From Gammaproteobacteria bacterium (GTDB lineage: Bacteria; Pseudomonadota; Gammaproteobacteria; Burkholderiales; Rhodocyclaceae), in NCBI GenBank assembly GCA_029289235.1, contig JARFTZ010000060.1, positions 62,001 through 126,000 of the forward strand: a stretch of DNA of 64,000 nucleotides. The letters are read 5' to 3'. This document shows, in pieces, positions 1 through 64,000 of this stretch (position 1 is its first letter; every line of letters starts with the position of its first letter). The notes below the pieces were generated by a model, which ran no database searches, was not told where the DNA came from, and worked only from the letters and a program-made list of their open reading frames with translations. The position numbers were made by a program, and so were the translations under genes.

Positions 1-7
1 GGAGACC

Positions 8-733
8 TTGCCGATCCTCTACCGCGACGAGCACCTGGTCGCCGTACACAAACCGTCAGGACTCCTGGTGCATCGCACCTGTCTCGACCGCCACGAAACC
101 CGCTTCGCGGTGCAGATCCTGCGCGACCAGCTCGGCCAGCACGTGCATCCCGTTCACCGGCTCGACCGCGGCACCTCCGGCGTGCTGCTCTTTGCCCTCG
201 ATCGTGACGTCTGCAGCCGCCTTGCCGCGCAATTCGAAACTCAGCAGGTGGAAAAAACCTACCTCGCCGTCGTGCGCGGTCACCCCGCCCCGGAAGGCAT
301 CATCGACCATCCGCTGACCCGCCAGTTCGACGCCTACGAATTCCGCCCCGAGGAAGCCACCGACGAAGCACAGGACGCCGTCACCCGTTTTCGCCGCCTG
401 GCCACGACCGAGCTTCCCTATGCAGTCGATCGCTATCCGAGCAGTCGCTACGCCCTGCTCGAACTTGCGCCGCTGACCGGGCGCCGGCACCAGATCCGTC
501 GTCATCTCAAGCACATCGCCCACCCGATCATCGGCGACGCGACCTACGGCAAGGGACGCCACAACCGGCTGTTCCAGGAACTGTTCGGCTGCCACCGCCT
601 GCTGCTGGCCTGCCGGGAAATCCGTTTCATCCACCCGCTCAGCGGCGAGACCATCGTCGTCACCGCACCACTTGCACCGGATTTCGCCAGCGTCATCGAC
701 GCGCTCGGCTGGAGTTCGGCGGTCGCCGCTTAA
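8..733 (+). CDS. truC: tRNA pseudouridine synthase C (TruC)
   Basis: Isomerises a uridine of the tRNA acceptor/D-arm region (position 65 in E. coli) to pseudouridine in the cytoplasm. The RluA-type catalytic motif HRLDRGTSG is at residues 50-58, with the nucleophile Asp53, and the C-terminal half has the TGRRHQIRRHL motif. Length is about 240 residues, as for E. coli TruC. The first codon used here is TTG at position 8. The frame stays open to the left edge, and E. coli TruC begins with similar residues, so the true ATG probably lies one to three codons further left and the gene is then clipped by a few bases. It converges on tilS, with the two stop codons overlapping by a few bases. Confidence 0.9.
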   Translation: MPILYRDEHLVAVHKPSGLLVHRTCLDRHETRFAVQILRDQLGQHVHPVHRLDRGTSGVLLFALDRDVCSRLAAQFETQQVEKTYLAVVRGHPAPEGIIDHPLTRQFDAYEFRPEEATDEAQDAVTRFRRLATTELPYAVDRYPSSRYALLELAPLTGRRHQIRRHLKHIAHPIIGDATYGKGRHNRLFQELFGCHRLLLACREIRFIHPLSGETIVVTAPLAPDFASVIDALGWSSAVAA

Positions 734-2106
734 TCTTTTTCCCAGACGGGCAGAATCCCTGCTTCGCCGTCGGGACAGGCGAACGCCACATCGACACCGA
801 TCCCGCCTACCCAGGCGAGCCGTCCGTCAACCCAAAGGAACGGCAGGCGCGGTCGTTCCCACGGCGGCACGCCACCTTCCTGCAACAGATTGCGCAAGGT
901 TCGGCGCGGACGCCTCGCATCGGGCTGCAAACGCTCGCCGCCCTGTCTGGGCGCCAACGAGACGCCCGCACCGGCCAGCAATGCACGGTTAAGTCCCTGC
1001 CCTGTCGATTCGAGAAAACGAACGCGCCCGCCCGCCCACGGCATGCAAGCCTGTCCCGACCAGGCCAGCGGCCCGCTCGCCGGCAACCGACGCAGCGGCA
1101 GCACATGCACTTCGCCGCGATAAACGTGCAGTTCGCCTTCCGCTGTCGCCACACAGACTTCCGACAGCGTATCGGCCGTCGCCAGTTGCGCCAGCGCTTC
1201 GTCAATCCACGCCGTATCCGGCGCCTGAAAGCCGGCCCGCTGCCAGACATGGCGCAACAGGTTGCGCGCGCGTTCTCGCGGCAGCGCGTTGACCGCAGCC
1301 AGCGCCAGCCGCCCGCTCGGCGTTGCAACGGCCTTCCGGTCGATTTCGGCCAGATCGTCGAGCAGCGTGGTCGCTGCGGCGAAGTGCCGGGCGGCGCGGG
1401 CCAGCGAACGCCCCGCACCGGGAAAGGAGACTTCGAGCCGCGGAAAAATCTCATGGCGCAGGAAATTGCGCCGGAAGTGCCGGTCGGCGTTGCTCTCATC
1501 GTCGATCCAGCGCAATCCATGTGCTTCGGCGTAGGCCTCAATCGCCGCGCGCGGCACATCAAGCAACGGACGCACCAGCGCCGGCCCACGCGCCTGCGGC
1601 CGCTCGTCAAGCATCCCCGCCGCCCCGGCGACGCCCGCGCCGCGTAGCAGGTTGAGCAACATCGTTTCGGCCTGGTCGTCGCGATGGTGCGCCAGCGCCA
1701 GCCAGTCCGCCCCGCAAGCGGCAAAGACGCCGTGCCGCAGCCGCCGCGCCGCTGCTTCCAGTCCTTCGCCGGTATCACGGGGAACCTGCACGCGCACCAC
1801 CTCCACGGGAACGGCGAGTCCGTTGCAGAGTTGGATACAGAAATCGGCCCAGGCACCGGCATGGGGACTCAGCCCGTGATGGACATGAACCGCTTCGAGA
1901 CGGGTTGCTGCTCCCAGGCGGGGCATCACTCCGCACAGCGCATGCAGGAGCACGACTGAATCCATCCCGCCGGACAAGCCGACGCAGACGCACCCCCCCC
2001 CCCGGGAAAGACGGGGGGCAAAAAAACCGGAAACCGCCGTTTCGACCAGCGCAGCCGAGTTTCCCGGCCGCCGCTCAGGGCGCCGGCTGCTCTTGGGTCC
2101 GACCAT
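730..2106 (-). CDS. tilS: tRNA(Ile)-lysidine synthase (TilS)
   Basis: ATP-dependent enzyme that converts C34 of the CAU-anticodon tRNA-Ile to lysidine; normally essential. The N-type ATP pyrophosphatase loop SGGMDS is at residues 45-50, followed by the usual [10 protein letters not shown] segment and C-terminal TilS domains, 458 residues in all. The start at 2106 overlaps the 3' end of accA by 32 bases, which suggests cotranscription (accA then tilS). An uninterrupted run of eleven G on the coding strand (1993-2003) encodes R-G-G-G just before the P-loop. A one-base slip there would frameshift the protein. A start downstream of the tract is unlikely because the beta strand before SGGMDS would be lost. 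Confidence 0.93.
1993..2003 (-). repeat. Homopolymer tract of 11 G in tilS
   Basis: Eleven consecutive C on the + strand, read as G in tilS codons 35-38. It is the longest G/C homopolymer I noticed in the window. It could be a slippage-prone site or a base-calling error. Confidence 0.85.
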
Positions 2107-3043
2107 AGGCCATCAAGCGTCTGAAACGCGTTTCGAGCAAGTCGTCGAGGGAAAGCGCATCGAGTTGCTTGAGCGCGTCGCCGAGCGCCTTGCGCAGATT
2201 CCTGGCCATCAGTTCGGGATCCCGGTGCGCGCCACCGACCGGTTCGTTGACGACCTTGTCGATCAGGCCCAGCGACTTCAGGCGCGGCGCGGTGATCCCG
2301 AGGATTTCCGCCGCCTCGCTCGCTTTTTCGGCGCTTTTCCAAAGGATCGAGGCACAGCCCTCCGGCGAAATGACCGAGTAGGTGGCGTATTGCAACATCT
2401 GCACGATGTCGCCGACACCGATCGCCAGCGCGCCGCCGGAACCGCCCTCGCCGATCACCGTCACGATGACCGGCACGCGCAAACCGGCCATTTCCTGCAA
2501 ATTGTGGCCAATCGCTTCGGACTGGCCGCGCTCCTCGGCGTCGATGCCGGGATAGGCCCCCGGCGTGTCGATGAAGGTCAGCAGCGGCAGGCCGAACTTC
2601 TCGGCAAGGCGCATCAGCCGCAATGCCTTGCGATACCCCTCTGGACGCGGCATGCCGAAGTTGCGATACAGCTTCTCCTTGGTATCGCTCCCCTTCTGGT
2701 GGCCGATCACCATCACCGGCCGCCCGTTGAATCGTGCCAACCCGCCGACGATGGCCGGGTCGTCGGCGAAGGCCCGGTCACCGCGGAGCTCCTCGAAGTC
2801 GGTGAACAGCAGCCGGAGGTAGTCAAGCGTATAAGGCCGCTGGGGATGGCGGGCCACCTGGGCAATCTGCCAGGGTGTCAGCCGCGAATAAACTTCCTTT
2901 GTCAATTGCAGGCTTTTCTTCTCCAGTTGCGCGACCTCTTCGGAGATATCGACCGTCATTTCTTCCTGCGAGGCGCGCAGCGATTCGATCCGCCCCTCCA
3001 GATCGGCAATTTGTTGCTCAAAATCAAGGAAATATGTTTTCAT
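2075..3043 (-). CDS. accA: Acetyl-CoA carboxylase carboxyltransferase subunit alpha
   Basis: With AccD, transfers the carboxyl group from carboxybiotin to acetyl-CoA to make malonyl-CoA, the first step of fatty acid synthesis. The 322-residue length fits the family (319 in E. coli). Visible landmarks are the N-terminal coiled region (LEGRIESL), [16 protein letters not shown], and the crotonase-fold oxyanion region [13 protein letters not shown] use ATG at 3043 ([10 protein letters not shown]); an in-frame TTG one codon upstream is less likely. The 3' end overlaps tilS. Upstream, on the other strand, is a tRNA operon. Confidence 0.96.
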
Positions 3044-3144
3044 CAAGGAGGCATCCGCGAGAAGTGAAGGCCATTCTAGCGCAAAGCCGAAACGCCGGAT
3101 TTCAGGCCGAAAAACAAAAAACCAGCAAATAACTCGAAAAACGC

Positions 3145-3173
3145 TTTACAAGACCGAAACCGGTCCCTATAAT
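3145..3173 (+). promoter_or_regulatory. Sigma-70 promoter of the tRNA operon
   Basis: -35 TTTACA (3145-3150), a 17-bp spacer and a consensus -10 TATAAT (3168-3173), followed by a GC-rich discriminator (GCGCAC). This is typical of stringently controlled stable-RNA promoters. Transcription would begin about 10-12 bp before tRNA-Ala. Confidence 0.85.
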
Positions 3174-3191
3174 GCGCACTCTTTCGAGCAC

Positions 3192-3267
<76 letters not shown>

Positions 3268-3297
3268 AGTGAACGAAAGAAAAGAGTTTTAGTCCGG

Positions 3298-3373
3298 GTC
3301 CCCATCGTCTAGAGGCCTAGGACACAACCCTTTCACGGTTGGTACCGGGGTTCGAATCCCCGTGGGGACGCCA
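3298..3373 (+). tRNA. tRNA-Glu(TTC)
   Basis: 76-nt cloverleaf with acceptor GTCCCCA / TGGGGAC, anticodon loop CTTTCAC (TTC), T arm GGGGTTCGAATCCCC and encoded CCA. Second gene of the operon, 30 nt after tRNA-Ala. Confidence 0.96.
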
Positions 3374-3397
3374 AGGTTTTTGCAGTACTGCAGTATT

Positions 3398-3474
3398 GGA
3401 GTGGTAGTTCAGTTGGTTAGAATACCGGCCTGTCACGCCGGGGGTCGCGGGTTCGAGCCCCGTCCACTCCGCCA
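3398..3474 (+). tRNA. tRNA-Asp(GTC)
   Basis: 77-nt cloverleaf with acceptor GGAGTGG / CCACTCC, D-loop GTTCAGTTGGTTAGAAT, anticodon loop CTGTCAC (GTC), T arm CGGGTTCGAGCCCCG and encoded CCA. Last gene of the operon. Confidence 0.96.
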
Positions 3475-3483
3475 AACATCAAG

Positions 3484-3526
3484 AAAAACGATCGACCGGC
3501 AACTGCCGCTCGATCGTTTTTTTTTT
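3484..3526 (+). terminator. Intrinsic terminator of the tRNA operon
   Basis: Inverted repeat AACGATCGA / TCGATCGTT around a short GC-rich loop, followed by a run of about nine T. It lies ten bases after tRNA-Asp. Confidence 0.88.
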
Positions 3527-3573
3527 GAAATTCAGCCAGAAAACCTGCGCCAAATCGATCGCCAGGACAGACC

Positions 3574-4350
3574 GTGACCAAGCTTGAGCTGACCCACCAG
3601 ATCATCCGCGACGCCCTCCTCGCAGCGCAGCGGCCCGTGCTGGCGCTTTCCGGCGGCAAGGACTCGGTGATGCTTCTCGACCTGTGCCGGCCGTACCGTA
3701 ACCAGCTGCACGTCGTCTGGGCACGCACCACGGAAACCTTCCCGCACATGGTCGAGTTCGTGCGACGCAACGCGACCGGCTGGGATTTCGTCGAACTCGT
3801 GGGCGACCAGGCGAAGCATTTCGCGAAGCACGGCTGGCCGTCGGCGATCATTCCAGTGCGGCATCGCCCGCACGAGAAAAATCCGGGCATCCTGATCCAG
3901 TCGGATGGCTACTGCTGCAAGGATCTGCAGTACAAGCCGCTCGCCCGTTACGTCAAGCGCTACGGCGCCGACCTCGTCCTGCACGGGCAGACGGCAGAAG
4001 ACCTGCGCAAAGTAAAACTGTCGTTCCCGAAAATGCTCCGCCCCTTGGCGCGGGACCGGATCGTCGCGCCGCTCGATGCCTGGACCGCCGACGAAGTGCT
4101 CGGCTACTGCCGGACACGCAATATCGAACTGCCGCTGCAATACAGCGACGGACTGAACGACTCGCTCGAATGCTGGAACTGCACCGTGCGCACCGACTTG
4201 CCGCGTTTCCTCTGGATGCAGAAGCGTTGTCCCGAACTGGCCGCCCGGCTGGCGACGATGATGCGGGAGGTTTATGGCGCAGTACTGGCGGACTACGAGT
4301 CGCACATCAAGCCGGTCATCGACGCCGCCGACATCCGGGAGAGGTTGTGA
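3574..4350 (+). CDS. PAPS-reductase-fold PP-loop protein with a CC/CxxC Fe-S-type cysteine set
   Basis: 258 residues. A PP-loop SGGKDS (26-31) binds the phosphates of ATP or an adenylylated substrate, and the rest resembles the PAPS reductase/CysH superfamily. Cys114-Cys115 and Cys200-x-x-Cys203 match the CC ... CxxC spacing that binds a 4Fe-4S cluster in assimilatory APS reductases. The C-terminal ECGxH catalytic cysteine of CysH is absent, so this is probably not a standard sulfate-assimilation reductase; a thiolation or DNA/RNA sulfur-transfer role is possible. The GTG start at 3574 follows the tRNA terminator. The stop overlaps the glycosylase start (GTGA), implying translational coupling. 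Exact function is not known to me. Confidence 0.75.
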   Translation: MTKLELTHQIIRDALLAAQRPVLALSGGKDSVMLLDLCRPYRNQLHVVWARTTETFPHMVEFVRRNATGWDFVELVGDQAKHFAKHGWPSAIIPVRHRPHEKNPGILIQSDGYCCKDLQYKPLARYVKRYGADLVLHGQTAEDLRKVKLSFPKMLRPLARDRIVAPLDAWTADEVLGYCRTRNIELPLQYSDGLNDSLECWNCTVRTDLPRFLWMQKRCPELAARLATMMREVYGAVLADYESHIKPVIDAADIRERL

Positions 4351-4964
4351 CGCCCGCCTACTGGACGCAGGCGTCGCAGGACTTGGCGCGAACCGATGTA
4401 GTCATGGCCGAGTTGGTCGAACGCCATGCCGGCGAATCGATCGTCTCGCGCGGCGATCCGTTCGCCACACTGGTGCGCTCGATCGTCGGCCAGCAGATTT
4501 CCGTCAAAGCTGCCGACAGCGTCTGGGCACGCCTGATCGCCGCGCTCCCCGCCCTGACGCCCGCTGCCGTCCTCGCCTGCTCCACCGAACAGTTGCGGGC
4601 CTGCGGCCTGTCGGCGAGGAAAGTGGAGTATGTTTCAGACTTGGCCGCACATTTCGACGGCGGCCAGATTCACACGCACCGCTGGCCGGCAATGGAAGAC
4701 GCCGAAATCATTGCCGAACTCACCGCCGTGCGCGGCATCGGCGTCTGGACGGCGGAGATGTTCCTGATTTTCAACCAACTGCGCCCGGACGTCTTCCCGC
4801 TCGACGACATCGGCCTGCAGAAAGCCGTCGCCCGGCACTATCTGGCGGGGGAGCGTCCGTCCCGCCGCCAGCTTGCCGACATCGGCGACCGCTGGCGCCC
4901 CTGGCGCTCCGTCGCCACCTGGTATCTGTGGCGCAGCCTGGACCCCGTGCCGGTCGAATACTGA
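4347..4964 (+). CDS. AlkA-like DNA-3-methyladenine glycosylase (HhH-GPD)
   Basis: 205-residue base-excision glycosylase of the HhH-GPD superfamily. IVGQQIS (helix region), the helix-hairpin-helix VRGIGVWTAEM and the catalytic Asp in FPLDDIGLQK are all present. It resembles AlkA-type 3-methyladenine glycosylase II without the N-terminal AlkA domain, a common short bacterial form. It removes alkylated bases from DNA. The GTG start at 4347 overlaps the preceding stop by four bases (GTGA), so it is coupled to the PP-loop protein. The frame is open further upstream, but that is a shadow of the preceding gene. Confidence 0.88.
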   Translation: MTPAYWTQASQDLARTDVVMAELVERHAGESIVSRGDPFATLVRSIVGQQISVKAADSVWARLIAALPALTPAAVLACSTEQLRACGLSARKVEYVSDLAAHFDGGQIHTHRWPAMEDAEIIAELTAVRGIGVWTAEMFLIFNQLRPDVFPLDDIGLQKAVARHYLAGERPSRRQLADIGDRWRPWRSVATWYLWRSLDPVPVEY

Positions 4965-4982
4965 CGTACTTGCGAAGACGGA

Positions 4983-5903
4983 TCAGGCAAACGCCGCCAG
5001 CATCTCCTGCGTGTCGCTCTTGATCTGCGGCAACAATTCGGCAAAGCGCTGACGGACTTCGCCCGTTTGCCCGGATTCGGGATCGGCAGTTTCCTGGAAC
5101 CATTCGAGATGCGTTCCGGCGAGGATGTTGCCGATGAAGACGACGTCGGCCAGCGTGCGCATCGTTTCAGGCAGCGGGCGCGGCTGGTCATGGTCGATCG
5201 TCGCATTGACGATCTCTTCCGGAAGCCCGAGGGCATCGAGCAACGAGACGCCGATGCTCTCATGCCACTGCAGGATCAGGTACTTCACCGTCTCGGGGCG
5301 CATACGCAATTCCTCGTACTGCGCCGCCCGATAGAGCATGTAGAACGCCCCGAGGTCGTGCACCAGGCCGGCCAGCATGGCCTGATCGGGATTGATCCGG
5401 CCGTTTTTCCGGGCGAGCAGGCGGGAGGCGGCGGCCGCCCGGATCGAGTGATCCCAGAGACTGCGCGAAATATCGCTGAACAGCACCATATCCTTGGCGC
5501 GCAACATCTGTCCCATCGCCACGCCCAGCGCCGTGGTCCGCACCATCTCGACACCGAGGCGCTGCACGGCGGTTTGCAGATCGCGGGCCGGTGAGCCGTC
5601 CGGGCTGTACAGCGCCGAGCTGGCGAGATGCGTCAGCCGGCTGGCAATCAGCGGATCGAGCGCGACGATCCGGGCGATGCGCGAAACCGGCAGATCCGGG
5701 TTCTGCAACTCCTTGCGCAGTTTCAGCGCCGCATCGAAACATGTGGGGAAGACCAGGCTGTCCGACGACAACTCTTTGGCGATGTCTTCAAGCATCTGGA
5801 AACGCTGCGCCTTCAAGGCGTCGCCGCGCTTGTCAACGGTCGGATTCTCGTTTGCGTTCATGGCGTGTCTTCGGTTGTTGGTGTCAGCGAGGCCGGCAGT
5901 CAT
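4983..5903 (-). CDS. HDOD-domain signalling protein
   Basis: 306 residues (292 if the internal ATG at 5861 is used). The HDOD domain, related to HD phosphohydrolases but usually non-catalytic, spans about residues 40-270: LVFPTCFDAALKLRKELQNP is the opening helix and LVHDLGAFYML retains an HD pair. HDOD proteins typically scaffold regulation of motility, c-di-GMP or stress. The ATG at 5903 overlaps the stop of the upstream GGDEF/EAL gene (ATGA), so the two are probably translated together. The second ATG at 5861 gives a protein that starts closer to the conserved part. Convergent with the glycosylase gene. Confidence 0.85.
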   Translation of the reverse strand: MTAGLADTNNRRHAMNANENPTVDKRGDALKAQRFQMLEDIAKELSSDSLVFPTCFDAALKLRKELQNPDLPVSRIARIVALDPLIASRLTHLASSALYSPDGSPARDLQTAVQRLGVEMVRTTALGVAMGQMLRAKDMVLFSDISRSLWDHSIRAAAASRLLARKNGRINPDQAMLAGLVHDLGAFYMLYRAAQYEELRMRPETVKYLILQWHESIGVSLLDALGLPEEIVNATIDHDQPRPLPETMRTLADVVFIGNILAGTHLEWFQETADPESGQTGEVRQRFAELLPQIKSDTQEMLAAFA

Positions 5904-8900
5904 TCGGCGGGTACGGCAACCAGCATTTTAAGCCGGGACAACAGCATGTCGCTCAGTTCGCGAAGCTTTTCCGCGCCGTTGCCATGCTCCGGCGACTGCG
6001 CTGTGGCACCGGGGTCACACAGCGTGTCGACCAACACGTGGATGGCATCGTGCAGGCGAGCGATTTCGGCGAACTCGGGATGCGCCCCATGCCGCGCCGT
6101 GCCTTCACCGAGCAGCCACTTGCCGAAGCGGCAATGCGCCTTTCCGGCAGGCACTCCGCTTGTCGGTGCACCGGCCAGTTCTTTCTCGACTGCCTTGACC
6201 CAGGCGCGATGCTCCGTTCCGGCAAACAGCGCCGGCAGTTCCTCCCGGCGCACGGGGCGCAACGACTTCCAGCACGGATCCGGACGCCAGTTCGTCGCCC
6301 ACGCGGCGAGTTCCTCCGCCGGCATCGGCCGGGCGATGCCATAGCCTTGCGCCAGATCGCAGCCCAACAGCAAGAGCATTTCGCCGTGCGCGGCGGTTTC
6401 CACCCCTTCGGCGATGACCTCCCGCTGGAAAGCGCCAGCGAGGCTGATCACGCCCTCAAGAATGGTCAGATCATCCGGGTCGTCGAGCATGTCGCGCACG
6501 AAGCTCTGGTCGATTTTCAACTCATCGGCTTCCAGGCGCTTGAGATAGGTAAGCGAGGAATAGCCGGTGCCGAAATCATCGAGCGCGAAGCGCGCGCCGA
6601 GTTGCCGGCATGCAGCGATGATCGCCGAGACTCCTTCCAGATCTTCCAGCGCGCTGGTTTCGAGCACCTCGATCGTCAGATCGCCCGGACTGACCGCCGG
6701 ATGTTGTTCGAGCGTGCGCGCGAGCAGTGAAACAAAATCGCCGCGCAGCAACAGGCAGGCGCCGACGTTTACGCTGACCGGAATAGCGGCGCCTGCCGCC
6801 TGCCAGCGGGCAATTTGCGCAACCGCTTCATTGAGCACCCAGGCATCGACATCGCCGGCCAGCGGATCATTTTCGATCTCGGGCAGAAACGCCGCTGGAG
6901 ACAGCACGCCCTTCTCCGGATGCCGCCAGCGGATCAACGCCTCGGCACCGATCACCCGCCCCTCGCGCATATCCACCTTGGGTTGGTAATAGAGGAGAAA
7001 CTCGCCGTCGCGCAACGCCTGCCGGATGCGTTCGCGGCTTTCATGGCGGCCGCGCAGGCTGCGATCGTTGTCGGCGTCGAACATCTGGAAACGATTCTTG
7101 CCGGCCACCTTGGCCTGGTACATTGCCTGGTCCGCCTGCCGCAGCAACTGATCGGCATCCACCTCGTCACGTTGCGGGAAGAAGGTGACGCCGAGGCTGG
7201 CGGACACCTGCAGTTCCAGATCGCCCTCGCGCACCGGCTGCGAAGCCGCGGCGAGCAAACGGTTAAGCATCGGTTCGCAGGACGACACATCGGGCAGATC
7301 GATCAGCACAACCACGAACTCGTCGCCGCCAAGGCGCGCGAGCGTATCGCCTTCGCGCAGCGTCTGGCGCATGCGGTTGGCCACGGCCACCAGCAACTGG
7401 TCACCGGTCTTGTGGCCGTGCGTATCGTTGATCGCCTTGAAGCCGTCAAGGTCGAGATAGGCGACAGCCAGCAACTGCTTGCGGCGCAGCGTCTGGGTCA
7501 TCGCCTGCTTCATCCGGTCGGCCAGCAACGCCCGATTCGGCAGGGTGGTGAGCAGGTCGAAATGGGCCATTCGCGTCAACTGCTCCTCGTGCGCCTTCAT
7601 CGGGGTGATGTCGGAAAACAGGGCGACGTAGTGTTTTGTCCGCGCCTGCTCGTCACGCACGGCGCTGATGGTCAGCAACTCGGGATACAGCTCGCCGTTC
7701 TTGCGCCGGTTCCATATCTCCCCGCTCCAGTTGCCCGTCTCCAGGAGCTCACGCCACATCGCCTCGTAAAACTCGGGGGGATGATGGCGCGACCGCAGGA
7801 TGCGCGGGTTCTGGCCAATCGCCTCTTCCCGCGCATAGCCGGTGATCCGGGTGAAGGCTTCGTTGACGTCGATGATCGTGCCATCCGCCGAGGTAATCGT
7901 GATGCCCTCCTGCGCATGCAGGAAAACGCTTGCCGCCAGCTGGTTCTTTTCCTCCGCCCGCTTGCGCGCATCGATATCGGCGATCACGCCGACGAGCCCG
8001 AGTTTTTCCCCGTTCGCATCGAACAATTGCCGGCCGGTCAGGTGCCCCCAGAACACGGTTTGGTCGGCACGCCAGTACAAACGGTCAAGAGCGACCGACG
8101 GAATCTGGCTGGCGAGCAACGCCAGCATCTTGTTGCGGGAGACCTCGCGTTCGGACGGATGCACGAGCGCGACGCACTCGCTCCCCAGAAGCGCATCGAT
8201 CGGAACGCCGAACATCTCGCACATCCGCTGGTTGGCTTGCGTAATGCGCCCGTGCATGTCGATCATGAAGATCGCGACGCTCGACGTATCGAGAATCTGC
8301 TTGAGCAACGATTCGCGCTGCCCGAGATTTTCCAGCAACCGATTGAACGCCACGATCAACCGCCCGATTTCGTCTTCCCGGGCGACGGCAAGCGGCCTGG
8401 CCGCCTCCTCATCTCCCGAGAGTTCCGCCAGCGATTCGGCAGCCCGCATCATCGGTGCCAGCTGGCGCTTGAGCAGCCACCAGGAGAGCATTGCGGCGAG
8501 GAGCGTCAGCACGATCGTCGCGGCCAGCATGCGCCGTTCCATCTCCCGAATCGCGGCAAACGCCTCGTCGGTCGGCAAATACCCCGAAACGAACCACCCC
8601 GCCGCCGGCACTTGCCTGGCCGCCGAAAGTATCTCGGCACCGAAAGAATTGAAGGTGACGCCAAACCCCTCGAAGCCTTTGGCAAAGCGATCGAACAATG
8701 GATTGACGCCGACGGGAATCACTTCCATGACACGCCGTTTGTCCGTCGCAGTGGCGATCATTCGCTGCTGCGGCGCCACCAGCAGATAACCGCCGGTCTT
8801 GCCGTAGTGATTTTGCGTGGCCTGATCGAGGAAGTTCGGCTCACCCATGTTGATCACGCCCGTCAACGCGCCGACAACCCTGCCGTCACTGGCCCTCAGC

Positions 8901-9403
8901 GGAACCGCCACCACGATCACGGGAACGCCGGACGTCCGCCCCATGACGGGCTCGCTGATCGCCGCCTGCCCTTCGTCGAGCACCTTCCGGAGATAGTCCC
9001 GGTCCGCGTAACTCACCCCGACGCGCCCCGACGAGAGTGGAATGGCCGCGACGACAACACCGGCACTGTCGGTGACGAACGTGCCGCCGTTGAACTTGCC
9101 AAACAGGTTTTTCCAGCCCTCGAGACGCGCCTGGATCGCCTGCGGCCCGTCGGCCATCACCGCCTCCGCTTGACGCGCCGCCTCGCTCAGCCAGTCGATC
9201 CGGTCCTCGAACTCATGGTCGAGCCGGTCTGCCACCAGCGAGACGGTGGCGAACTGCTGTTCGCCGAGCACCCGCTCCATATCGATGCGCAACGTGCGGC
9301 TGGCGTAAAAGGACAGCGTCCACAGGCTGACCAGGAAAATGGCCAGTGTTCCGATGGTGAGCCGGGTCTTGAGCGAGTTGAAGAAATAAGCGAATTTGCC
9401 CAT
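5900..9403 (-). CDS. Membrane c-di-GMP cyclase/phosphodiesterase: dCache-HAMP-PAS-PAS-GGDEF-EAL-CZB
   Basis: 1167 residues from ATG 9403 (MGKFAYFFNS). TM1 is at about 16-36, a periplasmic dCache sensor at about 40-285, TM2 at 292-311, HAMP to about 365, and two PAS domains at about 366-485 and 490-605. The GGDEF motif is intact at 692-696, preceded by an inhibitory-site RxxD (683-686). EAL is intact at 821-823, with DDFGTGYSSL near 942. The C-terminal ~110 residues carry the CZB zinc-binding pattern: HRAW at about 1065, HCRFGKWL with Cys1091, and two later His. CZB controls DgcZ of E. coli by zinc. Both enzymatic sites look competent. ATGs further upstream would add an unlikely leader. Coupled to the HDOD gene downstream. 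Confidence 0.92.
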   Translation of the reverse strand: MGKFAYFFNSLKTRLTIGTLAIFLVSLWTLSFYASRTLRIDMERVLGEQQFATVSLVADRLDHEFEDRIDWLSEAARQAEAVMADGPQAIQARLEGWKNLFGKFNGGTFVTDSAGVVVAAIPLSSGRVGVSYADRDYLRKVLDEGQAAISEPVMGRTSGVPVIVVAVPLRASDGRVVGALTGVINMGEPNFLDQATQNHYGKTGGYLLVAPQQRMIATATDKRRVMEVIPVGVNPLFDRFAKGFEGFGVTFNSFGAEILSAARQVPAAGWFVSGYLPTDEAFAAIREMERRMLAATIVLTLLAAMLSWWLLKRQLAPMMRAAESLAELSGDEEAARPLAVAREDEIGRLIVAFNRLLENLGQRESLLKQILDTSSVAIFMIDMHGRITQANQRMCEMFGVPIDALLGSECVALVHPSEREVSRNKMLALLASQIPSVALDRLYWRADQTVFWGHLTGRQLFDANGEKLGLVGVIADIDARKRAEEKNQLAASVFLHAQEGITITSADGTIIDVNEAFTRITGYAREEAIGQNPRILRSRHHPPEFYEAMWRELLETGNWSGEIWNRRKNGELYPELLTISAVRDEQARTKHYVALFSDITPMKAHEEQLTRMAHFDLLTTLPNRALLADRMKQAMTQTLRRKQLLAVAYLDLDGFKAINDTHGHKTGDQLLVAVANRMRQTLREGDTLARLGGDEFVVVLIDLPDVSSCEPMLNRLLAAASQPVREGDLELQVSASLGVTFFPQRDEVDADQLLRQADQAMYQAKVAGKNRFQMFDADNDRSLRGRHESRERIRQALRDGEFLLYYQPKVDMREGRVIGAEALIRWRHPEKGVLSPAAFLPEIENDPLAGDVDAWVLNEAVAQIARWQAAGAAIPVSVNVGACLLLRGDFVSLLARTLEQHPAVSPGDLTIEVLETSALEDLEGVSAIIAACRQLGARFALDDFGTGYSSLTYLKRLEADELKIDQSFVRDMLDDPDDLTILEGVISLAGAFQREVIAEGVETAAHGEMLLLLGCDLAQGYGIARPMPAEELAAWATNWRPDPCWKSLRPVRREELPALFAGTEHRAWVKAVEKELAGAPTSGVPAGKAHCRFGKWLLGEGTARHGAHPEFAEIARLHDAIHVLVDTLCDPGATAQSPEHGNGAEKLRELSDMLLSRLKMLVAVPAE

Positions 9404-9580
9404 GCAGGAGTCCGGCGCCGAAACGTTTTTGTGAATCAAGAGCATGCCGGCGTGGCAATGAAGCATCCGACTGCTTTTTCGGCAGGACTTTAGCAGCAAT
9501 CTCCCTGTTCACGCAGCGGAATTCGTGTTGGCCGCGCACACCGCCGCCGGGATCGAAGCGCCTTTACAACATCGCGCCGG

Positions 9581-10204
9581 TCAGCGCGCCCCGGCAATCG
9601 CTGCGGCAATGGCCAGGAGCACTGCGCCGGTCAGGCGTTCGAGCATGCGGATATGCGCCCGGAAACGCCGTACGAGAGGCGGATGGCCGGCGGCACGCGC
9701 CACGGCGAGATCCCAAAGGAGGACCACCGCGAACATCCACAGGCCGTAGGCCAGGCGGACGCCCGGCGGTGTGGCGGCATCGAAACCGAGCGAGAACAGA
9801 CTGGCGTAGAACAGCGAGTTCTTCGGATTGAGGATACCGGAGAGGAAGCCGGTCCGGCATTCCCGCCACCAGCCGGACGGACTCGCCTGCGGACTGTCCG
9901 TGACCGGCATGGCAAGTTCGCCGGACGAGCGGACGAACCGCCAGCCGAGCCAGGCGAGGTAGCCGCAACCGCCCCACTTGAGCAGCGAGAAGAGCAGCAC
10001 CGAGGTTTGCAGCAGCGAGACACCGGCAATCGCAAGAGCGATATACACCGCGTTGGCGACGGCAATCCCGACGCAGACGCCGCCGGCCGTGCGCGGCCCG
10101 TTGACCACTGCGCTGCGGACGATCAGGAAAAAATCCGGCCCCGGACTGACCAAGGCCAGAAAATGCGCCCCGGCAATCACCAGAAACTGCTGCCACGCTG
10201 CCAC
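9581..10204 (-). CDS. LysE/RhtB-family amino-acid exporter
   Basis: 207-residue inner-membrane protein with about six hydrophobic segments and the family signature SPGPDFFLI near the N-terminus, plus FLSGILNPKNSLFY in the middle. The family exports amino acids (lysine, homoserine, threonine) or similar small compounds; the substrate cannot be read from the sequence. I chose GTG 10204 because AGGGAG sits six bases upstream and the family normally begins just before the first membrane segment. The longer open frame upstream is a shadow of the AraC gene. The AraC regulator lies upstream on the same strand and probably controls it. Confidence 0.86.
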   Translation of the reverse strand: MAAWQQFLVIAGAHFLALVSPGPDFFLIVRSAVVNGPRTAGGVCVGIAVANAVYIALAIAGVSLLQTSVLLFSLLKWGGCGYLAWLGWRFVRSSGELAMPVTDSPQASPSGWWRECRTGFLSGILNPKNSLFYASLFSLGFDAATPPGVRLAYGLWMFAVVLLWDLAVARAAGHPPLVRRFRAHIRMLERLTGAVLLAIAAAIAGAR

Positions 10205-10287
10205 ATCGCGCTCCCTGCCCGATTGAGAAGGCGCCACTCTGGCAAAGGACGAAGCAGACGTCTTGAACGAAATTGCGCTCACCCCGT

Positions 10288-11112
10288 TCAGGAAGGCGGA
10301 GAACGGTACTCGGCGGGCGTTGCGGCGACGCGCCGCTTGAAGGCGCGCTGGAAATGGCTTTGGTCGGCGAAGCCGAGCTGCGCCGCCACGTCGGCCAGCG
10401 GCAGGCCCTGTTCGAGGAGAACGCGCGCGCGGCGGATGCGCAGGTCGATCTGCCACGCGTGCGGCGTCATGCCGACCGTGTCGCGAAAGCGGCGCAGGAA
10501 GTGATAGCGGCTCATTCCAGCAAGTGACGCAAGCAAGGCCAGCGGCAACGGCTCGGCGCAGCGCGATTCGATCAGCGCCAGCGCGTCGTTCAATCCGGCA
10601 TTGCCCGAGGCGGCCGCTGCTGCCGTGAACAGCTCCCGGTCCTTGAGGATGCGGTACAGGTCGCCGACGAACAGCACCGCCTCGGCCTCCTTCTCGGCCT
10701 CTAGCGCATCGCCAAACAGGAGGTCGGTCAGCCGGACCAGGCGGGAATGAACCAGCGGCCGGAGCACCGCATCGGGGAAACCGTCGAAGACGCCGGCGGC
10801 GAACGGCTGCCATTCGCCGATCACGTCGGTCACCCACGCCGGATCAAGGTGGAGCATCCGGTAGCTCCAGCGCCCGTCGCTCGCCGGGTTGCAGCAATGC
10901 ACGACACCCGGCGGAATCAGCACGACATCGCCGGGACCGAGGCGCCGCTCGACGTCGCGCAGCGAGAACGCGCTCTCGCCCCCCTCCACCGAGCCGATCG
11001 ACAGGCTGTCGTGCGCGTGGGGTATGTAGCTGTTGCGGCTAGCGCTGGCACAGCGCGCTTCGACAAAGGGAAGCGCGGCGGAGCGCCAGAAACGGTGATC
11101 GGTGGCAGACAT
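10288..11112 (-). CDS. AraC-family regulator with cupin sensor domain
   Basis: 274 residues: an N-terminal cupin-like ligand domain (IPHAHD, then [14 protein letters not shown]) and a C-terminal AraC double helix-turn-helix at about 175-270 ([42 protein letters not shown]). This architecture is common in activators of amino-acid exporters. It lies 83 bases upstream of the LysE-type gene on the same strand, so the exporter is the likely target. The ligand is unknown. Confidence 0.88.
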
Positions 11113-11283
11113 CGCGCGCAGAGCCCTCCGGGCGATTCGTGTAAACGACCGCCATCTTGGGCAATGAGCGCGCGCCGGTCAATCGAGGAGAAACTCTGCC
11201 GACATCCCATTGCGTCGCATGCCCGGAACGCTTCTTCGGTATACTTCCGCCTTTACGTTAGCTCCCCGTCGAAAGCGCATTCA

Positions 11284-12930
11284 ATGAGTTCCACCCCGGA
11301 TTCAAACGCCACTCCTTCCACGTCGTCCTCGCCGTTCCCGCCGGAAATCCTGCGCGATGTCGCCAAGCGCCGCACCTTCGCGATCATCTCCCACCCGGAC
11401 GCCGGCAAGACGACGCTGACCGAGAAGCTGCTGCTGTTCGGCGGGGCGATCCAGCTGGCCGGCACGGTCAAGAGCCGCAAGAGCGCCCGCCACGCGACCT
11501 CGGACTGGATGGAGGTGGAAAAGCAGCGCGGCATTTCGGTCACGAGCTCGGTGATGCAGTTCGAGTACAACGGGCACACCGTCAACCTGCTCGACACGCC
11601 GGGCCACCAGGATTTCTCGGAAGACACCTATCGCGTGCTCACCGCCGTCGACGCGGCGGTGATGGTGATCGACGCGGCCAAGGGCGTCGAGGCGCAGACG
11701 ATCAAGCTGCTCGACGTCTGCCGCATGCGCAACACGCCGATCATCACCTTCGTCAACAAGTTCGACCGCGAGGTGCGCGAGCCTTTCGAACTGCTCGAGG
11801 AAATCGAGAACGTACTGAACATCGAATGCGCGCCGATCACCTGGCCGATCGGCATGGGCAAGACTTTCCGCGGCGTCTATCACCTCGGCGACGACAGCCT
11901 GCTGCGCTTCACCCCCGGCGAGGAAAAACGCACCGAGGCGGAGAAGATCGACGGCATTGACAACCCGCTGCTCGACCGCGACTTTCCGCTCGAAGTCGGC
12001 AAGCTGCGCGAGGACGTGGACCTGATCCGCAGCGCCAGCAGCCCGTTCGACCTCGTCGATTTCCTCGCCGGCCAGCAAACGCCGGTGTTCTTCGGCTCCG
12101 GGATCAACAACTTCGGCGTGCAGGAAATCCTCCAGGCGCTGCTCGACTGGGCCCCACCGCCGCAGCCGCGCGATGCCGGCACACGCATGGTCGAACCGGC
12201 GGAAGCACCGTTCTCCGGCTTCGTCTTCAAGATACAGGCCAACATGGACCCGAAGCACCGCGACCGCATCGCCTTTTTCCGCGTCTGTTCCGGCCGCTAC
12301 ACTTCGGGTATGAAGGTCAAGCACGTGCGCATGGACCGCGAGATGAAGCTCGCCAACGCGCTGACCTTCATGGCCAACGAACGCGTGTTGATGGAAGACG
12401 CCGTCGCCGGCGATATCATCGGCATCCACAACCACGGCCAACTGCATATCGGCGACACGCTGACCGAGGGCGAAACGCTCGGCTTCAAGGGCATCCCCTA
12501 CTTCTCGCCTGAACTCTTCCGCAGCGCCCGCCTGCGCGACCCGCTGAAAAGCAAGCAACTGCAGAAGGGCCTGCAGGAACTCGGCGAGGAAGGCGCGATC
12601 CAGGTCTTCGAGAACCTCGCCACCGGCGCACTGCTGCTCGGCGCGGTCGGCGTGCTGCAGTTCGAGGTCGTCGCCCAGCGCCTGCAGACCGAGTACAAGG
12701 TCGATGCGATCTTCGAACCGGCCGACATCCACACCGCGCGGTGGCTGACCTTCCCCGACGAAGTGACGCGCAAGAACTTCGAGCGCGAACAGCAGCACCG
12801 CATGGCGAAAGACGTCGACGGCAACCTGGTGTATCTTGCCAGCACGCGCTACAACCTCGACGTGACGCGCGAGAAATGGACCAAGGTCGGTTTCCACGCC
12901 TCGCGCGAGCACGGCCAGGTCCTGAGTTGA
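11284..12930 (+). CDS. prfC: Peptide chain release factor 3
   Basis: GTPase that recycles RF1/RF2 from the ribosome after termination. 548 residues against 529 in E. coli, with about 20 extra at the N-terminus. The G1 motif HPDAGKTT, the switch II motif DTPGHQDF and the G4 motif NKFD are all clear, as is the RF3 hallmark [10 protein letters not shown] chose ATG 11284 ([10 protein letters not shown]); the frame is open upstream but overlaps the AraC promoter region and has no family similarity. The HAD gene follows four bases after the stop. Confidence 0.96.
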
Positions 12931-12934
12931 CCCC

Positions 12935-13765
12935 ATGCCAAGCATCTTCTTCTTCGACATCGACAACACGCTGCTCGACCACAGCACGCTGACGATCCCG
13001 CCCTCCGCGCTCGCCGCCATCGACGAGCTCAAGCGGGACGGGCATACGGTCGTCGTCGCCACCGGGCGTGCACACGGGCATGCCAAGCCGTTCATCGACC
13101 AGGTTCGCCCGACCTTCGCGATCACCCAGAACGGAGCGCGCATCCTGCACGGCGACGATGTCGTGTTCAGCGTTCCGTTGCCCCGGCAACGGCTCGCCGA
13201 TCTGTTCGACTGGATGGCCGGGCAAGGTCATTACTATGGCGTCAATGACGGTACCTCAGGCTACCTCAACGCGCAGGTGCCGATGACCACGCAGCCGCTC
13301 GACACCGTCGCCATGCCCTACCAGTCCGACGACCCGATCCACTGCTGGCGGGACGTCTTCCAGGGCTGGCTGTTCTTCGACGAATCGCTCGATACGACGC
13401 TGATTCCGGCCATCCGCCAGCGTTTCCCGGAATTCGACATCGTCCGCTGGCACCCCTGGGCCGTCGACGTCCAGTTGCACGCGATCAACAAATGGACCGG
13501 TTGCCAATGGGTCATGGCGCGTACCGGTTTCTCGCCCGAGCAGGCCATCGCCTTCGGCGACGGGCTGAATGACATGCAGATGGTCAAGGGCGTCGGCCTC
13601 GGCATCGCCATGGACAACGGACACCCCGAACTGAAAGCCGTCGCCGACCGGATCGCCCCGGCGCTGCATCTCGACGGCATCGCGCGGATGCTTCGGGAGC
13701 TGTTCCTGGCAACGCCCGACAGTCAGTTCGCCTCCTGCACGGCGCCCGCAAACAGCGAAAAATAG
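12935..13765 (+). CDS. HAD-superfamily Cof-type phosphatase
   Basis: 276 residues. The haloacid-dehalogenase nucleophile motif FDIDNTLLD (Asp8, Asp10) is at the N-terminus and the metal-binding loop FGDGLNDMQM is near the C-terminus, with a C2-type cap between. These are features of Cof/YbiV-like phosphatases that act on sugar phosphates or flavin/PLP precursors. The substrate cannot be assigned. It starts four bases after prfC and is probably cotranscribed. Confidence 0.9.
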   Translation: MPSIFFFDIDNTLLDHSTLTIPPSALAAIDELKRDGHTVVVATGRAHGHAKPFIDQVRPTFAITQNGARILHGDDVVFSVPLPRQRLADLFDWMAGQGHYYGVNDGTSGYLNAQVPMTTQPLDTVAMPYQSDDPIHCWRDVFQGWLFFDESLDTTLIPAIRQRFPEFDIVRWHPWAVDVQLHAINKWTGCQWVMARTGFSPEQAIAFGDGLNDMQMVKGVGLGIAMDNGHPELKAVADRIAPALHLDGIARMLRELFLATPDSQFASCTAPANSEK

Positions 13766-13837
13766 ACGCCGGCTCCACAGCATCTCCAGCGATCTGGCCA
13801 CAGTGAGCCCGCACGAGAAAACGCCGATGGAGAAATC

Positions 13838-14923
13838 ATGAGCAGAAAAACCAAGGTAATGATCGTCGACGACTCGGCGCTGGTCCGCCAGGTCATCACC
13901 CAGGCCATCTCCCGCGACCCGTCGATCGAAGTCGTCGCCACGGCGCAGGATCCGATCTTCGCGCTCGAAAAACTGAAGAACCAGTGGCCCGACGTCATCG
14001 TCCTGGACATCGAGATGCCACGCATGGACGGCCTGACCTTCCTGAAGAAGATCATGGCCGAGCATCCGACCCCGGTCATCATCTGCTCCTCGCTGGCGGA
14101 AAAAGGCGCCCAGGTCACGATGGAAGCACTGGCTTCGGGCGCGGTGAGCATCATCACCAAGCCGAAGATCGATCTCAAGGCGTTCCTGCAGGATTCGGCC
14201 AACGACATCGTCGCCAACATCAAGGCCGCTGCGCGCGCCAACATGCGGGCCGTTCGACAGATGGCGAGCACGCCCCACCCACTGGTCAATCGCCCCAAGC
14301 TGTCGGCCGACGTAATGCTGCCGAGCACCCACACCGGCGCGCGGATGTACGGCACGACGGACAAGCTGATCGCCATCGGCACATCCACGGGCGGCACGCA
14401 GGCGCTGGAAGCGGTACTGACCAAACTGCCGGCCGTCAGTACCGGCATCGTCATCGTCCAGCACATGCCGGAACGTTTCACCGCGATGTTCGCCGAGCGA
14501 CTGAACAATCTGTGCCAGATCGAGGTGCGCGAAGGCAAGGACGGCGACCGCGTACGCGCCGGGCTCGCGCTGATCGCGCCCGGCGGCAAGCACATGCTGC
14601 TCAAGCGCAGCGGCGCGCAGTACTACGTCGAAGTTCGCGACGGCCCGCTGGTCAACCGCCACAAGCCGTCGGTCGATGTCCTCTTCCGCTCGGTTGCCCT
14701 AGTTGCCGGCAAGAACGCTCTCGGCATCATCATGACCGGCATGGGCGACGACGGCGCCCGCGGACTCAAGGAAATGCGCGACACCGGCGCACAAACCATC
14801 GCCGAGGACGAATCTTCCTGCGTCGTGTTCGGCATGCCGAAGGAAGCCATCAAGCTCGGCGCGGCGGGGAAGGTTCTCCCGCTCGACACGATCCCCAAGG
14901 AAATCATCGCCTACGGGACGTGA
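13838..14923 (+). CDS. cheB: Chemotaxis protein-glutamate methylesterase CheB
   Basis: Removes methyl groups (and deamidates glutamines) from chemoreceptors during adaptation. 361 residues: receiver domain with phospho-acceptor Asp57 in [13 protein letters not shown], a linker, then the methylesterase domain with IGTSTGG (active Ser), VQHMPERF (active His) and MTGMGDDGA (active Asp). GGAGAAATC precedes the ATG. No cheA, cheR, cheW or receptor gene is adjacent, so it is an orphan copy here; the partner genes must be elsewhere. It might serve a non-flagellar chemosensory pathway. Confidence 0.95.
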
Positions 14924-15100
14924 CCCGGCGAAGGCAGCCACAGGCAAGCGCAAAAGACTCGCTCACGTCATAAAGAATCACAACTAACTACTTTTATAAT
15001 CAAAATACGATCCGAATAACCAAAAAGTTTATAACCATGTTCATCTGATGCATCCTGCGCCCCAACGTCAATTCGACGTTGTCATCAACGGGAGAGATCG

Positions 15101-15862
15101 ATGAATACGCTGCGCAACTACCTTTCCGTTGCAGCACTGGCCGTGGTCAGCGCCGTGGCGCTGTGGCACGGCCCGATCGCGCAACTGCCGAACTATCACG
15201 CCTTTGCCGATCAAGGCGCACGCTACGGCATCCCGCATTTCGCCGACGTCATTTCAAACCTTGGCTTCGCCCTCGTGGCCCTGTGGGGCGCCTGCGTGTT
15301 ATCGCGCTCGGCATGGAAACCAGCACTGATGCATGGCCGGGCCGGCTACCGCCTGTTCCTGATCGGTCTGTTTTTCACCGCCTTCGGCTCGGCCTACTAC
15401 CATCTGGCGCCGGACAACGCCCGCCTCGTCTGGGATCGCCTGCCGATAGCGCTGGCCTGCGGCGGCCTGCTCGCCGGCGTATGGGGTGACACCCGGCAAA
15501 AGTCCTCGGCCGTCTTCGCCGCATGGATGGCCGTTCTGGCGATCTACAGCGTCACCTGGTGGTATGTCACCGAGATGGTCGGCGAAGGCGATCTGCGCCC
15601 GTACCTGATGTTCCAGATCCTGCCGATGCTGCTCATTCCGCTCTGGCAGTGGATATACCGATCGCCTGTCGATGATCGTTTGTCATATGGCGTTGTTCTG
15701 CTACTCTATGCCGCCGCAAAGACCACAGAGATTTACGACCACGAGATCGCCGCGCAACTGGGAACGATGACCGGGCATACGCTCAAGCATCTGCTGGCCA
15801 CGCTCGCCGCCGCCGTCATCGTCGCCCGTCTCGCGGCGCGTCAGCGCCCCGTCCGCCACTAA
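15101..15862 (+). CDS. Alkaline-ceramidase-like (CREST superfamily) membrane protein
   Basis: 253 residues with seven or more hydrophobic segments. It carries the three motifs of the CREST membrane hydrolases: SAYYH (SxxxH), an Asp in VWDRLP and HTLKH (HxxxH). These bind zinc in alkaline ceramidases, PAQR receptors and Per1. It is probably an inner-membrane lipid amidase or hydrolase, which fits the phospholipid operon starting 24 bases downstream. GGGAGAG lies before the ATG. An AT-rich 177-bp gap separates it from cheB and probably carries the promoter. The substrate is unknown. Confidence 0.7.
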   Translation: MNTLRNYLSVAALAVVSAVALWHGPIAQLPNYHAFADQGARYGIPHFADVISNLGFALVALWGACVLSRSAWKPALMHGRAGYRLFLIGLFFTAFGSAYYHLAPDNARLVWDRLPIALACGGLLAGVWGDTRQKSSAVFAAWMAVLAIYSVTWWYVTEMVGEGDLRPYLMFQILPMLLIPLWQWIYRSPVDDRLSYGVVLLLYAAAKTTEIYDHEIAAQLGTMTGHTLKHLLATLAAAVIVARLAARQRPVRH

Positions 15863-15886
15863 GCAACCCACCTACGGGATAAAAAC

Positions 15887-18052
15887 ATGCTCAGAATCCT
15901 GCTCGGCCTCCTGCTCAAGCTGCTGTTCCGCGTCAAACTGCGCGGCGACCCCTCGGTCTTCGTCAATCGGCGAACGCTGGTGGTCGCCAACCACGAATCG
16001 TTCATTGACGGCGTCTTGCTCGGCCTGTCGATGCCGGTCGATGCGGTGTACGTGGTCCACAAGCAGATAGCCGACCGCCCCGTTTTCCGTTTCCTGCTCT
16101 CCTTCGTTCCGCACCTCGCCGTCGAATCGACGAGCCCGCTGGCGATAAAGCAGATCATCAAACTGGTCGAAACCGGCCAGCCGGTCGTCATCTTCCCGGA
16201 AGGGCGCATCACGCGCACCGGTTCGCTGATGAAGGTGTACGACGGCGCAGCCTTCGTCGCCGCGAAGACCGGCGCGACGATCGTCCCGGTGCGCATCGAC
16301 GGCGCGGCGCGCAGCTACTTCGGGCGGCTCGCCGGCATCTATCCGCTGAAAGCGTTCCCCAAGGTAACGATCTCGATCCAGGATCGCCGCACCATACCGA
16401 TGCCCGAACTCCCCACGGCCAAGCAGCGGCGCCGGCGGGCCGGCGAACTGATGCGCCGCATCCTGCTCGACATGCTTGTCAATTCACGCCCCGAGCGCAC
16501 CATCTACGACGCCTTCCTTGACGGAATGACCACGTTTGGTCCGCATTACGAACTGGTCGAGGACATCCGGCTGCACGAGGAATCCTACGGATCGCTGCTG
16601 CGGACGTCGCTCGGCCTGCAGCGCGCGCTCACCCGTCATACGCGCCCGGACGAAGTCGTCGGCGTACTGACGCCGAGCGCGGCGCCGACAATGGCCCTGT
16701 TGCTCGCGCTCTCCTCCGGTCGACGAATCCCCGCCATGCTCAACTACACGGCGGGGGCCGACGGGCTGCAAGCTGCCTGCACCGCCGCCGCCATCCGGAC
16801 AATAGTCACCTCGCGCGCATTCCTCGAAAAAGCAAAGCTGACGCCAATCGTCGAGAAGATCGACGGCATCCGCCTGCTTTTCCTGGAAGACCTGAAAAAC
16901 GATCTGACCGCCTCCGACAAACTCTGGGTCGTCTGGCATGTGCTGTTTCCGCGCTGTGCTGCCGTCCCGCAGACACCGCAGGACCCGGGCGTGGTGCTGT
17001 TCACCTCGGGTTCGGAAGGCAAGCCAAAAGGCGTCGTGCATTCGCACGCGTCGGTGCTGGCCAACGTCGCGCAGATTCGCGCGGTGGCGGACTTCACGCC
17101 GCTCGACAAGTTCATGATGGCGCTGCCACTGTTCCACTCCTTCGGGCTGACCTGCGGCGTGCTGTTGCCGCTCGTTTCCGGCTGCAAGGTCTTCCTCTAC
17201 CCCAACCCGCTGCATTACAAGATCATCCCGGAACTGGTGTATGACCGTAACTGCACGGTCCTCTTCGGCACCTCGACCTTCCTCGGCAACTACGCCAAAC
17301 ACGCGCATCCCTACGATTTCGGGCGGCTGCGCTACGTCGTCGCCGGCGCCGAGAAGCTCTCCGCCGAAGTGCACGACACCTGGATGGAGAAGTTCGGCAT
17401 CCGCATCCTCGAGGGCTACGGTGTGACCGAGTGCGCGCCGGTGGTCGCGGTCAACGTGCCGATGGCCTGCAAGACCGGCACCGTCGGCCAGCTTCTGCCG
17501 GGAATCACTTACGAACTGGAAGCCGTGCCCGGCATCGAATCGGCCGGCGCGCTGCACGTCAAGGGACCGAACGTGATGAGCGGCTACTACCTGTTCGACC
17601 AGCCCGGCGTGATCCAGCAAGCGCAATCGATCGGCAGCGGCTGGTACGCCACCGGCGACATCGTCGAAATCGACGACGAGGGCTACGTGCATATACGCGG
17701 CCGAATCAAGCGCTTCGCCAAGATCGCCGGTGAGATGATCTCGCTGGAAGTCGTCGAAAAGCTGGCGAAAGCGGCTGCCCCCGGCTTCGCCCACGCCGCA
17801 TCGACCCGCCCCGACGCCGCCAAGGGCGAAGCGCTGGTGCTATTCACCACAGCTCCTGACCTGCAACGCGGACAACTGCTTGCTGCTGCCAAGGCGGCCG
17901 GCGCTCCGGAACTGGCCGTACCGCGCACGATCCGGCACGTGAAGCAAATCCCCCTGCTGGGCAGCGGCAAGACGGATTACGTCACGCTCAAGCAAATGGC
18001 GGAACAGGAGACTGCGCAGGAGAACGTCGTCACCGAAGACGCCGGCGCCTGA
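15887..18052 (+). CDS. aas: Bifunctional acyltransferase / acyl-ACP synthetase (Aas type)
   Basis: 721 residues, close to E. coli Aas (719). The N-terminal ~200 residues are a PlsC-type acyltransferase (NHESFID, then FPEGRITRTG). The rest is an AMP-forming ligase with the P-loop FTSGSEGKPKG and the GYGVTECAP and ATGDIVEIDDEGY motifs. It re-acylates lysophosphatidylethanolamine with an activated fatty acid at the inner membrane, and some homologues work with the lysophospholipid flippase LplT. First gene of a four-gene lipid cluster, with gaps of 16 bases or less or overlaps between all members. Confidence 0.9.
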   Translation: MLRILLGLLLKLLFRVKLRGDPSVFVNRRTLVVANHESFIDGVLLGLSMPVDAVYVVHKQIADRPVFRFLLSFVPHLAVESTSPLAIKQIIKLVETGQPVVIFPEGRITRTGSLMKVYDGAAFVAAKTGATIVPVRIDGAARSYFGRLAGIYPLKAFPKVTISIQDRRTIPMPELPTAKQRRRRAGELMRRILLDMLVNSRPERTIYDAFLDGMTTFGPHYELVEDIRLHEESYGSLLRTSLGLQRALTRHTRPDEVVGVLTPSAAPTMALLLALSSGRRIPAMLNYTAGADGLQAACTAAAIRTIVTSRAFLEKAKLTPIVEKIDGIRLLFLEDLKNDLTASDKLWVVWHVLFPRCAAVPQTPQDPGVVLFTSGSEGKPKGVVHSHASVLANVAQIRAVADFTPLDKFMMALPLFHSFGLTCGVLLPLVSGCKVFLYPNPLHYKIIPELVYDRNCTVLFGTSTFLGNYAKHAHPYDFGRLRYVVAGAEKLSAEVHDTWMEKFGIRILEGYGVTECAPVVAVNVPMACKTGTVGQLLPGITYELEAVPGIESAGALHVKGPNVMSGYYLFDQPGVIQQAQSIGSGWYATGDIVEIDDEGYVHIRGRIKRFAKIAGEMISLEVVEKLAKAAAPGFAHAASTRPDAAKGEALVLFTTAPDLQRGQLLAAAKAAGAPELAVPRTIRHVKQIPLLGSGKTDYVTLKQMAEQETAQENVVTEDAGA

Positions 18053-18068
18053 CCCACGAGGAGAACAC

Positions 18069-18722
18069 ATGATCAGCATCTACCAGCTCAAGCCGCGCTT
18101 CCAGGCGCTGCTCCGTCCGATCGCCCAGGCTTGCGCCGTCGCCGGCATCACCGCGAACAGCGTGACGATCGCCGCCATGCTCATTTCCCTTGCGCTCGGT
18201 GCCGCACTGGCGCTCTACGGCGGACGGCGCGAGGTTTTCCTGTTGCTGCCGCTGTGGATGTTCCTGCGCATGGCCTTCAACGCCATCGACGGCATGCTGG
18301 CGCGCGAGTTCGGACAGAAATCGGCGCTGGGCGCCTATCTCAACGAGCTCTCCGACGTCGTTTCCGACGCCGCGCTGTATCTGCCCTTCGTGGCTGTCGC
18401 ACCGTTCGGCTGGAGCAGCATCGGCGCCGTCGTCTTCCTCTCGGCCGTCTCCGAAATGGCCGGTGCGCTCGGCCCGATGGTCGGTGGCGAACGCCGCTAC
18501 GACGGCCCGATGGGCAAGAGCGACCGCGCCTTCGTCTTCGGCTCCCTCGGGGTTGCGACCGGCCTGTCGCCCGCCCTGCCCGACTGGCTGTTCTGGCTGA
18601 TGCCGCTCAGCGCCGGCGCCATCGTTCTGAACATCATAAATCGCATCCGCGGCGGCATCGCCTCCGCCATGTCTGCCTCGAGAATGAAGAAAAACGACCC
18701 TGATCATGGCCACCTTTGTTGA
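18069..18722 (+). CDS. CDP-alcohol phosphatidyltransferase-family protein with Asn-substituted motif
   Basis: 217 residues, multi-pass membrane protein. The family signature D-x2-DG-x2-AR-x8-G-x3-D-x3-D is present as N71-x2-D74-G-x2-A-R-x8-G88-x3-N92-x3-D96, so the first and third metal-ligand Asp are Asn. I recall homologues next to aas/cdsA-like genes with the same pattern, which would make it a conserved subfamily rather than damage. It may transfer a phosphatidyl group to an unidentified alcohol, or the chemistry may have changed. The 3' end overlaps the next gene by 17 bases. Confidence 0.8.
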   Translation: MISIYQLKPRFQALLRPIAQACAVAGITANSVTIAAMLISLALGAALALYGGRREVFLLLPLWMFLRMAFNAIDGMLAREFGQKSALGAYLNELSDVVSDAALYLPFVAVAPFGWSSIGAVVFLSAVSEMAGALGPMVGGERRYDGPMGKSDRAFVFGSLGVATGLSPALPDWLFWLMPLSAGAIVLNIINRIRGGIASAMSASRMKKNDPDHGHLC

Positions 18723-19335
18723 ACAGTTCGTTGCCTCCACGCTATGTCTCCTCGCCCGGTTGCTGACCGGCGTTCGCCCGATTTGGCACGGCACGCAACC
18801 CGACAGACGACTGCGGATCTATTTTGCCAACCACAGCAGCCATGGCGATTTCTTGCTCATCTGGGCGTCGCTGCCTGCCGGCTTGCGCCGGCTGACGCGC
18901 CCGGTGGCCGCCTCGGACTACTGGCTGGCCGGAAGTCTGCGCCGCTACGTTTCAGGTCGCGTATTTCGGGCTGTGCTGATCGACAGGAAGGTCACACGCG
19001 GCGGCAGAAATCCGGTTCAGCAGATGTCCGACGCGCTGGCTGACGGCAACTCCCTGATCCTCTTCCCCGAGGGCACGCGCAACCCGGGCGACGGCGTGCT
19101 GCCGTTCAAGAGCGGCCTGTTCCACCTGGCAAAAAAACACCCCGAAGTCGAACTGGTGCCGGTCTGGATCGAGAACCTTGGGCGCGTAATGCCCAAGGGC
19201 GCGTTCATTCCGGCGCCGCTGCTCTGCACGCTGGTTTTCGGTGCGCCATTGCAGATGCTCGCCGACGAAAAGCGTGACCAGTTCCTCACCCGCGCACGCA
19301 ACGCCCTGCTCGCGCTGGCCCCCGACAACGATTGA
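18706..19335 (+). CDS. 1-acyl-sn-glycerol-3-phosphate acyltransferase-like protein
   Basis: 209 residues, PlsC-family fold. NHSSHGD (42-48) is the NHx4D catalytic box and FPEGTRNPG the substrate-binding box. The family makes phosphatidic acid from lysophosphatidic acid and acyl-CoA/ACP. It is shorter than housekeeping PlsC and embedded in the aas/CDP-alcohol/cdsA cluster, so it is more likely a dedicated second copy than the main enzyme. It starts inside the upstream gene (17-base overlap). Confidence 0.85.
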   Translation: MATFVEQFVASTLCLLARLLTGVRPIWHGTQPDRRLRIYFANHSSHGDFLLIWASLPAGLRRLTRPVAASDYWLAGSLRRYVSGRVFRAVLIDRKVTRGGRNPVQQMSDALADGNSLILFPEGTRNPGDGVLPFKSGLFHLAKKHPEVELVPVWIENLGRVMPKGAFIPAPLLCTLVFGAPLQMLADEKRDQFLTRARNALLALAPDND

Positions 19336-19350
19336 CCCCTGGATATCGCC

Positions 19351-20292
19351 ATGACCCTGAACGACACCCTGATCACCCTTTTTGGCGGCATTTTCGCCGC
19401 GCTTGCCGTCGCCAGCTCGGTTGGCGCCATCCTCAAGTTCCGCCTGGTGCCGGAGGCCCCCTCCGGCACCATCGACAATCTCAACGCGCGCATCACGGCC
19501 TGGTGGTGGATGATCGGCCTGCTCGCTGCGGCTTTATGGATCGGAAAGGCGGGCATCATAGCCTTGTTCGCCTTCGTCTCCTTTCAGAGCCTGCGCGAAT
19601 ACATGTCGATCACCTGCACGCGGCGAGGCGACCATCGTGCCTTGTTATGGAGCTTCTTCGTCCTGCTGCCGCTGCAGTACTACCTGATCGCCATCGACTG
19701 GTACGGGCTGTTCTCGATCCTGATCCCGGTCTACGGATTCCTCCTGTTGCCGATCTCCGCCTCGCTCGGTGCGGACACGACCCGCTTTCTCGAACGCACG
19801 GCCAAGGGGCAATGGGGCCTGATGATCTGCGTGTATTGCCTGTCGCACGTACCGGCCCTGCTCACGCTCGCAATTCCCGGTTACGAGGGATTCAACCCTT
19901 TGCTCATCGTCTTTCTGATTCTGGTCGCCCAGTCGAGCGACGTGCTGCAGTACGTGTGGGGAAAACTGTTCGGCAAGCACAAGCTCTCATCGGCCATTTC
20001 GCCGTCCAAGACGGTTGAGGGACTGGTCGGCGGGGTACTCAGTTCGACGGCCGTCGGCGCGGCGCTGTGGTCATTCACGCCCTTCACGCCATGGCAGGCC
20101 GCGTTCATCGCGCTGACCATCAACGTTCTCGGCTTCTTCGGCGGCTTCGTTCTCTCCGCCATCAAGCGCGATCGCGGCATCAAGGACTGGGGATCGATGA
20201 TCGAGGGCCACGGCGGCATGCTGGACCGTGTTGATTCGATCAGCTTCTCCGCGCCGGTCTTCTTCCATATCGTACGTTTCTGGTGGACGTAG
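19351..20292 (+). CDS. CDP-diacylglycerol synthase (CdsA-like)
   Basis: 313-residue polytopic membrane protein. The C-terminal CTP transferase signature is present (SAIKRDRGIKDWG, then GHGGMLDRVDS), as is the conserved SKTVEG loop. It makes CDP-diacylglycerol from phosphatidate and CTP, feeding the CDP-alcohol transferase two genes upstream. Last gene of the lipid cluster. The main cdsA of betaproteobacteria normally sits beside uppS/dxr, so this is probably a paralogue. Confidence 0.88.
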   Translation: MTLNDTLITLFGGIFAALAVASSVGAILKFRLVPEAPSGTIDNLNARITAWWWMIGLLAAALWIGKAGIIALFAFVSFQSLREYMSITCTRRGDHRALLWSFFVLLPLQYYLIAIDWYGLFSILIPVYGFLLLPISASLGADTTRFLERTAKGQWGLMICVYCLSHVPALLTLAIPGYEGFNPLLIVFLILVAQSSDVLQYVWGKLFGKHKLSSAISPSKTVEGLVGGVLSSTAVGAALWSFTPFTPWQAAFIALTINVLGFFGGFVLSAIKRDRGIKDWGSMIEGHGGMLDRVDSISFSAPVFFHIVRFWWT

Positions 20293-20304
20293 CCGGATTA
20301 CAAC

Positions 20305-20339
20305 GCCGGGATTTCGGGCAAAAAGCACGAAATCCCGGC
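20305..20339. terminator. Hairpin between convergent genes
   Basis: Perfect 12-bp stem GCCGGGATTTCG / CGAAATCCCGGC with an 11-base loop, between the stops of the cdsA-like and PEP-CTERM genes. There is no clear T run, so it may act in either direction or through processing. Confidence 0.6.
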
Positions 20340-20359
20340 CAGGCGACCTAAACCAGGCA

Positions 20360-21058
20360 TTACGAACGCCTGCGACGGGTCGTCAGCAATCCTGCAAGAC
20401 CAAGGCTGAGCAAACCGAGCATGGACGGTTCGGGGAGAGGCGGCGCCTCTTCATTGATGTAGAAGTTGTCCATTCCGAAGCAGTAGGCGTTTTCGGATGT
20501 AAAAGTTACCGACAGGACATTGTCGAAATTGCTGTCCAGATACAAGCGTGCAACGCCATCGCCCACCGATCCGTAGAAGTCGAAGTCGAACCCCCAGTCG
20601 GAGGACGGCAACAACATCGAATAGCCGGAATTGTTCGAGATATAACTCAGTTCACCGCCGGAAGCCTGACCACCTCCCTCAACGGTGTTCGAGGTCAGAT
20701 CGATGTAGTTCAGATCGAAGGCCGATCCGTCGATCGCGGTGATGGTCATCGAGGACAAGCCAAACCAGTGCGCGTGCACCACATCGTTGTTGATCGTGCT
20801 CCCGTCGGGACGAGACCCAATCGCATAGTAATTGCCGACCGTTCCGTAGCCGCCGGTAAACGTGAACCGGAAACCACCTTCCTCGTAAGACATCACCGAG
20901 TCCGTCCACAACGAGGTGTTATTGGTTGTACCGGTCGAACCTCCCGCGAGATAGGCCGTACCTCCCGTGAAATCGACCACAACCGCTTGAGCGACGCTCA
21001 CCCCCATTCCAGCCGCGACGGTCGCCGCCATTGCCAGCATTTTCATCGAGTTTTTCAT
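20360..21058 (-). CDS. Secreted PEP-CTERM protein
   Basis: 232 residues. A Sec signal peptide (MKNSMKMLAMAATVAAGMGVSVAQA) is followed by a Gly/Ser/Thr/Asp-rich beta domain of unknown function. The C-terminal sorting signal comprises PEP within PLPEPS, a hydrophobic stretch and the basic tail TTRRRRS. Such signals are processed by exosortase (EpsH/XrtA) and the proteins go to the surface or exopolysaccharide matrix. No exosortase gene is in the window. A sigma-54-type promoter lies about 80 bases upstream. Confidence 0.9.
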   Translation of the reverse strand: MKNSMKMLAMAATVAAGMGVSVAQAVVVDFTGGTAYLAGGSTGTTNNTSLWTDSVMSYEEGGFRFTFTGGYGTVGNYYAIGSRPDGSTINNDVVHAHWFGLSSMTITAIDGSAFDLNYIDLTSNTVEGGGQASGGELSYISNNSGYSMLLPSSDWGFDFDFYGSVGDGVARLYLDSNFDNVLSVTFTSENAYCFGMDNFYINEEAPPLPEPSMLGLLSLGLAGLLTTRRRRS

Positions 21059-21138
21059 GTTCTACCCCCTTGAGAAATCAAACGGGACTTCTGCCTGAAA
21101 GGCTCATGAGACAATGCATCACCTTTCCCCGACATCCG

Positions 21139-21154
21139 TGCATAGAACACGCCA
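21139..21154 (-). promoter_or_regulatory. Sigma-54 (-24/-12) promoter of the PEP-CTERM gene
   Basis: On the minus strand, TGGCGTGTTCTATGCA fits TGGC-N8-TGCA with GG and GC exactly ten bases apart. The predicted start leaves a leader of roughly 70 bases before the ATG at 21058. The rest of the 303-bp gap to lrgA holds an AACAATTGTT palindrome (21165-21174) and no gene that I can see. Confidence 0.6.
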
Positions 21155-21361
21155 GAGCCAACAAAACAATTGTTAATCAATGTGTTGAAAACAATCTCCG
21201 ACAAAGGAATCACGGCACAAGCAAAACCCGTCAATTTTCCTGACATAGTCGCACTTCTTTTGATGCAGACCATTCCTGCCGTTTTGTAGGCGCCTGGCCG
21301 CTGGAAACACCCGGTTTTTTCCGGTAGTCTTGCCCCTCTGTTTCCGCCGCGCCCCCACCTC

Positions 21362-21730
21362 ATGCTCAACACGCTCGCCCTCCTTCTGCTCTATCAACTG
21401 GGCGGGGAACTGGTCGCACGCTTCTTTGGCCTGCCGATCCCCGGCCCGGTGATCGGCATGACGCTGCTGCTGCTCACCCTGCTCGCCCGCGGCCAGGTCA
21501 GCCATGACACGCGCACCAATGTCGGCGCCTTCCTGCAGCACATGTCGCTTTTCTTCGTTCCAGCCGGCGTCGGGGTGATGGTGCACCTGCACCGTGTCGC
21601 CAACGAGTGGCTGCCGATTGTCATCTCGCTGGTGGTCAGTACCTTTGCCGGAATGGCGGTGACGGCGTGGGTCATCCGGGCTTTATCGCCGACGAAGCAT
21701 ACCCCCTCAAAAGAGGAAGCCCGCCGGTGA
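21362..21730 (+). CDS. lrgA: LrgA/CidA-family holin-like protein
   Basis: 122 residues with four hydrophobic segments. The family hallmarks LLLLYQLGGELVAR, PIPGPVIGM and FVPAGVGVM are visible. LrgA/CidA proteins form membrane complexes with LrgB/CidB and influence murein hydrolase activity, pyruvate uptake or programmed lysis. The stop overlaps the GTG start of lrgB (GTGA), so the pair is translationally coupled. Confidence 0.88.
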   Translation: MLNTLALLLLYQLGGELVARFFGLPIPGPVIGMTLLLLTLLARGQVSHDTRTNVGAFLQHMSLFFVPAGVGVMVHLHRVANEWLPIVISLVVSTFAGMAVTAWVIRALSPTKHTPSKEEARR

Positions 21731-22449
21731 ATGCCACGCCCCCCGTCGAACTCTGGAGCCACTTCATCCGTTCTCCGCTCCTCGGGCTGGCTTTGACGCT
21801 CTCGGCCTATCTTGCCGGCGTGTGGCTGTTCAAACGCAGCGGGCAGAAGCCATACCTGAACCCGATCCTGGTGGCGATTGTGCTGATTGCCGTGCTTCTC
21901 TGGGCCACCGACACGCCGTACCAGGACTATTTCGACGGTGCGCAGTTCATCCATTTCCTGCTTGGCCCGGCCACGGTGGCGCTCGCCGTGCCGCTGCACG
22001 CCTACTGGCGACGCTTGCGTGAAATGGCATTGCCACTGGTCGTCGGCCTGTTCGCCGGCTCGGCCACCGCGGCCTTCTCCGCAATGGGCATCGCCAAGCT
22101 GTTCGGCGCATCGCCCGAAACCGTCTTCTCGCTCGGCCCGAAGTCGGTGACCACACCGATCGCCATGGGCGTCGCCGAGCAGATCGGCGGCATTCCCTCG
22201 CTCACCGCGGTGTTCGTGATCATTACCGGCATCATCGGTGCGTTCGGCGCGCCCCCGTTCTTCCGCTTGCTGCGCATCGACCACCATCCCACGCGGGGAT
22301 TCGCCATCGGCCTGGCCGCGCACGGCCTCGGCACCGCCCGCGCCTTCCTCGTCAGCGAGGAAATGGGCGCCTTCTCGGCGCTCGGGATGGGGCTTAACGG
22401 TGTGCTGACCGCCGTACTGCTGCCCGTCCTGTTTTCGCTGCTTCACTGA
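21727..22449 (+). CDS. lrgB: LrgB/CidB-family membrane protein
   Basis: 240 residues, multi-pass. Family motifs include NPILVAI, LGPATVALAVPL, SVTTPIAMGV and HGLGTARA. It is the partner of the holin-like protein upstream; the two form a pair with proposed roles in lysis control or export of pyruvate or glycolate. The GTG start at 21727 (MNATPPVELW) is inferred from the four-base overlap with lrgA and the family length. Confidence 0.9.
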   Translation: MNATPPVELWSHFIRSPLLGLALTLSAYLAGVWLFKRSGQKPYLNPILVAIVLIAVLLWATDTPYQDYFDGAQFIHFLLGPATVALAVPLHAYWRRLREMALPLVVGLFAGSATAAFSAMGIAKLFGASPETVFSLGPKSVTTPIAMGVAEQIGGIPSLTAVFVIITGIIGAFGAPPFFRLLRIDHHPTRGFAIGLAAHGLGTARAFLVSEEMGAFSALGMGLNGVLTAVLLPVLFSLLH

Positions 22450-22466
22450 TTCGCAGAAAGACTGCC

Positions 22467-23108
22467 ATGAACGCTCCGCTGCCTCCGCTGACCCCGACCG
22501 AAGCCCGCATCCTCGGCGTCCTCGTCGAAAAGGAAAAAACGGTTCCCGACACCTACCCGCTGACGCTCAACAGCCTGGCGGCGGGTTGCAACCAGAAAAC
22601 CTCGCGCGACCCCGTGATGAATCTCGCCGAAAGCGAGCTCCAGGCTGCGCTTGAGGAACTGCGCGGGCGGGCGCTGGTTATCGAAAGCTACGGTGCATCG
22701 GGGCGTGTGCTGCGTTACGCGCAGAACTTCGCCAAGGTTTACGGTCTGCCGCAACCCAGCGTGGCCTTGCTCACGATGCTGATGCTGCGCGGGCCGCAGA
22801 CGGTCAGCGAACTGCGCGCGAATTGCGAACGCCTGTACCATTTCGAGGACGCCTCGACCGTCGAAGCCTATCTGGAAGAACTTGCGGAACGCGGCAGCGG
22901 CGCGCTGGCGGTCAAGCTCCCCAAGCAGCCTGGTTCGCGCGAACACCGCTGGGCGCATCTGTTGTGTGGCGAAGTCAGTTTGCCGACGGCGCCGGATTCA
23001 ACGCGCGCAAGCAGCGGTGCTCTGGAAGAGCGCGTCGCCCGCCTCGAAGAGGAAGTCGCGGAACTGCGCGCTACCCTCGCCGCGCTGATCGACAAGACCC
23101 CGGACTGA
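22467..23108 (+). CDS. yceH: YceH/UPF0502 family protein
   Basis: 213 residues. It has two winged-helix repeats (LTPTEARILGVLVEKEKTVPD; then LTMLMLRGPQTVSELR) and a C-terminal coiled coil (ALEERVARLEEEVAELRATL). This is the DUF480/YceH family, widely conserved and of unknown function, perhaps nucleic-acid binding. It starts 17 bases after lrgB, so it may share the transcript, but a functional link is not evident. Confidence 0.88.
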   Translation: MNAPLPPLTPTEARILGVLVEKEKTVPDTYPLTLNSLAAGCNQKTSRDPVMNLAESELQAALEELRGRALVIESYGASGRVLRYAQNFAKVYGLPQPSVALLTMLMLRGPQTVSELRANCERLYHFEDASTVEAYLEELAERGSGALAVKLPKQPGSREHRWAHLLCGEVSLPTAPDSTRASSGALEERVARLEEEVAELRATLAALIDKTPD

Positions 23109-23189
23109 CACGCGCCGCTTTCCGCACGGTCGAACTGTAGCCGTTCGTTGTAATCAAACGCTGCAAGAACCGGCCCGAGGAGAACGATC

Positions 23190-23534
23190 ATGGAAGCACC
23201 GACCTGCGCGCTTACCAGCAAACACTGCAAGCCCTGCGAAGGCGGCGTTGCACCGCTGACGCCAGAAGAAGCGGAAGATCTGCTGAAGACCCTGGACGGC
23301 TGGGCGCTGGCCGGCAAGGAGTTGGTCAAGACCTACCGTTTCCGGAACTACCACGAGACAATGGCCTTCGTGAACGCCACCGCCTGGGTGTCGCACCGTG
23401 AAGACCATCACCCCGACCTTGAGGTCAGCTACCGCGAATGCCGCGTGCGCTACTCCACCCACGCCATCGGCGGACTGTCGGAAAACGACTTCATCTGCGC
23501 GGCGAAGATCGACGCCCTGATAGCCCCTGTCTGA
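23190..23534 (+). CDS. phhB: Pterin-4a-carbinolamine dehydratase
   Basis: 114 residues, cytoplasmic. Dehydrates 4a-hydroxytetrahydrobiopterin so that phenylalanine hydroxylase cofactor is recycled; it also occurs outside that pathway, for example in molybdopterin-related contexts. The catalytic region HREDHHPDLEVSY and the downstream STHAIGGLSENDF are intact. Extra N-terminal cysteines (CALTSKHCKPCEGG) are common in bacterial members. A GAGGAGA ribosome-binding site precedes the ATG. No phenylalanine hydroxylase is nearby. Confidence 0.94.
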   Translation: MEAPTCALTSKHCKPCEGGVAPLTPEEAEDLLKTLDGWALAGKELVKTYRFRNYHETMAFVNATAWVSHREDHHPDLEVSYRECRVRYSTHAIGGLSENDFICAAKIDALIAPV

Positions 23535-23812
23535 AAGCCGTCGTCGAGCGACTCGTTCCCGCCGCCCGGCGAAACCCTTTGTCCTTCATACGCGCGGGCG
23601 GAAGACACCTTCAGCCCCCGGTTTTTGCCCTTATTGCGGCAATTCCCGATTCCGGCTTGGCGGCGAAACGGTTAAAATCGCGCGGATTGAAATGACAGCT
23701 CTTCCGTGGCCATTGCCAGCAGTCCTCGACAAGCCTGTATGCAAATGTGATCACGGCGGTTTCCGTCCACACCGGAACCGGCTTTTTGTCACCCAATCAT
23801 TGAATGACACCC

Positions 23813-24112
23813 ATGAAAACTCTCGAAACAGGCTGTTTCATCATCATCGGACGGACGACATCAGGCAAGCCCTTCCGGCCAAGCGACTGGGATCATCGCC
23901 TGTGCGGCGCTCTCTCGCTGTTCAACCAGGGGAAGCTCGAATATTCCAGAAGCGTGATGCCCATTCAGCATGACTTGGGCAAGGCGGTCTATGTCGACGG
24001 CTCGCTCAAGGAATCAAATCCGGCAATGTGGAAATTCGTCCTCGGCTTTGCCCAGGACAATGAGATGCAAATCGAGTGGCCGGACATCTGCCCGCTCCCC
24101 AGGCGCGACTGA
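23813..24112 (+). CDS. DUF3579-type conserved protein
   Basis: 99 residues (102 from the ATG at 23804). Landmarks are CFIIIGRTTSGKPFRPSDW, DHRLCGALS, YSRSVMP and FVLGFAQDN, which I associate with the DUF3579 family found mainly in betaproteobacteria. No enzymatic motif or membrane segment is visible. Function is unknown. Two in-frame ATGs three codons apart leave the start uncertain. Confidence 0.72.
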   Translation: MKTLETGCFIIIGRTTSGKPFRPSDWDHRLCGALSLFNQGKLEYSRSVMPIQHDLGKAVYVDGSLKESNPAMWKFVLGFAQDNEMQIEWPDICPLPRRD

Positions 24113-24167
24113 GCCACGCCCCCTATCGGCTTTACATGGAAAAAGGCTCAACCCCCACGTTTGGGAA

Positions 24168-24635
24168 TCAAGCGTCCTTTTCTGGCCAATCCTTGATATA
24201 AGCCTTCAGAACCCGGTTTTCCAGGGTTCGTTCTTCCAGAACGGCCTTGGCGATATCACGCAGCGAGATGACACAGACCAGGGTCTTGCCATCCATCACC
24301 GGAACATAGCGCGCCTTGTTGTCCAGCATCAGCCGGCGCAGTGTATCGACATCCATGTCAAGCGTGGCCATCGGCGGATTGGCGAACATCGCCTCATGGA
24401 CGAATATTTCGAGAATCGGCGGCGTCGGGCCGGTATAGCGCTCCTTGAGTCTCCGCGCCAGAATCTCGATGACTTCACGGAACGTCAGCATGCCAACGAC
24501 TTCGCCGCCGTCGATAACCACCACGGCACCGATATCATTCTCATCCATGAGGCTGATCGCCTCGGCGATCGGCGCATTCGGGCTCACCGTAAACAAGGCA
24601 CCCTCTTTGAGATTGACTATTTCCCTGACGTTCAT
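24168..24635 (-). CDS. Tandem CBS-domain protein
   Basis: 155 residues made of two CBS repeats, roughly residues 8-65 and 75-140 (GAVVVIDGGEVVGMLTFREVIE; ARYVPVMDGKTLVCVISLRDIAKAV). CBS pairs bind adenosine nucleotides and act as energy or redox sensors. There is no fused effector domain, so the partner is unknown. I use ATG 24635 because GGAG sits six bases upstream; the longer frame upstream lacks family similarity. Confidence 0.88.
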   Translation of the reverse strand: MNVREIVNLKEGALFTVSPNAPIAEAISLMDENDIGAVVVIDGGEVVGMLTFREVIEILARRLKERYTGPTPPILEIFVHEAMFANPPMATLDMDVDTLRRLMLDNKARYVPVMDGKTLVCVISLRDIAKAVLEERTLENRVLKAYIKDWPEKDA

Positions 24636-24857
24636 ATCCACTCCAATTCGGTTCTGGTGTCTCTGGACTTGTCTCCGCAAAACGAGCCCCCGGCTCGCGA
24701 TAATAACAGCATTGAAAAATACGGCCTAGAACGTTGACGATTCGTCGACGATTTTCCAGCCCCCGAATCACTCCATGCATATTGGACTCCGGCACTGTCG
24801 CCCCGCCGAATGCCGGGGCTCCGCCGAAGTCCGATATCACGGACTCAGGCTGCTACC

Positions 24858-25688
24858 CTAAAGGCCGAGCACCTTCGCCGGATTAGCCTTGGTCATCCGG
24901 TCGACCTCGGCCTGCGGCACGCCAGACTGCAACAGGAAATCGATGTATTCGGCCAGCGCCTCGCTCCACACCGGATTCTCGACCTGGCCACCGTCGGTCG
25001 CAACGATCGTCGACTCGAAACCGAGCGCCTCCATCGCATCGAGATTGCGGCGGAAGTTCTTGTCGTACTTGCCGCCGACGTTTCGCGCGTAGCAACGCTC
25101 GAAGAAGACATCGAATTGCGCAAGGCGCTTCTGGTCGTCGATCGACATGTCGACGGTCATCCACTCGGGATGATTGACGACGATCTTCCTGACGCCCTGC
25201 TTCCGCGCCTCTTCCACCACGATCAAGGATTCCAGCGGAGTCAGGTGGCCGGTCGCCAGCGCGACATCAGCCTCGGCGACCATCTTCAGGATCGGCAGCA
25301 GCGCCGGGACGACCTTGCCATCGACGACCGTTTCGACGCCGTCGCTCTTGCCCTGCCGCTTTCGCTCGTTGGCTGAAAACGACGTCGGCAGCCAGACAAA
25401 CTTCGCCCCGAGTTTGATCGCGGTCTCTGCAGCGATGGGATTGATCCCGCCGACGTGCGGATTGAGCACGATGCCGCCGAAGACCTCGATCCCCGGCACC
25501 GCCACGCGGGCCATCGCCGCGCGGTCCATGGTAGTGACGAGGTGCGACTTGATGACAATCGCGCGCGCGCCAACCCGCCTGGCCTCGGTCGCGAGTTCAA
25601 TATCGTTCAGGCGCCGTACGCGGATATCGGGATTGGTGTGGATATGGATGTCGATGACGCCCTGCAACAATTTTTCCGTATTAGCCAT
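24858..25688 (-). CDS. Metal-dependent hydrolase-like protein (DUF6282/PHP type)
   Basis: 276 residues, probably a TIM-barrel amidohydrolase- or PHP-like fold. HIHTNPD near the N-terminus, HLVTTMD, TGHLTP, VNHPEWM and VATDGGQ supply the expected His/Asp metal ligands. I believe the family is DUF6282, but the substrate is not known. GGGAG lies six bases before the ATG. It follows the MatC-like transporter gene by ten bases, so it probably hydrolyses or processes the carboxylate that the transporter imports. Confidence 0.72.
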   Translation of the reverse strand: MANTEKLLQGVIDIHIHTNPDIRVRRLNDIELATEARRVGARAIVIKSHLVTTMDRAAMARVAVPGIEVFGGIVLNPHVGGINPIAAETAIKLGAKFVWLPTSFSANERKRQGKSDGVETVVDGKVVPALLPILKMVAEADVALATGHLTPLESLIVVEEARKQGVRKIVVNHPEWMTVDMSIDDQKRLAQFDVFFERCYARNVGGKYDKNFRRNLDAMEALGFESTIVATDGGQVENPVWSEALAEYIDFLLQSGVPQAEVDRMTKANPAKVLGL

Positions 25689-25698
25689 ATGTCGCTCC

Positions 25699-27003
25699 CT
25701 AGAAAATGAAGATCAGCGCGCCGGTGAGCAGGAAGGCGGCAACGAAGCCGATCGGCACGGCGCGGAACAGCAACTGCGGGAACAGTTCGTTACGCCCTTC
25801 TTCCGTCGCACAAGAACCGAGCACCAGACTGCCGCCGGAGGAAAACGGCGAGATCGCCGAGGCTTGCGCACCGACCACGATGCAGACGAACAACAGCATC
25901 GGATCGAAACCGCTGGACGCTGCCAGTGCCGGGACGAGCGGGAACAGCGCCGGCGTGACCACCCCGAGCGTGCTCGAAAACAGCGACATGATCGCCGCGA
26001 CCACGCACATGGCGAAAGGAACGAGGTACGCCGGCAGGCTGGTACCGATCCAGGAGGCCAAAAGCTTGATCGTGCCGGCCTTGATCGCCACCGAAATGAG
26101 CATCCCGACGCCGCAGATCATCACCAGCGTCGCCCACGGGACCATCGCCAGCACCTTCTTTTCGTCTCCGAGTTTCAGCAGCAGAGCAATCACGGTGAAC
26201 ACACTGGCCACCAGCCCGATGTCCATCTTCGAATTGACAAAAGTGATCAGCTTGCTGTCCGGCAGGGCCATGTGCAGCAGCGGCGCGGCGAGGACGATGC
26301 CCATCATCAGGGCGATCAGGAACAACGTCGTTTTCTGGTTCTTGTCGAACGGCTCCGGGCGTTGCGAAAGGGATACCGCGCCGCCGCTCATCGAGCGCTT
26401 GTGATCGGTGAAGAAGATCAGCGCGCCGAGGACGACGAACGGGACGACCATGGTGCTGGCGAAAATGCCGATCGAATTGACGAAGGCCGTGTCCGGCGAA
26501 ATGCCGGCGTTGGTCATCAACCCGCGGAAGATCAAGCCGCTCTGGCTGGCCATGAAGTTGGCACCGGCCAGCGCGCCATAGTTCACCGCCATCGCGCCGA
26601 CCATCTTGCCCATGCCCGTTTTTTCGCAGAGCAGCAGCGTGATCGGCGCCATGAACGCCAGCACGGTGTAGAAGCCGGCGCCCATTCCGGCGATCAGCGT
26701 CGCCGCCAGGAACACTGCGAACGGCAGCATGTGCGGGAATTTGCGACAGCCATACATCAGATGGCCGGCGAGCTTTTCCAGCGTGCCGTTGACCAGCGCA
26801 AAGTTATAGAACAAAGAAACGGCGAAGATGACGAAGAAGATGCTGATGGGCCACATCTTCACCACCTCCGGCGCCTTCAGATCGAGCACGAAGCACCCGA
26901 TGATGTAGGCGAAGGCAATCGCGAAAAAGCCGGTGTTGATCTTCGTCTTGTAACCCAGCGCGATCGAAACCACGATCGCTGCTACCACGATCATACTCAT
27001 CAT
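25699..27003 (-). CDS. MatC-like dicarboxylate transporter (SLC13/DASS type)
   Basis: 434 residues with 12 or more hydrophobic segments. The N-terminus (MMSMIVVAAIVVSIALGYKT) resembles the MatC_N domain of malonate/dicarboxylate carriers. Later segments have the duplicated ion-transporter pattern (PFSSGGSLVLGS). It probably imports a small carboxylate with Na+ or H+. The start at 27003 follows GGGAG. A 24-bp palindrome and a sigma-70-like promoter lie upstream, and the divergent GntR gene is the likely repressor. Confidence 0.78.
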   Translation of the reverse strand: MMSMIVVAAIVVSIALGYKTKINTGFFAIAFAYIIGCFVLDLKAPEVVKMWPISIFFVIFAVSLFYNFALVNGTLEKLAGHLMYGCRKFPHMLPFAVFLAATLIAGMGAGFYTVLAFMAPITLLLCEKTGMGKMVGAMAVNYGALAGANFMASQSGLIFRGLMTNAGISPDTAFVNSIGIFASTMVVPFVVLGALIFFTDHKRSMSGGAVSLSQRPEPFDKNQKTTLFLIALMMGIVLAAPLLHMALPDSKLITFVNSKMDIGLVASVFTVIALLLKLGDEKKVLAMVPWATLVMICGVGMLISVAIKAGTIKLLASWIGTSLPAYLVPFAMCVVAAIMSLFSSTLGVVTPALFPLVPALAASSGFDPMLLFVCIVVGAQASAISPFSSGGSLVLGSCATEEGRNELFPQLLFRAVPIGFVAAFLLTGALIFIF

Positions 27004-27166
27004 GACGATTTCTCCCTTTGTAGAGATGACAACTGCACGCACAGAGCGGCCACCGACGCGCAAAAGACAATGCCGCGTAGTCGACCGGATTTTCTGGAGG
27101 AACACAAACTGGAGGAACGCAATTACGGTTTTTGTTTTCCCGCAGGAGCGGGAACCACCGCTATTC

Positions 27167-27190
27167 ATCTAGTCATATATATGACTAGAT
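27167..27190. promoter_or_regulatory. 24-bp perfect palindrome, candidate GntR operator
   Basis: Half-site ATCTAGTCATAT followed directly by its exact complement. It lies in the 297-bp divergent gap between the MatC-like transporter and the GntR gene. It covers about +1 to +24 of the minus-strand promoter described in the next entry, a position suited to repression. Confidence 0.75.
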
Positions 27191-27195
27191 ATCTA

Positions 27196-27224
27196 ATCGT
27201 AAGCAGCGGCGCTCCGAGTGTCAA
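27196..27224 (-). promoter_or_regulatory. Sigma-70 promoter of the transporter-hydrolase operon
   Basis: Minus strand: TTGACA (27219-27224), a 17-bp spacer and TACGAT (27196-27201). The start would fall near 27189, at the edge of the palindrome, with a leader of about 185 bases before the transporter ATG. Confidence 0.55.
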
Positions 27225-27300
27225 CCAGGATTTCCCGACATGGACGAAATCGCATCCTGCGGCTAGAGTTGTCACCCTTCAGTGATCTCTGGATGGTTGT

Positions 27301-28038
27301 ATGAATTCCGGCAAGCTGGCACACGACGCACGCCTTCCGCTTTACCAGCGATTGCGCGACGAGATGGTGGAGAAGATCACCGCCGGGGAATGGCGCCCGG
27401 ACCAGGCGATCCCCACGGAAGCGGAACTGACCAGGACCTACGGCGTGGCCATCGGCACGGTCAGGAAGGCCGTCGACGTCCTCGTCGCCGAAGGCTTGCT
27501 GGAGCGCAGCCAGGGCCGCGGCACCTTCATTCGCCGCCCGAGCTTCGACGCCTCGCTGTTCCGCTTCTTCCGCCACCTCACCAGCGAGGGCGGGCGCAAG
27601 ATTCCCGAAGGGCGGGTATTGGCGCGAACTGTTGAAACGCCACCCGAACAAGTGGCAACGGCACTGGGGCTGAGCACGAAATCAAAAGCGATCCGCCTCG
27701 ACCGCCTGCGGCTGATCGACGGCCTGGTCGTCCTCGTCGAGGAGATCTGGTTGCCGAAGTCTCGTTTCGCCGCCTTGCTCGACGTGGAACTCGCCGACTT
27801 CGACGACCTGCTCTACCCCTTCTACGAATCGCGCTGCGGGCAGGTCATCGCCTCAGCCAGGGAAACGCTGACTGTCGATGCGGCCAACGCGAAAATCGCC
27901 AAGGCACTGGGCATTGATGAAGGCAAGCCGGTCGTCGTCGTCGAGCGCCTGGCTCTCGGATTCGACCGCAAACCGCTGGAGTGGCGCCGCTCGCACGGCG
28001 CAGCCGACACCTTCCGCTACCAGGTCGATATCTGCTGA
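27301..28038 (+). CDS. GntR/HutC-family regulator (UTRA domain)
   Basis: 245 residues. N-terminal winged helix (LPLYQRLRDEMVEKITAGEW, IPTEAELTRTYGVAIGTVRKA) and a C-terminal UTRA ligand domain (about 95-240). HutC-type repressors release DNA when a substrate or intermediate binds. It is divergent from the transporter-hydrolase operon, with a perfect palindrome in the gap, so it probably represses that operon and perhaps itself. There is no strong Shine-Dalgarno before the ATG. Confidence 0.9.
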   Translation: MNSGKLAHDARLPLYQRLRDEMVEKITAGEWRPDQAIPTEAELTRTYGVAIGTVRKAVDVLVAEGLLERSQGRGTFIRRPSFDASLFRFFRHLTSEGGRKIPEGRVLARTVETPPEQVATALGLSTKSKAIRLDRLRLIDGLVVLVEEIWLPKSRFAALLDVELADFDDLLYPFYESRCGQVIASARETLTVDAANAKIAKALGIDEGKPVVVVERLALGFDRKPLEWRRSHGAADTFRYQVDIC

Positions 28039-28066
28039 TAGCGACCGGGGAGCAATACGCTCCGAA

Positions 28067-29335
28067 CTAGCGAATCAGGAAGGCGAGCATCGCCACACAG
28101 GTCGGCGGCAGCGCGAAGAGGAACAGCCGCACCGGACTCACGGCCTGATCCCGGAACGAGCTCTTCAGGATCGAAAGACCGGCGGGGTTGGGCGCATTGG
28201 CGATGACCGTCAAGCCGCCGCCCGTGACCGCCCCGGCGACCAGGGCGTACTTGAATTCCGCGCTGACGCCCGAGACCAGCGAGCCCAGGTAGGTCAGCGC
28301 CGCATTGTCGGTAATCGCCGTCAGACCGGTCGAGATGAAGTAGATCAGCATCGGCGAAACATCCGCCAGCGCCTGCTCCAGCCACCACTTCTGCAATCCG
28401 CCGAGAGTCACCAGCCCGGCAAGGAAAAACGATACCAGCAGGGCTTCGCGGAGGAAAAGCTTCTCGTGCTGATGGCGCTTGTAGGCCTCGGTAAAGCCGA
28501 GAAACAGCAGAAAAATGCCGAGAAAGATCACCGGATGATGTGAAAAGAACACGACGCCGGCCATGAACAGGAGATGAATCGCGCTAACCACGAGCGGCGG
28601 AGCATTTTTCACATCCTCCTTGATCCGCGCCTTGACCAGCAGGTCATTGCGGAACAGCCAGGTAATTCCCGCCGCGTTGATCAGCACGGCAATCGCCGCC
28701 CGCCAACCGAATTGCGTGAGCATGAACAGCGTATCCCAGTTCCATTTGCCGGCCACCATCAGCACGGGCGGCGCGGCAAAGTTGGTCAGGGTGCCACCGA
28801 TGGAAATATTGACGAACAGCACGGCCAGGGTGGCGTACTTCATCCGCTCGGTCAGGTTGCTCTTGAAGTAAACATCACGCAACAGCAAGGCGGCGAGCGT
28901 CATGGCGCCGGGCTCGGTAATGAACGACCCGAACAGGGGAACCAGGCTCAGGCAGAGAAAATAGAAGGCCTGCTCCTTCGGCACCGGCATCAGCCGTGCC
29001 ACCCCCTCGACGGACGACTGTACGGCGCTCAATACCGGACGCGTCGAGGCAATGACCATGATCGCCAGTACGAACATCGGCTCGGTGTAGTTCAGCCCAT
29101 CGAGGTAGTTGATCACCGTGGTCGAGTCGATGGTGATGTACAGGATCGCCATCAGCGCGAACGCCCAGAAGCCGAAGACCACCTCGACTTCGCCGAGCAG
29201 ATGCCAAAGACCGGCATGCTGAGGCTGAACCCGCGCCATGCGCGCGAAAATCTTCGTCGAAAACGTATGCGCCACCGCGATCGCGAAAACTACGGTGGCA
29301 ACGCACTCCATCGTGTTCGGGCCAAACAGGTCCAT
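28067..29335 (-). CDS. Putative Na+/H+ antiporter
   Basis: 422 residues, about eleven membrane segments. It matches the general pattern of the putative Na+/H+ antiporter family Na_H_antiport_3 (ISIGGTLTNFAAPPVLM; TAITDNAALTYLGSL, with the central D in a membrane segment; GGGLTVIANAPNPAG). It probably exports Na+ or Li+ in exchange for protons. GGGAGC precedes the ATG. The ~230 bases upstream are rich in stable hairpins, suggesting control by an RNA leader. Convergent with gntR. Confidence 0.78.
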   Translation of the reverse strand: MDLFGPNTMECVATVVFAIAVAHTFSTKIFARMARVQPQHAGLWHLLGEVEVVFGFWAFALMAILYITIDSTTVINYLDGLNYTEPMFVLAIMVIASTRPVLSAVQSSVEGVARLMPVPKEQAFYFLCLSLVPLFGSFITEPGAMTLAALLLRDVYFKSNLTERMKYATLAVLFVNISIGGTLTNFAAPPVLMVAGKWNWDTLFMLTQFGWRAAIAVLINAAGITWLFRNDLLVKARIKEDVKNAPPLVVSAIHLLFMAGVVFFSHHPVIFLGIFLLFLGFTEAYKRHQHEKLFLREALLVSFFLAGLVTLGGLQKWWLEQALADVSPMLIYFISTGLTAITDNAALTYLGSLVSGVSAEFKYALVAGAVTGGGLTVIANAPNPAGLSILKSSFRDQAVSPVRLFLFALPPTCVAMLAFLIR

Positions 29336-29373
29336 AAAAAGCTCCCAATCCAGAAAACGGGTTACATCAACCG

Positions 29374-29562
29374 CCCTGCCGGCTGACAGGGTACGACCGT
29401 CCCCAACCGTCGGGGGTGTTGGTTCGTTAGCACACCCCGTTCCGTTGCGCGGCCTTGCGAAAATCCTGCGTGTTTCTTACCGAGGTCGGCGAAAGCTCCC
29501 TGTCGCCGAGAACACGTCCCCTAAAAGGCCCCAAGACAGCCCACAATGAGGTTTTAGGGACA
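29374..29562 (-). promoter_or_regulatory. Structured 5' leader of the Na+/H+ antiporter gene, riboswitch candidate
   Basis: Read on the minus strand towards the antiporter start at 29335, four stems follow each other. They are a GTCCC-TAAAA pairing with a long loop (29516-29562), a long two-part stem with CGTGTT/AACACG outside TCGGCGA/TCGCCGA (29469-29516), GGGGTGT/ACACCCC (29413-29438) and CCCTG/CAGGG (29374-29391). The last stem is close enough to the gene to gate expression. I cannot assign it to a known class; a cation riboswitch is an inference from the downstream gene. Confidence 0.5.
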
Positions 29563-29821
29563 AATTAACGATGTTTTATTTTTCTGCATTATGAAACAAC
29601 TTTTCTCAATGCGGGAAACTAATGGCTGTTCAAAATTGTGTCAACCGAATTTTCACCAGTTGCCGCACGAGTTCGATTCATAAATAAGCCCAGATAATCA
29701 GAACCCTAGAAATTTCTCAACCACCCGGATCAGCACTCATGCCAACACCCGGCACGCCGGCGCACATGACGGTCTGGCGGGTAAAATGCCGGCTTTCACT
29801 GATAACTGAGAGACCGCCTCG
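29563..29821. other. AT-rich intergenic region without a gene
   Basis: Between the antiporter leader and the nitroreductase gene. It must contain the two divergent promoters; a TAAAAT -10-like box lies about 35 bases before the nitroreductase ATG. No convincing open frame or RNA gene was seen. Confidence 0.5.
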
Positions 29822-30514
29822 ATGTCCGCCCCACACGCTTCCGCCACCTGGCAAGCCTTCAGCCAACTAATCAACGCCCGCCGCTCGATGCGCGGCTACC
29901 TGCCGAAGCCCGTCGAGCGCAGCCTCATCGAAGAAGTCCTCACCCTCGCCTCCCGCTCCCCATCCGGCACCAACACCCAGCCCTGGCGCGTACACGTCCT
30001 CACCGGCGACGCACTCGACCGCGTCGTACAGGCCGTATGTACGGCCTACGATGCCGAACCGAACCGCTGCGATTCGGTGATCTACAGCAACCTCGACAAC
30101 GAGCCCTATCTGTCGCGCAAGCGCACTCTCGGCAAGGCCATGTATGGTCTGATGGGCATCGGCAAGGGCGACACCGCCGCCATGCTCGCCCAGCGCCGGC
30201 GCAACTTCGAATTCTTCGGCGCCCCGGTCGGCCTCATCGTCACCGTCGACAAGGCGCTCGGCGTCGGCAGCTGGCTCGACACCGGCATGTTCATGCAGTC
30301 GCTGATGCTCGCCGCCAAGGCCAGGGGCCTCGACACCTGCCCGCAAGGCTTCTGGGTGCAGTACGAATCGGTCGTCGCCGAAGCCATCGGTCTGCCGGAA
30401 AACGAGCGCCTGGTCAGCGGCATCGCCCTTGGCTACGCTGACCCGAACGTGCCGGAAAACGCCCTGAACACCGAACGCGCCGCACTGAAAGAATTCGCCG
30501 TCATCCACGACTAA
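29822..30514 (+). CDS. Nitroreductase-family flavoprotein
   Basis: 230 residues, FMN-dependent NAD(P)H oxidoreductase fold. RRSMRGYLPKPV is the N-terminal FMN phosphate region, SRSPSGTNTQPWRVHV the conserved Ser/Asn/Gln segment, and GSWLDTGMFMQSLMLAAKA the central helix. The family reduces nitroaromatics, quinones or enones; the physiological substrate is unclear. A tautomerase gene starts nine bases downstream and is probably in the same operon. Confidence 0.9.
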   Translation: MSAPHASATWQAFSQLINARRSMRGYLPKPVERSLIEEVLTLASRSPSGTNTQPWRVHVLTGDALDRVVQAVCTAYDAEPNRCDSVIYSNLDNEPYLSRKRTLGKAMYGLMGIGKGDTAAMLAQRRRNFEFFGAPVGLIVTVDKALGVGSWLDTGMFMQSLMLAAKARGLDTCPQGFWVQYESVVAEAIGLPENERLVSGIALGYADPNVPENALNTERAALKEFAVIHD

Positions 30515-30523
30515 GGAGCCACC

Positions 30524-30712
30524 ATGCCCACCATGCACATTGAACTCTTCGCCGGCCGTAGTCCCGAACAAAAGAAGGAACTCGTCGAAGCGCTGACCAG
30601 GGAAACCTGCCGCGTCCTCGGCTGTGCACCGGGTGCCGTCGACATCATTCTGATCGACGTCGAACGGCATAACTGGGCGACGGGCGGGAAGATGTGGTCC
30701 GAGCAGTCTTAG
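30524..30712 (+). CDS. 4-oxalocrotonate tautomerase-family protein
   Basis: 62 residues, the usual length of small tautomerases. After Met removal the N-terminal Pro (MPTMHIELFAGRS) acts as the catalytic base. The rest follows the beta-alpha-beta pattern (SPEQKKELVEALTRETCRVLG). It probably catalyses keto-enol tautomerisation; the substrate is unknown. It lies directly behind the nitroreductase gene with an AAGGAG ribosome-binding site. Confidence 0.88.
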   Translation: MPTMHIELFAGRSPEQKKELVEALTRETCRVLGCAPGAVDIILIDVERHNWATGGKMWSEQS

Positions 30713-30890
30713 CATCCGAAACAGCACAACATCCTGGCAAATCCGCCAACGCTGTTCCGGAGTTGCAAGGATCCTGCATGCTCATCCGAAAACCTGAGAT
30801 CAAAACCGCACGAGCCTAACGGCAGTTCGCTTCGCAGACTGCTTGCTGATCTACAGAACAACCTGATCTCAGGCGAGTCGCAGAAACCCA

Positions 30891-31331
30891 ATGACCGATT
30901 TCGCCGCCTATTCCGGCCTCTTCTCCGCCGCCCTGCTCGCCGCGACGCTGTTCCCGGCGCAGTCGGAACTGGTGCTCGCCGGCCTGCTGGTGGCGGGAAA
31001 CCAGCCACCCTGGGCGCTCGTCGCGATGGCCACCGTCGGCAACGTGCTGGGCTCGACGATCAACTGGGGGCTCGGACGTTACCTTGAGCATTTTCAGGAC
31101 CGGCGCTGGTTTCCGGTCAAGCCTGGGTCGCTGCACAAGGCGGAGCGGTGGTATCACCGCTATGGCCGCTGGTCGCTGCTGCTGAGTTGGGCTCCGTTCA
31201 TCGGCGATCCGCTGACGCTGGTGGCCGGCGTCCTGCGCGAGCCGTTTCCGTCGTTCATCGTCATCGTCACGCTGGCCAAGCTGGGGCGTTACCTCGTGCT
31301 GGCGGCCATCACCCTGCAGTGGTTCACGTAA
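30891..31331 (+). CDS. DedA/YqaA-family membrane protein
   Basis: 146 residues with about four hydrophobic segments. It has the SNARE-associated/DedA features: FPAQSELVLAGLL, GNVLGSTINWGLGRYLE, and the conserved RYGRWSLLLSWAPFIGDPLT loop. DedA relatives are undecaprenyl-phosphate or phospholipid flippases; the YqaA branch is uncharacterised. ghrA follows 16 bases downstream. Confidence 0.85.
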   Translation: MTDFAAYSGLFSAALLAATLFPAQSELVLAGLLVAGNQPPWALVAMATVGNVLGSTINWGLGRYLEHFQDRRWFPVKPGSLHKAERWYHRYGRWSLLLSWAPFIGDPLTLVAGVLREPFPSFIVIVTLAKLGRYLVLAAITLQWFT

Positions 31332-31347
31332 TCTTGCGAGGACGCTC

Positions 31348-32271
31348 ATGCTCTACCTCTATACCCTCGACCAGCCCGAACGCTACCTGCACCTGCTGCG
31401 GCAGACGTTGCCCGATGAAGCCGTCGCCTGCTGGCCGCAGGAGGTCGACGCCGCGGCGGTGACGCACGCCGCCGCATGGGCGCCGCCGGCCGGATTCTTC
31501 GCCCGTTTCCCCAACCTGCACACGGTGTTCGTGATGGGCGCCGGGGTCGACAAGCTGCTGCAGCGGACGGACGTACCGGACAACGTGACGCTGATCCGCC
31601 TGACCGACGCCGGCATGGCGCAGCAGATGACCGAGTATTGCCTCTACGGCGTGCTGCACTACCAGCGGCAGATGGACCGCTACGCCCGGCAGCAGCAGGA
31701 GCGCTTGTGGAATCCGCTTGATACGCGGCTGGCGCGCGATGTACGCGTCGGCATCCTCGGCCTCGGGGAGCTGGGCGGCAAGGTGGCGCTGGATTTGGCG
31801 CGACTCGGCTATCGCGTCGCCGGCTGGAGCCGGCGGCCACGCCAGCTCGAAGGCGTCCGCTGCCTGCATGGCGAGGCCGGACTGCGCGAATTGCTGCCAC
31901 AGACCGACGTGCTGTTCTGCGTGCTGCCGTCGACGCCGGAAACCAGGCATGTGCTCGACGCCGAAACGCTCGCGCTGCTGCCCGCCGACGCCGCGCTGAT
32001 CAACGCCGGACGCGGCTCGCTGATCGACGAAGCCGCGCTGCTCGCCCGGCTGGATGCCGGAGCACTGCGCTTCGCGTTGCTCGACGTCTTCGCCGAAGAG
32101 CCGTTACCGCCGACGCATCCGTTCTGGAATCACCCGCGCGTGATCATCACCCCGCACGTCGCCGCCGACACGGTGCCGGAGGACGCAGTCCAACAGATCG
32201 CCGCCAACCTGCATGCGCAGGCGGCGGGGCTGCCACTGAACGGAGTCGTCGACCGGGACTGCGGTTACTGA
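31348..32271 (+). CDS. ghrA: Glyoxylate/hydroxypyruvate reductase A
   Basis: 307 residues, D-2-hydroxyacid dehydrogenase fold. NAD(P)-binding GILGLGELGGKVA (about 133-145), the arginine motif NAGRGSLIDE, and the Glu/His pair in FAEEPL and IITPHVAAD. It reduces glyoxylate to glycolate and hydroxypyruvate to glycerate with NADPH. Length and C-terminus fit GhrA (312 in E. coli). It ends seven bases inside the convergent shikimate-dehydrogenase-like gene. Confidence 0.9.
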   Translation: MLYLYTLDQPERYLHLLRQTLPDEAVACWPQEVDAAAVTHAAAWAPPAGFFARFPNLHTVFVMGAGVDKLLQRTDVPDNVTLIRLTDAGMAQQMTEYCLYGVLHYQRQMDRYARQQQERLWNPLDTRLARDVRVGILGLGELGGKVALDLARLGYRVAGWSRRPRQLEGVRCLHGEAGLRELLPQTDVLFCVLPSTPETRHVLDAETLALLPADAALINAGRGSLIDEAALLARLDAGALRFALLDVFAEEPLPPTHPFWNHPRVIITPHVAADTVPEDAVQQIAANLHAQAAGLPLNGVVDRDCGY

Positions 32272-33086
32272 CCGCGCGCGTACGCCGCCGCCCGCTGGAA
32301 CAGCTCGTCGTCGGGGCGCACACCGGTATAAAGCGCAAACTGCTCGACGGCCTGGATGGCGAAGACTTCGGCGCCGGTGATCACCGGCTTGCCGAGCGCT
32401 CGGGCGCGGCGGATCAGCGGCGTTTCCGGCGGCAGCGCGACGACGTCGAAGACCACGCGGGCTGCCTTGACGGCTTCCTCGTCGAACGCCAGCGAGTCCG
32501 CTTCCGCGCCGCCTGCCATGCCGATCGGCGTGACGTTGATCAGCAGGTCGGCCGTCGCTCCGCCCATCTCTGCCCGCCAGTCGAATCCGTAAAGACCGGC
32601 CAGCGCCCTCCCCACCCCTTCGTTGCGCGCCACGAGCGTGCCGTTGCAGAAACCGGCGTCGCGCAGCGCGCAGGCGACGGCCTTGGCCATACCGCCGCTG
32701 CCACGCAGGGCGAACGTGTAGTCGGACGGCACGTGATGTTCGGCGAACAGCTTGCGGATAGCGAGGTAATCGGTGTTGTAGGCCTTGAGATGGCCGGCGG
32801 TGTTGACGACCGTATTGACCGACTCGATGGCTTTTGCTGAGTCGTCCATCTCGTCAACCAGCGGAATCACCACCTCCTTGAACGGCATCGAGATCGCACA
32901 ACCGCGAATGCCGAGCGCACGCACACCGCCGATCGCCGCTGGCAGATCAGTTGTCGTAAAGGCCTTGTAGAGATAGTCGAGCCCCAGCGCCTCGTACAGG
33001 TAGTTGTGGAAGCGCGTTCCGAAATTGCTCGGGCGCGCGGCAAGGGAGATGCAGAGGGTCGTGTCCTTGGTGATCTGTCGGGTCAT
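32265..33086 (-). CDS. Shikimate/quinate 5-dehydrogenase-like oxidoreductase
   Basis: 273 residues. It keeps the catalytic Lys of the family in ISMPFKE and the Asp in YNTDYLA, together with a GSGGMAKAV nucleotide-binding loop. However, the N-terminal shikimate motif SxSxxxHN is altered (ISLAARPSNFGTRFHN). It is therefore more likely a YdiB/AroE-like paralogue with another hydroxyacid substrate than the housekeeping aroE. It lies immediately downstream of the AraC regulator gene on the same strand (seven-base gap). Confidence 0.82.
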   Translation of the reverse strand: MTRQITKDTTLCISLAARPSNFGTRFHNYLYEALGLDYLYKAFTTTDLPAAIGGVRALGIRGCAISMPFKEVVIPLVDEMDDSAKAIESVNTVVNTAGHLKAYNTDYLAIRKLFAEHHVPSDYTFALRGSGGMAKAVACALRDAGFCNGTLVARNEGVGRALAGLYGFDWRAEMGGATADLLINVTPIGMAGGAEADSLAFDEEAVKAARVVFDVVALPPETPLIRRARALGKPVITGAEVFAIQAVEQFALYTGVRPDDELFQRAAAYARGQ

Positions 33087-33093
33087 TTTCGGG

Positions 33094-33990
33094 TTACTCC
33101 TGCACGCGGGTTTGGGCGGTGTCGTTGCTCGGGCTGTTGCCGAAATAGCGTTTGAACTCGCGGCTGAACTGCGACAGGCTGGAATAGCCGACGCGGTTCG
33201 CCGCCGTGCTGGCGTTATGGTCGCCCTGCAGCATCAGCGCCCGCGCCTTGTGCAGACGGATGCTCTTGAGGTACTGCACAGGCGAGGTCGAAGTCACCGC
33301 CTTGAAGTTGTGGTGGAAGCTGGAGACGCTCATGTTCGCCTCGCGGGCCAGCGATTCGACGTCGAGCTCCTTGTGGTACTCCTGATGCACGCGCCGCAGC
33401 ACGCGGGCGATCTGCCCGAAGCGGCTGTGCCGCGCGGCCACTGCGCGGAGCGCCCCGCCCTGCTCGCCGCGCAATACGTGGTAGGTGATCTCGCGCACGA
33501 TGCCCGGCCCGAGAATGCGCGCGTCCATCGGCGCTTGCAGGCATTCGAGCAGGCGCACCGCGGCGCAGTCGAGGTCCTCGGTCAGCGGCGTGGCGTACAG
33601 GCCGCGCACCATTTCCGGCGGCGCACGATCGTCCTCCATTTCCATCAGCAATTCGCCGAGCGCAACGGGATCGACGCGGATGCACAGGCCAAGCAGCGGC
33701 TCGTCCGGCGAAGCCTCCGTTTCGCATTCGAGCGGCAGCGGCACCGAAAGGACCAGGTAGTTGTTCGCGTCGTAGACGTAGGTCTGGTCGCCAAGAAAAA
33801 CCCGCTTGCGCCCCTGGCCGATGATGATGATGCTCGGCTCGTAGACGATCGGCTCGCGCGGCTTCGCGCCATTGACGCGGACGAAGCGCACCGCGTCAAG
33901 CCACGACTGTGTATAGCCCTCCTCTTTCGCCAGTTCGCCGAGCAGTTCGGCGATGCGCCCATCCGATTCCCATGGCTTCCATTGCTGCAT
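33094..33990 (-). CDS. AraC-family regulator (YqhC-like)
   Basis: 298 residues. The N-terminal AraC_N/cupin-like domain has the IIIIGQGRKRVFLGDQTYVYDANNYLVLSVPLP pattern typical of this group. Two C-terminal helix-turn-helix units lie at about 195-285 (LAREANMSVSSFHHNFKAVT; VGYSSLSQFSREFKRYFG). It is divergent from an Fe-type alcohol dehydrogenase followed by an aldo/keto reductase, as E. coli YqhC is beside yqhD/dkgA, where it senses reactive aldehydes. A 10-bp direct repeat in the divergent gap is a candidate binding site. Confidence 0.88.
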   Translation of the reverse strand: MQQWKPWESDGRIAELLGELAKEEGYTQSWLDAVRFVRVNGAKPREPIVYEPSIIIIGQGRKRVFLGDQTYVYDANNYLVLSVPLPLECETEASPDEPLLGLCIRVDPVALGELLMEMEDDRAPPEMVRGLYATPLTEDLDCAAVRLLECLQAPMDARILGPGIVREITYHVLRGEQGGALRAVAARHSRFGQIARVLRRVHQEYHKELDVESLAREANMSVSSFHHNFKAVTSTSPVQYLKSIRLHKARALMLQGDHNASTAANRVGYSSLSQFSREFKRYFGNSPSNDTAQTRVQE

Positions 33991-34013
33991 AAAAAACTCC
34001 GCGCAGAAAAATC

Positions 34014-34075
34014 AGGCAAACATTCTGCACCAGATTTTTCTTAAAACGTGCCGTTCTGGAGAAAAAGGCAAACAT
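34014..34075. promoter_or_regulatory. Direct repeats in the AraC/alcohol-dehydrogenase divergent region
   Basis: AGGCAAACAT occurs twice in the same orientation, at 34014-34023 and 34066-34075, 52 bases apart. AraC-type activators often bind direct repeats. No other strong signal was seen in this gap. Confidence 0.4.
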
Positions 34076-34193
34076 GGGACAGAAATGTGTATTTGTATCG
34101 GTGCATCTGCCAACTAAGATAAAAAACGTTCGGCGCGGATGAGATCAACGGAAAGAATAAAAAGCGCCGCCATTTCACAAAAGGACAAACGCA

Positions 34194-35375
34194 ATGCAAT
34201 TCAACCACTACATGCCCTCGCGGATCTTCTTCGGCGCTGGCGCGCTCGACCAGCTCGGCAACGTGCCGCTGCCCGGCAAGAAGGCGCTGATCGTCATTTC
34301 CGCCGGCAAGTCGATGCGTCAGAACGGCTACCTCGATCGCCTGATCGCCCTGCTCAAGAAGAATGGCGCGGAGAGCGTCGTCTTCGACAAGATCCAGCCG
34401 AACCCGATCAAGTCGCACGTAATGGAAGCCGCCGAACTCGCCCGCCAGAGCGGCTGCGACTTCGTCATCGGCCTTGGCGGTGGAAGCAGCATCGACTCGG
34501 CGAAGAGCATCGCCATGATGGCAAAGAACCCCGGCGACTACTGGGACTACATAGGCGGCGGCTCGGGCCAGGGCAAGCCGGTACTCAACGGCGCGCTGCC
34601 GATCATCGCCATCACCACCACCGCCGGCACCGGCACCGAGGCCGACCCGTGGACGGTGATCACCAAGGAGGAAACCAACGAGAAGATCGGCTACGGCAAC
34701 GACCACACCTTCCCGCTGGTCTCGATCGTCGACCCGGAGCTGATGCTTTCCGTGCCGCCGCACCTGACTGCCTACCAGGGCATGGACGCCTTCTTCCACG
34801 CCGCCGAGGGCGTGATCGCCACCTGCGCCTCGCCGATGAGCGACCTCTACGCGCTGAAAAGCATCGAGACCATCGCCCGCTGGCTGCCGGTGGCGGTCAA
34901 GGACGGATCGAACAAGGAAGCACGCGCGCAGATGGCCTTCGCCAACATGCTCTCCGGCTTCGTCGAATCGACCTCGTCGTGCACCTCCGAGCACTCGCTG
35001 GAGCACGCCCTGAGCGCGTACCACCCGGACCTGCCGCACGGCGCCGGCCTGACGATCCTCTCGGTCGCCTACTTCGGCTTCTTCCTCGACAAGATCCCCG
35101 GCCACCTGTTCGAATCGATGGCGCGGGCGATGGGCGAGAATGTCGACGCCCTGCCGGCCAACGAGCGTCCGGCCGCGTTCATCACCGCGCTGAAGAAGCT
35201 GATCGCCGGCAGCGGGCTGGAAGGGTTGAAGATGTCCGACTACGGCATCCGCCGCGAGGAAATCCCGACCCTCGCGCAGAACGCCCGCGACACCATGGGC
35301 GGCCTGTTCGAACTCGATCGCCACAAGCTCTCGCTGGAGGAAACGAAGCAGATCCTCGAAAACGCCTACCGGTAG
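34194..35375 (+). CDS. Iron-containing alcohol dehydrogenase (group III)
   Basis: 393 residues. The nucleotide-binding segment is VIGLGGGSSIDSAKSIA. The metal site is supplied by the Asp in MDAFFHAAEG and His residues including SLEHALSAYHPDLPHGAGL. It interconverts alcohols and aldehydes with NAD(P)H; YqhD-like members scavenge toxic aldehydes. Together with the divergent AraC gene and the downstream aldo/keto reductase it suggests an aldehyde-detoxification operon. Confidence 0.92.
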   Translation: MQFNHYMPSRIFFGAGALDQLGNVPLPGKKALIVISAGKSMRQNGYLDRLIALLKKNGAESVVFDKIQPNPIKSHVMEAAELARQSGCDFVIGLGGGSSIDSAKSIAMMAKNPGDYWDYIGGGSGQGKPVLNGALPIIAITTTAGTGTEADPWTVITKEETNEKIGYGNDHTFPLVSIVDPELMLSVPPHLTAYQGMDAFFHAAEGVIATCASPMSDLYALKSIETIARWLPVAVKDGSNKEARAQMAFANMLSGFVESTSSCTSEHSLEHALSAYHPDLPHGAGLTILSVAYFGFFLDKIPGHLFESMARAMGENVDALPANERPAAFITALKKLIAGSGLEGLKMSDYGIRREEIPTLAQNARDTMGGLFELDRHKLSLEETKQILENAYR

Positions 35376-35390
35376 AAAGGCGCTGAAATT

Positions 35391-35463
35391 GTCGTCACCC
35401 CGGCGCAGGCCGGGGCCCAGTTCGTCGAATTTTCTGGATTCCGGCCTGCGCCGGAATGACGAA
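35391..35463 (+). repeat. ~70-bp palindromic REP/MITE-like repeat, copy 1
   Basis: Two short hairpins, CCCCGGCGCAGGCCGGGG and TTCCGGCCTGCGCCGGAA, flank a TTCGTCGAATTTTCTGGA core. It closely matches the reverse complement of copy 3 (59340-59409). It sits between the alcohol dehydrogenase and aldo/keto reductase genes and may act as an mRNA-stabilising or attenuating element. Confidence 0.85.
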
Positions 35464-35532
35464 TCTTCAATACATCAGCACTTCCTTAACACATCGCCGC
35501 ACCGTACCGGCAACCCACCGCCAAGGACAGCC

Positions 35533-36573
35533 ATGACCACGACCGACTGGACGCCCTCCGCCACCCGTTACGACACGATGCCCTACCGGCGCGCCGGCCA
35601 TAGCGGCCTGAAGCTGCCGGCGCTCTCGTTCGGGATGTGGCACAACTTCGGCCAGAGCGCCGACCCAACCAACGCACGCGCGTTGCTGCGGCGCGCCTTC
35701 GAACTCGGCATCACGCATTTCGACCTGGCCAACAACTACGGCCCGCCGCCCGGAGCCGCCGAGGAGCTGTTCGGTCAAATCCTCGCCAGCGACTTCGCGC
35801 CGCACCGTGACGAACTGATCGTTTCCACCAAGGCCGGCTACCAGATGTGGCCCGGTCCGTACGGCATGGACGGCTCGCGCAAGCACCTGCTCGCCAGCCT
35901 CGACCAGAGCCTGAAGCGCATGAAGCTCGACTACGTGGATATCTTCTACTCGCACCGCTACGACCCGGACACGCCGCTCGAGGAAACGATGGGCGCGCTG
36001 GCCACCGCCGTGCAGCAGGGCAAGGCGCTGTATGTCGGCATTTCCTCCTATTCGGCGAAGAAGACGCGCGAGGCGGCGGCGATCCTCAAGCGAATGGGCG
36101 TGCCCTGCGTGCTGCACCAGCCCTCCTACTCGCTGCTCAACCGCTGGATCGAGGAAGACCTGCTCGACACGCTGCGCGACGAATCGATCGGCTGCATCGT
36201 CTTTTCGCCGCTGGCGCAGGGGTTGCTGACCGGCAAGTATCTCGCCGGCGTCCCGGCCGATTCGCGCAAGGCCAAGGGCGCCGCGTCGTTCCGCGACAAC
36301 TACCTCGAACCGGCGACGCTGGAACGGATTCGCCCGCTGATGGAGATCGCTGAATGGCGGGGACAAACGCTGGCGCAGATGGCGCTGGCCTGGGTGCTGC
36401 GCCAGCCGCAGGTCACCTCGGCACTGATCGGCGCCAGCCGCATCAGCCAACTGGAGGAAAACGTCGCTGCGCTGCATCGACTCGACTTCTCCCCCGAGGA
36501 GTTGGCCGAAATCGACCGCTGGGCGAGCGACGCCAACCTGAACATCTGGGCGGCGTCGAGCAACGCGGGGTGA
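35533..36573 (+). CDS. Aldo/keto reductase (YghZ/glyceraldehyde-3-phosphate reductase type)
   Basis: 346 residues, TIM barrel. The catalytic tetrad is visible in HFDLANNYG (Asp, Tyr), VSTKAGY (Lys) and FYSHRYD (His). The C-terminus has the NADPH-binding IGASRISQLEEN. WHNFGQSADP and PGPYGMDGSRKHL are typical of the YghZ group, which reduces methylglyoxal and L-glyceraldehyde-3-phosphate. I use ATG 35533 (MTTTDWTPSA); the longer frame reads through the palindromic repeat. It follows the alcohol dehydrogenase and is probably under the same AraC control. Confidence 0.9.
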   Translation: MTTTDWTPSATRYDTMPYRRAGHSGLKLPALSFGMWHNFGQSADPTNARALLRRAFELGITHFDLANNYGPPPGAAEELFGQILASDFAPHRDELIVSTKAGYQMWPGPYGMDGSRKHLLASLDQSLKRMKLDYVDIFYSHRYDPDTPLEETMGALATAVQQGKALYVGISSYSAKKTREAAAILKRMGVPCVLHQPSYSLLNRWIEEDLLDTLRDESIGCIVFSPLAQGLLTGKYLAGVPADSRKAKGAASFRDNYLEPATLERIRPLMEIAEWRGQTLAQMALAWVLRQPQVTSALIGASRISQLEENVAALHRLDFSPEELAEIDRWASDANLNIWAASSNAG

Positions 36574-36722
36574 TGCATGCGCTAAACCGACGAACAACAG
36601 TCGCCCGAAATACGGCCCGCGCCTTCGCGACCCCTCGGTGTTGACGCAATTCAAGTACCGCCCGCCTTAAGATTCGTTTAAGCTGCCCAAAGAAAAATCA
36701 CAATTTCAGGGCGGTAACTTTG

Positions 36723-37595
36723 ATGCTGTCTTTCCCACTGTGGATCAAAATCACCAGGCTGAGGATTGCGCTTCTCCTTCTCGGTTTGGGAGCGTCCTCG
36801 TTTCTGACCTGGCAGCACTATTACCCCGTTCAAGCCGAAGACGGCTGGTCGTTCAAGGTCTTTCTGGACGACATTCCCAAAGTCAGCGCCATGGTTGTTG
36901 ACAGACAGGGCAACCTGTATATCTCCCAGGAATTCAATACACAAAAAGGGGGCGTGTTCCGGCTTCAAGCGGATGGCACCCGGCAGAACATCATGACCGG
37001 GCTGTCCAAACCGGATGGTCTGGTCTTGTTTCAGGATGGAGTCGCCGCCGGCCAGGAAGGCGGGAAACACCAACTTCTCTGGTGGAAAGAAGGGAAGATC
37101 GACCAACTTTTCGAGGGCAACAGTATTGAAGGCCTTGCCAGCGATGGCCGCCACCTGTTCGCCGTCGAGGACGTGAAGCAACACGGCCGCTTACTGAAAT
37201 ACGATCCGGAAACAAAGGAAACAACGACGCTACGTGACGGCCTGGACGAGCCTGAAGGAATTACGATCTGTCCGGACGGCAATGTTTTCTATACGGAAAA
37301 AAAGAAAGGCTGGATCAAGAGATATCGCCCCGGCGGCAGTGATGAAATCGCCGTACGCAGCCTCCACGCTCCTTCCTTTCTCATGTGCAACAACGAGGGC
37401 TTATGGATAACCGAGGACCTGACACACGGCGCTCGCCTGTTACGTCTGGACACCTCGGGAGCAACCCACATCATCCTCAAGAACCTTCGCTCTGCCCAAA
37501 CCATCATCTCGATCGCCCCAGGACACTTCCTTATCGCGGAACAGGGGCGCGGACGTATCCTCGAACTGAATCGTCTCGCCAATGCAAAACACTAA
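36723..37595 (+). CDS. Membrane-anchored beta-propeller (SMP-30/NHL-like) protein
   Basis: 290 residues. One N-terminal membrane segment (about 10-28: LRIALLLLGLGASSFLTW) is followed by a periplasmic domain with repeated beta-propeller blades (MVVDRQGNLYIS, LSKPDGLVLF, LDEPEGITICPDGNVFYT, IEGLASDGRHLFAV). Some relatives are lactonases; no certain catalytic site is seen. The 3' end overlaps the sulfatase gene by 14 bases, so the two are coupled and may form a complex that handles a periplasmic substrate. Confidence 0.75.
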   Translation: MLSFPLWIKITRLRIALLLLGLGASSFLTWQHYYPVQAEDGWSFKVFLDDIPKVSAMVVDRQGNLYISQEFNTQKGGVFRLQADGTRQNIMTGLSKPDGLVLFQDGVAAGQEGGKHQLLWWKEGKIDQLFEGNSIEGLASDGRHLFAVEDVKQHGRLLKYDPETKETTTLRDGLDEPEGITICPDGNVFYTEKKKGWIKRYRPGGSDEIAVRSLHAPSFLMCNNEGLWITEDLTHGARLLRLDTSGATHIILKNLRSAQTIISIAPGHFLIAEQGRGRILELNRLANAKH

Positions 37596-39696
37596 TTCCT
37601 CCTCCAGAAGGCCACTTTTCACACAAGCCCCCGCAAGCAAGCTGGAGATTGGCCTGAAGCAACATCTTCGGTTCACGGCATTGAGCATGCTGGTGCTGAT
37701 GGCGATGTATTCGCTGCTGCGGCTGGCGTTGCTGGTCTACAACCGGGAGCAGATCGGGGGCGCAACGGCCGCTGTTCTGGCCGAGGCCTTTTTTAACGGC
37801 CTGCGCTTCGACTTGCGTCTCGCCGTCATCGCCAGCCTGCCGATGTTCCTCGCCATACCAAGTCTCCGCGCCATGTCGGCACGCAGCTTCTTTCGACTTT
37901 GGCTGACCATTTTTGCCAGCGTCACGCTCTTCCTGGGAGTCATCGAACTCGATTTCTACCGGGAATTCAACCAGCGTTTGAATGCCCTGGTGTTCCAGTA
38001 CCTCAAGGAAGACCCGAAAACGGTCGTGAGCATGATCTGGTACGGGTTTCCGGTAGTGCGCTACCTGCTGGCTTGGGCTCTGGCCTCCGTCATTCTGGCG
38101 TGGCTGTTCCGCGAGGTCGATCTGCGCACCCGCACCCGCCGTGACTTGGCGGCGATCCCGGCACCGTTGTCGACCAGGCTGCAAGCCAGGCTGCTCGCGT
38201 TTCTGGTGTGCGGCGTGCTGGCGGTGATTGCCTCGCGGGGCACCCTGCGCCAAGGCCCTCCTCTCCGCTGGGGCGACGCATTCACCACCGATTCGACCTT
38301 CGCCAATCAGCTTGGCCTGAATGGAACCCTGATGCTCGCATCAGCCGCAAAAAGTCTGATGTCCAGCCACCGGGACAACATCTGGAAAAGCGATCTGCCG
38401 CCGGCTGAAGCGCTGTCCGCGGTGCGCAAGATGCTCCTGACCGATAGCGACACGTTGGTCCGTGAAGACCAAGCCGCGATCCTCCGCAACTACACCCCCC
38501 CGGAGCAAGGCGTCCTCCCCGTCCGCAACGTTGTCGTGATCCTGCTGGAAAGCTTCGCCGGGCGTCATGTCGGCGTACTGGGCGGGCAAGGAAACATCAC
38601 CCCGTATTTTGACAAGCTCGCCGCCGAAGGCTTGTTGTTCACCCGCTTTTTTGCCAACGGGACACACACGCATCAGGGAACGTTCGTCACCCTCGCCTGC
38701 TTCCCCAACCTGCCGGGTTTCGAGTACCTGATGCAAACCCCGGAGGGCAGCAACGATTTTTCGGGCCTGCCGCAGTTGCTCGGGGAGCGCCAGTTGGACA
38801 ACCTGTATGTCTATAACGGCGATTTCGCCTGGGACAACCAGTCGGGATTCTTTGGCCGACAAGGGGTCACCAACTTCATCGGGCGATTCGATTACAAGAA
38901 CCCGATTGTTTCCGACCCCACCTGGGGCGTCTCCGATCAGGACATGTTCGAGCGCGCCGCCGAGGAACTGGCGAAACGCAGCGGCGGAAAACCGTTCTAT
39001 GCCATCCTGCAGACCCTGTCGAACCACACGCCTTACGCCCTGCCGGAAAAATTGCCGGTGGAATCCGTTACCGGGCAGGGAGCGCTCGACGCGCATCTCA
39101 CCGCGATGCGCTATTCCGACTGGGCGCTTGGACAGTTCTTCGAAAAGATCCGGAACGAACCCTACTTCAAGGAAACACTTTTTGTGCTTGTTGGCGACCA
39201 TGGGTTTGGCGGTGGGGAGCAACTGACGGAAATGAATCTCGCGCGTTTCAATGTCCCGCTTCTGTTGATTGCTCCAGGAATTCAGCAAAAGTTCGGTACC
39301 ACGCGCGACACTGTCGGAACGCAGGTCGATGTCGTACCCACCATCATGGGGCGACTGGGCGACAACGTCAGGCATCAATGCTGGGGCCGCGACCTGCTGA
39401 ATCTCCCCGAAGGCGACCGCGGCTTCGGTGTCATCAAGCCGTCGGGAAGCGACCAGACGGTAGCGATCATCAGCGACAACAAGATTGTCGTCCAATCGAG
39501 ATCGAAAGCCGTGAAATCCTATGAGTACCAGCTCTGGACCAATCCCCGGGCGAAGGAACTGAAGCACGATGAGCAGGAAGGCGAACTGAAGAAGAAGTTG
39601 GATGCCTTCATCCAGGTGGCTACGCGAAGCCTGCTGGACAATACGACGGGAGTTGATGACAACTCGCGCAAGAATGCGGTCGCCAAACTCCCCTGA
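37582..39696 (+). CDS. LTA-synthase-like membrane sulfatase/phosphotransferase
   Basis: 704 residues. About five N-terminal membrane segments are followed by a periplasmic alkaline-phosphatase-fold domain. VVVILLESFAG carries the metal-binding Glu, NGTHTHQGTFVTL the Thr nucleophile region, and FVLVGDHGFGG the metal-binding Asp-His. The family transfers phosphoglycerol or phosphoethanolamine from phospholipids to glucans or envelope polymers. The start lies within the 3' end of the beta-propeller gene. A MarR gene is convergent downstream. Confidence 0.85.
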   Translation: MQNTNSSSRRPLFTQAPASKLEIGLKQHLRFTALSMLVLMAMYSLLRLALLVYNREQIGGATAAVLAEAFFNGLRFDLRLAVIASLPMFLAIPSLRAMSARSFFRLWLTIFASVTLFLGVIELDFYREFNQRLNALVFQYLKEDPKTVVSMIWYGFPVVRYLLAWALASVILAWLFREVDLRTRTRRDLAAIPAPLSTRLQARLLAFLVCGVLAVIASRGTLRQGPPLRWGDAFTTDSTFANQLGLNGTLMLASAAKSLMSSHRDNIWKSDLPPAEALSAVRKMLLTDSDTLVREDQAAILRNYTPPEQGVLPVRNVVVILLESFAGRHVGVLGGQGNITPYFDKLAAEGLLFTRFFANGTHTHQGTFVTLACFPNLPGFEYLMQTPEGSNDFSGLPQLLGERQLDNLYVYNGDFAWDNQSGFFGRQGVTNFIGRFDYKNPIVSDPTWGVSDQDMFERAAEELAKRSGGKPFYAILQTLSNHTPYALPEKLPVESVTGQGALDAHLTAMRYSDWALGQFFEKIRNEPYFKETLFVLVGDHGFGGGEQLTEMNLARFNVPLLLIAPGIQQKFGTTRDTVGTQVDVVPTIMGRLGDNVRHQCWGRDLLNLPEGDRGFGVIKPSGSDQTVAIISDNKIVVQSRSKAVKSYEYQLWTNPRAKELKHDEQEGELKKKLDAFIQVATRSLLDNTTGVDDNSRKNAVAKLP

Positions 39697-39722
39697 GAGA
39701 TTCGTGCAGTAAGGGGGGCAAA

Positions 39723-40211
39723 TCAGACTGACACGTCATCGAGCTTTGCGCCGTGAACGTGTGAAAGATCCTGATCGAGCGCATCGGAGAGGTTCGACTT
39801 CACGGTCTGCAAGAGATCGGTAAGAAGCTCCTGCTGTTCGTCCGACAGGCCGCGCAGCATTTCCTCGCGGGCGTGCAGGATGACGCTCTCGACCTCGACC
39901 AGAAGTTGCCGCGCCTGCGAGGTGAGGTGAATGCTCCACAGGCGGCGATCGCCGGGAATCGGCCGCCGCTCGATCCATCCACTCTTCTCCACCTGGTCGA
40001 TCAGCCGGCCGGCAGTGGATTTTTCGATTTCAAGTTCGTGGGATATCTGCGACTGCGACACCCCTTCGTGATTCGACAGGATCGCCAGGACCGACCACTG
40101 CGCGCGTGACAGGCCGAGGGGCTGCAAGCGACGGTCGATCAGTTTGCGCAACAAGCGCGCCGAATCGGTGAGAAGGAAACCGGCTCCGCGGTGGGAGTCA
40201 TGGATGATCAT
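39723..40211 (-). CDS. MarR-family regulator
   Basis: 162 residues. Winged-helix domain at about 30-135 with LSRAQWSVLAILSNHEGVSQSQISHELEIEKSTAGRLIDQVEKSGWI and the wing RRPIPGDRRLW. It probably represses efflux, stress or catabolic genes in response to a small phenolic or lipophilic ligand. I use ATG 40211 with GAGGTG upstream; the frame upstream of this is not conserved-looking. The gap to the FadR-type gene contains GGCCA-N3-TGGCC (40296-40308), a possible operator. Confidence 0.88.
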   Translation of the reverse strand: MIIHDSHRGAGFLLTDSARLLRKLIDRRLQPLGLSRAQWSVLAILSNHEGVSQSQISHELEIEKSTAGRLIDQVEKSGWIERRPIPGDRRLWSIHLTSQARQLLVEVESVILHAREEMLRGLSDEQQELLTDLLQTVKSNLSDALDQDLSHVHGAKLDDVSV

Positions 40212-40353
40212 CGATGCACCTCGTTTTGGGACGCGCAATGATAGGTCCGGCCCACGCCGGTTGCCAACATTTACGCGATAAATTCGGGAGAGTCCGGCCA
40301 ATCTGGCCATCCGTCGTATTCACCTCGCTGCCACTTCGGCCACTTTTGTTACG

Positions 40354-40400
40354 TTGGTTGCATTGCTTACGGTTGCTTTTCTTATGTTATGCTATCACAC
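40354..40400 (+). promoter_or_regulatory. 47-bp shared promoter element, copy 1 (upstream of the FadR-type regulator)
   Basis: Matches 43 of 47 bases with 44329-44375. The rightmost 19 bases (TTCTTATGTTATGCTATCA) are identical in both and include a TATGCT -10-like box. Upstream are spaced TTGC repeats. It ends 66 bases before the regulator ATG. Confidence 0.75.
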
Positions 40401-40466
40401 CGTGAACACCGCCACCACCTGTGGCCGCCCTCTTCCAGATGGCAACGCCGTTACCGCAACACGACC

Positions 40467-41297
40467 ATGCCTTTCGAATCCATCAGCAACCGCCGCCTGT
40501 ACCGCCAGATCGCCCGGCAAATCATCGACCTGATCGAAGCGGGAGAATACAAGCCCGGCGAACGTCTCCCCGCCGAACGCATACTGGCCGAACGACTGGC
40601 CGTGAGCCGGCCGACGGTGCGCGAAGCGCTTCTCGCCCTGGAGGTTGAAAACCGGGTGGAAATCCGCGGCGGTTCGGGCGTTTTCGTGCTGGACCGCCCC
40701 GCATCGGCCGCGGTTCCGCCAACCGCCCCCCATGACGTACACATTCCGGAACCGGTCGAACTGCTTCATGCCCGCAGTCTGATCGAACCCGAGATTGCCG
40801 CGCTGGCCGCGCAAAACGCTTTGCCGAAGCATTTGGCCGCGCTGGCCAAGGCCTTGGGCGACATGGTCTGCTGCTCGGCCAGAGACAGCAAACGGCTCGA
40901 CCATGATCGAAAATTCCATTTCGCCCTTGCCGAAGCAGCCGGCAACGCCGCCCTGCTGCAGGCGCTGAAGGCGTTGTGGGGTTCAGGCGAACAGCCGGTC
41001 GATCCGTTTCCGGAACTCCTCTTCTACCCTGAGCAGCTTTGGCGACGCGCCATCATCGAGCACCGCGAAATCCTTGAGGCCGTCAAGCAAGGCGACGCCA
41101 AGGCTGCGCGACTGTCCATGCAGCGGCATTTGAAGAACATGCGCATCCGGCTCGCGTCGGACAAACGGGAACCTGGCCTGGCCGCGCAGACGTTCGGCGC
41201 GACGAAGCCCCCGCGCAAGGCCGAGCAGCATGTCGACGTGTTCCCTGCCGTCATCGAACTGGACAACTGGGCAATGCAGCCCGCCCGCACGGCCTGA
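40467..41297 (+). CDS. FadR-type GntR-family regulator
   Basis: 276 residues. N-terminal winged helix (LYRQIARQIIDLIEAGEYKPGERLPAERILAERLAVSRPTVREALLAL) and a C-terminal FCD ligand domain, all-helical (about 95-240), with the metal-ligand type residues D..H (LDHDRKFHFALAEAAGN) and HREILEAVKQGD. Such proteins sense carboxylates (lactate, pyruvate, glycolate, sugar acids). The C-terminus is longer than usual. Its promoter carries the same 47-bp element as the PEPCK-like gene at 44487, so it may regulate both that gene and itself. Confidence 0.9.
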   Translation: MPFESISNRRLYRQIARQIIDLIEAGEYKPGERLPAERILAERLAVSRPTVREALLALEVENRVEIRGGSGVFVLDRPASAAVPPTAPHDVHIPEPVELLHARSLIEPEIAALAAQNALPKHLAALAKALGDMVCCSARDSKRLDHDRKFHFALAEAAGNAALLQALKALWGSGEQPVDPFPELLFYPEQLWRRAIIEHREILEAVKQGDAKAARLSMQRHLKNMRIRLASDKREPGLAAQTFGATKPPRKAEQHVDVFPAVIELDNWAMQPARTA

Positions 41298-41307
41298 CGA
41301 CAGTGCC

Positions 41308-41613
41308 TCAGAATTTTTCTGCGCGCACGACCTCTACCTCGTGCAGGCAGGAAACCATCGCGTAATTGGCGTAGTAATGCTTCTGCAGGTGCGCCAGCAA
41401 GGCTTCGGCCAGTTCACGGGTGCAGATCACCTCGATGCGGATATTGGCCGCTTCGTCCCAGTTGGCATCGCGCACGCCGCGGCTGCCCCGTCCGCGCGCA
41501 TCGGTAACCGTATAGCCGCGCACGCCGAGGCGGTCGAGATCGGCCAGCAACATGTTCTCGATCACGCTTTCGGTAACAATGGTGAGCATCGTGCGCTTTT
41601 CGGTGGTCGTCAT
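41308..41613 (-). CDS. sbtB: PII-like regulatory protein of the bicarbonate transporter (SbtB-like)
   Basis: 101 residues, ferredoxin-like PII fold. The segment TVTDARGRGSRGVRDANW is the T-loop region, and IEVICTRELAEALLAHLQKHYY follows. SbtB-type PII proteins bind adenine nucleotides (AMP, cAMP, ADP, ATP) and regulate SbtA. The C-terminal Cys pair of cyanobacterial SbtB is absent. The ATG at 41613 overlaps the stop of the transporter gene (ATGA), so the two are coupled. The symbol rests on this context. Confidence 0.8.
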   Translation of the reverse strand: MTTTEKRTMLTIVTESVIENMLLADLDRLGVRGYTVTDARGRGSRGVRDANWDEAANIRIEVICTRELAEALLAHLQKHYYANYAMVSCLHEVEVVRAEKF

Positions 41614-42545
41614 GGAGTGACTCCGGCGAATCGTTCCGCGAGCCAGTAGTAGAAGGGAATGCCCGCGAGGATGTTGAAGGGGAAGGTCACGCCGAGCACG
41701 GCGGCCAGCGACAATGCAGGATTCGCCGCCGGCACGGCGAGGCGCATCGTCGCCGGAACGGCAATGTAGGACGCGGAAGCCGCCAGAGCCGTCAGCAACA
41801 TCGTGCCGCCGGCGGACAGCCCAAGCAGGACGCCGCAGGCGCCTCCCAGCAGCGAAGAAAACAGCGGCATGGCAATCCCGAAGACAATCAGGAACGCGCC
41901 CTGACGGCGCAGCACACCGGCCTGGCGGGCCACGATCAGGCCCATTTCCAGCAGGAAGATGGCCAGCGCGCCCTTGAAGAGGTCGTAAAACAGCGGCTTG
42001 ACCGGCGCGAGGCCGTCCGGACCGGCGAGCCAGCCGATGGCCATCCCCCCCAGCAGCAACACCACGCCCTTGCCGAAGAAGGCTTCGTGGCCGAGTTTCT
42101 TCCAGTCGATGCCGGATTTCAGGCCGCGCGCCAGCACGATGCCGACGATGATCGGCGGCACTTCCATGACCGCGAGAAAGATCGGCAGTTGCGGCTCGAA
42201 ATCGATGCCGCGGGTGTTCAGCCAATTCACGCCCACCGCGAATGTGGCCACGCTCACCGAACCGTAATGCGCCGCCATCGACGCCGCATCGGGCAGGGCG
42301 AAACGTCGCCGCAACACGAAAAAGGCGATGACCGTAAGCACGATGCCGAGGGCGATGACCGCCGCCAGCTGCGGCAACAATGGCAGCAGCGATTGCCTGG
42401 CCAGCCCCTCGCCCCCCTTCAGGCCGATCGCCAGCAGCAGGACGAGGGACAGTGAATCGTATAGCGCCGTCGGCAGCTTCAGCTCGGAACGGGCCAACCC
42501 GGCCAGCAGGCCGAGAAGGAAGAAGAGGACAACGACATCGAGCAT
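41610..42545 (-). CDS. sbtA: Sodium-dependent bicarbonate transporter SbtA
   Basis: 311 residues, ten or so membrane segments in two inverted halves. The family landmarks are LGLLAGLARSELKLP, AAHYGSVSVATFAVG and FLLEMGLIVARQAG. In cyanobacteria SbtA takes up HCO3- with Na+. Here it lies in an apparent operon purE-purK-sbtA-PII on the minus strand, with 71 bases between purK and this ATG. I use ATG 42545; an in-frame TTG at 42563 is an alternative. It may supply bicarbonate for PurK or carboxylases. Confidence 0.86.
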   Translation of the reverse strand: MLDVVVLFFLLGLLAGLARSELKLPTALYDSLSLVLLLAIGLKGGEGLARQSLLPLLPQLAAVIALGIVLTVIAFFVLRRRFALPDAASMAAHYGSVSVATFAVGVNWLNTRGIDFEPQLPIFLAVMEVPPIIVGIVLARGLKSGIDWKKLGHEAFFGKGVVLLLGGMAIGWLAGPDGLAPVKPLFYDLFKGALAIFLLEMGLIVARQAGVLRRQGAFLIVFGIAMPLFSSLLGGACGVLLGLSAGGTMLLTALAASASYIAVPATMRLAVPAANPALSLAAVLGVTFPFNILAGIPFYYWLAERFAGVTP

Positions 42546-42616
42546 GCGGTCACTCGCGGTCAAAAATCGGGGCAGTCACGATTGTACCGGCACGCCCGAT
42601 GCCGAGTGCACCACGG

Positions 42617-43750
42617 TCACGAAATACCCAGCTCGCCCTTCAGGCGCAAGGCGCTTTCCAGCGCCAGTTCGGGCGTTTCCCCGAGACAGGTGACATGCCC
42701 CATCTTGCGCCCCACCCGCGCCTCCTGCTTGCCATAGAGGTGCAGTTTCGCGCCGGGCTGGCGCAGGATGTTTTCCCATGCCGAAGCCTGCGCACCATGC
42801 CACAGGTCGCCCAGCAGATTGAGCATCGCCGCACCGCCAAATACGCGCGTGTCGCCTAGAGGCAGGCCGCAGAGGGCGCGCACCTGCTGTTCGAACTGCG
42901 AAGTGATCGCGGCATCCAGCGTCCAGTGGCCGCTGTTGTGAGGACGCGGGGCGAACTCGTTGACCAGCAGCCGGCCGTCGGAAGAGACGAAGAACTCGAC
43001 CGCCAGCACACCGCAATAATCGAGCTTCGCCGCGATCGCCGTGGCCATGGACATTGCATGCGTCCGTGTTTCTTCCGCCACGCGCGCGGGGGCCAGCGAA
43101 ATATCCAGAATGCCGTCGCGGTGCCAGTTCTCGGTGACCGGATAGCAGCGCACTTCGCCATCGGCGCCGCGCCCCAGCACGACGGAAATCTCCCGTTGAA
43201 GCGCAACCCGTTCTTCGAGCACGCAGCGCACGCCACCGAGCGCGGCGAAGGCCCTTTGCGCCGAATCGAGGTCGTCGACCCGCGCCTGCCCCTTGCCGTC
43301 GTAGCCCAGCCGCGTCGTCTTCAGCAGGGCAGGAGCGCCGACCTCGCGCAGTGCCGAGGCGATCGCCTCGGCATCATCAACGATCGCGAATCGCGCCGTG
43401 GCCAGACCGTGCTCGCGCAGGAAGGTCTTTTCCAGCGCCCGATCCTGGGCGATCGCCACCGCGTTCGCGCCCGGCCGCACGGGCACGCGGGCGGCGAGAT
43501 ACTCCAGGCTCGCCGCCGGAACGTTCTCGAACTCGGTGGTGACCGCGGCGCATTCTCGCGCCAGCAGTTCCATCGCATGTTCGTCATCGTAGGCCGCCGC
43601 CAGATGGCGGTCGGCCACTTGCGCCGCGGGACAGTCGGCTTCGGGATCGAGCACGATCACGCGATACCCCATGCTACGGGCGGCGAATACGAACATGCGT
43701 CCGAGTTGCCCGCCGCCCAGCAAGCCGAGCGTTGCACCGGGGAGAATCAT
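42617..43750 (-). CDS. purK: N5-carboxyaminoimidazole ribonucleotide synthase
   Basis: 377 residues, ATP-grasp enzyme that carboxylates AIR with ATP and bicarbonate in purine synthesis. N-terminal [12 protein letters not shown], the central [11 protein letters not shown] and the C-terminal [12 protein letters not shown] are family signatures. The start overlaps the purE stop by four bases (ATGA). Substrate bicarbonate makes the neighbouring sbtA meaningful. Confidence 0.96.
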
Positions 43751-44286
43751 TCCGCATCTCCTTCGTTCTGATCCGGCAGGGTCATGTCCAGCGCGGCCTG
43801 CGTCTGTGCTGCCCGGAACGCCTCCAGGCGTGCGGCGATTGCTTCGTCGCCACGGGCCAGCAGCGCCGCGGCGAACAACGCGGCATTCGCGGCCCCGGCC
43901 TCACCGACCGCGAAGGTCGCCACCGGAATACCCTTCGGCATCTGCACGATGGAGAGCAGCGAATCCATGCCCTTCATGTATTTCGAGGGAACCGGCACCC
44001 CCAGCACCGGCACGCGCGTCTTGGCCGCCAGCATGCCCGGCAGATGCGCGGCGCCACCTGCCCCGGCGATGATGCAGGCGAGGCCTCGTGCCGCGGCGCC
44101 CTCGGCGTAGGCGTAGAGCAAGTCCGGGGTGCGATGGGCCGACACGACACGGGCCTCATGCGGGATGCCGAGTTGCTTCAGGTGCGCGACGGCGTGACGC
44201 ATGACGTCCCAGTCGCTGGCGCTTCCCATGACGACGCCGACCAGCGTCCCTGTTTGCCCGGTCGTGGCTTGCCTGCTGTTTTTCAT
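43747..44286 (-). CDS. purE: N5-carboxyaminoimidazole ribonucleotide mutase
   Basis: 179 residues, class I PurE, which moves the carboxyl of N5-CAIR to C4 to give CAIR. Signatures: [21 protein letters not shown], and [19 protein letters not shown] use ATG 44286 ([10 protein letters not shown]); the longer frame reaches into the shared promoter element. First gene of the purE-purK-sbtA-PII unit. Confidence 0.96.
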
Positions 44287-44328
44287 TGGCTCGGATCCTG
44301 AAAATCTGGAGATCGAGGCAACCACACT

Positions 44329-44375
44329 TTGGTTGCCTTGCTTACTATTGCGTTTCTTATGTTATGCTATCACAC
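44329..44375 (+). promoter_or_regulatory. 47-bp shared promoter element, copy 2 (upstream of the PEPCK-like gene)
   Basis: Same orientation and 43/47 identity to 40354-40400. It lies in the divergent gap between purE and the PEPCK-like gene and ends 111 bases before the latter's ATG. Its left end is 43 bases from the purE start, so a bound regulator could also affect purE. Confidence 0.75.
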
Positions 44376-44486
44376 AATGAAACGCACAACCACCCACCAC
44401 CCCGTCTGCCCGGCAGTCAATCCGGGCTGTTCCTGCCCCCGTTTTCCGCTTCCTCCCCTTCTTTTCCATTTCAGGAGTCATTGACC

Positions 44487-46379
44487 ATGCAACGCGTAGA
44501 TGTTGGTTTCCAGATCCCTCAGTCCGTTCAGGAAATCCTTGCGGCCTGCCCGAAATACACGGTGGCCTCGAACCGCCAGCAGTTGTTCGAACTGGCCACC
44601 CGCGACGCCGTCAACGGCGTGCATGAGGTCGCCTACGACGTGCCCGGCCGGGGCCGCGTGGTCGAGGCGACCGTCTGCCGCGTAAAGAACGGCATCGCCG
44701 CCAACTACGTCGAACCGTACATGCGCCGCCGCGACCCGGAGTGCATGCTGATCGCCGACGACCAGCCGACCGACAAGCTGCGTTTCGAGGACGAGTTCGG
44801 CGAATCCTTCGAGTCCCTGCGCGCAGAAACCTTCGAGTGGCTGAAGACGCAGGAACTGGCGCTGTTTCCGTTCATCGCCGGCGCACCGGGGATCGGCACC
44901 GACGCGCTGGTCGTGGCGCCGGCGAATGCAGGCTTCTTCGCGCTGGGGCTTGCCCTGCTGCAGGGCATTCTCGATGGGAACGAAATTTCGCCGGACTTCG
45001 ACCCGAAGGCGGTGATCTTCGTCGCGCCGCCGTTCCGCCACACGCACTTCAAGGGCAAGCAGATGGTGGTTCACAACCGCCGCCCGGGCCGGCATGAGTT
45101 GTTCAGCTACAACCTGTACCCGGGACCGAGCGCCAAGAAGGGCATCTACGGCGTGCTGCTCACCCTCGGCGAGCGCGAGGACTGGTTGACCGCGCACTGC
45201 TCGGCGGTACAGGTGATCACGCCTTACGCCAACAAGCTGTGCATCATGCACGAGGGCGCCAGCGGCGGCGGCAAGAGCGAACTCCTCGAACAGGTCCATC
45301 GCCAGTCCGACGGCGGCCTGCTGCTCGGCGTGAATACGCTGACCGGCGAGCGCCGCACGCTGGTGCTGCCGGCCAACTGCGAACTGCGCCCGGTCACCGA
45401 CGACATGGCGCTGTGCCACCCGTCGCTGGCGCGCAACGACGGGCGCCTGGCACTGATGGACGCCGAACAGGGCTGGTTCGTCCGTGTCAATCACATCACC
45501 GACTACGGCACCGACCCCAACCTGGAGCGGATGACCATCCACCCGGTCGAGCCCCTGCTGTTCCTCAACATCGAGGCGCAGCCGGGCAGCACGGCGCTGA
45601 TCTGGGAGCACATTGAGGATGCGCCGGGCAAGCCGTGCCCGAATCCGCGCGTCGTCATCCCGCGCAAAGCCGTTCCCAACATCCACGAGGGCGCGGTGAA
45701 TATCGACGTGCGCAGCTTCGGCGTGCGCTGCCCGCCCTGCACCAGCGAGAACCCGACCTACGGGATCATGGGCCTGTTCCACCTGCTGCCGCCGGCGCTG
45801 GCCTGGCTGTGGCGCCTCGTCGCACCGCGCGGGCACGCCAACCCGAGCATCGTCAGCGTCGAGGGAATGAGTTCGGAAGGCGTCGGCTCCTACTGGCCCT
45901 TCGCGACAGGCCGCATGGTCGACCAAGCCAATCTGCTGTTGCGCCAGATCGTCGATACCCCGAAGGTGAAGTACATCCTGACGCCGAACCAGCATATCGG
46001 CGCGTGGGAAACCGGCTTCATGCCGCAATGGATCGCCCGTGAATACCTCGCGCGTCGCGGCGGCGCCAGGTTCTCAGCCGAGCAGGTGATGCCGTCGCGC
46101 TGCCCGCTGCTCGGCTTCGCGCTGAAGAGCGTGGTCATCGAAGGGCAGACCATCCCGGGCATCATGCTGCGTGTGGAGAAGCAGCCGGAAATCGGCCTCG
46201 CCGGCTACGACGCCGGCGCGCAGATTCTTACGGAGTTTTTCCACAAGGAACTGACGCAATACCTCGAAGACGACCTCGACCCGCTCGGCCGCAAGATCAT
46301 CGAGTGCTGCCTGGCCAACGGCTCGGTCGAGGACTACATGGCGCTGTTGCCACACACCGTCATCAGCGACGATTTGTAA
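44487..46379 (+). CDS. Large PEPCK-like P-loop protein (DUF4914 type)
   Basis: 630 residues, cytoplasmic. The central domain has a P-loop EGASGGGKSE (256-265) preceded by NKLCIMH, and NCELRPVTDDMALCHPS further on. This order and spacing resemble the kinase part of phosphoenolpyruvate carboxykinase. I associate the whole with DUF4914, whose reaction is unknown. GWFVRVNHITDYGTDPN and the Cys pair in VRCPPCTSENPTYG may form parts of a substrate or metal site. It may be an ATP/GTP-dependent carboxykinase or kinase. The 47-bp promoter element ties it to the FadR-type regulator. A strong terminator follows. Confidence 0.68.
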   Translation: MQRVDVGFQIPQSVQEILAACPKYTVASNRQQLFELATRDAVNGVHEVAYDVPGRGRVVEATVCRVKNGIAANYVEPYMRRRDPECMLIADDQPTDKLRFEDEFGESFESLRAETFEWLKTQELALFPFIAGAPGIGTDALVVAPANAGFFALGLALLQGILDGNEISPDFDPKAVIFVAPPFRHTHFKGKQMVVHNRRPGRHELFSYNLYPGPSAKKGIYGVLLTLGEREDWLTAHCSAVQVITPYANKLCIMHEGASGGGKSELLEQVHRQSDGGLLLGVNTLTGERRTLVLPANCELRPVTDDMALCHPSLARNDGRLALMDAEQGWFVRVNHITDYGTDPNLERMTIHPVEPLLFLNIEAQPGSTALIWEHIEDAPGKPCPNPRVVIPRKAVPNIHEGAVNIDVRSFGVRCPPCTSENPTYGIMGLFHLLPPALAWLWRLVAPRGHANPSIVSVEGMSSEGVGSYWPFATGRMVDQANLLLRQIVDTPKVKYILTPNQHIGAWETGFMPQWIAREYLARRGGARFSAEQVMPSRCPLLGFALKSVVIEGQTIPGIMLRVEKQPEIGLAGYDAGAQILTEFFHKELTQYLEDDLDPLGRKIIECCLANGSVEDYMALLPHTVISDDL

Positions 46380-46411
46380 TATCAGCGACGACTACCAATC
46401 GTCAAAAATTT

Positions 46412-46457
46412 CGGGCGTGTCAGGGAAGGCGTTGCCTATCCCGGACACGCCCGTTTT
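46412..46457 (+). terminator. Intrinsic terminator of the PEPCK-like gene
   Basis: Stem CGGGCGTGTC / GACACGCCCG extended by an internal GGGA/TCCC pairing, followed by TTTT, 33 bases after the stop. Confidence 0.85.
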
Positions 46458-46547
46458 ACCTTGACGCAGCGAACCGCCGCCGTAACGACACAGTATCCCC
46501 ACGCCTCCACGTTTCGACACAATTGTCCGGCCCCCCGATTTTTCAGA

Positions 46548-46582
46548 TTGCTTTTCAAAAGACGATTAACTAAGATAATCGT
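46548..46582 (+). promoter_or_regulatory. Promoter with overlapping operator of the octaheme cytochrome cluster
   Basis: TTGCTT (46548-46553), a 17-bp spacer and TAAGAT (46571-46576). An inverted repeat ACGATTA-N7-TAATCGT (46562-46582) covers the end of the spacer and the whole -10, a position typical for repressor control. No sigma-54 (-24/-12) box was found in this region. Confidence 0.6.
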
Positions 46583-46653
46583 TATATTAGAGAATAATAA
46601 AATAGTTGAATAAAAAACTCGGGTAATTGAAGAACGAAACGCAAGGAGGGAGT

Positions 46654-48261
46654 ATGGGGCTCGTATCCTTACGGCGTTCGGCCGGATGCGTCCTGGCTGG
46701 ATTGCTGTATCTGCTCGTCGGAACGGGAGCAATCGCCGACGTCAAGCCGCTCAAGCTTGACACGACGGCAGACCATTCCAAATTCAAGGAATTGCAGCAG
46801 GAATTCCAGTCCGGTAGCGAGGTCACCAAGGCGTGCCTGAGCTGTCACACCGAGGCCTCGAAACAGATTCACCAGACCCTTCACTGGAAGTGGGATATCA
46901 CCAATCCGGCGACCGGCCAGGAACTCGGCAAGCGGAACGTCATCAACAATTTCTGTACCTCCGCGCCCTCAAACCACAAAGCCTGCGCGTCCTGCCACAT
47001 CGGCTATGGCATGAGCGAGACCTTCGACTTTACCGCCCAGGAGAACGTCGACTGTCTCGTCTGCCACGAAACGACCGGCAGATACAAGAAACCCGGCGGT
47101 TTTGCCGGCAACCCCGTCGTCAAGGACACCGAGTTTCCGCCCAAGTCCGGAAAAATCATCAAGGGTATTGATCTGGCGCCTATCGCCCAGAGCGTCGCCA
47201 AGACCCGCCGCCAGAACTGCGGGACCTGCCACTTTTACGGTGGCGGCGGCGATGGCGTCAAGCACGGCGACCTCGACAGTTCGCTCGACAATCCGGACAA
47301 GGAACTCGATGTACACATGGCCAAAAACGGCCTGAACTTCACCTGCACAACCTGCCACAAGACCGAGGGCCACCAGGTGCCGGGCAGCCGTTATGAGACA
47401 ACCGGCATGGACAACCACGCCGCGCTGATGCGCGGCAAGCCGGACGACAAGGGGCGCAACACGGCCACCTGCCAGTCCTGCCACGGACAGGAGCCGCACA
47501 AACAACAGGCCAAGCTGAACGATCACACCGACAAGGTCGCCTGCCAGACCTGCCACATTCCGGAATTTGCCCGCGGCGACGTTCCGACCAAGATGCATTG
47601 GGACTGGTCGACGGCCGGCAAGCGCGACAAGAACGGCAAACCGCTGGTCGTCAGGGACGATGAGGGCTACGAAACGTATCTTGGCATCAAGGGCGACTTC
47701 AAGTGGGAAACCAACGTCAAGCCGAATTACATCTGGCTCAACGGCGTTAACAAATACACGTTAGCCAACGACAAGATCGACAAATCGCAGCAGCCGATTT
47801 ACATCAACAAGTACGAGGGCAGCCCGACCGACGGCAAGTCCCTGATCTGGCCGATCAAGACTTTTACCGGCAAGCAACCGTTTGATCCGGAAAACAAGAC
47901 GCTGGTAGTGACCCACCTGGCCGGCGCCGACGATACCGCTTACTGGACCAACCTTGACTGGGACAAGGCCGTTGCCGCCGGCATGAAGACCGCCGGCCGG
48001 CCGTTCTCCGGGAAGATCGATTTCATCGAAACCATCTCCCAGTGGCCGATCACGCACATGGTCGCTCCCAAGGACAAGGCGCTGGCCTGCAACGAGTGTC
48101 ACAGCAAGAGTGGTCGCCTTGCCGAGATCAAAGGCGTCTATATCCCGGGGCGTGATGCGAACGACCTGGTCGACACCTTCGGCTGGGGGATCGCCTTCTT
48201 TGCCTTCGCAGGATCGCTCGGCCACGGCCTGATGCGCGTCTTTTCCCGCCGCAAGCACTGA
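46654..48261 (+). CDS. Octaheme c-type cytochrome (tetrathionate-reductase family, OTR-like)
   Basis: 535 residues, exported by an N-terminal signal (RRSAGCVLAGLLYLLVGTGAIA). Eight CxxCH haem sites begin at Cys 61, 111, 134, 189, 231, 273, 297 and 479. Cys101 just before the second site recalls the conserved active-site Cys of Shewanella OTR. OTR reduces tetrathionate, nitrite and hydroxylamine in vitro, but its physiological substrate is unsettled. A C-terminal hydrophobic segment (GWGIAFFAFAGSLGHGLM) followed by RRKH suggests membrane anchoring. ATG 46654 has AAGGAGG upstream; the TTG at 46627 is rejected. First gene of the cluster. Confidence 0.9.
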   Translation: MGLVSLRRSAGCVLAGLLYLLVGTGAIADVKPLKLDTTADHSKFKELQQEFQSGSEVTKACLSCHTEASKQIHQTLHWKWDITNPATGQELGKRNVINNFCTSAPSNHKACASCHIGYGMSETFDFTAQENVDCLVCHETTGRYKKPGGFAGNPVVKDTEFPPKSGKIIKGIDLAPIAQSVAKTRRQNCGTCHFYGGGGDGVKHGDLDSSLDNPDKELDVHMAKNGLNFTCTTCHKTEGHQVPGSRYETTGMDNHAALMRGKPDDKGRNTATCQSCHGQEPHKQQAKLNDHTDKVACQTCHIPEFARGDVPTKMHWDWSTAGKRDKNGKPLVVRDDEGYETYLGIKGDFKWETNVKPNYIWLNGVNKYTLANDKIDKSQQPIYINKYEGSPTDGKSLIWPIKTFTGKQPFDPENKTLVVTHLAGADDTAYWTNLDWDKAVAAGMKTAGRPFSGKIDFIETISQWPITHMVAPKDKALACNECHSKSGRLAEIKGVYIPGRDANDLVDTFGWGIAFFAFAGSLGHGLMRVFSRRKH

Positions 48262-48272
48262 GGAGAACGAAA

Positions 48273-48869
48273 ATGGCTGAACGCATTTATATCTTCAAGC
48301 GCTTCGAGCGTTTCTGGCACTGGTCGCAGGCAGCACTGATCATGTTCATGATGCTGACCGGCTTCGAAATCCACGGCACCTATTCGCTCTTCGGCTTCGC
48401 CGCGGCGGTCAGTTACCACGGCATAGCGGCATGGACGCTGATCGGCCTGTGGATTTTCGCCGTCTTCTGGCACCTGACGACCGGTGAATGGCGGCACTAC
48501 ATCCCGACGACGGAAAAGGTATTGCTGATCGCCCAGTACTACTCATCCGGAATCTTCAAGAACGAGCCGCACCCGTTCAAACCGACTCTGCAGAGCAAGC
48601 ACAATCCGCTGCAACGGCTGACCTACCTTGGAATCCTGGTTTTTGTCAGCCCATTGATCTGGATCACCGGTTTTCTGTACCTGTTCTACAACGACTGGAC
48701 CGCGTGGGGGCTGACCGACCTGCAACTCGACTGGGTCGCAACCGGCCACACGATTGGCGCCTTCCTGATGCTGGCCTTCCTGGTATCCCACCTCTACCTG
48801 GCAACAACCGGACACACGCCAACAGCGCACATCAAGGCGATGATTACCGGTTGGGAAGAGGCCGACTAA
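48273..48869 (+). CDS. Cytochrome b561-type membrane subunit
   Basis: 198 residues with four membrane segments and His residues placed for two b haems (FWHWSQ, SYHGIAAW, FWHLTTG, TGHTIG, SHLYLATTGH). It resembles the cytochrome b subunits of formate dehydrogenase, Ni-hydrogenase and thiosulfate reductase, which exchange electrons between quinone and a periplasmic partner. It starts 11 bases after the octaheme cytochrome with GAGGAGA upstream, so it is the likely quinol oxidase partner of that protein. Confidence 0.87.
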   Translation: MAERIYIFKRFERFWHWSQAALIMFMMLTGFEIHGTYSLFGFAAAVSYHGIAAWTLIGLWIFAVFWHLTTGEWRHYIPTTEKVLLIAQYYSSGIFKNEPHPFKPTLQSKHNPLQRLTYLGILVFVSPLIWITGFLYLFYNDWTAWGLTDLQLDWVATGHTIGAFLMLAFLVSHLYLATTGHTPTAHIKAMITGWEEAD

Positions 48870-48918
48870 GAGAAATCGGCCCGAAAAAAGATTCGCAAAC
48901 AAATCCTGGAGGGAAATC

Positions 48919-50667
48919 ATGGGGAAGAAACACGCTTCTCGGAGGTTCATTGCGTGCATTGTCGGCAGTCTCTTTTTGCCGCTTGGTACGCAGGCTTCGG
49001 AAGCCGAGTTGCTGAAGAAGCTCGAAGCGATGCAGAAGGAGATCGAGCAGCTGAGGGCCATGGTGCAGAACAACCAGGCGAGCCAGGAAGCCACCAAGCA
49101 GGCCACGACCGAACTGAAGGAAAAGGTGCAACGCGCCGAAGACAAGTCGTCCGAAAAGTGGCTGACGGTCGGCGGCGACTATGAATTCCGGGCAGACAGC
49201 CTGCGCGGGGAAACGAAGACGTATACCGACGTTGGCGCAACCTTCGCCAATGCGGGGGATCAAATTCAGGCCGCGTTTTTCGCTAATCCGAGTGCCCAGA
49301 ACGCAGCCATGCTAAGTGGACTGATGGCCTTTTCCGAGGGAATGGCCGGCGTCAAAACCTATCAGCAGGCGCAGCAGTTCCTTGCCACTCCGGCGAACCA
49401 GCAGATGATTGCCGGCCTGAACAATTACGCCGTCTCCGTTCCCTCCTACAAGCCGAAAAACTCGTCGCTATACACCCACCGCTTCGGCCTGGACCTCAAC
49501 GCGCGCGCCACGCAGGACGTCTCGGTTTCCGCCCGCCTGCTGATGTACAAGACCTGGGGCGCGTCGGATGACGACGCCGTCACCAACGGCGGCTCCACGC
49601 CCTTCTTTGCCGACCGGGTCGGTGTGTTCGATGGCACGCTGGGCCATATTCCGTCCAGCGACTATGTAAATGTCGACCGTGCCTATGCCACCTGGAGCAA
49701 TATCGCCGACCAGGACATCTGGTTCTCCGTCGGTCGCCGGCCGTCCACCAACGGCACGCCGTCGCACCTGCGGTACAACATGTCGACGCCGGGACGCGGG
49801 GGGATTCCTTCGCTGCTCGTCGATTACGCCTTCGACGGCATGACGATCGGCTGGGGACCGGATATCGACGACCTGCCGGGCGCGTACGCCAAACTCTGCT
49901 TCGGGCGCGGCTACGAGAGTGGCTATACGGACAATCCGCTGGCCGAATCGCTCAAGGACACCGACTTCGTCGGTGTCCAGATCGTCCCGATCGATACCGA
50001 CGCGCTGCGTGTCTGGACGCAATGGAACCGCGGCATCAATATTTTTGACGCCCCCAAGATGAGCAACACCTATTACGGCGACACCATGCCGAAGGTCAAT
50101 CTGGGCGACATCGACTGGCTCGGCGCAGGCGCCATGGGGACGATCAAGAACGTCGGTATCGGCGACCTGAACTACTTCGTCGACCTCGCCATGAGCAAGA
50201 CGCATCCGAACAATAATGTGTCGTCGCAGTTCGGCTTCCAAGGCCTACTCACCGGCGCCTTCTTCGAACCAGAAGCACCGCAGGACAAGACCGGCCGCGC
50301 CATTTATCTGGGTCTTCGCTACGACCTGCCTTCAAAAACCAAACTGGGCTTCGAATATAACTACGGCTCGAAGAACTGGATCACCTTCGCTCCGGCGTCC
50401 AGCGATATCTGGACCTCCAAGGTCGGCACACGCGGCAATGTCTACGAGGTTTACCTGATCCAGGAACTCGACGCCAAACCGATCTCGTCGTTCGCGGCCA
50501 AGAGCTTTTTCCGGCTTGGTTTCCAGTACTACGATTTCCAATACACAGGGAGCAACAACTGGGTTGGCGCACCAGTCAAGATCTCCAGCCTGAACAACAA
50601 CATGATGACCACCACGCCACTGTCCAAGGCCATCAACGCCTACGCGACATTTACCGTGAAATTCTGA
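48919..50667 (+). CDS. Outer-membrane beta-barrel with N-terminal coiled coil (DUF3373-like)
   Basis: 582 residues. Signal peptide to about residue 26, then a coiled coil (about 28-75: ELLKKLEAMQKEIEQLRAMVQ). The remainder is rich in alternating aromatic/polar beta strands and ends in TFTVKF with a terminal Phe, as outer-membrane barrels do. I associate this pattern with DUF3373-type porins found beside multihaem cytochromes. It may admit the oxyanion substrate or help electrons cross the outer membrane. GGAGGG precedes the ATG. Confidence 0.8.
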   Translation: MGKKHASRRFIACIVGSLFLPLGTQASEAELLKKLEAMQKEIEQLRAMVQNNQASQEATKQATTELKEKVQRAEDKSSEKWLTVGGDYEFRADSLRGETKTYTDVGATFANAGDQIQAAFFANPSAQNAAMLSGLMAFSEGMAGVKTYQQAQQFLATPANQQMIAGLNNYAVSVPSYKPKNSSLYTHRFGLDLNARATQDVSVSARLLMYKTWGASDDDAVTNGGSTPFFADRVGVFDGTLGHIPSSDYVNVDRAYATWSNIADQDIWFSVGRRPSTNGTPSHLRYNMSTPGRGGIPSLLVDYAFDGMTIGWGPDIDDLPGAYAKLCFGRGYESGYTDNPLAESLKDTDFVGVQIVPIDTDALRVWTQWNRGINIFDAPKMSNTYYGDTMPKVNLGDIDWLGAGAMGTIKNVGIGDLNYFVDLAMSKTHPNNNVSSQFGFQGLLTGAFFEPEAPQDKTGRAIYLGLRYDLPSKTKLGFEYNYGSKNWITFAPASSDIWTSKVGTRGNVYEVYLIQELDAKPISSFAAKSFFRLGFQYYDFQYTGSNNWVGAPVKISSLNNNMMTTTPLSKAINAYATFTVKF

Positions 50668-50690
50668 TTTTTTTATCAAAGGAGCCTCAA

Positions 50691-51014
50691 ATGCCCAAGT
50701 ACTTCTCCCGCCTCTTGTGTTCGGCCGCTCTGGCAGTTTCCGCCATGACCGTCGCAGTACCCGCCTCCGCCGCCGATGTAAAAATGGTCGGCGTGGTCGA
50801 GAAAATTCAGTTGGCTGCTGACGGCAAGTCTGCCCAGACAACCCTGAAGGACATCAAATCGGGAAACCCCGTCGTCATTTTCATTGATGATGACGAAACG
50901 CTCGCCAAGTTCAAGGACAAGCGTATCGGCGTCGGCGACGAAATTCGCACGAAATTCGACGACGCCGGTGGAAAGAACCACAGCAAGTCGTTCAAGAAGA
51001 CCGCCGGTTGCTAG
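50691..51014 (+). CDS. Small periplasmic protein of unknown function
   Basis: 107 residues. Signal peptide (SRLLCSAALAVSAMTVAVPASA, cleavage before ADVKM) followed by a compact beta-rich domain (VVEKIQLAADGKSAQTTLKDI, then GDEIRTKFDDAGG). No haem or metal motif; one C-terminal Cys. AAAGGAG is upstream and the porin gene ends 23 bases before. It may be an accessory or substrate-binding factor of the cytochrome system. A terminator follows directly. Confidence 0.75.
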   Translation: MPKYFSRLLCSAALAVSAMTVAVPASAADVKMVGVVEKIQLAADGKSAQTTLKDIKSGNPVVIFIDDDETLAKFKDKRIGVGDEIRTKFDDAGGKNHSKSFKKTAGC

Positions 51015-51049
51015 ACCGCACGGGTTTTCATCGACAGAAAAATGAGAAT

Positions 51050-51077
51050 GGCGACCCGCATCGGTCGCCTTTTTTTT
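51050..51077 (+). terminator. Intrinsic terminator after the small periplasmic protein gene
   Basis: Stem GGCGACC / GGTCGCC with a six-base loop and a run of eight T. It separates the cytochrome genes from the rhodanese gene, which would need read-through or a promoter of its own. Confidence 0.9.
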
Positions 51078-51111
51078 GCAAATTGAAATCCATGCATTTT
51101 TAGGAGGCACT

Positions 51112-52254
51112 ATGAACTGCAAACGCGCCGTGGTCATTACCACCCTGCTTGCTGCCCTTGGAGCAGCACCCCTCGTTTTCAGCACATCCAGCGCACTCGC
51201 CGCCGAACTACCGGCTGGACTCGTCGCGAAAGACGGCTGGTACACCCAGATTGTCGATGCTGCGTTTGTTGAACGCTACGCGGTTCTGCCCAAGCCGGAA
51301 GGCGTGATGATCATCGATTCACGTCCGACGACGCGCAAGTACGACCCCGGTCACATTCCGACCGCGATCAACATCCCCGACACGCAGTTCGACAAGCTGA
51401 CCGACCAGTTGCCGCAAGACAAGAACACACTGCTGATCTTCTACTGTGAAGGCGTGGAGTGTTCGCTCAGTCACAGCTCGGCATTCAAGGCGGAAAAACT
51501 CGGCTACACCAACATCAAGGTTTACGCCGAGGGCTACCCGGACTGGATCGCCAAGGGCCATCTCGGTGCCGTTTCCGTTCCATTCCTGAAGAAGAGGATG
51601 GACGACGGTGCGCCCATTACGGTCATTGATTCGCGTCCGAAGAAGCGCAAGTACGACCTCGGACACATCCCCGGCGCCATCAGCCTGCCCGACTCCGAGT
51701 TCAACAAGCGGGTTGATGCTCTGCCGGCCGACAAGGCCAGCGAGTTGTATTTTTACTGTGAGGGGCTGGCCTGCACGCTCAGTTCCGACTCTGCGGCCAA
51801 GGCGGTCAAACTGGGCTACACAAAAGTCAAGGTCGTCCCGGAGGGGTATCCGAAATGGGCGAAACTCTACGGCCCTGGCCCCACCAGCGGCGAACCGGTA
51901 GCAAGCAAGCCCGTTGTCCAGGCCGGCCGTGATCCGGCGACGATCACCGTCGAATCGTTCAAGAACATCCTGCGTGACGCACCGGAGTCTCTCTTCCTCG
52001 TCGACGTTCGGCCGCAAAAGGATTTCGACAAGGGAACGATCAAGGGGGCAGTCAACATGCCCCTCGACACCCTGGAATCGCATCTGGGCGAACTGCCAAA
52101 GGACAAAACGACAGTCTTCTTTTGTTCAAGCGGCGCGCGCAGCAGCGATGCCTATGATCTGGCCAAGGAGAAAAAGGTATCGAGCCCGTTCTATTTTCTG
52201 GATGCCACGGTGAAATATGCCGGGGACGGAAATTACACCATCAGCAACGATTGA
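51112..52254 (+). CDS. Exported triple-rhodanese-domain protein
   Basis: 380 residues. Signal peptide to about residue 31 (SALAAELPAG), then three rhodanese domains at about 45-145, 150-245 and 275-375. Each keeps a catalytic Cys: Cys112 in FYCEGVEC, Cys216 in FYCEGLAC and Cys338 in FFCSSGAR. Domains 1 and 2 are alike (DSRPTTRKYDPGHIP; DSRPKKRKYDLGHIP), pointing to duplication. It should transfer sulfane sulfur or selenium in the periplasm, matching a sulfur/selenium oxyanion pathway. AGGAGG precedes the ATG; the upstream TTG at 51076 lies in the terminator and is rejected. Confidence 0.9.
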   Translation: MNCKRAVVITTLLAALGAAPLVFSTSSALAAELPAGLVAKDGWYTQIVDAAFVERYAVLPKPEGVMIIDSRPTTRKYDPGHIPTAINIPDTQFDKLTDQLPQDKNTLLIFYCEGVECSLSHSSAFKAEKLGYTNIKVYAEGYPDWIAKGHLGAVSVPFLKKRMDDGAPITVIDSRPKKRKYDLGHIPGAISLPDSEFNKRVDALPADKASELYFYCEGLACTLSSDSAAKAVKLGYTKVKVVPEGYPKWAKLYGPGPTSGEPVASKPVVQAGRDPATITVESFKNILRDAPESLFLVDVRPQKDFDKGTIKGAVNMPLDTLESHLGELPKDKTTVFFCSSGARSSDAYDLAKEKKVSSPFYFLDATVKYAGDGNYTISND

Positions 52255-52281
52255 TCCCCGATCAGCAAACAACAAAAAAAT

Positions 52282-52321
52282 AACCCCCCGGCTTGAGATG
52301 GGGACTCAGTCCCGGGGGGTT
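52282..52321 (-). terminator. Hairpin terminator read by the minus strand
   Basis: Perfect 10-bp stem AACCCCCCGG / CCGGGGGGTT. On the minus strand it is followed by TATTTTTTT; on the plus strand there is no T run. It is placed to end the small gene at 52384-52557; from the + strand it could also limit the rhodanese message. Confidence 0.75.
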
Positions 52322-52383
52322 CTACTGCAAAACCTTGCAGGTTCGGTGCCAGGCAACCTTTCCTGGTCCGCCCCTGTTTCACT

Positions 52384-52557
52384 TCAATGCTGGCTGAACA
52401 CTCGCCTGATTCGCAGCGTCAGTTCCTTGCAGCAACGGCAGGTGACGCAGGGAATGATCAATGGAATGGCGCCGATCAAGGCAGCAACGAGAATCGGAGC
52501 CAGCGTAATGACGTGCGCTATCTGTACTGCGTTGTGTCGGAAGGTCTGAGCGGTCAT
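52384..52557 (-). CDS. Small Cys-rich membrane protein
   Basis: 57 residues. One hydrophobic helix (VITLAPILVAALIGAIPLIIP) is followed directly by a cysteine cluster, CVTCRCC, and a basic tail (LRIRRVF). AGGAG lies seven bases before the ATG at 52557, and a terminator with a T run follows the stop. These signals support translation despite the small size. It is antisense to no other gene and sits between the rhodanese and sigma-54 regulator genes. It could bind a metal or haem, or act as a membrane redox factor. I recognise no family. Confidence 0.5.
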   Translation of the reverse strand: MTAQTFRHNAVQIAHVITLAPILVAALIGAIPLIIPCVTCRCCKELTLRIRRVFSQH

Positions 52558-52752
52558 GGCAAACTCCTGTGTTACGGGTTCACCCACAATCAATCAATTA
52601 TCGTGCCAGCTTTCCGGATTCCGGATTTCTTTCGCAACCCACTGATACCAAATAACAAACTGCGCAATTTTCAGGAACCTCGATAACCCCCGTGCGCTGC
52701 AGCGTCAAATATGGCAGCAAAAACCCAGACATCCACTATATTTACGCCATAA

Positions 52753-54102
52753 ATGACACTCCCCAGAAAAATAATGGATTACCCCGTAAAGTCACTGCCG
52801 GAGCTCGTTTCGTTTCTCGACGAGCAGGTTGAACCGCGTATCGTCATGGATGCCGAGTACCGCATCGTCGCCGCGAACAGGGCCTATGCCGAAGCGTTCG
52901 CTCCGGGCGGTTCGGTGGCGGGTCGCCACTGCTATGAAGTCTCGCACCATTTTTCAGCCCCCTGCGACCAGGCCGGCGAGCCCTGCCCGTTACGGATGAG
53001 CCAGGAAAGCGGCGAGGTTCAGCGCGTCCTGCATCTGCACCACACGGCGCACGGCGAAGAGCATGTCGACGTCGAAACGACCCCGATCCGCGACGAGGCG
53101 GGAAAAATCATCTACTTCGTCGAAACCATGCGCGTGCTCAAGCAGGCGTCGGGCAGTCCGGCGGCGGAAGGACTGGTTGGACGGTCGGCGAGCTTCAAGA
53201 AGATGCTGTCGCTGGCCATGCGCGTCGCCCCGACAAACGCCACTGTCCTGCTGCTCGGCGAAACGGGAACCGGCAAGGAACTGGTCGCGCGCATGCTGCA
53301 CGAAACAGGCAGAAACGCCGGCGGTCCGTTCGTGGCGGTCGACTGCTCCGGACTGACCGAATCGTTGTTCGAGAGCGAACTGTTCGGCTACGAGAAAGGT
53401 GCCTTTACCGGTGCCCAGCATCGCAAAACCGGCCTTGTCGAATCCGCCCGGGGGGGAACGCTCTTTCTCGACGAAGTTGGCGACATCCCGCTGCCACAGC
53501 AGGTCAAACTGTTGCGCCTGCTGGAGAGCGGCACCTACCGACGCGTAGGAAGTGTCGAAACGTTGCGCGCCGATTTCCGCCTGATCTGCGCAACCCACCG
53601 CAACATCGACCGGTTGGTCGAAGAGGAAGCCTTCCGGCGCGACCTCTTTCACCGAATCAGCACCTTCCCGATCCATGTCCCGTCACTCGCCGAACGGGTG
53701 GAGGATATCCCACTGCTGGCGGACTCATTCCTCAAGCGCGTTGCCGTCGGGCAAAACCTGAGGCTGTCTGAATCAGCCATTGAAGCACTCAAACACCGCC
53801 GCTACCTCGGAAACATTCGCGAACTGCGCAATCTGATCGAGCGTGCCACGATTCTCGCCGACGGCGAAGCCATCAACGAAAAGCATTTCGAGATGGACAC
53901 TCTGCCGAACAAAATGCTGACCGAATGCAGCCCCCCCACCAGCGATCGCTTTGTCATCGACACCCTGCTCCCGCTCGAAGAAGTCGAGCGACGCTATATC
54001 GACTGGGCGGCCCACCGTCTTCCGGGCGACAGAACCTTGCTGGCGCGACAACTGGCTGTCAGTCTACGCACGCTCTATCGCAAGCTGTCAAAAACCAGAT
54101 AG
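52753..54102 (+). CDS. Sigma-54-dependent transcriptional activator with Cys-bearing PAS domain
   Basis: 449 residues. An N-terminal PAS domain (about 20-125) contains [20 protein letters not shown] with Cys60, Cys71 and Cys78. The AAA+ domain has Walker A GETGTGKE (169-176), GAFTGA (216-221) for sigma-54 contact and FLDEVGDI. The C-terminal Fis-type helix-turn-helix ends in [16 protein letters not shown]. The cysteines may sense redox state or bind a cofactor. It follows the cytochrome-rhodanese locus, so it may control it, although the cytochrome promoter looks like sigma-70. ATG 52774 is an alternative start. Confidence 0.9.
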
Positions 54103-54112
54103 TTTTCTTGCT

Positions 54113-54850
54113 TCATTCGTTGCGCAGCACGACAAGTTGCCCGGGGTGCTTCTCCGGTCTTTCATACAACACCCACCGATAGCAGAACACGCAGATCGTC
54201 CAGTCGAACAACAGGGTCCACAGATTGTGTGAGAGAAAATGCGCGCCCTGCATCATTCGTCCGACTGAAAACACCGCCCCCGCCCCCAGAGCGACCCACA
54301 GGGCAATGCGAGCTGTCCGTGGTCGCCGGTCGCGCAGGAAGAAGAACAAGGCGAGCAGCGAAAACCCCGCCGAGGCGTGACCACCCGGCCAGCAGCGGCC
54401 GGGATGCGTGGTCGCCGGACGCGCGCCGAGCAAGGGTGCGTAGTTTTCCTCCCCGCCGAACTCAGTCAGGCTCCAGGGGCACTGAATGGCCGTGATCTTC
54501 TTCAGTGGTGTGACGATGCTCGTCGACAAGCCCATGGCCAAAACCAGATAACCGAGCGGGCGGCGCCAGGAGCGCCAACGGGAACGCAGCAGACTGACCA
54601 GAAAACCGGCCAACGCGAGCACCGCAAAGACAATCAGCATCTGCTTTGCCCGGTCGTGGAGAATGTCTTCAAGCCAGAAACTGTGCCGGCCGACGAACCC
54701 CTCACCGGGAACATAAAAGAGGCGTTCCAGCCAGAAATCCAGACCGGCGATGTCGAAAAGCAGCAGAAACGCCATCAGCAACAGAGGAATGCCAAGGCCG
54801 AGGCGGAAATCAAAATGACGCGACACAGAATCACGCGAGAGGGACATCAT
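54113..54850 (-). CDS. PAP2-family phosphatase
   Basis: 245 residues, about six membrane segments. The three PAP2 phosphatase motifs are present in a variant form: KKITAIQCPW (Cys in place of the usual Arg), PGGHASAGF and GRMMQGAHFLSH. This variant pattern is, as I recall, shared by a subfamily in gram-negative bacteria. It probably removes phosphate from lipid A, undecaprenyl diphosphate or another lipid. The ATG at 54850 overlaps the upstream sulfatase stop (ATGA), so the two are coupled and may act on the same envelope substrate. Confidence 0.85.
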   Translation of the reverse strand: MMSLSRDSVSRHFDFRLGLGIPLLLMAFLLLFDIAGLDFWLERLFYVPGEGFVGRHSFWLEDILHDRAKQMLIVFAVLALAGFLVSLLRSRWRSWRRPLGYLVLAMGLSTSIVTPLKKITAIQCPWSLTEFGGEENYAPLLGARPATTHPGRCWPGGHASAGFSLLALFFFLRDRRPRTARIALWVALGAGAVFSVGRMMQGAHFLSHNLWTLLFDWTICVFCYRWVLYERPEKHPGQLVVLRNE

Positions 54851-56853
54851 CAGCCTCCGGATAACCGATTCGCTACGGGAGAAGCCATGAGGGCTGCCTC
54901 GGTCAAGCGCATCGCCACATCGTTCTCGGGCTGCCAGGCCAGCAGCCCCTTGCGGAAATCGTGACTGGCGCCCTGATAGTAGGCGACATTGCGTCGTACC
55001 AGCGCGTCCGACGTATCGGCGACGACCTCGCGACTGTTGCCAAGCGCATCCTGGTGGCGGCGCACGGCTTTTCGGGGGCTGAGGATGGCGAGGTCGGTAC
55101 CGTCGAAAAGGCCCAGATGCTGGTAGTTGCCGACCAGCGCCCGGCCGCGGCCGGGATCTTCCGTCATCACGTTGCGTCCGAAAAATGTCGAGGTGTAATC
55201 GAAATTCAGGAGCCCGAGCAAGGTCGGCGCGAGATCGATCTGGCTGGCAACCGTTGCCACATCGCGCGGAGGGAGAAGCGAAGGCGCGTAAATGAACAGC
55301 GGGATGTGGTAGTTGGCGACCGGCAGATCCTCCTTGCCCGCGCTGCCGGCGGTGTGGTCGGCGACGAAGACGAAGACGGTCTTGTCAAACCACGGCTTTT
55401 GTCGCGCCTCGGCAAGGAAGCGGCCGATCGCGTAATCCGTGTATTTCACCGCGCCTTCACGCCCCTTGCCGGAGGGGATGTCGATGCGGCCGTCCGGGTA
55501 GGTGTAGGGACGATGGTTGGAGGTCGTCATCAGTTGCAGGAAGAACGGCTTTCCGGCGGCGTGGTCGGCATCGGCGACCTTCAACGTTTGTCGGTAGAGA
55601 TCCTCGTCGGACATCCCCCACGCGTTGGTGAAGTTCATCTCCGCGTCCGGGACGCTGCTCTGGTCGACGATGCGGTAGCCGTTGCCGCCGAAGAAGGCGT
55701 TCATGTTGTCGAAGTAGCCGCGCCCGCCGTAAAGGAACACACTGTCGTAACCCTTCGCGTGGAAATGCTGGCCGAGGCTGGCATAGCCGGATTCGCGTCC
55801 GATGCGCTTGACGATCGAGCGGCCGGGCGTCGGCGGCACCGCCAGGGTAATCGCCTCCAGGCCGCGGTCGGTGCGGGTTCCGGTCGCGTAGAAGTTGCTG
55901 AAAGCGAGGCTCTGTTCGCGCAGCTTGTCGAGGTTCGGCGTCAGGCCGCGCTTGTCGCCGAAGCTGCCGAGGTACTTGGCGCTCAGGCTCTCGATCGTCA
56001 CCAGAATGACATTCAGTCGTCGCGGCGATCCTGGGTTGTCGATCACCCGGCGGATGTCCTGCGGGTCGCTGCCGATGAAGCGTGCATTGGGTTCCGCCAG
56101 TTCGTCGCGCAGCAAGCCGGCGACCTGCTCTCCCGGCAACGTGGCATAGAACTGCCGGTAATCGAGTTCGTTGTTGCGGAACGCGGCGAAGAACTGGAAG
56201 GGGCCGTTGCTGGCCAATTCGCTCTGATAGGCGTTGCCACCCTGCCCACGCGGAAAGTCCTGCCCCAGCAGCGCCGCGCTCAACGCCACAAGCGAAACCA
56301 GACCGGCCGCGCCCGCGAATCTCGCCGATTTCGTCGTCAATGAGGAGGAATGCAGGATCGCGCTGAGACGTTTTCCCAGACCGACCGTGATGGCGACCGC
56401 CAGCAACACCAACGTCCCGAGAATCCGGAAGACCGGATATGACTCGACGATGTTGTTGACGACCTCCTTCGAATAGACAAGGTAATCGACCGCGATGAAA
56501 TTGAAGCGCACGCCGAATTCGTCCCAGAACACCCACTCGGCCACCGCCGTGAACAGCATGACGAACAGGAGTAAACCGAAAATGACGTGCAGCGCCACCC
56601 TATGCCAGCGCGCCCGCCAGAGCCCGTTCGGGCAAAGCAAGGCATACAGGGCCAGCGGCACGGCGGCGTAAACAAGAAAGCCCAGATCGTAAACCAAGCC
56701 AACGCCGAAGATTCGAAGCGAATCGATCACGCCGGCTTGCGCATCTCTCCAATGCGCAGCGAGCAACACGCTGCGCGTCAGGACAAAAACGCCCAGCCAC
56801 GCGCCCAGAATCAGCATGACGTAACGAAACTGGCTGGTCCGGAAAACAGACAT
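54850..56853 (-). CDS. LTA-synthase-like membrane sulfatase/phosphotransferase (second copy)
   Basis: 667 residues with about five N-terminal membrane segments and a periplasmic alkaline-phosphatase fold. NVILVTIESLSAKY has the metal Glu, FYATGTRTDRGLEAIT the Thr nucleophile, and FVADHTAG the Asp-His metal ligands. It is related to but different from the copy at 37582. Family members transfer phosphoglycerol or phosphoethanolamine groups onto envelope glycans. It is translationally coupled to a PAP2 phosphatase, which could remove the lipid by-product phosphate. Confidence 0.86.
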   Translation of the reverse strand: MSVFRTSQFRYVMLILGAWLGVFVLTRSVLLAAHWRDAQAGVIDSLRIFGVGLVYDLGFLVYAAVPLALYALLCPNGLWRARWHRVALHVIFGLLLFVMLFTAVAEWVFWDEFGVRFNFIAVDYLVYSKEVVNNIVESYPVFRILGTLVLLAVAITVGLGKRLSAILHSSSLTTKSARFAGAAGLVSLVALSAALLGQDFPRGQGGNAYQSELASNGPFQFFAAFRNNELDYRQFYATLPGEQVAGLLRDELAEPNARFIGSDPQDIRRVIDNPGSPRRLNVILVTIESLSAKYLGSFGDKRGLTPNLDKLREQSLAFSNFYATGTRTDRGLEAITLAVPPTPGRSIVKRIGRESGYASLGQHFHAKGYDSVFLYGGRGYFDNMNAFFGGNGYRIVDQSSVPDAEMNFTNAWGMSDEDLYRQTLKVADADHAAGKPFFLQLMTTSNHRPYTYPDGRIDIPSGKGREGAVKYTDYAIGRFLAEARQKPWFDKTVFVFVADHTAGSAGKEDLPVANYHIPLFIYAPSLLPPRDVATVASQIDLAPTLLGLLNFDYTSTFFGRNVMTEDPGRGRALVGNYQHLGLFDGTDLAILSPRKAVRRHQDALGNSREVVADTSDALVRRNVAYYQGASHDFRKGLLAWQPENDVAMRLTEAALMASPVANRLSGG

Positions 56854-56929
56854 GAAAATTCCCTGGGTTTATCGCAGATTTGTGCAGTAGAACAGCCCGG
56901 CTTTAAGCCAGGCTTAACCGTCTCGGCCC

Positions 56930-57478
56930 TCAGCGGCGGCCTGTCTTGCGAACCTTCACCCCGGTCACCATGGCCTTGACCAGATTCGTGCGTTCGAGAT
57001 GGCTCATGACAATCGCCGCCAGTACATGCAAGCCTGCCAACGCAATCAACGTACTGGCCAGTCCTTCGTGCAACTCCTGCAGCCATTCTTCGCCCCAGAA
57101 CGCATCGAGGCCCTGCATGTACCCCGTCACACCGAGCCCGAGGACGAGCGCCATCAGCGCGAACATCATCAGCGCGCCGACGGGGTTATGCCCCGGATAA
57201 TCATCGTGCGTACCGGACAGGAGGTGGTGAAAGTGTTGCTTGATCCGCGCGACAGTAGGAAAGAAATCGGCAAACCGGGCGTAGCGGGAACCGACAATCC
57301 CCCAGACGATGCGCGCGCAAACCAGTGCGCTTGCCGCATACCCCAGCCAGCGATGCAGCGTCTCGCCATCGTCGATGACGAAAAAATTGACGACGATGCA
57401 CGTCACCAGCGACCAGTGGAAGACGCGCACGAAGCGGTCCCAGACATGGACGGAGTCGGGAATGGCGTTGGGTGTCAT
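56930..57478 (-). CDS. Cytochrome b561-family membrane protein
   Basis: 182 residues, four membrane segments, with haem-ligand His in VFHWSLV, TLHRWLGY, HNPVGALM and LAGLHVLAAI. It is a di-haem electron carrier that oxidises quinol or passes electrons to a periplasmic c-type protein. A PepSY-type gene lies upstream on the same strand, a pairing common for soluble c or b561 systems. I use ATG 57478 over the TTG one codon earlier. Confidence 0.87.
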   Translation of the reverse strand: MTPNAIPDSVHVWDRFVRVFHWSLVTCIVVNFFVIDDGETLHRWLGYAASALVCARIVWGIVGSRYARFADFFPTVARIKQHFHHLLSGTHDDYPGHNPVGALMMFALMALVLGLGVTGYMQGLDAFWGEEWLQELHEGLASTLIALAGLHVLAAIVMSHLERTNLVKAMVTGVKVRKTGRR

Positions 57479-57522
57479 CAAGAAGTCATCCTTATTGCTC
57501 AGGCGGGATAGTGTTTGAATTC

Positions 57523-57599
57523 GTCACCCCGGCGAAGGCCGGGCTCCGGTCCGCGACGGTTCTCCGATACGGGATACCGGCCTGCGCCGGTATGACGAG
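57523..57599 (+). repeat. ~70-bp palindromic REP/MITE-like repeat, copy 2 (diverged)
   Basis: CCCCGGCGAAGGCCGGG at the left and ACCGGCCTGCGCCGGT at the right around a diverged core. Same orientation as copy 1. Located between the b561 and PepSY genes. Confidence 0.75.
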
Positions 57600-57657
57600 G
57601 TCTCTAGCAGCGAGTCGGGCATTCCGTTGCCTGACTCGCATTCCGGAAAAAAACGGG

Positions 57658-57915
57658 TTACTTCGATTCCAGCACGGCGGCGGTTTCCGGGTTGAAGTAG
57701 ATCTCGACCTTCTTGCCGCCCTTGTCCGTTCCGTAGATCTCGTAGCACTGGCCCTTGCTGACCTTGAAGGTCTTGATGTTGTAGCCCCGCCCCTCGATCT
57801 TCGCCTTGAAATCGGCTTCTTTCATCCATTTCTCCTGGGGGACATTGCAGGACGGTCCGGCAAAGGCGCTGGCGGCGGCGGTCGTGGCGATGAGGGCGGC
57901 AAGAATTTTCTGCAT
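57658..57915 (-). CDS. PepSY-domain periplasmic protein
   Basis: 85 residues. Signal peptide (MQKILAALIATTAAASAFA) followed by a PepSY-type fold (KWMKEADFKAKIEGRGYNIKTFKV, then CYEIYGTDKGGKKVEIYFNPET). Members of this group are often encoded beside cytochrome b561 genes and may help metal or haem handling. Two cysteines (CNVPQ, QCYEI) could form a disulfide. GGAGAAAC is upstream of ATG 57915. Probably cotranscribed with the b561 gene, although repeat copy 2 lies between them. Confidence 0.85.
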   Translation of the reverse strand: MQKILAALIATTAAASAFAGPSCNVPQEKWMKEADFKAKIEGRGYNIKTFKVSKGQCYEIYGTDKGGKKVEIYFNPETAAVLESK

Positions 57916-57950
57916 GGGTTTCTCCTGAAATTGAGTGGATTGCCCCAACC

Positions 57951-58013
57951 GGGGACAGCGAGATTTGAACCCGCGGACCTTAAATCCACCTTAAGGCCGA
58001 CAAACTGTTCCCC
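57951..58013 (-). other. tRNA-like sequence lacking a normal D arm
   Basis: Minus strand. The 3' acceptor half TGTCCCC (57951-57957) pairs with GGGGAACA (58006-58013) with one bulged base. The T arm GCGGGTTCAAATCTCGC (57958-57974) is complete and has the consensus TTCAAAT loop. An anticodon-like stem CCTTAA/TTAAGG with a seven-base loop lies at 57978-57996. Only seven bases replace the D arm and no CCA is encoded. It looks like a decayed tRNA or a fragment left by an integrated element. Confidence 0.45.
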
Positions 58014-58095
58014 CGCACTGCCGCTCCAGCCCGCATCGGGAAGTAAAATGGCGCCTTGCGCTCATTCCCGGACGCCAGCAACCCCAGAGATCGCC

Positions 58096-59325
58096 ATGAA
58101 AAAACTCGGATTCACCACCACCACCCTGCATTGCGACCGCACGAAACCCATCGAGCACGGCGCGACCCACAAGCCGGTGCACAACTCGGCCGCCTTCGGC
58201 TTCGCCAAGGCGAGCGACCTCGTCAAGGTCTTCCAGGGCGTCCAGCCCGGCTTCGTCTACGGCCGTCAGGGCACGCCGACCTCGGCGGCGCTGGAAGAGA
58301 AGATCACCCGCATGGAACAGGGCTTCCAGACCATCGGCTTTTCGAGCGGCATGGGCGCCATCTCCGCGACGCTGCTCGCCCTGCTGCGCGCCGGCGACCA
58401 TCTGGTCTCCAGCCGCTTCCTCTTCGGCAACACCACCAGCCTGTTCGAGACCTTTGCGCGAATGGGCGTCGAAGTGACCTTCGTCGACGCCACCGACGCC
58501 GCCAACGTCGAGGCGGCGATCCGGCCGGAAACGCGGATGGTCTTCGTCGAGACGATCGCCAACCCGCGCACGCAGGTCAGCGACCTGGAGGGCATCGGCC
58601 GGATCTGCCAGGCGCGCGGACTTGTCTATGTCGTCGACAACACCATCACCTCGCCCTTCCTGTTCCTGCCGAAGAACGTCGGCGCCAGCCTATCGATCAA
58701 CTCGCTGACCAAGTACATCGGCGGCCACGGCAATGCGCTCGGCGGCGCGGTGACCGACACCGGCCTGTTCGACTGGTCGTCCTTCCCGAACATCAACGAG
58801 CTCTACCGGAAGGGCGACGCGAAGACCTGGGGCATCGTGCAGATCCGCAAGAAGGGCCTGCGCGACGCCGGCGCGACGCTCTCGGCGGAATCGGCCCACC
58901 ACCTAGCCATCGGCGCCGAGACGCTGGCGCTGCGCATGCCGCGCACCTGCAGCAACGCGCAGGGGCTGGCCGAATTCCTCGCCGCGCACCCGAAGGTCAA
59001 GAAGGTTTACTACCCCGGACTCAAGGATCACCCGCAACACGAGCGCGCCAAGTCGCTGTTCTGCGGCAACAGCGGCATCCTCTCGTTCGAACTGCAGGAC
59101 GGCATCGACTGCGTCGAGGTGCTCGACAAGCTGGAACTGGTCATTTCCTCGACCAACCTCGGCGACAACCGCACGCTGGCCATCCCGGTCGCGCCGACGA
59201 TCTACTTCGAACTCGGCCCGGAACGCCGCGCCAGCCTCGGCATCGCCGAATCGCTGGTACGCATCTCGACCGGCATCGAGGATCTCGACGACCTGATCGC
59301 CGATTTTTCGGCGGCGCTGGCGTAG
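58096..59325 (+). CDS. O-acetyl/O-succinylhomoserine sulfhydrylase-type PLP enzyme
   Basis: 409 residues, Cys/Met-metabolism PLP family. The PLP lysine is in SINSLTKYIGGHGN, and YGRQGTPTSAALEEKITRMEQG and FVETIANPRTQVSD are typical. The C-terminal RISTGIEDLDDLIADF ends the fold. It most likely makes homocysteine from an activated homoserine and sulfide, or is a cystathionine gamma-synthase/lyase; exact specificity is uncertain. ATG 58096 (MKKLGFTTTT) is chosen; the open frame upstream runs through the tRNA-like region and is not real coding. Confidence 0.88.
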   Translation: MKKLGFTTTTLHCDRTKPIEHGATHKPVHNSAAFGFAKASDLVKVFQGVQPGFVYGRQGTPTSAALEEKITRMEQGFQTIGFSSGMGAISATLLALLRAGDHLVSSRFLFGNTTSLFETFARMGVEVTFVDATDAANVEAAIRPETRMVFVETIANPRTQVSDLEGIGRICQARGLVYVVDNTITSPFLFLPKNVGASLSINSLTKYIGGHGNALGGAVTDTGLFDWSSFPNINELYRKGDAKTWGIVQIRKKGLRDAGATLSAESAHHLAIGAETLALRMPRTCSNAQGLAEFLAAHPKVKKVYYPGLKDHPQHERAKSLFCGNSGILSFELQDGIDCVEVLDKLELVISSTNLGDNRTLAIPVAPTIYFELGPERRASLGIAESLVRISTGIEDLDDLIADFSAALA

Positions 59326-59339
59326 CAATACTGGCGAAT

Positions 59340-59409
59340 CGTCATTCCGGCGCAGGCCGGAATCCAGAAAATTCAACGAGCTGGACCCCGGCCTTCGCCG
59401 GGGTGACGA
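59340..59409 (-). repeat. ~70-bp palindromic REP/MITE-like repeat, copy 3
   Basis: On the minus strand it runs almost base for base as copy 1 (35391-35463), including the GAATTTTCTGGATTCCGG core. It is thus in the opposite orientation. Located just after the sulfhydrylase stop. Confidence 0.85.
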
Positions 59410-59434
59410 CTATTCAAGCGCCTACTGGCGCTTG

Positions 59435-59776
59435 CTAAGCTTTCCTTACGAACTCGGACTTCAACTGCATGGCGCCAAAGCCGTCGATCTTGCAATCGAT
59501 GTCGTGATCGCCGTCGACCAGACGGATGTTCTTCACCTTGGTGCCGATCTTGATCGACGAGGACGCGCCCTTGACCTTGAGATCCTTGATCACCGTCACC
59601 GTGTCGCCGTCGTGAAGCTCGTTGCCTGACGCGTCACGCACCACCTTCCGCTCCTCGGCGCCTTCTTCCGCCGCGTCCTTCGACCACTCGTGGGAGCACT
59701 CCGGACAGATCAGCATGGCGCCATCCTCGTAGGTGAATTCTGATCCGCAGCTCGGGCACGGGGGCAGGTTACTCAT
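59435..59776 (-). CDS. yjdM: Zinc-ribbon protein YjdM (PhnA family)
   Basis: 113 residues. N-terminal zinc ribbon with CPSCGS and CPECSHEW, then an SH3-like beta domain ([43 protein letters not shown]). E. coli YjdM was formerly called PhnA and is of unclear function; it is not a phosphonate hydrolase. ATG 59776 ([10 protein letters not shown]) is used; the upstream frame does not match the family. No phosphonate genes are nearby. Confidence 0.92.
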
Positions 59777-59872
59777 GGAAAATCCTTTCGGGGTAACGGC
59801 AAAAAGCGCGGAAGGATAACACCACACCTCGTGGTCGGAATAAACCACGAGGCGGCCACGGCCACGCAAGGT

Positions 59873-60283
59873 TCAAGCGAAGGTTCTGGCGATCTCCACC
59901 GCGGCACGCGCCACCGCCGCATCCTCCTCCGCCTTCATGCCACTGATCCCGAGCCCGCCGATGACCCCGCCCGCCGCGTTCCGCACCGCGACGCCGCCGG
60001 GAAGCGCTGTCATCTTCGGGTCGCAGAAATTGGCGAGCGACAGATTCTCCCGCTGCAAACGTTCAAGGAACGCGTCCGTATCCACGCCCATCACCGCCGC
60101 CGTATAGGCTTTCGCTTGCGACAAATGAACGCAGCGAACCGGCACGCCTTCGACGCGGTTAAACGCCGTCAACAAGCCGGCCGTGTCGCAAACGGATACG
60201 CAGATCGGCTGCGCGTAATCCGCATCGGCCTTGTCGATCGCCGCCTCGATCATGGCCTTGGCCAGCTGCAAAGTCATTCCCAT
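59873..60283 (-). CDS. GlcG/HbpS-family protein
   Basis: 136 residues. LQLAKAMIEAAIDKADA, ICVSVCDTAGLLTAFNRVEG and the Gly-rich GGVAVRNAAGGVIGGLGISGM are the GlcG/HbpS hallmarks. Members bind haem or cobalamin-like ligands or lie with glycolate oxidation genes; the function is unclear in most species. GGGGAGAAG is upstream of ATG 60283. No glycolate oxidase genes adjoin. Confidence 0.86.
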   Translation of the reverse strand: MGMTLQLAKAMIEAAIDKADADYAQPICVSVCDTAGLLTAFNRVEGVPVRCVHLSQAKAYTAAVMGVDTDAFLERLQRENLSLANFCDPKMTALPGGVAVRNAAGGVIGGLGISGMKAEEDAAVARAAVEIARTFA

Positions 60284-60490
60284 TGTTCTTCTCCCCTCCC
60301 GGTAAAAATGACCATCACTATAGCCGGGTCCTCTTGCCGCCGAACAGATGCCCCGGGCGGCTGCGATCACACCGAATTTTGGAGTGCCTGAAACGTTGCC
60401 GGATTGGCCGCACGCTGCGTGTGCGAGGCAAGAACCGCTACTGCGCTTGCAATCGACTGGAACTGCCGCCCCGGGTTTTCGCAGACCGAT

Positions 60491-60904
60491 TCAGCCAGCC
60501 GCCAGCGCCGCGCGCAGCCTGCGCATCAGCCAGCCGATCCCCGGCAGGGTCATGTACAGTTCCTCGGCCGCATCCCAGTAATCGCGGTGGATGAGCACCT
60601 TGCCGTCGTTGGCAAAGCACAGATGCGTCGCGCCACGAATGACCTGCGGCTGACCACGCCGGACGAAGTGGAAATTCCACACGAGCATCGCCCGATCGCC
60701 TTCCGCCAGCCTGTCGGAGACGACGAAGCGCGGCGCGTCGACCTGCCGGTACATGTGCTCGAAGATGCGCCGGATTGCCGCGACGCCTTGCACGTCGTTG
60801 AACGGATCCTTGAAGCGGGCGTCCGGCGCGTAGAAGTCGCCGAGGCGTTCGAGACTTTGCGGCGTCAGCGTCTCGAAGAAGTTGACCAGGTCTTCAAGAC
60901 GCAT
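60491..60904 (-). CDS. NTF2-like/SnoaL-type protein
   Basis: 137 residues, cone-shaped alpha+beta NTF2 fold predicted: FYAPDARFKDPFNDVQGVAAIRRIF, then MLVWNFHFVRRGQPQVIRGATHLCF. Relatives are small isomerases or hydrolases. The ATG at 60904 lies 11 bases within the SDR gene upstream, so it is the last gene of a five-gene operon. In light- or singlet-oxygen-stress clusters of other proteobacteria, an NTF2-like gene occurs beside an SDR, a DUF3833 gene and a cyclopropane-synthase-like gene. Confidence 0.82.
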   Translation of the reverse strand: MRLEDLVNFFETLTPQSLERLGDFYAPDARFKDPFNDVQGVAAIRRIFEHMYRQVDAPRFVVSDRLAEGDRAMLVWNFHFVRRGQPQVIRGATHLCFANDGKVLIHRDYWDAAEELYMTLPGIGWLMRRLRAALAAG

Positions 60905-61661
60905 GGTCGCCTCCGGTGATGCGGCGGATCAGCCGGAAATACAGGCCGTAGGGCAGTTTCGACAGAAGCTTCAGTACGCTGGTAAAGCGTTTCGGGAAAT
61001 GAATCTCGAATGCGCCAGAGCGAAAACCATCAACGATGGCCTCCGCCGCCTGCTCGGGCGACAGCATCGCCGGCATGGCGAAGTCGTTCTTCGCCGTCAG
61101 GCGGGTGGCGACGAAACCGGGGTTGATCGCCCAGACACCGATCCCGCGCGGCGCAAGGTCGAGATGCAGGCATTCGGCGAAATGGATCAGCGCCGCCTTG
61201 CCGGGGCCGTAGGCCAGCGCCTTGGGCAGCCCGCGATAGCCGGCGACGCTGGCGACGAAGGCAATACCGCCCCCCGGCTGCAGGTCGCCGAGCACGGCGC
61301 CGGCCAGACGCAGGGCGCCGGTAAAATTCACCGCGACGATCCGCTCCGCGCGCGCCGCGTCGAATCCTTCGGCGCTCATCGGCTCGTAGTCGCCGGCAAG
61401 ATAGACGACCAGATCGACGCCGCCCCACGCCGCGACGAGTCGCGCCCGCGCCGCCGCGAGCGCCTCCGCGTCAAGGACATTGCACGGCAGCAACAACGCA
61501 CCGTCGATGCCGAGCGCCTGCAGCGCCTCCAGCCGCCGCGCGCTGAGCGCCAGCCGGGCACCGTGCGCCGCCAGCGCACGCGCCAGCGCCGCGCCGATGC
61601 CGCTGGACGCGCCGACCAGCCAGACGCGCCGCCCGTTCCATTCGGTCAGTTTCGGGTTCAT
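60894..61661 (-). CDS. Short-chain dehydrogenase/reductase
   Basis: 255 residues. NAD(P)-binding GASSGIG near residue 17, the active-site YxxxK in YGPGKAAL, and the preceding Ser in VASVAGY. The cofactor is probably NADPH from the Arg after the second strand (SARRLEAL). Substrate unknown; a lipid or ketone role fits the neighbours. It overlaps the DUF3833 stop by four bases and the NTF2 start by 11. Confidence 0.9.
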   Translation of the reverse strand: MNPKLTEWNGRRVWLVGASSGIGAALARALAAHGARLALSARRLEALQALGIDGALLLPCNVLDAEALAAARARLVAAWGGVDLVVYLAGDYEPMSAEGFDAARAERIVAVNFTGALRLAGAVLGDLQPGGGIAFVASVAGYRGLPKALAYGPGKAALIHFAECLHLDLAPRGIGVWAINPGFVATRLTAKNDFAMPAMLSPEQAAEAIVDGFRSGAFEIHFPKRFTSVLKLLSKLPYGLYFRLIRRITGGDHAS

Positions 61662-62179
61662 CGCTTGACAAAGGTGAGCGTTACCTCACCGAGCCGGAAA
61701 CCCCATTTCGACATGAACGAGCGGTTGAGCATCACCTTGTCGTCGATCAGGAACATCCAGTCGTCGAAGTCGACGTGGTAGACCTTGTCGTCGACCGGCA
61801 GGGCAAGCACGTAGCGCCAGCGCAGGGCATTGCCGGCGGCCTCCCCGAGCGCTTCGCCGATCACGTCGTCGGCACGACCGCGAAAACTGCCGTCGGCCTG
61901 CCGCGTCAGCGTCCACACGCGGGTCGAGGTGGTGCCGTCGGACCAGCTGAAGCGTTCGTCGAGCACGCCGACATCGCCCTCCCAGCGGGCGTCGATGCGC
62001 ACGTGGAAGCGCTTCTTCACCTCGCCCGACCGCCCCTGGAACATCCCCCAGGCGTCGAGCGTGCCGTTGAAGTAGGTTTTCAGGTCGAGGACCGGCGTTT
62101 CGGCCCGGTACTGTTCCACCCCCGTCGACGCGCAGGCCGTCAGGCCGAGGGACAGGGCAGCAGCGCATAGCAGTTTCAT
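61658..62179 (-). CDS. DUF3833-type lipoprotein
   Basis: 173 residues. Lipoprotein signal with lipobox LTAC (Cys16, MKLLCAAALSLGLTACAST), then a lipocalin-like beta domain (LDLKTYFNGTLDAWGMFQGRSGEVKKRF; FDDWMFLIDDKVMLNRSFMSKWGF) that I assign to DUF3833. It may bind or carry a lipid at the outer membrane. The ATG at 62179 overlaps the MFS gene stop (ATGA). Confidence 0.86.
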   Translation of the reverse strand: MKLLCAAALSLGLTACASTGVEQYRAETPVLDLKTYFNGTLDAWGMFQGRSGEVKKRFHVRIDARWEGDVGVLDERFSWSDGTTSTRVWTLTRQADGSFRGRADDVIGEALGEAAGNALRWRYVLALPVDDKVYHVDFDDWMFLIDDKVMLNRSFMSKWGFRLGEVTLTFVKR

Positions 62180-63429
62180 CAGCGGACCTCCAGGGAATCG
62201 CGCCAGCGCCACAGCAGCAGCGACGCCAGCAGTTTGAAAGCGAGCGGCAACACGGCATACACCGCGCTCAGGGCTACCAATCCATCACCGGCGGTTCCGG
62301 GCTGGTAGCCGAACAGCGCGAGCAGCGGCAGGGCGAGTCCCGCTGCCAGCGCCAGATTGAGCTTGGCGAGAAAGTTCCACAGGCCGAAACAGGCGCCCGG
62401 CCGCCCGAGGCGTTCGCCAAGGTCGGCGGCAATCGCCGCCGGCAGGGCCAGATCGGCGCCCAGCGCCAGGCCCGACGCGGCGCAGATCACCGCAAAGGCG
62501 GCGACGTCCCCCGCCCCGAGCACCCCGGCGCCGGCGAAGGCGAGCATCGCCAGCAGCATCGCCCCGAGCCAGGCGCGCACCCGACCGAAGCGCCCGGCGA
62601 GGCGCACCCAGGCAGGCAACGACGCCGCACCGGCGACGAAATACAGCGCCAGCAGCGCCCCGCCGGCCGGCTCCGCGCGCAGCACGTCGGCGACGAAAAA
62701 CAGGAACAGCGTCGCCGGCAAGGCGGAAGCCATGCCGTTGGCGACAAACACCGCGAGCAGGCGGCGGAACGGCGCATCGCGCAGGACCGCGTTCAGGCTC
62801 GCTCCCAGCGGCGCGGCGATGGTGGTGCGCAATGGAGCGGCGACCGTGGAGAACAGGGCGACAACCGCCAGCAGCGCGAGCGGCGGCAGCACCCAGCCGA
62901 GGCGAGCCACGCCCGCGCCGGGATCGGCGGCCAGCAGGCCCGGCAAGGCCGCTGCGAGAACGACGCCGGCCAGCGCAAAGCCCTCGCGCGCGGCGGTGAG
63001 GCGCGTGCGGTCGCGCGAATCGGCGCCGGCGTCCGCCCCCCACGCCTGATAGGCGATCGCGGCCGCCGAATAGCCGGCGAAGGTCAGCGCCAGCGAAGCG
63101 ACCAGCCACAGGCCGGCGAAACTGTCGGGCGGATTGAGCAGCGCGACGAAGCCGGCGAGGAACGGCAACAGCGCCAGCGCCAGCATGCGCCGCCGCGGCA
63201 GCCGGTCGGCCAGCCAGCCGAGCCAGGGATCGATTGCCGCGTCGAACAACCGCGCGCCGAGCAGCAGCCCGCCCAGCAACGCCAACGGCAGGCCGGCATG
63301 CTCGGCATAAAAGCGCGGCACATGCACGTAGAGCGGCAGAGCGGCGAAGGCCAGCGGCAGACCGAGAAAGCCATAGGCGGCCAGACGCCAGCGTTCGGAG
63401 AACTGGGAAAGTCGGCTTGCCCCGGTCAC
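62179..63429 (-). CDS. MFS transporter (GPH-like)
   Basis: 416 residues, 12 hydrophobic segments, very Ala/Leu-rich. The loop between segments 2 and 3 has DPWLGWLADRLPRRRML, resembling sugar-cation symporters. The GTG start is at 63429, one base after the preceding stop. Substrate unknown; in this operon a lipid-related molecule or precursor is plausible. It is the second gene in the window part of the operon. Confidence 0.85.
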   Translation of the reverse strand: MTGASRLSQFSERWRLAAYGFLGLPLAFAALPLYVHVPRFYAEHAGLPLALLGGLLLGARLFDAAIDPWLGWLADRLPRRRMLALALLPFLAGFVALLNPPDSFAGLWLVASLALTFAGYSAAAIAYQAWGADAGADSRDRTRLTAAREGFALAGVVLAAALPGLLAADPGAGVARLGWVLPPLALLAVVALFSTVAAPLRTTIAAPLGASLNAVLRDAPFRRLLAVFVANGMASALPATLFLFFVADVLRAEPAGGALLALYFVAGAASLPAWVRLAGRFGRVRAWLGAMLLAMLAFAGAGVLGAGDVAAFAVICAASGLALGADLALPAAIAADLGERLGRPGACFGLWNFLAKLNLALAAGLALPLLALFGYQPGTAGDGLVALSAVYAVLPLAFKLLASLLLWRWRDSLEVR

Positions 63430-63430
63430 G

Positions 63431-63985
63431 TCACGCCTCCGGCGGCGTCAGCAGCGCCGCGCGCAGTTCCGGCGCGCTGGTGCGCGGGTCGAGCCAGATG
63501 GCGAAGAAGTCGCGGGCGAAGCGCGGATCGTCGATGCGCCCGAGATCGCGCCCGTTGTGCAGGAAATGCGCCCCGTCGGGCCGGTAGAGCCCGACGATGT
63601 GATCACCCGGCGCCACGTCCGGGAAGAGTCGAGCAAGACGCTCCTGCCACGCCGCCAGCGCCTCTGGATCGGCGCCGAGCCGGCGCATTTCGTCGATGCT
63701 GGCCTCGGCGATGGCCATTCCGGCGATGCGCCGCCGGTAGTCGAGGCGCAACGCGAGCGGCGGCCGCAACGGATCGTCGCCGGCCCACAGCGTCGCTTCG
63801 TAGACCAGGAAGCCGAAGCGGCGGAACGGTCCCCGCCCCCAGCGGCGCAGGCCCGGCAAAGGACTGGCTGCGTCGGCCCATGCGGAAAGCGGCACGAACG
63901 CCGCCGCGAGGGCCGCCCCGAGAGTGACTCCGAGCAGGCGCCGCCGCCCGCGGTCAGGCGTGTGCGAGTTCGAACTGGACGACAT
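63431..63985 (-). CDS. Chalcone-isomerase-like exported protein
   Basis: 184 residues. N-terminal Arg-rich leader and hydrophobic segment (RGRRRLLGVTLGAALAAAF) suggest export, possibly by Tat. The domain FGFLVYEATLWAGDD, LRLDYRRRIAGMAIAEASIDEMRRLG, VGLYRPDGAHFLHNG and FFAIWLDPRTSAPELRAALL is that of bacterial chalcone-isomerase-like proteins, which usually bind a small ligand or fatty acid rather than chalcone. First gene of the operon in this window; further genes probably lie to the right, where the window ends. Confidence 0.86.
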   Translation of the reverse strand: MSSSSNSHTPDRGRRRLLGVTLGAALAAAFVPLSAWADAASPLPGLRRWGRGPFRRFGFLVYEATLWAGDDPLRPPLALRLDYRRRIAGMAIAEASIDEMRRLGADPEALAAWQERLARLFPDVAPGDHIVGLYRPDGAHFLHNGRDLGRIDDPRFARDFFAIWLDPRTSAPELRAALLTPPEA

Positions 63986-64000
63986 CGATCGATCCGGCCA

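Follow-up and report, generated by a model that had tools for sequence, protein, structure and literature searches.

An octaheme cytochrome locus in a member of the Rhodocyclaceae: a putative quinone-linked periplasmic module for sulfane sulfur

To our knowledge, the physiological role of the octaheme cytochromes of the Otr family is still open. Otr of Shewanella oneidensis (1sp3) has eight hemes and two special residues, the non-heme cysteine Cys64 and Lys153, which we take to be the lysine ligand of the catalytic heme (Mowat 2004). The enzyme also reduces nitrite and hydroxylamine (PMC4484225), and genome papers tie Otr-family octahemes variously to nitrite or to sulfur compounds. Two further systems are close by description. 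The Geobacter extHIJKL cluster encodes a rhodanese, an outer-membrane barrel, a small periplasmic protein of 104 aa and a multiheme cytochrome with a predicted selenocysteine, and loss of extI impairs the reduction of selenite and tellurite (PMC6148476, PMC5877670). A Psr operon that is strongly upregulated during sulfur disproportionation includes the gene for a secreted triple rhodanese in Desulfurivibrio dismutans, and the Psr model includes a porin and YeeE/YedE import (PMC12142623).

The window, a stretch of 64,000 nucleotides from a genome of the Rhodocyclaceae, contains a locus that resembles each of these in part (Table 1). Its octaheme cytochrome, OCT, is of the same family as Otr, with eight hemes and equivalents of Lys153 and Cys64. 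In 11 of 12 Shewanella loci fetched, MR-1 itself not among them, there is a DUF3373 gene ahead of the octaheme gene (split over two frames in L148; none is present in L141); by the searches used the 12 loci have neither a cytochrome b nor a rhodanese, and a monoheme cytochrome with a penultimate cysteine stands in place of the small protein, SML. The likeness to extHIJKL, by gene description, lies in the rhodanese, barrel, small periplasmic protein and multiheme cytochrome, although the Geobacter cytochrome is a pentaheme and ExtH is a lipoprotein. The D. dismutans operon likewise couples a secreted triple rhodanese to a quinone-linked sulfur enzyme, but with a molybdoenzyme where our locus has the octaheme; a domain scan of nine proteins detected none of the molybdopterin type that would place the locus in the Psr/Phs/Ttr group. 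A literature search for tetrathionate reductase together with thiosulfate and Propionivibrio returned nothing.

Table 1. Coordinates of the features of the octaheme locus, numbered from the first letter of the window
Feature	Position	Strand	Basis or remark
OCT, octaheme c-type cytochrome with N-terminal signal	46654..48261	+	TIGR04315
Non-heme Cys of OCT, aligned with Otr Cys64	46954..46956	+	residue 110 counted from TTG
Lys of OCT in GGGGDGVKHGD, aligned with Otr Lys153	47260..47262	+	numbering counted on alignment to Otr
CYB, cytochrome b561-type membrane subunit	48273..48869	+	PF01292
BAR, DUF3373 outer-membrane barrel, N-terminal coiled coil	48919..50667	+	PF11853
SML, secreted 107-aa protein, C-terminal Cys codon 51009-51011	50691..51014	+	conserved tail
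Intrinsic-terminator-like hairpin, then eight T	51050..51069	+	hairpin scan
RHO, secreted triple-domain rhodanese	51112..52254	+	three PF00581 stretches
ORF for a hydrophobic 57-aa peptide, between RHO and activator	52384..52557	-	relative in L086
PAS-AAA-HTH sigma-54 activator	52753..54102	+	PAS_4, Sigma54_activat, AAA lid, HTH_8

A sequence-only reading of this region had described an octaheme OTR-like cytochrome with eight CxxCH motifs, a b-type subunit, a barrel, a small periplasmic protein, a triple rhodanese and a sigma-54 activator, all in one orientation. An ORF and profile check recovered every one of these genes on the same strand and at the same coordinates, with eight motifs counted in OCT and profile matches to TIGR04315 (631.5 bits, curated cut-off 375), PF01292, PF11853, PF00581 (three stretches) and Sigma54_activat. 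The genes are separated by 11 bp (OCT-CYB), 49 bp (CYB-BAR), 23 bp (BAR-SML), 97 bp (SML-RHO) and 498 bp (RHO-activator). The terminator placed behind SML by that reading stands as a hairpin with a T run, the best-looking of the sites scanned, although the 15 hairpins found over the whole region are not above chance (13.1 expected by shuffling). The TTG at 51076 sits just behind this hairpin, so the ATG at 51112 is the likely start of RHO. An addition to the earlier description is the minus-strand 57-aa ORF, which has a counterpart at the same place in one relative, L086 (58% over 52 aa, E 1.3e-8). An Rfam search of the window returned three tRNAs and nothing else, and a simple scan of the regions ahead of the octaheme, rhodanese and activator genes showed no convincing -24/-12 promoter. 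The activator is the probable regulator of the locus; L086 has a close homologue (775 bits) behind RHO, and activators lie within 3 kb of the octaheme gene in 16 of the 151 loci compared; the distances in the window (4.5 kb) and in L086 (3.2 kb) put both outside this count. An anti-phage role for the activator was rejected, its PADLOC matches being mainly to RtcR/PspF-type CARF_AAA_HTH models (best 313 bits) and covering the AAA-HTH part only.

The OCT reading frame runs from 46627 to 48261, and the better start is the ATG at 46654, behind AAGGAGGG; translation from the TTG at 46627 adds nine residues. In a PDB search 1sp3 was the best match (E 1.6e-104) and the sole relative at E 0.001. The Cys64 column is cysteine in 103 of 107 aligned octahemes and the Lys153 column is lysine in 104 of 107, and by this alignment OCT keeps both special residues of Otr, with heme ligation by the lysine predicted. 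A hydrophobic stretch close to the C-terminus of OCT is visible by eye and lies below the threshold of the computed scan.

The Cys64 position receives further attention from the Desulfobacterota, in which 21 of the 59 octaheme genes above cut-off have one in-frame TGA, and in every one of the 21 it falls precisely in the Cys64 column. Downstream of the UGA there is a hairpin, with a mean z of -1.33 in the 21 UGA forms versus -0.05 in 19 cysteine forms (Mann-Whitney p = 4e-4, an optimistic value given that the sequences are related; single z-scores are modest). The position of the UGA together with the hairpin leads us to read it as selenocysteine, which in these sequences is thus predicted to take the place of the cysteine. 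Among the selenoproteins in a 2026 review is one of the octaheme family that is annotated as such in GenBank, with no position given in the part available (PMC13188914). The presence of selB is not a discriminating check, since it is above cut-off in 19 of the 20 genomes whose octaheme has a UGA and in 16 of 17 where only cysteine forms were seen, and a cysteine form is present as well in two or more of those 20; the hairpins do better. A second cysteine near the selenocysteine (SNWC) was considered as a resolving cysteine and dropped because its codon lies within the hairpin.

CYB, the presumed quinone link, matches PF01292 with 88.2 bits and the PhsC-like NF011582 with 127 bits, under the cut-off of 204; its histidines 16, 34, 49, 100, 159 and 173 are kept in 67-68 of 70 sequences. 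BAR matches PF11853/DUF3373 with 493.9 bits. Its AlphaFold model (mean pLDDT 49.5) was too poor for use. DUF3373 has hardly any literature, a full-text search for the word finding two papers; one of them puts the family in transporter family 1.B.62 with a value of 18, which we take as the strand count. A conduit to outside metals of the MtrCAB type was set aside because the outer cytochrome is absent from the locus: among the called genes between 36000 and 60000 of the window, CxxCH motifs occur in OCT only and there is no second multiheme cytochrome gene.

SoxYZ and DsrC carry sulfur on a C-terminal arm, bound to a cysteine that in SoxY lies within a GGCGG end behind a SoxY domain. SML may act similarly, although no sequence relation to these proteins was found: it has no Pfam match and ends in TAGC, as do all seven close relatives, itself included. 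This C-terminal cysteine was missed in the earlier description. The AlphaFold model of SML (pLDDT 79, strands-helix-strands) found nothing in the PDB at E 1e-3 or better, its best, weak matches being OB folds of telomerase, primosome and tRNA-synthetase proteins with CusF/SilF and CcmE lower down, a hint of an OB-like fold. Cysteine is last or next-to-last in 11 of 11 SML proteins, and likewise in unrelated proteins of other octaheme loci, namely the MONO3 monoheme cytochrome (37/38), the DUF302 protein D302 (9/9) and a Bacteroidales rhodanese (8/8), versus 31 of 1753 other genes with cysteine within the last two residues. No octaheme locus compared has more than one kind of cysteine-tailed protein, L118 excepted. 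The window-type rhodanese has no such tail (0/30), two of 18 more distant SML relatives end in Glu, and one genome has five SML copies standing alone. A literature search for texts joining at least three of octaheme, C-terminal cysteine, GGCGG and SoxY found none.

Domains 1 and 2 of RHO have CEGxxC loops and domain 3 a CSSGAR loop. RHO scores 122 bits against the rhodanese selenoprotein TsoB (NF045694), well under the cut-off of 805; the CxxxxC loops of RHO and the UxxxxU of TsoB (PMC13188914) are set side by side by motif only. In a sample of 200 genomes of the order, apparently one and the same for both searches, the octaheme occurs in 18 and the window-type rhodanese in four, all within those 18 (p = 4.7e-5), and in three of the four the rhodanese lies within 3 kb of the octaheme gene. 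By profiles built in this analysis, a rhodanese lies within 5 kb in 31 of 70 named octaheme loci and a YeeE/YedE protein in 27, and these neighbours recur in Pseudomonadota, Bacteroidota and Chloroflexota; the corresponding counts are 1/40 and 0/40 in Desulfobacterota (40 chosen from 59) and 3/38 and 1/38 in the class sample. No YeeE/YedE gene lies beside the octaheme in the window, and the genome has one weak match (35 bits, cut-off 27).

The sequence-only reading, which knew of no described pathway with this exact gene set, does not hold where it treats the set as one pathway. The common core is the octaheme with the cytochrome b, to which the barrel, putative carrier, rhodanese and YeeE/YedE are added in varying combinations; homologous loci without rhodanese and barrel, which it had named as speaking against its proposal, make up 100 of the 151 octaheme loci (within 6 kb, some incomplete). 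In 63 of the 151, the cytochrome b is the only one of the searched families within 6 kb (of these loci, 37 are flanked on both sides by more than 4 kb of sequence and 26 by less), so the sulfur add-ons may be a trait of some branches. BAR-SML-RHO also adjoins a molybdoenzyme with NrfD and FeS subunits in L256, L261 and L262 (by a family scan for L262 and part of L256, and by eye for L261), an octaheme relative is the neighbour of BAR-SML in L215, L252-L254 and L257-L260, and L081-L083 have BAR and SML with no octaheme in the fetched stretch. Since BAR, SML and the triple rhodanese thus also adjoin PhsA/Psr-type molybdoenzymes, the octaheme and polysulfide/thiosulfate-type reductases appear, from gene order, to occupy one gene slot. 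This slot, the rhodanese and YeeE/YedE neighbours, the UGA at Cys64 and the cysteine tails lead the locus comparison to favour periplasmic sulfane-sulfur chemistry over nitrogen.

On balance we lean, if by a small degree, towards the locus encoding a quinone-linked module that works in the periplasm on sulfane sulfur, be it polysulfide, thiosulfate or polythionate. The genes, active-site residues, gene associations and conserved tail cysteine are properties of the sequences themselves; transport, carrier role, substrate and direction are what we infer from them. The DUF3373 barrel would pass a sulfur compound across the outer membrane, and the triple rhodanese and SML would keep its sulfur as cysteine-bound sulfane sulfur or S-sulfonate. 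SML would hold the sulfur on its C-terminal cysteine and offer it to the octaheme, which would break or make an S-S bond at the heme that has the lysine ligand, the nearby cysteine acting as nucleophile, and would trade electrons with quinol via the b-type subunit. The earlier idea of a quinol-driven system for a sulfur or selenium oxyanion is retained in part, as a quinone-linked periplasmic sulfur (or selenium) system, on the strength of gene associations in several phyla and the conserved Otr site, with the oxyanion as substrate, the reductive direction and the action of the rhodanese on the product of the octaheme at the level of inference.

The same parts could run oxidatively: in the manner of SoxXA and TsdA, the octaheme would oxidize sulfane sulfur, either free or on the carrier, and the b-type subunit would pass the electrons to quinone. 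Rhodanese or YeeE/YedE forms of the locus occur in Sulfurisoma sediminicola (L097), Thiobacillus (L114) and Sulfuricellaceae (L108), all names of sulfur-oxidizing lineages, but close loci are also present in Propionivibrio and Shewanella, which are fermenting and respiring anaerobes. TsdA, another heme-cysteine thiosulfate enzyme, runs both ways (PMC6879331, PMC5146829), and the molybdoenzymes that share BAR-SML-RHO are of reductase type, though these can reverse; we regard oxidation as rather unlikely, the reductive direction being somewhat more likely. That the locus is a counterpart of extHIJKL for a chalcogen oxyanion (selenite, tellurite or other) is suggested by the similar parts list and the extI phenotype and seems to us improbable, in that selenocysteine in the octaheme points to a position where the thiol is reactive and not to selenium as the substrate, and the one YeeE/YedE neighbour scanned, in L103, scores below cut-off against both the selenium YedE/FdhT (115 bits) and TsuA (103 bits). 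We give still less credence to a nitrite or hydroxylamine reductase whose barrel and rhodanese have no functional link to the octaheme: the activities of Otr and the 63 loci with cytochrome b alone among the searched families are in its favour, but the recurrence of rhodanese or YeeE/YedE in three phyla and the at least four gains or losses that the BAR label requires on the octaheme tree are against it.

Extending the proposed sulfane-sulfur module, we suggest tentatively, and with distinctly less confidence than the module itself, that the Otr family may be carrier-dependent, its natural substrate being sulfane sulfur or S-sulfonate that a dedicated carrier presents on its C-terminal cysteine when it docks at the Cys/Sec and lysine-heme site. 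The carriers would be interchangeable, their place being filled by an OB-like protein, a monoheme cytochrome, a DUF302 protein or a rhodanese, and tetrathionate, nitrite and hydroxylamine would be side substrates. The slot held in common with Psr/Phs-type enzymes, the UGA at Cys64 and the cysteine-tailed partners give rise to concrete predictions that can be tested in the laboratory. If the suggestion is true, the cysteine-tailed proteins would constitute a convergent class of periplasmic sulfur carriers, common to Psr-type systems too.

The octaheme locus proposed by the sequence-only reading, a co-directional set of octaheme cytochrome, cytochrome b, barrel, small protein, terminator, rhodanese and activator, is borne out in all its parts, which lie on the + strand of the window. 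The intergenic gaps from the octaheme through the small protein are 11-49 bp; the gap between the small protein and the rhodanese, which contains the hairpin, is 97 bp, and that between the rhodanese and the activator is 498 bp. The last gap region has an ORF for a 57-aa hydrophobic peptide (52384-52557, -), with a counterpart at the equivalent place in one related locus (L086; 58% identity over 52 aa). Immediately upstream of the locus is a DUF4914 protein gene (44478-46379, +; 1052 bits), for which we saw no link to the octaheme locus. The stretch 54113-56853 (-) holds a PAP2 phosphatase, lipid-A-phosphatase-like at 99 bits (below the cut-off of 275), and beside it a 667-aa membrane protein that by eye resembles a sulfatase-type transferase.

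Components of the octaheme locus in the window, in order
Feature	Position	Strand	Description
OCT	from 46654	+	octaheme cytochrome, TIGR04315
CYB	within 46654-54102	+	b561-type membrane cytochrome
BAR	within 46654-54102	+	DUF3373 barrel
SML	within 46654-54102	+	secreted, 107 aa
hairpin	between SML and RHO	+	terminator-like
RHO	within 46654-54102	+	secreted triple rhodanese
activator	to 54102	+	PAS/sigma-54 type

OCT scores 631.5 bits against TIGR04315 (cut-off 375) and matches the Shewanella octaheme tetrathionate reductase Otr (PDB 1sp3) with an E value of 1.6e-104. Numbered from the TTG start and counted on the 1sp3 alignment, its Lys 212 occupies the column of Otr Lys153, which reportedly binds the catalytic heme (Mowat 2004), and its Cys 110 that of the non-heme Otr Cys64. 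Among 107 aligned octahemes of at least 380 aa, the Cys64 column holds Cys in 103 (the remainder being three gaps and one Ser) and the Lys153 column Lys in 104. A Cys and a Lys still align in nine more distant relatives reached via SML (a tenth does not extend over the Cys), a weaker correspondence because the Cys sits in a different motif.

The Cys64 column is also where selenocysteine is predicted. Across 297 genomes from the phylum of Desulfomicrobium (Desulfobacterota), 59 octaheme places exceeded the TIGR04315 cut-off, 21 of them with exactly one TGA. Forty were fetched, comprising all 21 with a TGA and 19 without; the TGA falls at the Cys64 column in 21/21, and Cys is found there in 19/19. 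A hairpin follows shortly downstream of the TGA, mostly CTGGTGC-AGGT-GCACCAG or a variant and in three genes of a different, GCAACGA-GGC-TCGTTGC type, and the mean folding z-score downstream is -1.33 for TGA octahemes versus -0.05 for Cys octahemes. Selenocysteine in the octaheme family is already listed as a GenBank annotation, without position in the portion of the source available (PMC13188914). The present analysis adds the position: in these predicted selenoproteins, selenium replaces the conserved non-heme Cys aligned with Otr Cys64. Just upstream of three Sec-octaheme genes (L193, L194 and L203) are small ORFs of 113-127 aa, which resemble ArsR-type regulators by eye and contain an HA[AS]FC segment.

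We compared 151 octaheme loci: 70 named loci, which were retrieved with the octaheme of the window as query and are skewed to its relatives, 38 from the class (five below the cut-off and 33 of the 34 that exceed it, the one left being the window), 40 from Desulfobacterota, two from the order (L074 and L075) and the window. CYB lies within 5 kb of the octaheme in 49/70, 32/38 and 30/40 of the named, class and Desulfobacterota loci respectively. Within the same distance the named loci have rhodanese (31/70), YeeE/YedE (27/70; PF04143 in the representatives scanned), DUF3373 barrel (17/70), SML (6/70) and the monoheme cytochrome family MONO3 (34/70). Rhodanese and YeeE/YedE are not universal additions, since the class (3/38 and 1/38) and Desulfobacterota (1/40 and 0/40) samples are poor in them. 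Among 200 genomes of the order, octaheme occurs in 18 and window-type rhodanese in four, all among the 18; the two genes are less than 3 kb apart in three (window, L074 and L075), and no octaheme was found in the 20 kb fetched around the fourth (L076). An octaheme-rhodanese neighbourhood is not in itself new, as clusters of SirA-like octahemes and rhodaneses are reported for Dethiobacter (PMC10376724). DUF3373 is rare in the class (4/369 genomes); in the three besides the window's (L081-L083), BAR lies near an SML relative, with no octaheme in the fetched stretch.

In a tree of 80 octahemes, which contains several long branches whose placement is unsure (program warning), that of the window groups with five BAR-bearing loci (L084, from Propionivibrio dicarboxylicus, and L085, L087, L088 and L152), together with L111, whose contig is only 3.6 kb. 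This cluster is nested in a wider clade of rhodanese and YeeE/YedE loci. Five gains or losses are needed to explain the distribution of BAR, and four or more of them fall on starred branches; BAR-bearing L089 is absent from the tree because its octaheme was missed by the gene caller.

A C-terminal Cys recurs among the small partners. SML relatives end in Cys in 11/11 of a first set and 16/18 of a second, from Desulfobacterota; the two exceptions (L265:9254-9640 and L267:9273-10088) end in Glu and neighbour proteins with five CxxCH motifs. MONO3 has a penultimate Cys in 37/38 (L145 ends early), and Cys tails are found in a DUF302 protein (9/9, assigned from the one protein scanned, L043, with a glycine-rich stretch before the Cys in most), Bacteroidales rhodanese (8/8), a second rhodanese kind (7/8) and, within the last three residues, a YeeE-rhodanese fusion (10/14). 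The DUF302 gene was called directly upstream of the octaheme in eight loci. Gly-Cys ends occur in the DUF302 proteins of L034, L035, L040, L041, L043, L047, L096, L098 and L102, which are encoded upstream of octaheme genes. The tail is absent from window-type RHO (0/30), BAR (0/23), long YeeE/YedE (0/17) and OCT (0/173 ORFs), and present in 2/111 CYB; among the remaining genes called in these loci with products of 90 aa or more, Cys is in the last two residues in 31/1753 and is the last residue in 14/1753. We attach no p-value to these counts because related loci are not independent; the argument is that the trait is common to four or more families between which no relation was detected. Two kinds from SML, MONO3, DUF302 and the GGC-rhodanese/YeeE set never occur within 6 kb in one locus, except in L118. 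RHO itself carries CEGxxC loops in domains 1 and 2; at least one C-x4-C loop is present in 23/32 members of its cluster and two in 21, the nine members without one being eight Bacteroidales proteins and L115.

A search of 294 genomes of the Desulfomicrobium phylum for SML-like proteins gave 23 matches, of which the 19 strong ones (E 1.5e-17 or better) were followed and the four weak ones left out. One strong match belongs to L215; the remaining 18 were retrieved together with the flanking DNA. The SML-like gene adjoins BAR in 10/18 and an octaheme relative in 8/18 (158-195 bits to a profile built here; 162 bits to TIGR04315, below cut-off, for L252, the one scanned against NCBIfam), and 2/18 are near only distant five-heme proteins. 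Five solitary copies, from a single genome, all end in GC (L263, L264, L266, L268 and L269), and nothing in their fetched stretches matched a barrel, an octaheme or a rhodanese. Behind BAR-SML-RHO in L256, L261 and L262 come genes for a molybdopterin subunit, NrfD and an FeS protein, in either order (family scans covered all of L262, the rhodanese, molybdopterin and NrfD products of L256, and none of L261). The two molybdopterin subunits scanned reach 520 and 552 bits against PhsA (cut-off 694), and the three rhodaneses have one CxxCH each. Last in these operons are genes for Lys/Ala-rich small secreted proteins with an SGC end (L256:15415-15630, L261:15892-16257 and L262:15375-15581). Because SML is accompanied by an octaheme relative in some loci and by BAR, RHO and a molybdoenzyme in others, these three proteins (barrel, SML and rhodanese) act like a portable unit, serving here a molybdoenzyme of the thiosulfate/polysulfide type and there an octaheme.

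The closest published analogues are Otr, Geobacter extHIJKL, and the Psr operon of Desulfurivibrio dismutans. The extHIJKL locus comprises a rhodanese, a barrel, a 104-aa protein and a cytochrome with predicted Sec (PMC6148476, PMC5877670). The Psr operon contains a triple rhodanese and is strongly upregulated in sulfur disproportionation; the authors of that study propose an import route made up of a porin, rhodaneses of the periplasm and YeeE/YedE (PMC12142623). The parts of the window locus are consistent with a periplasmic module for sulfane sulfur, of which barrel transport, a carrier function, the substrate and the direction are what we infer rather than read from the sequence. Candidate substrates are polysulfide, thiosulfate and polythionates. 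The C-terminal Cys of SML would present sulfur to the Cys/lysine-heme site of the octaheme.
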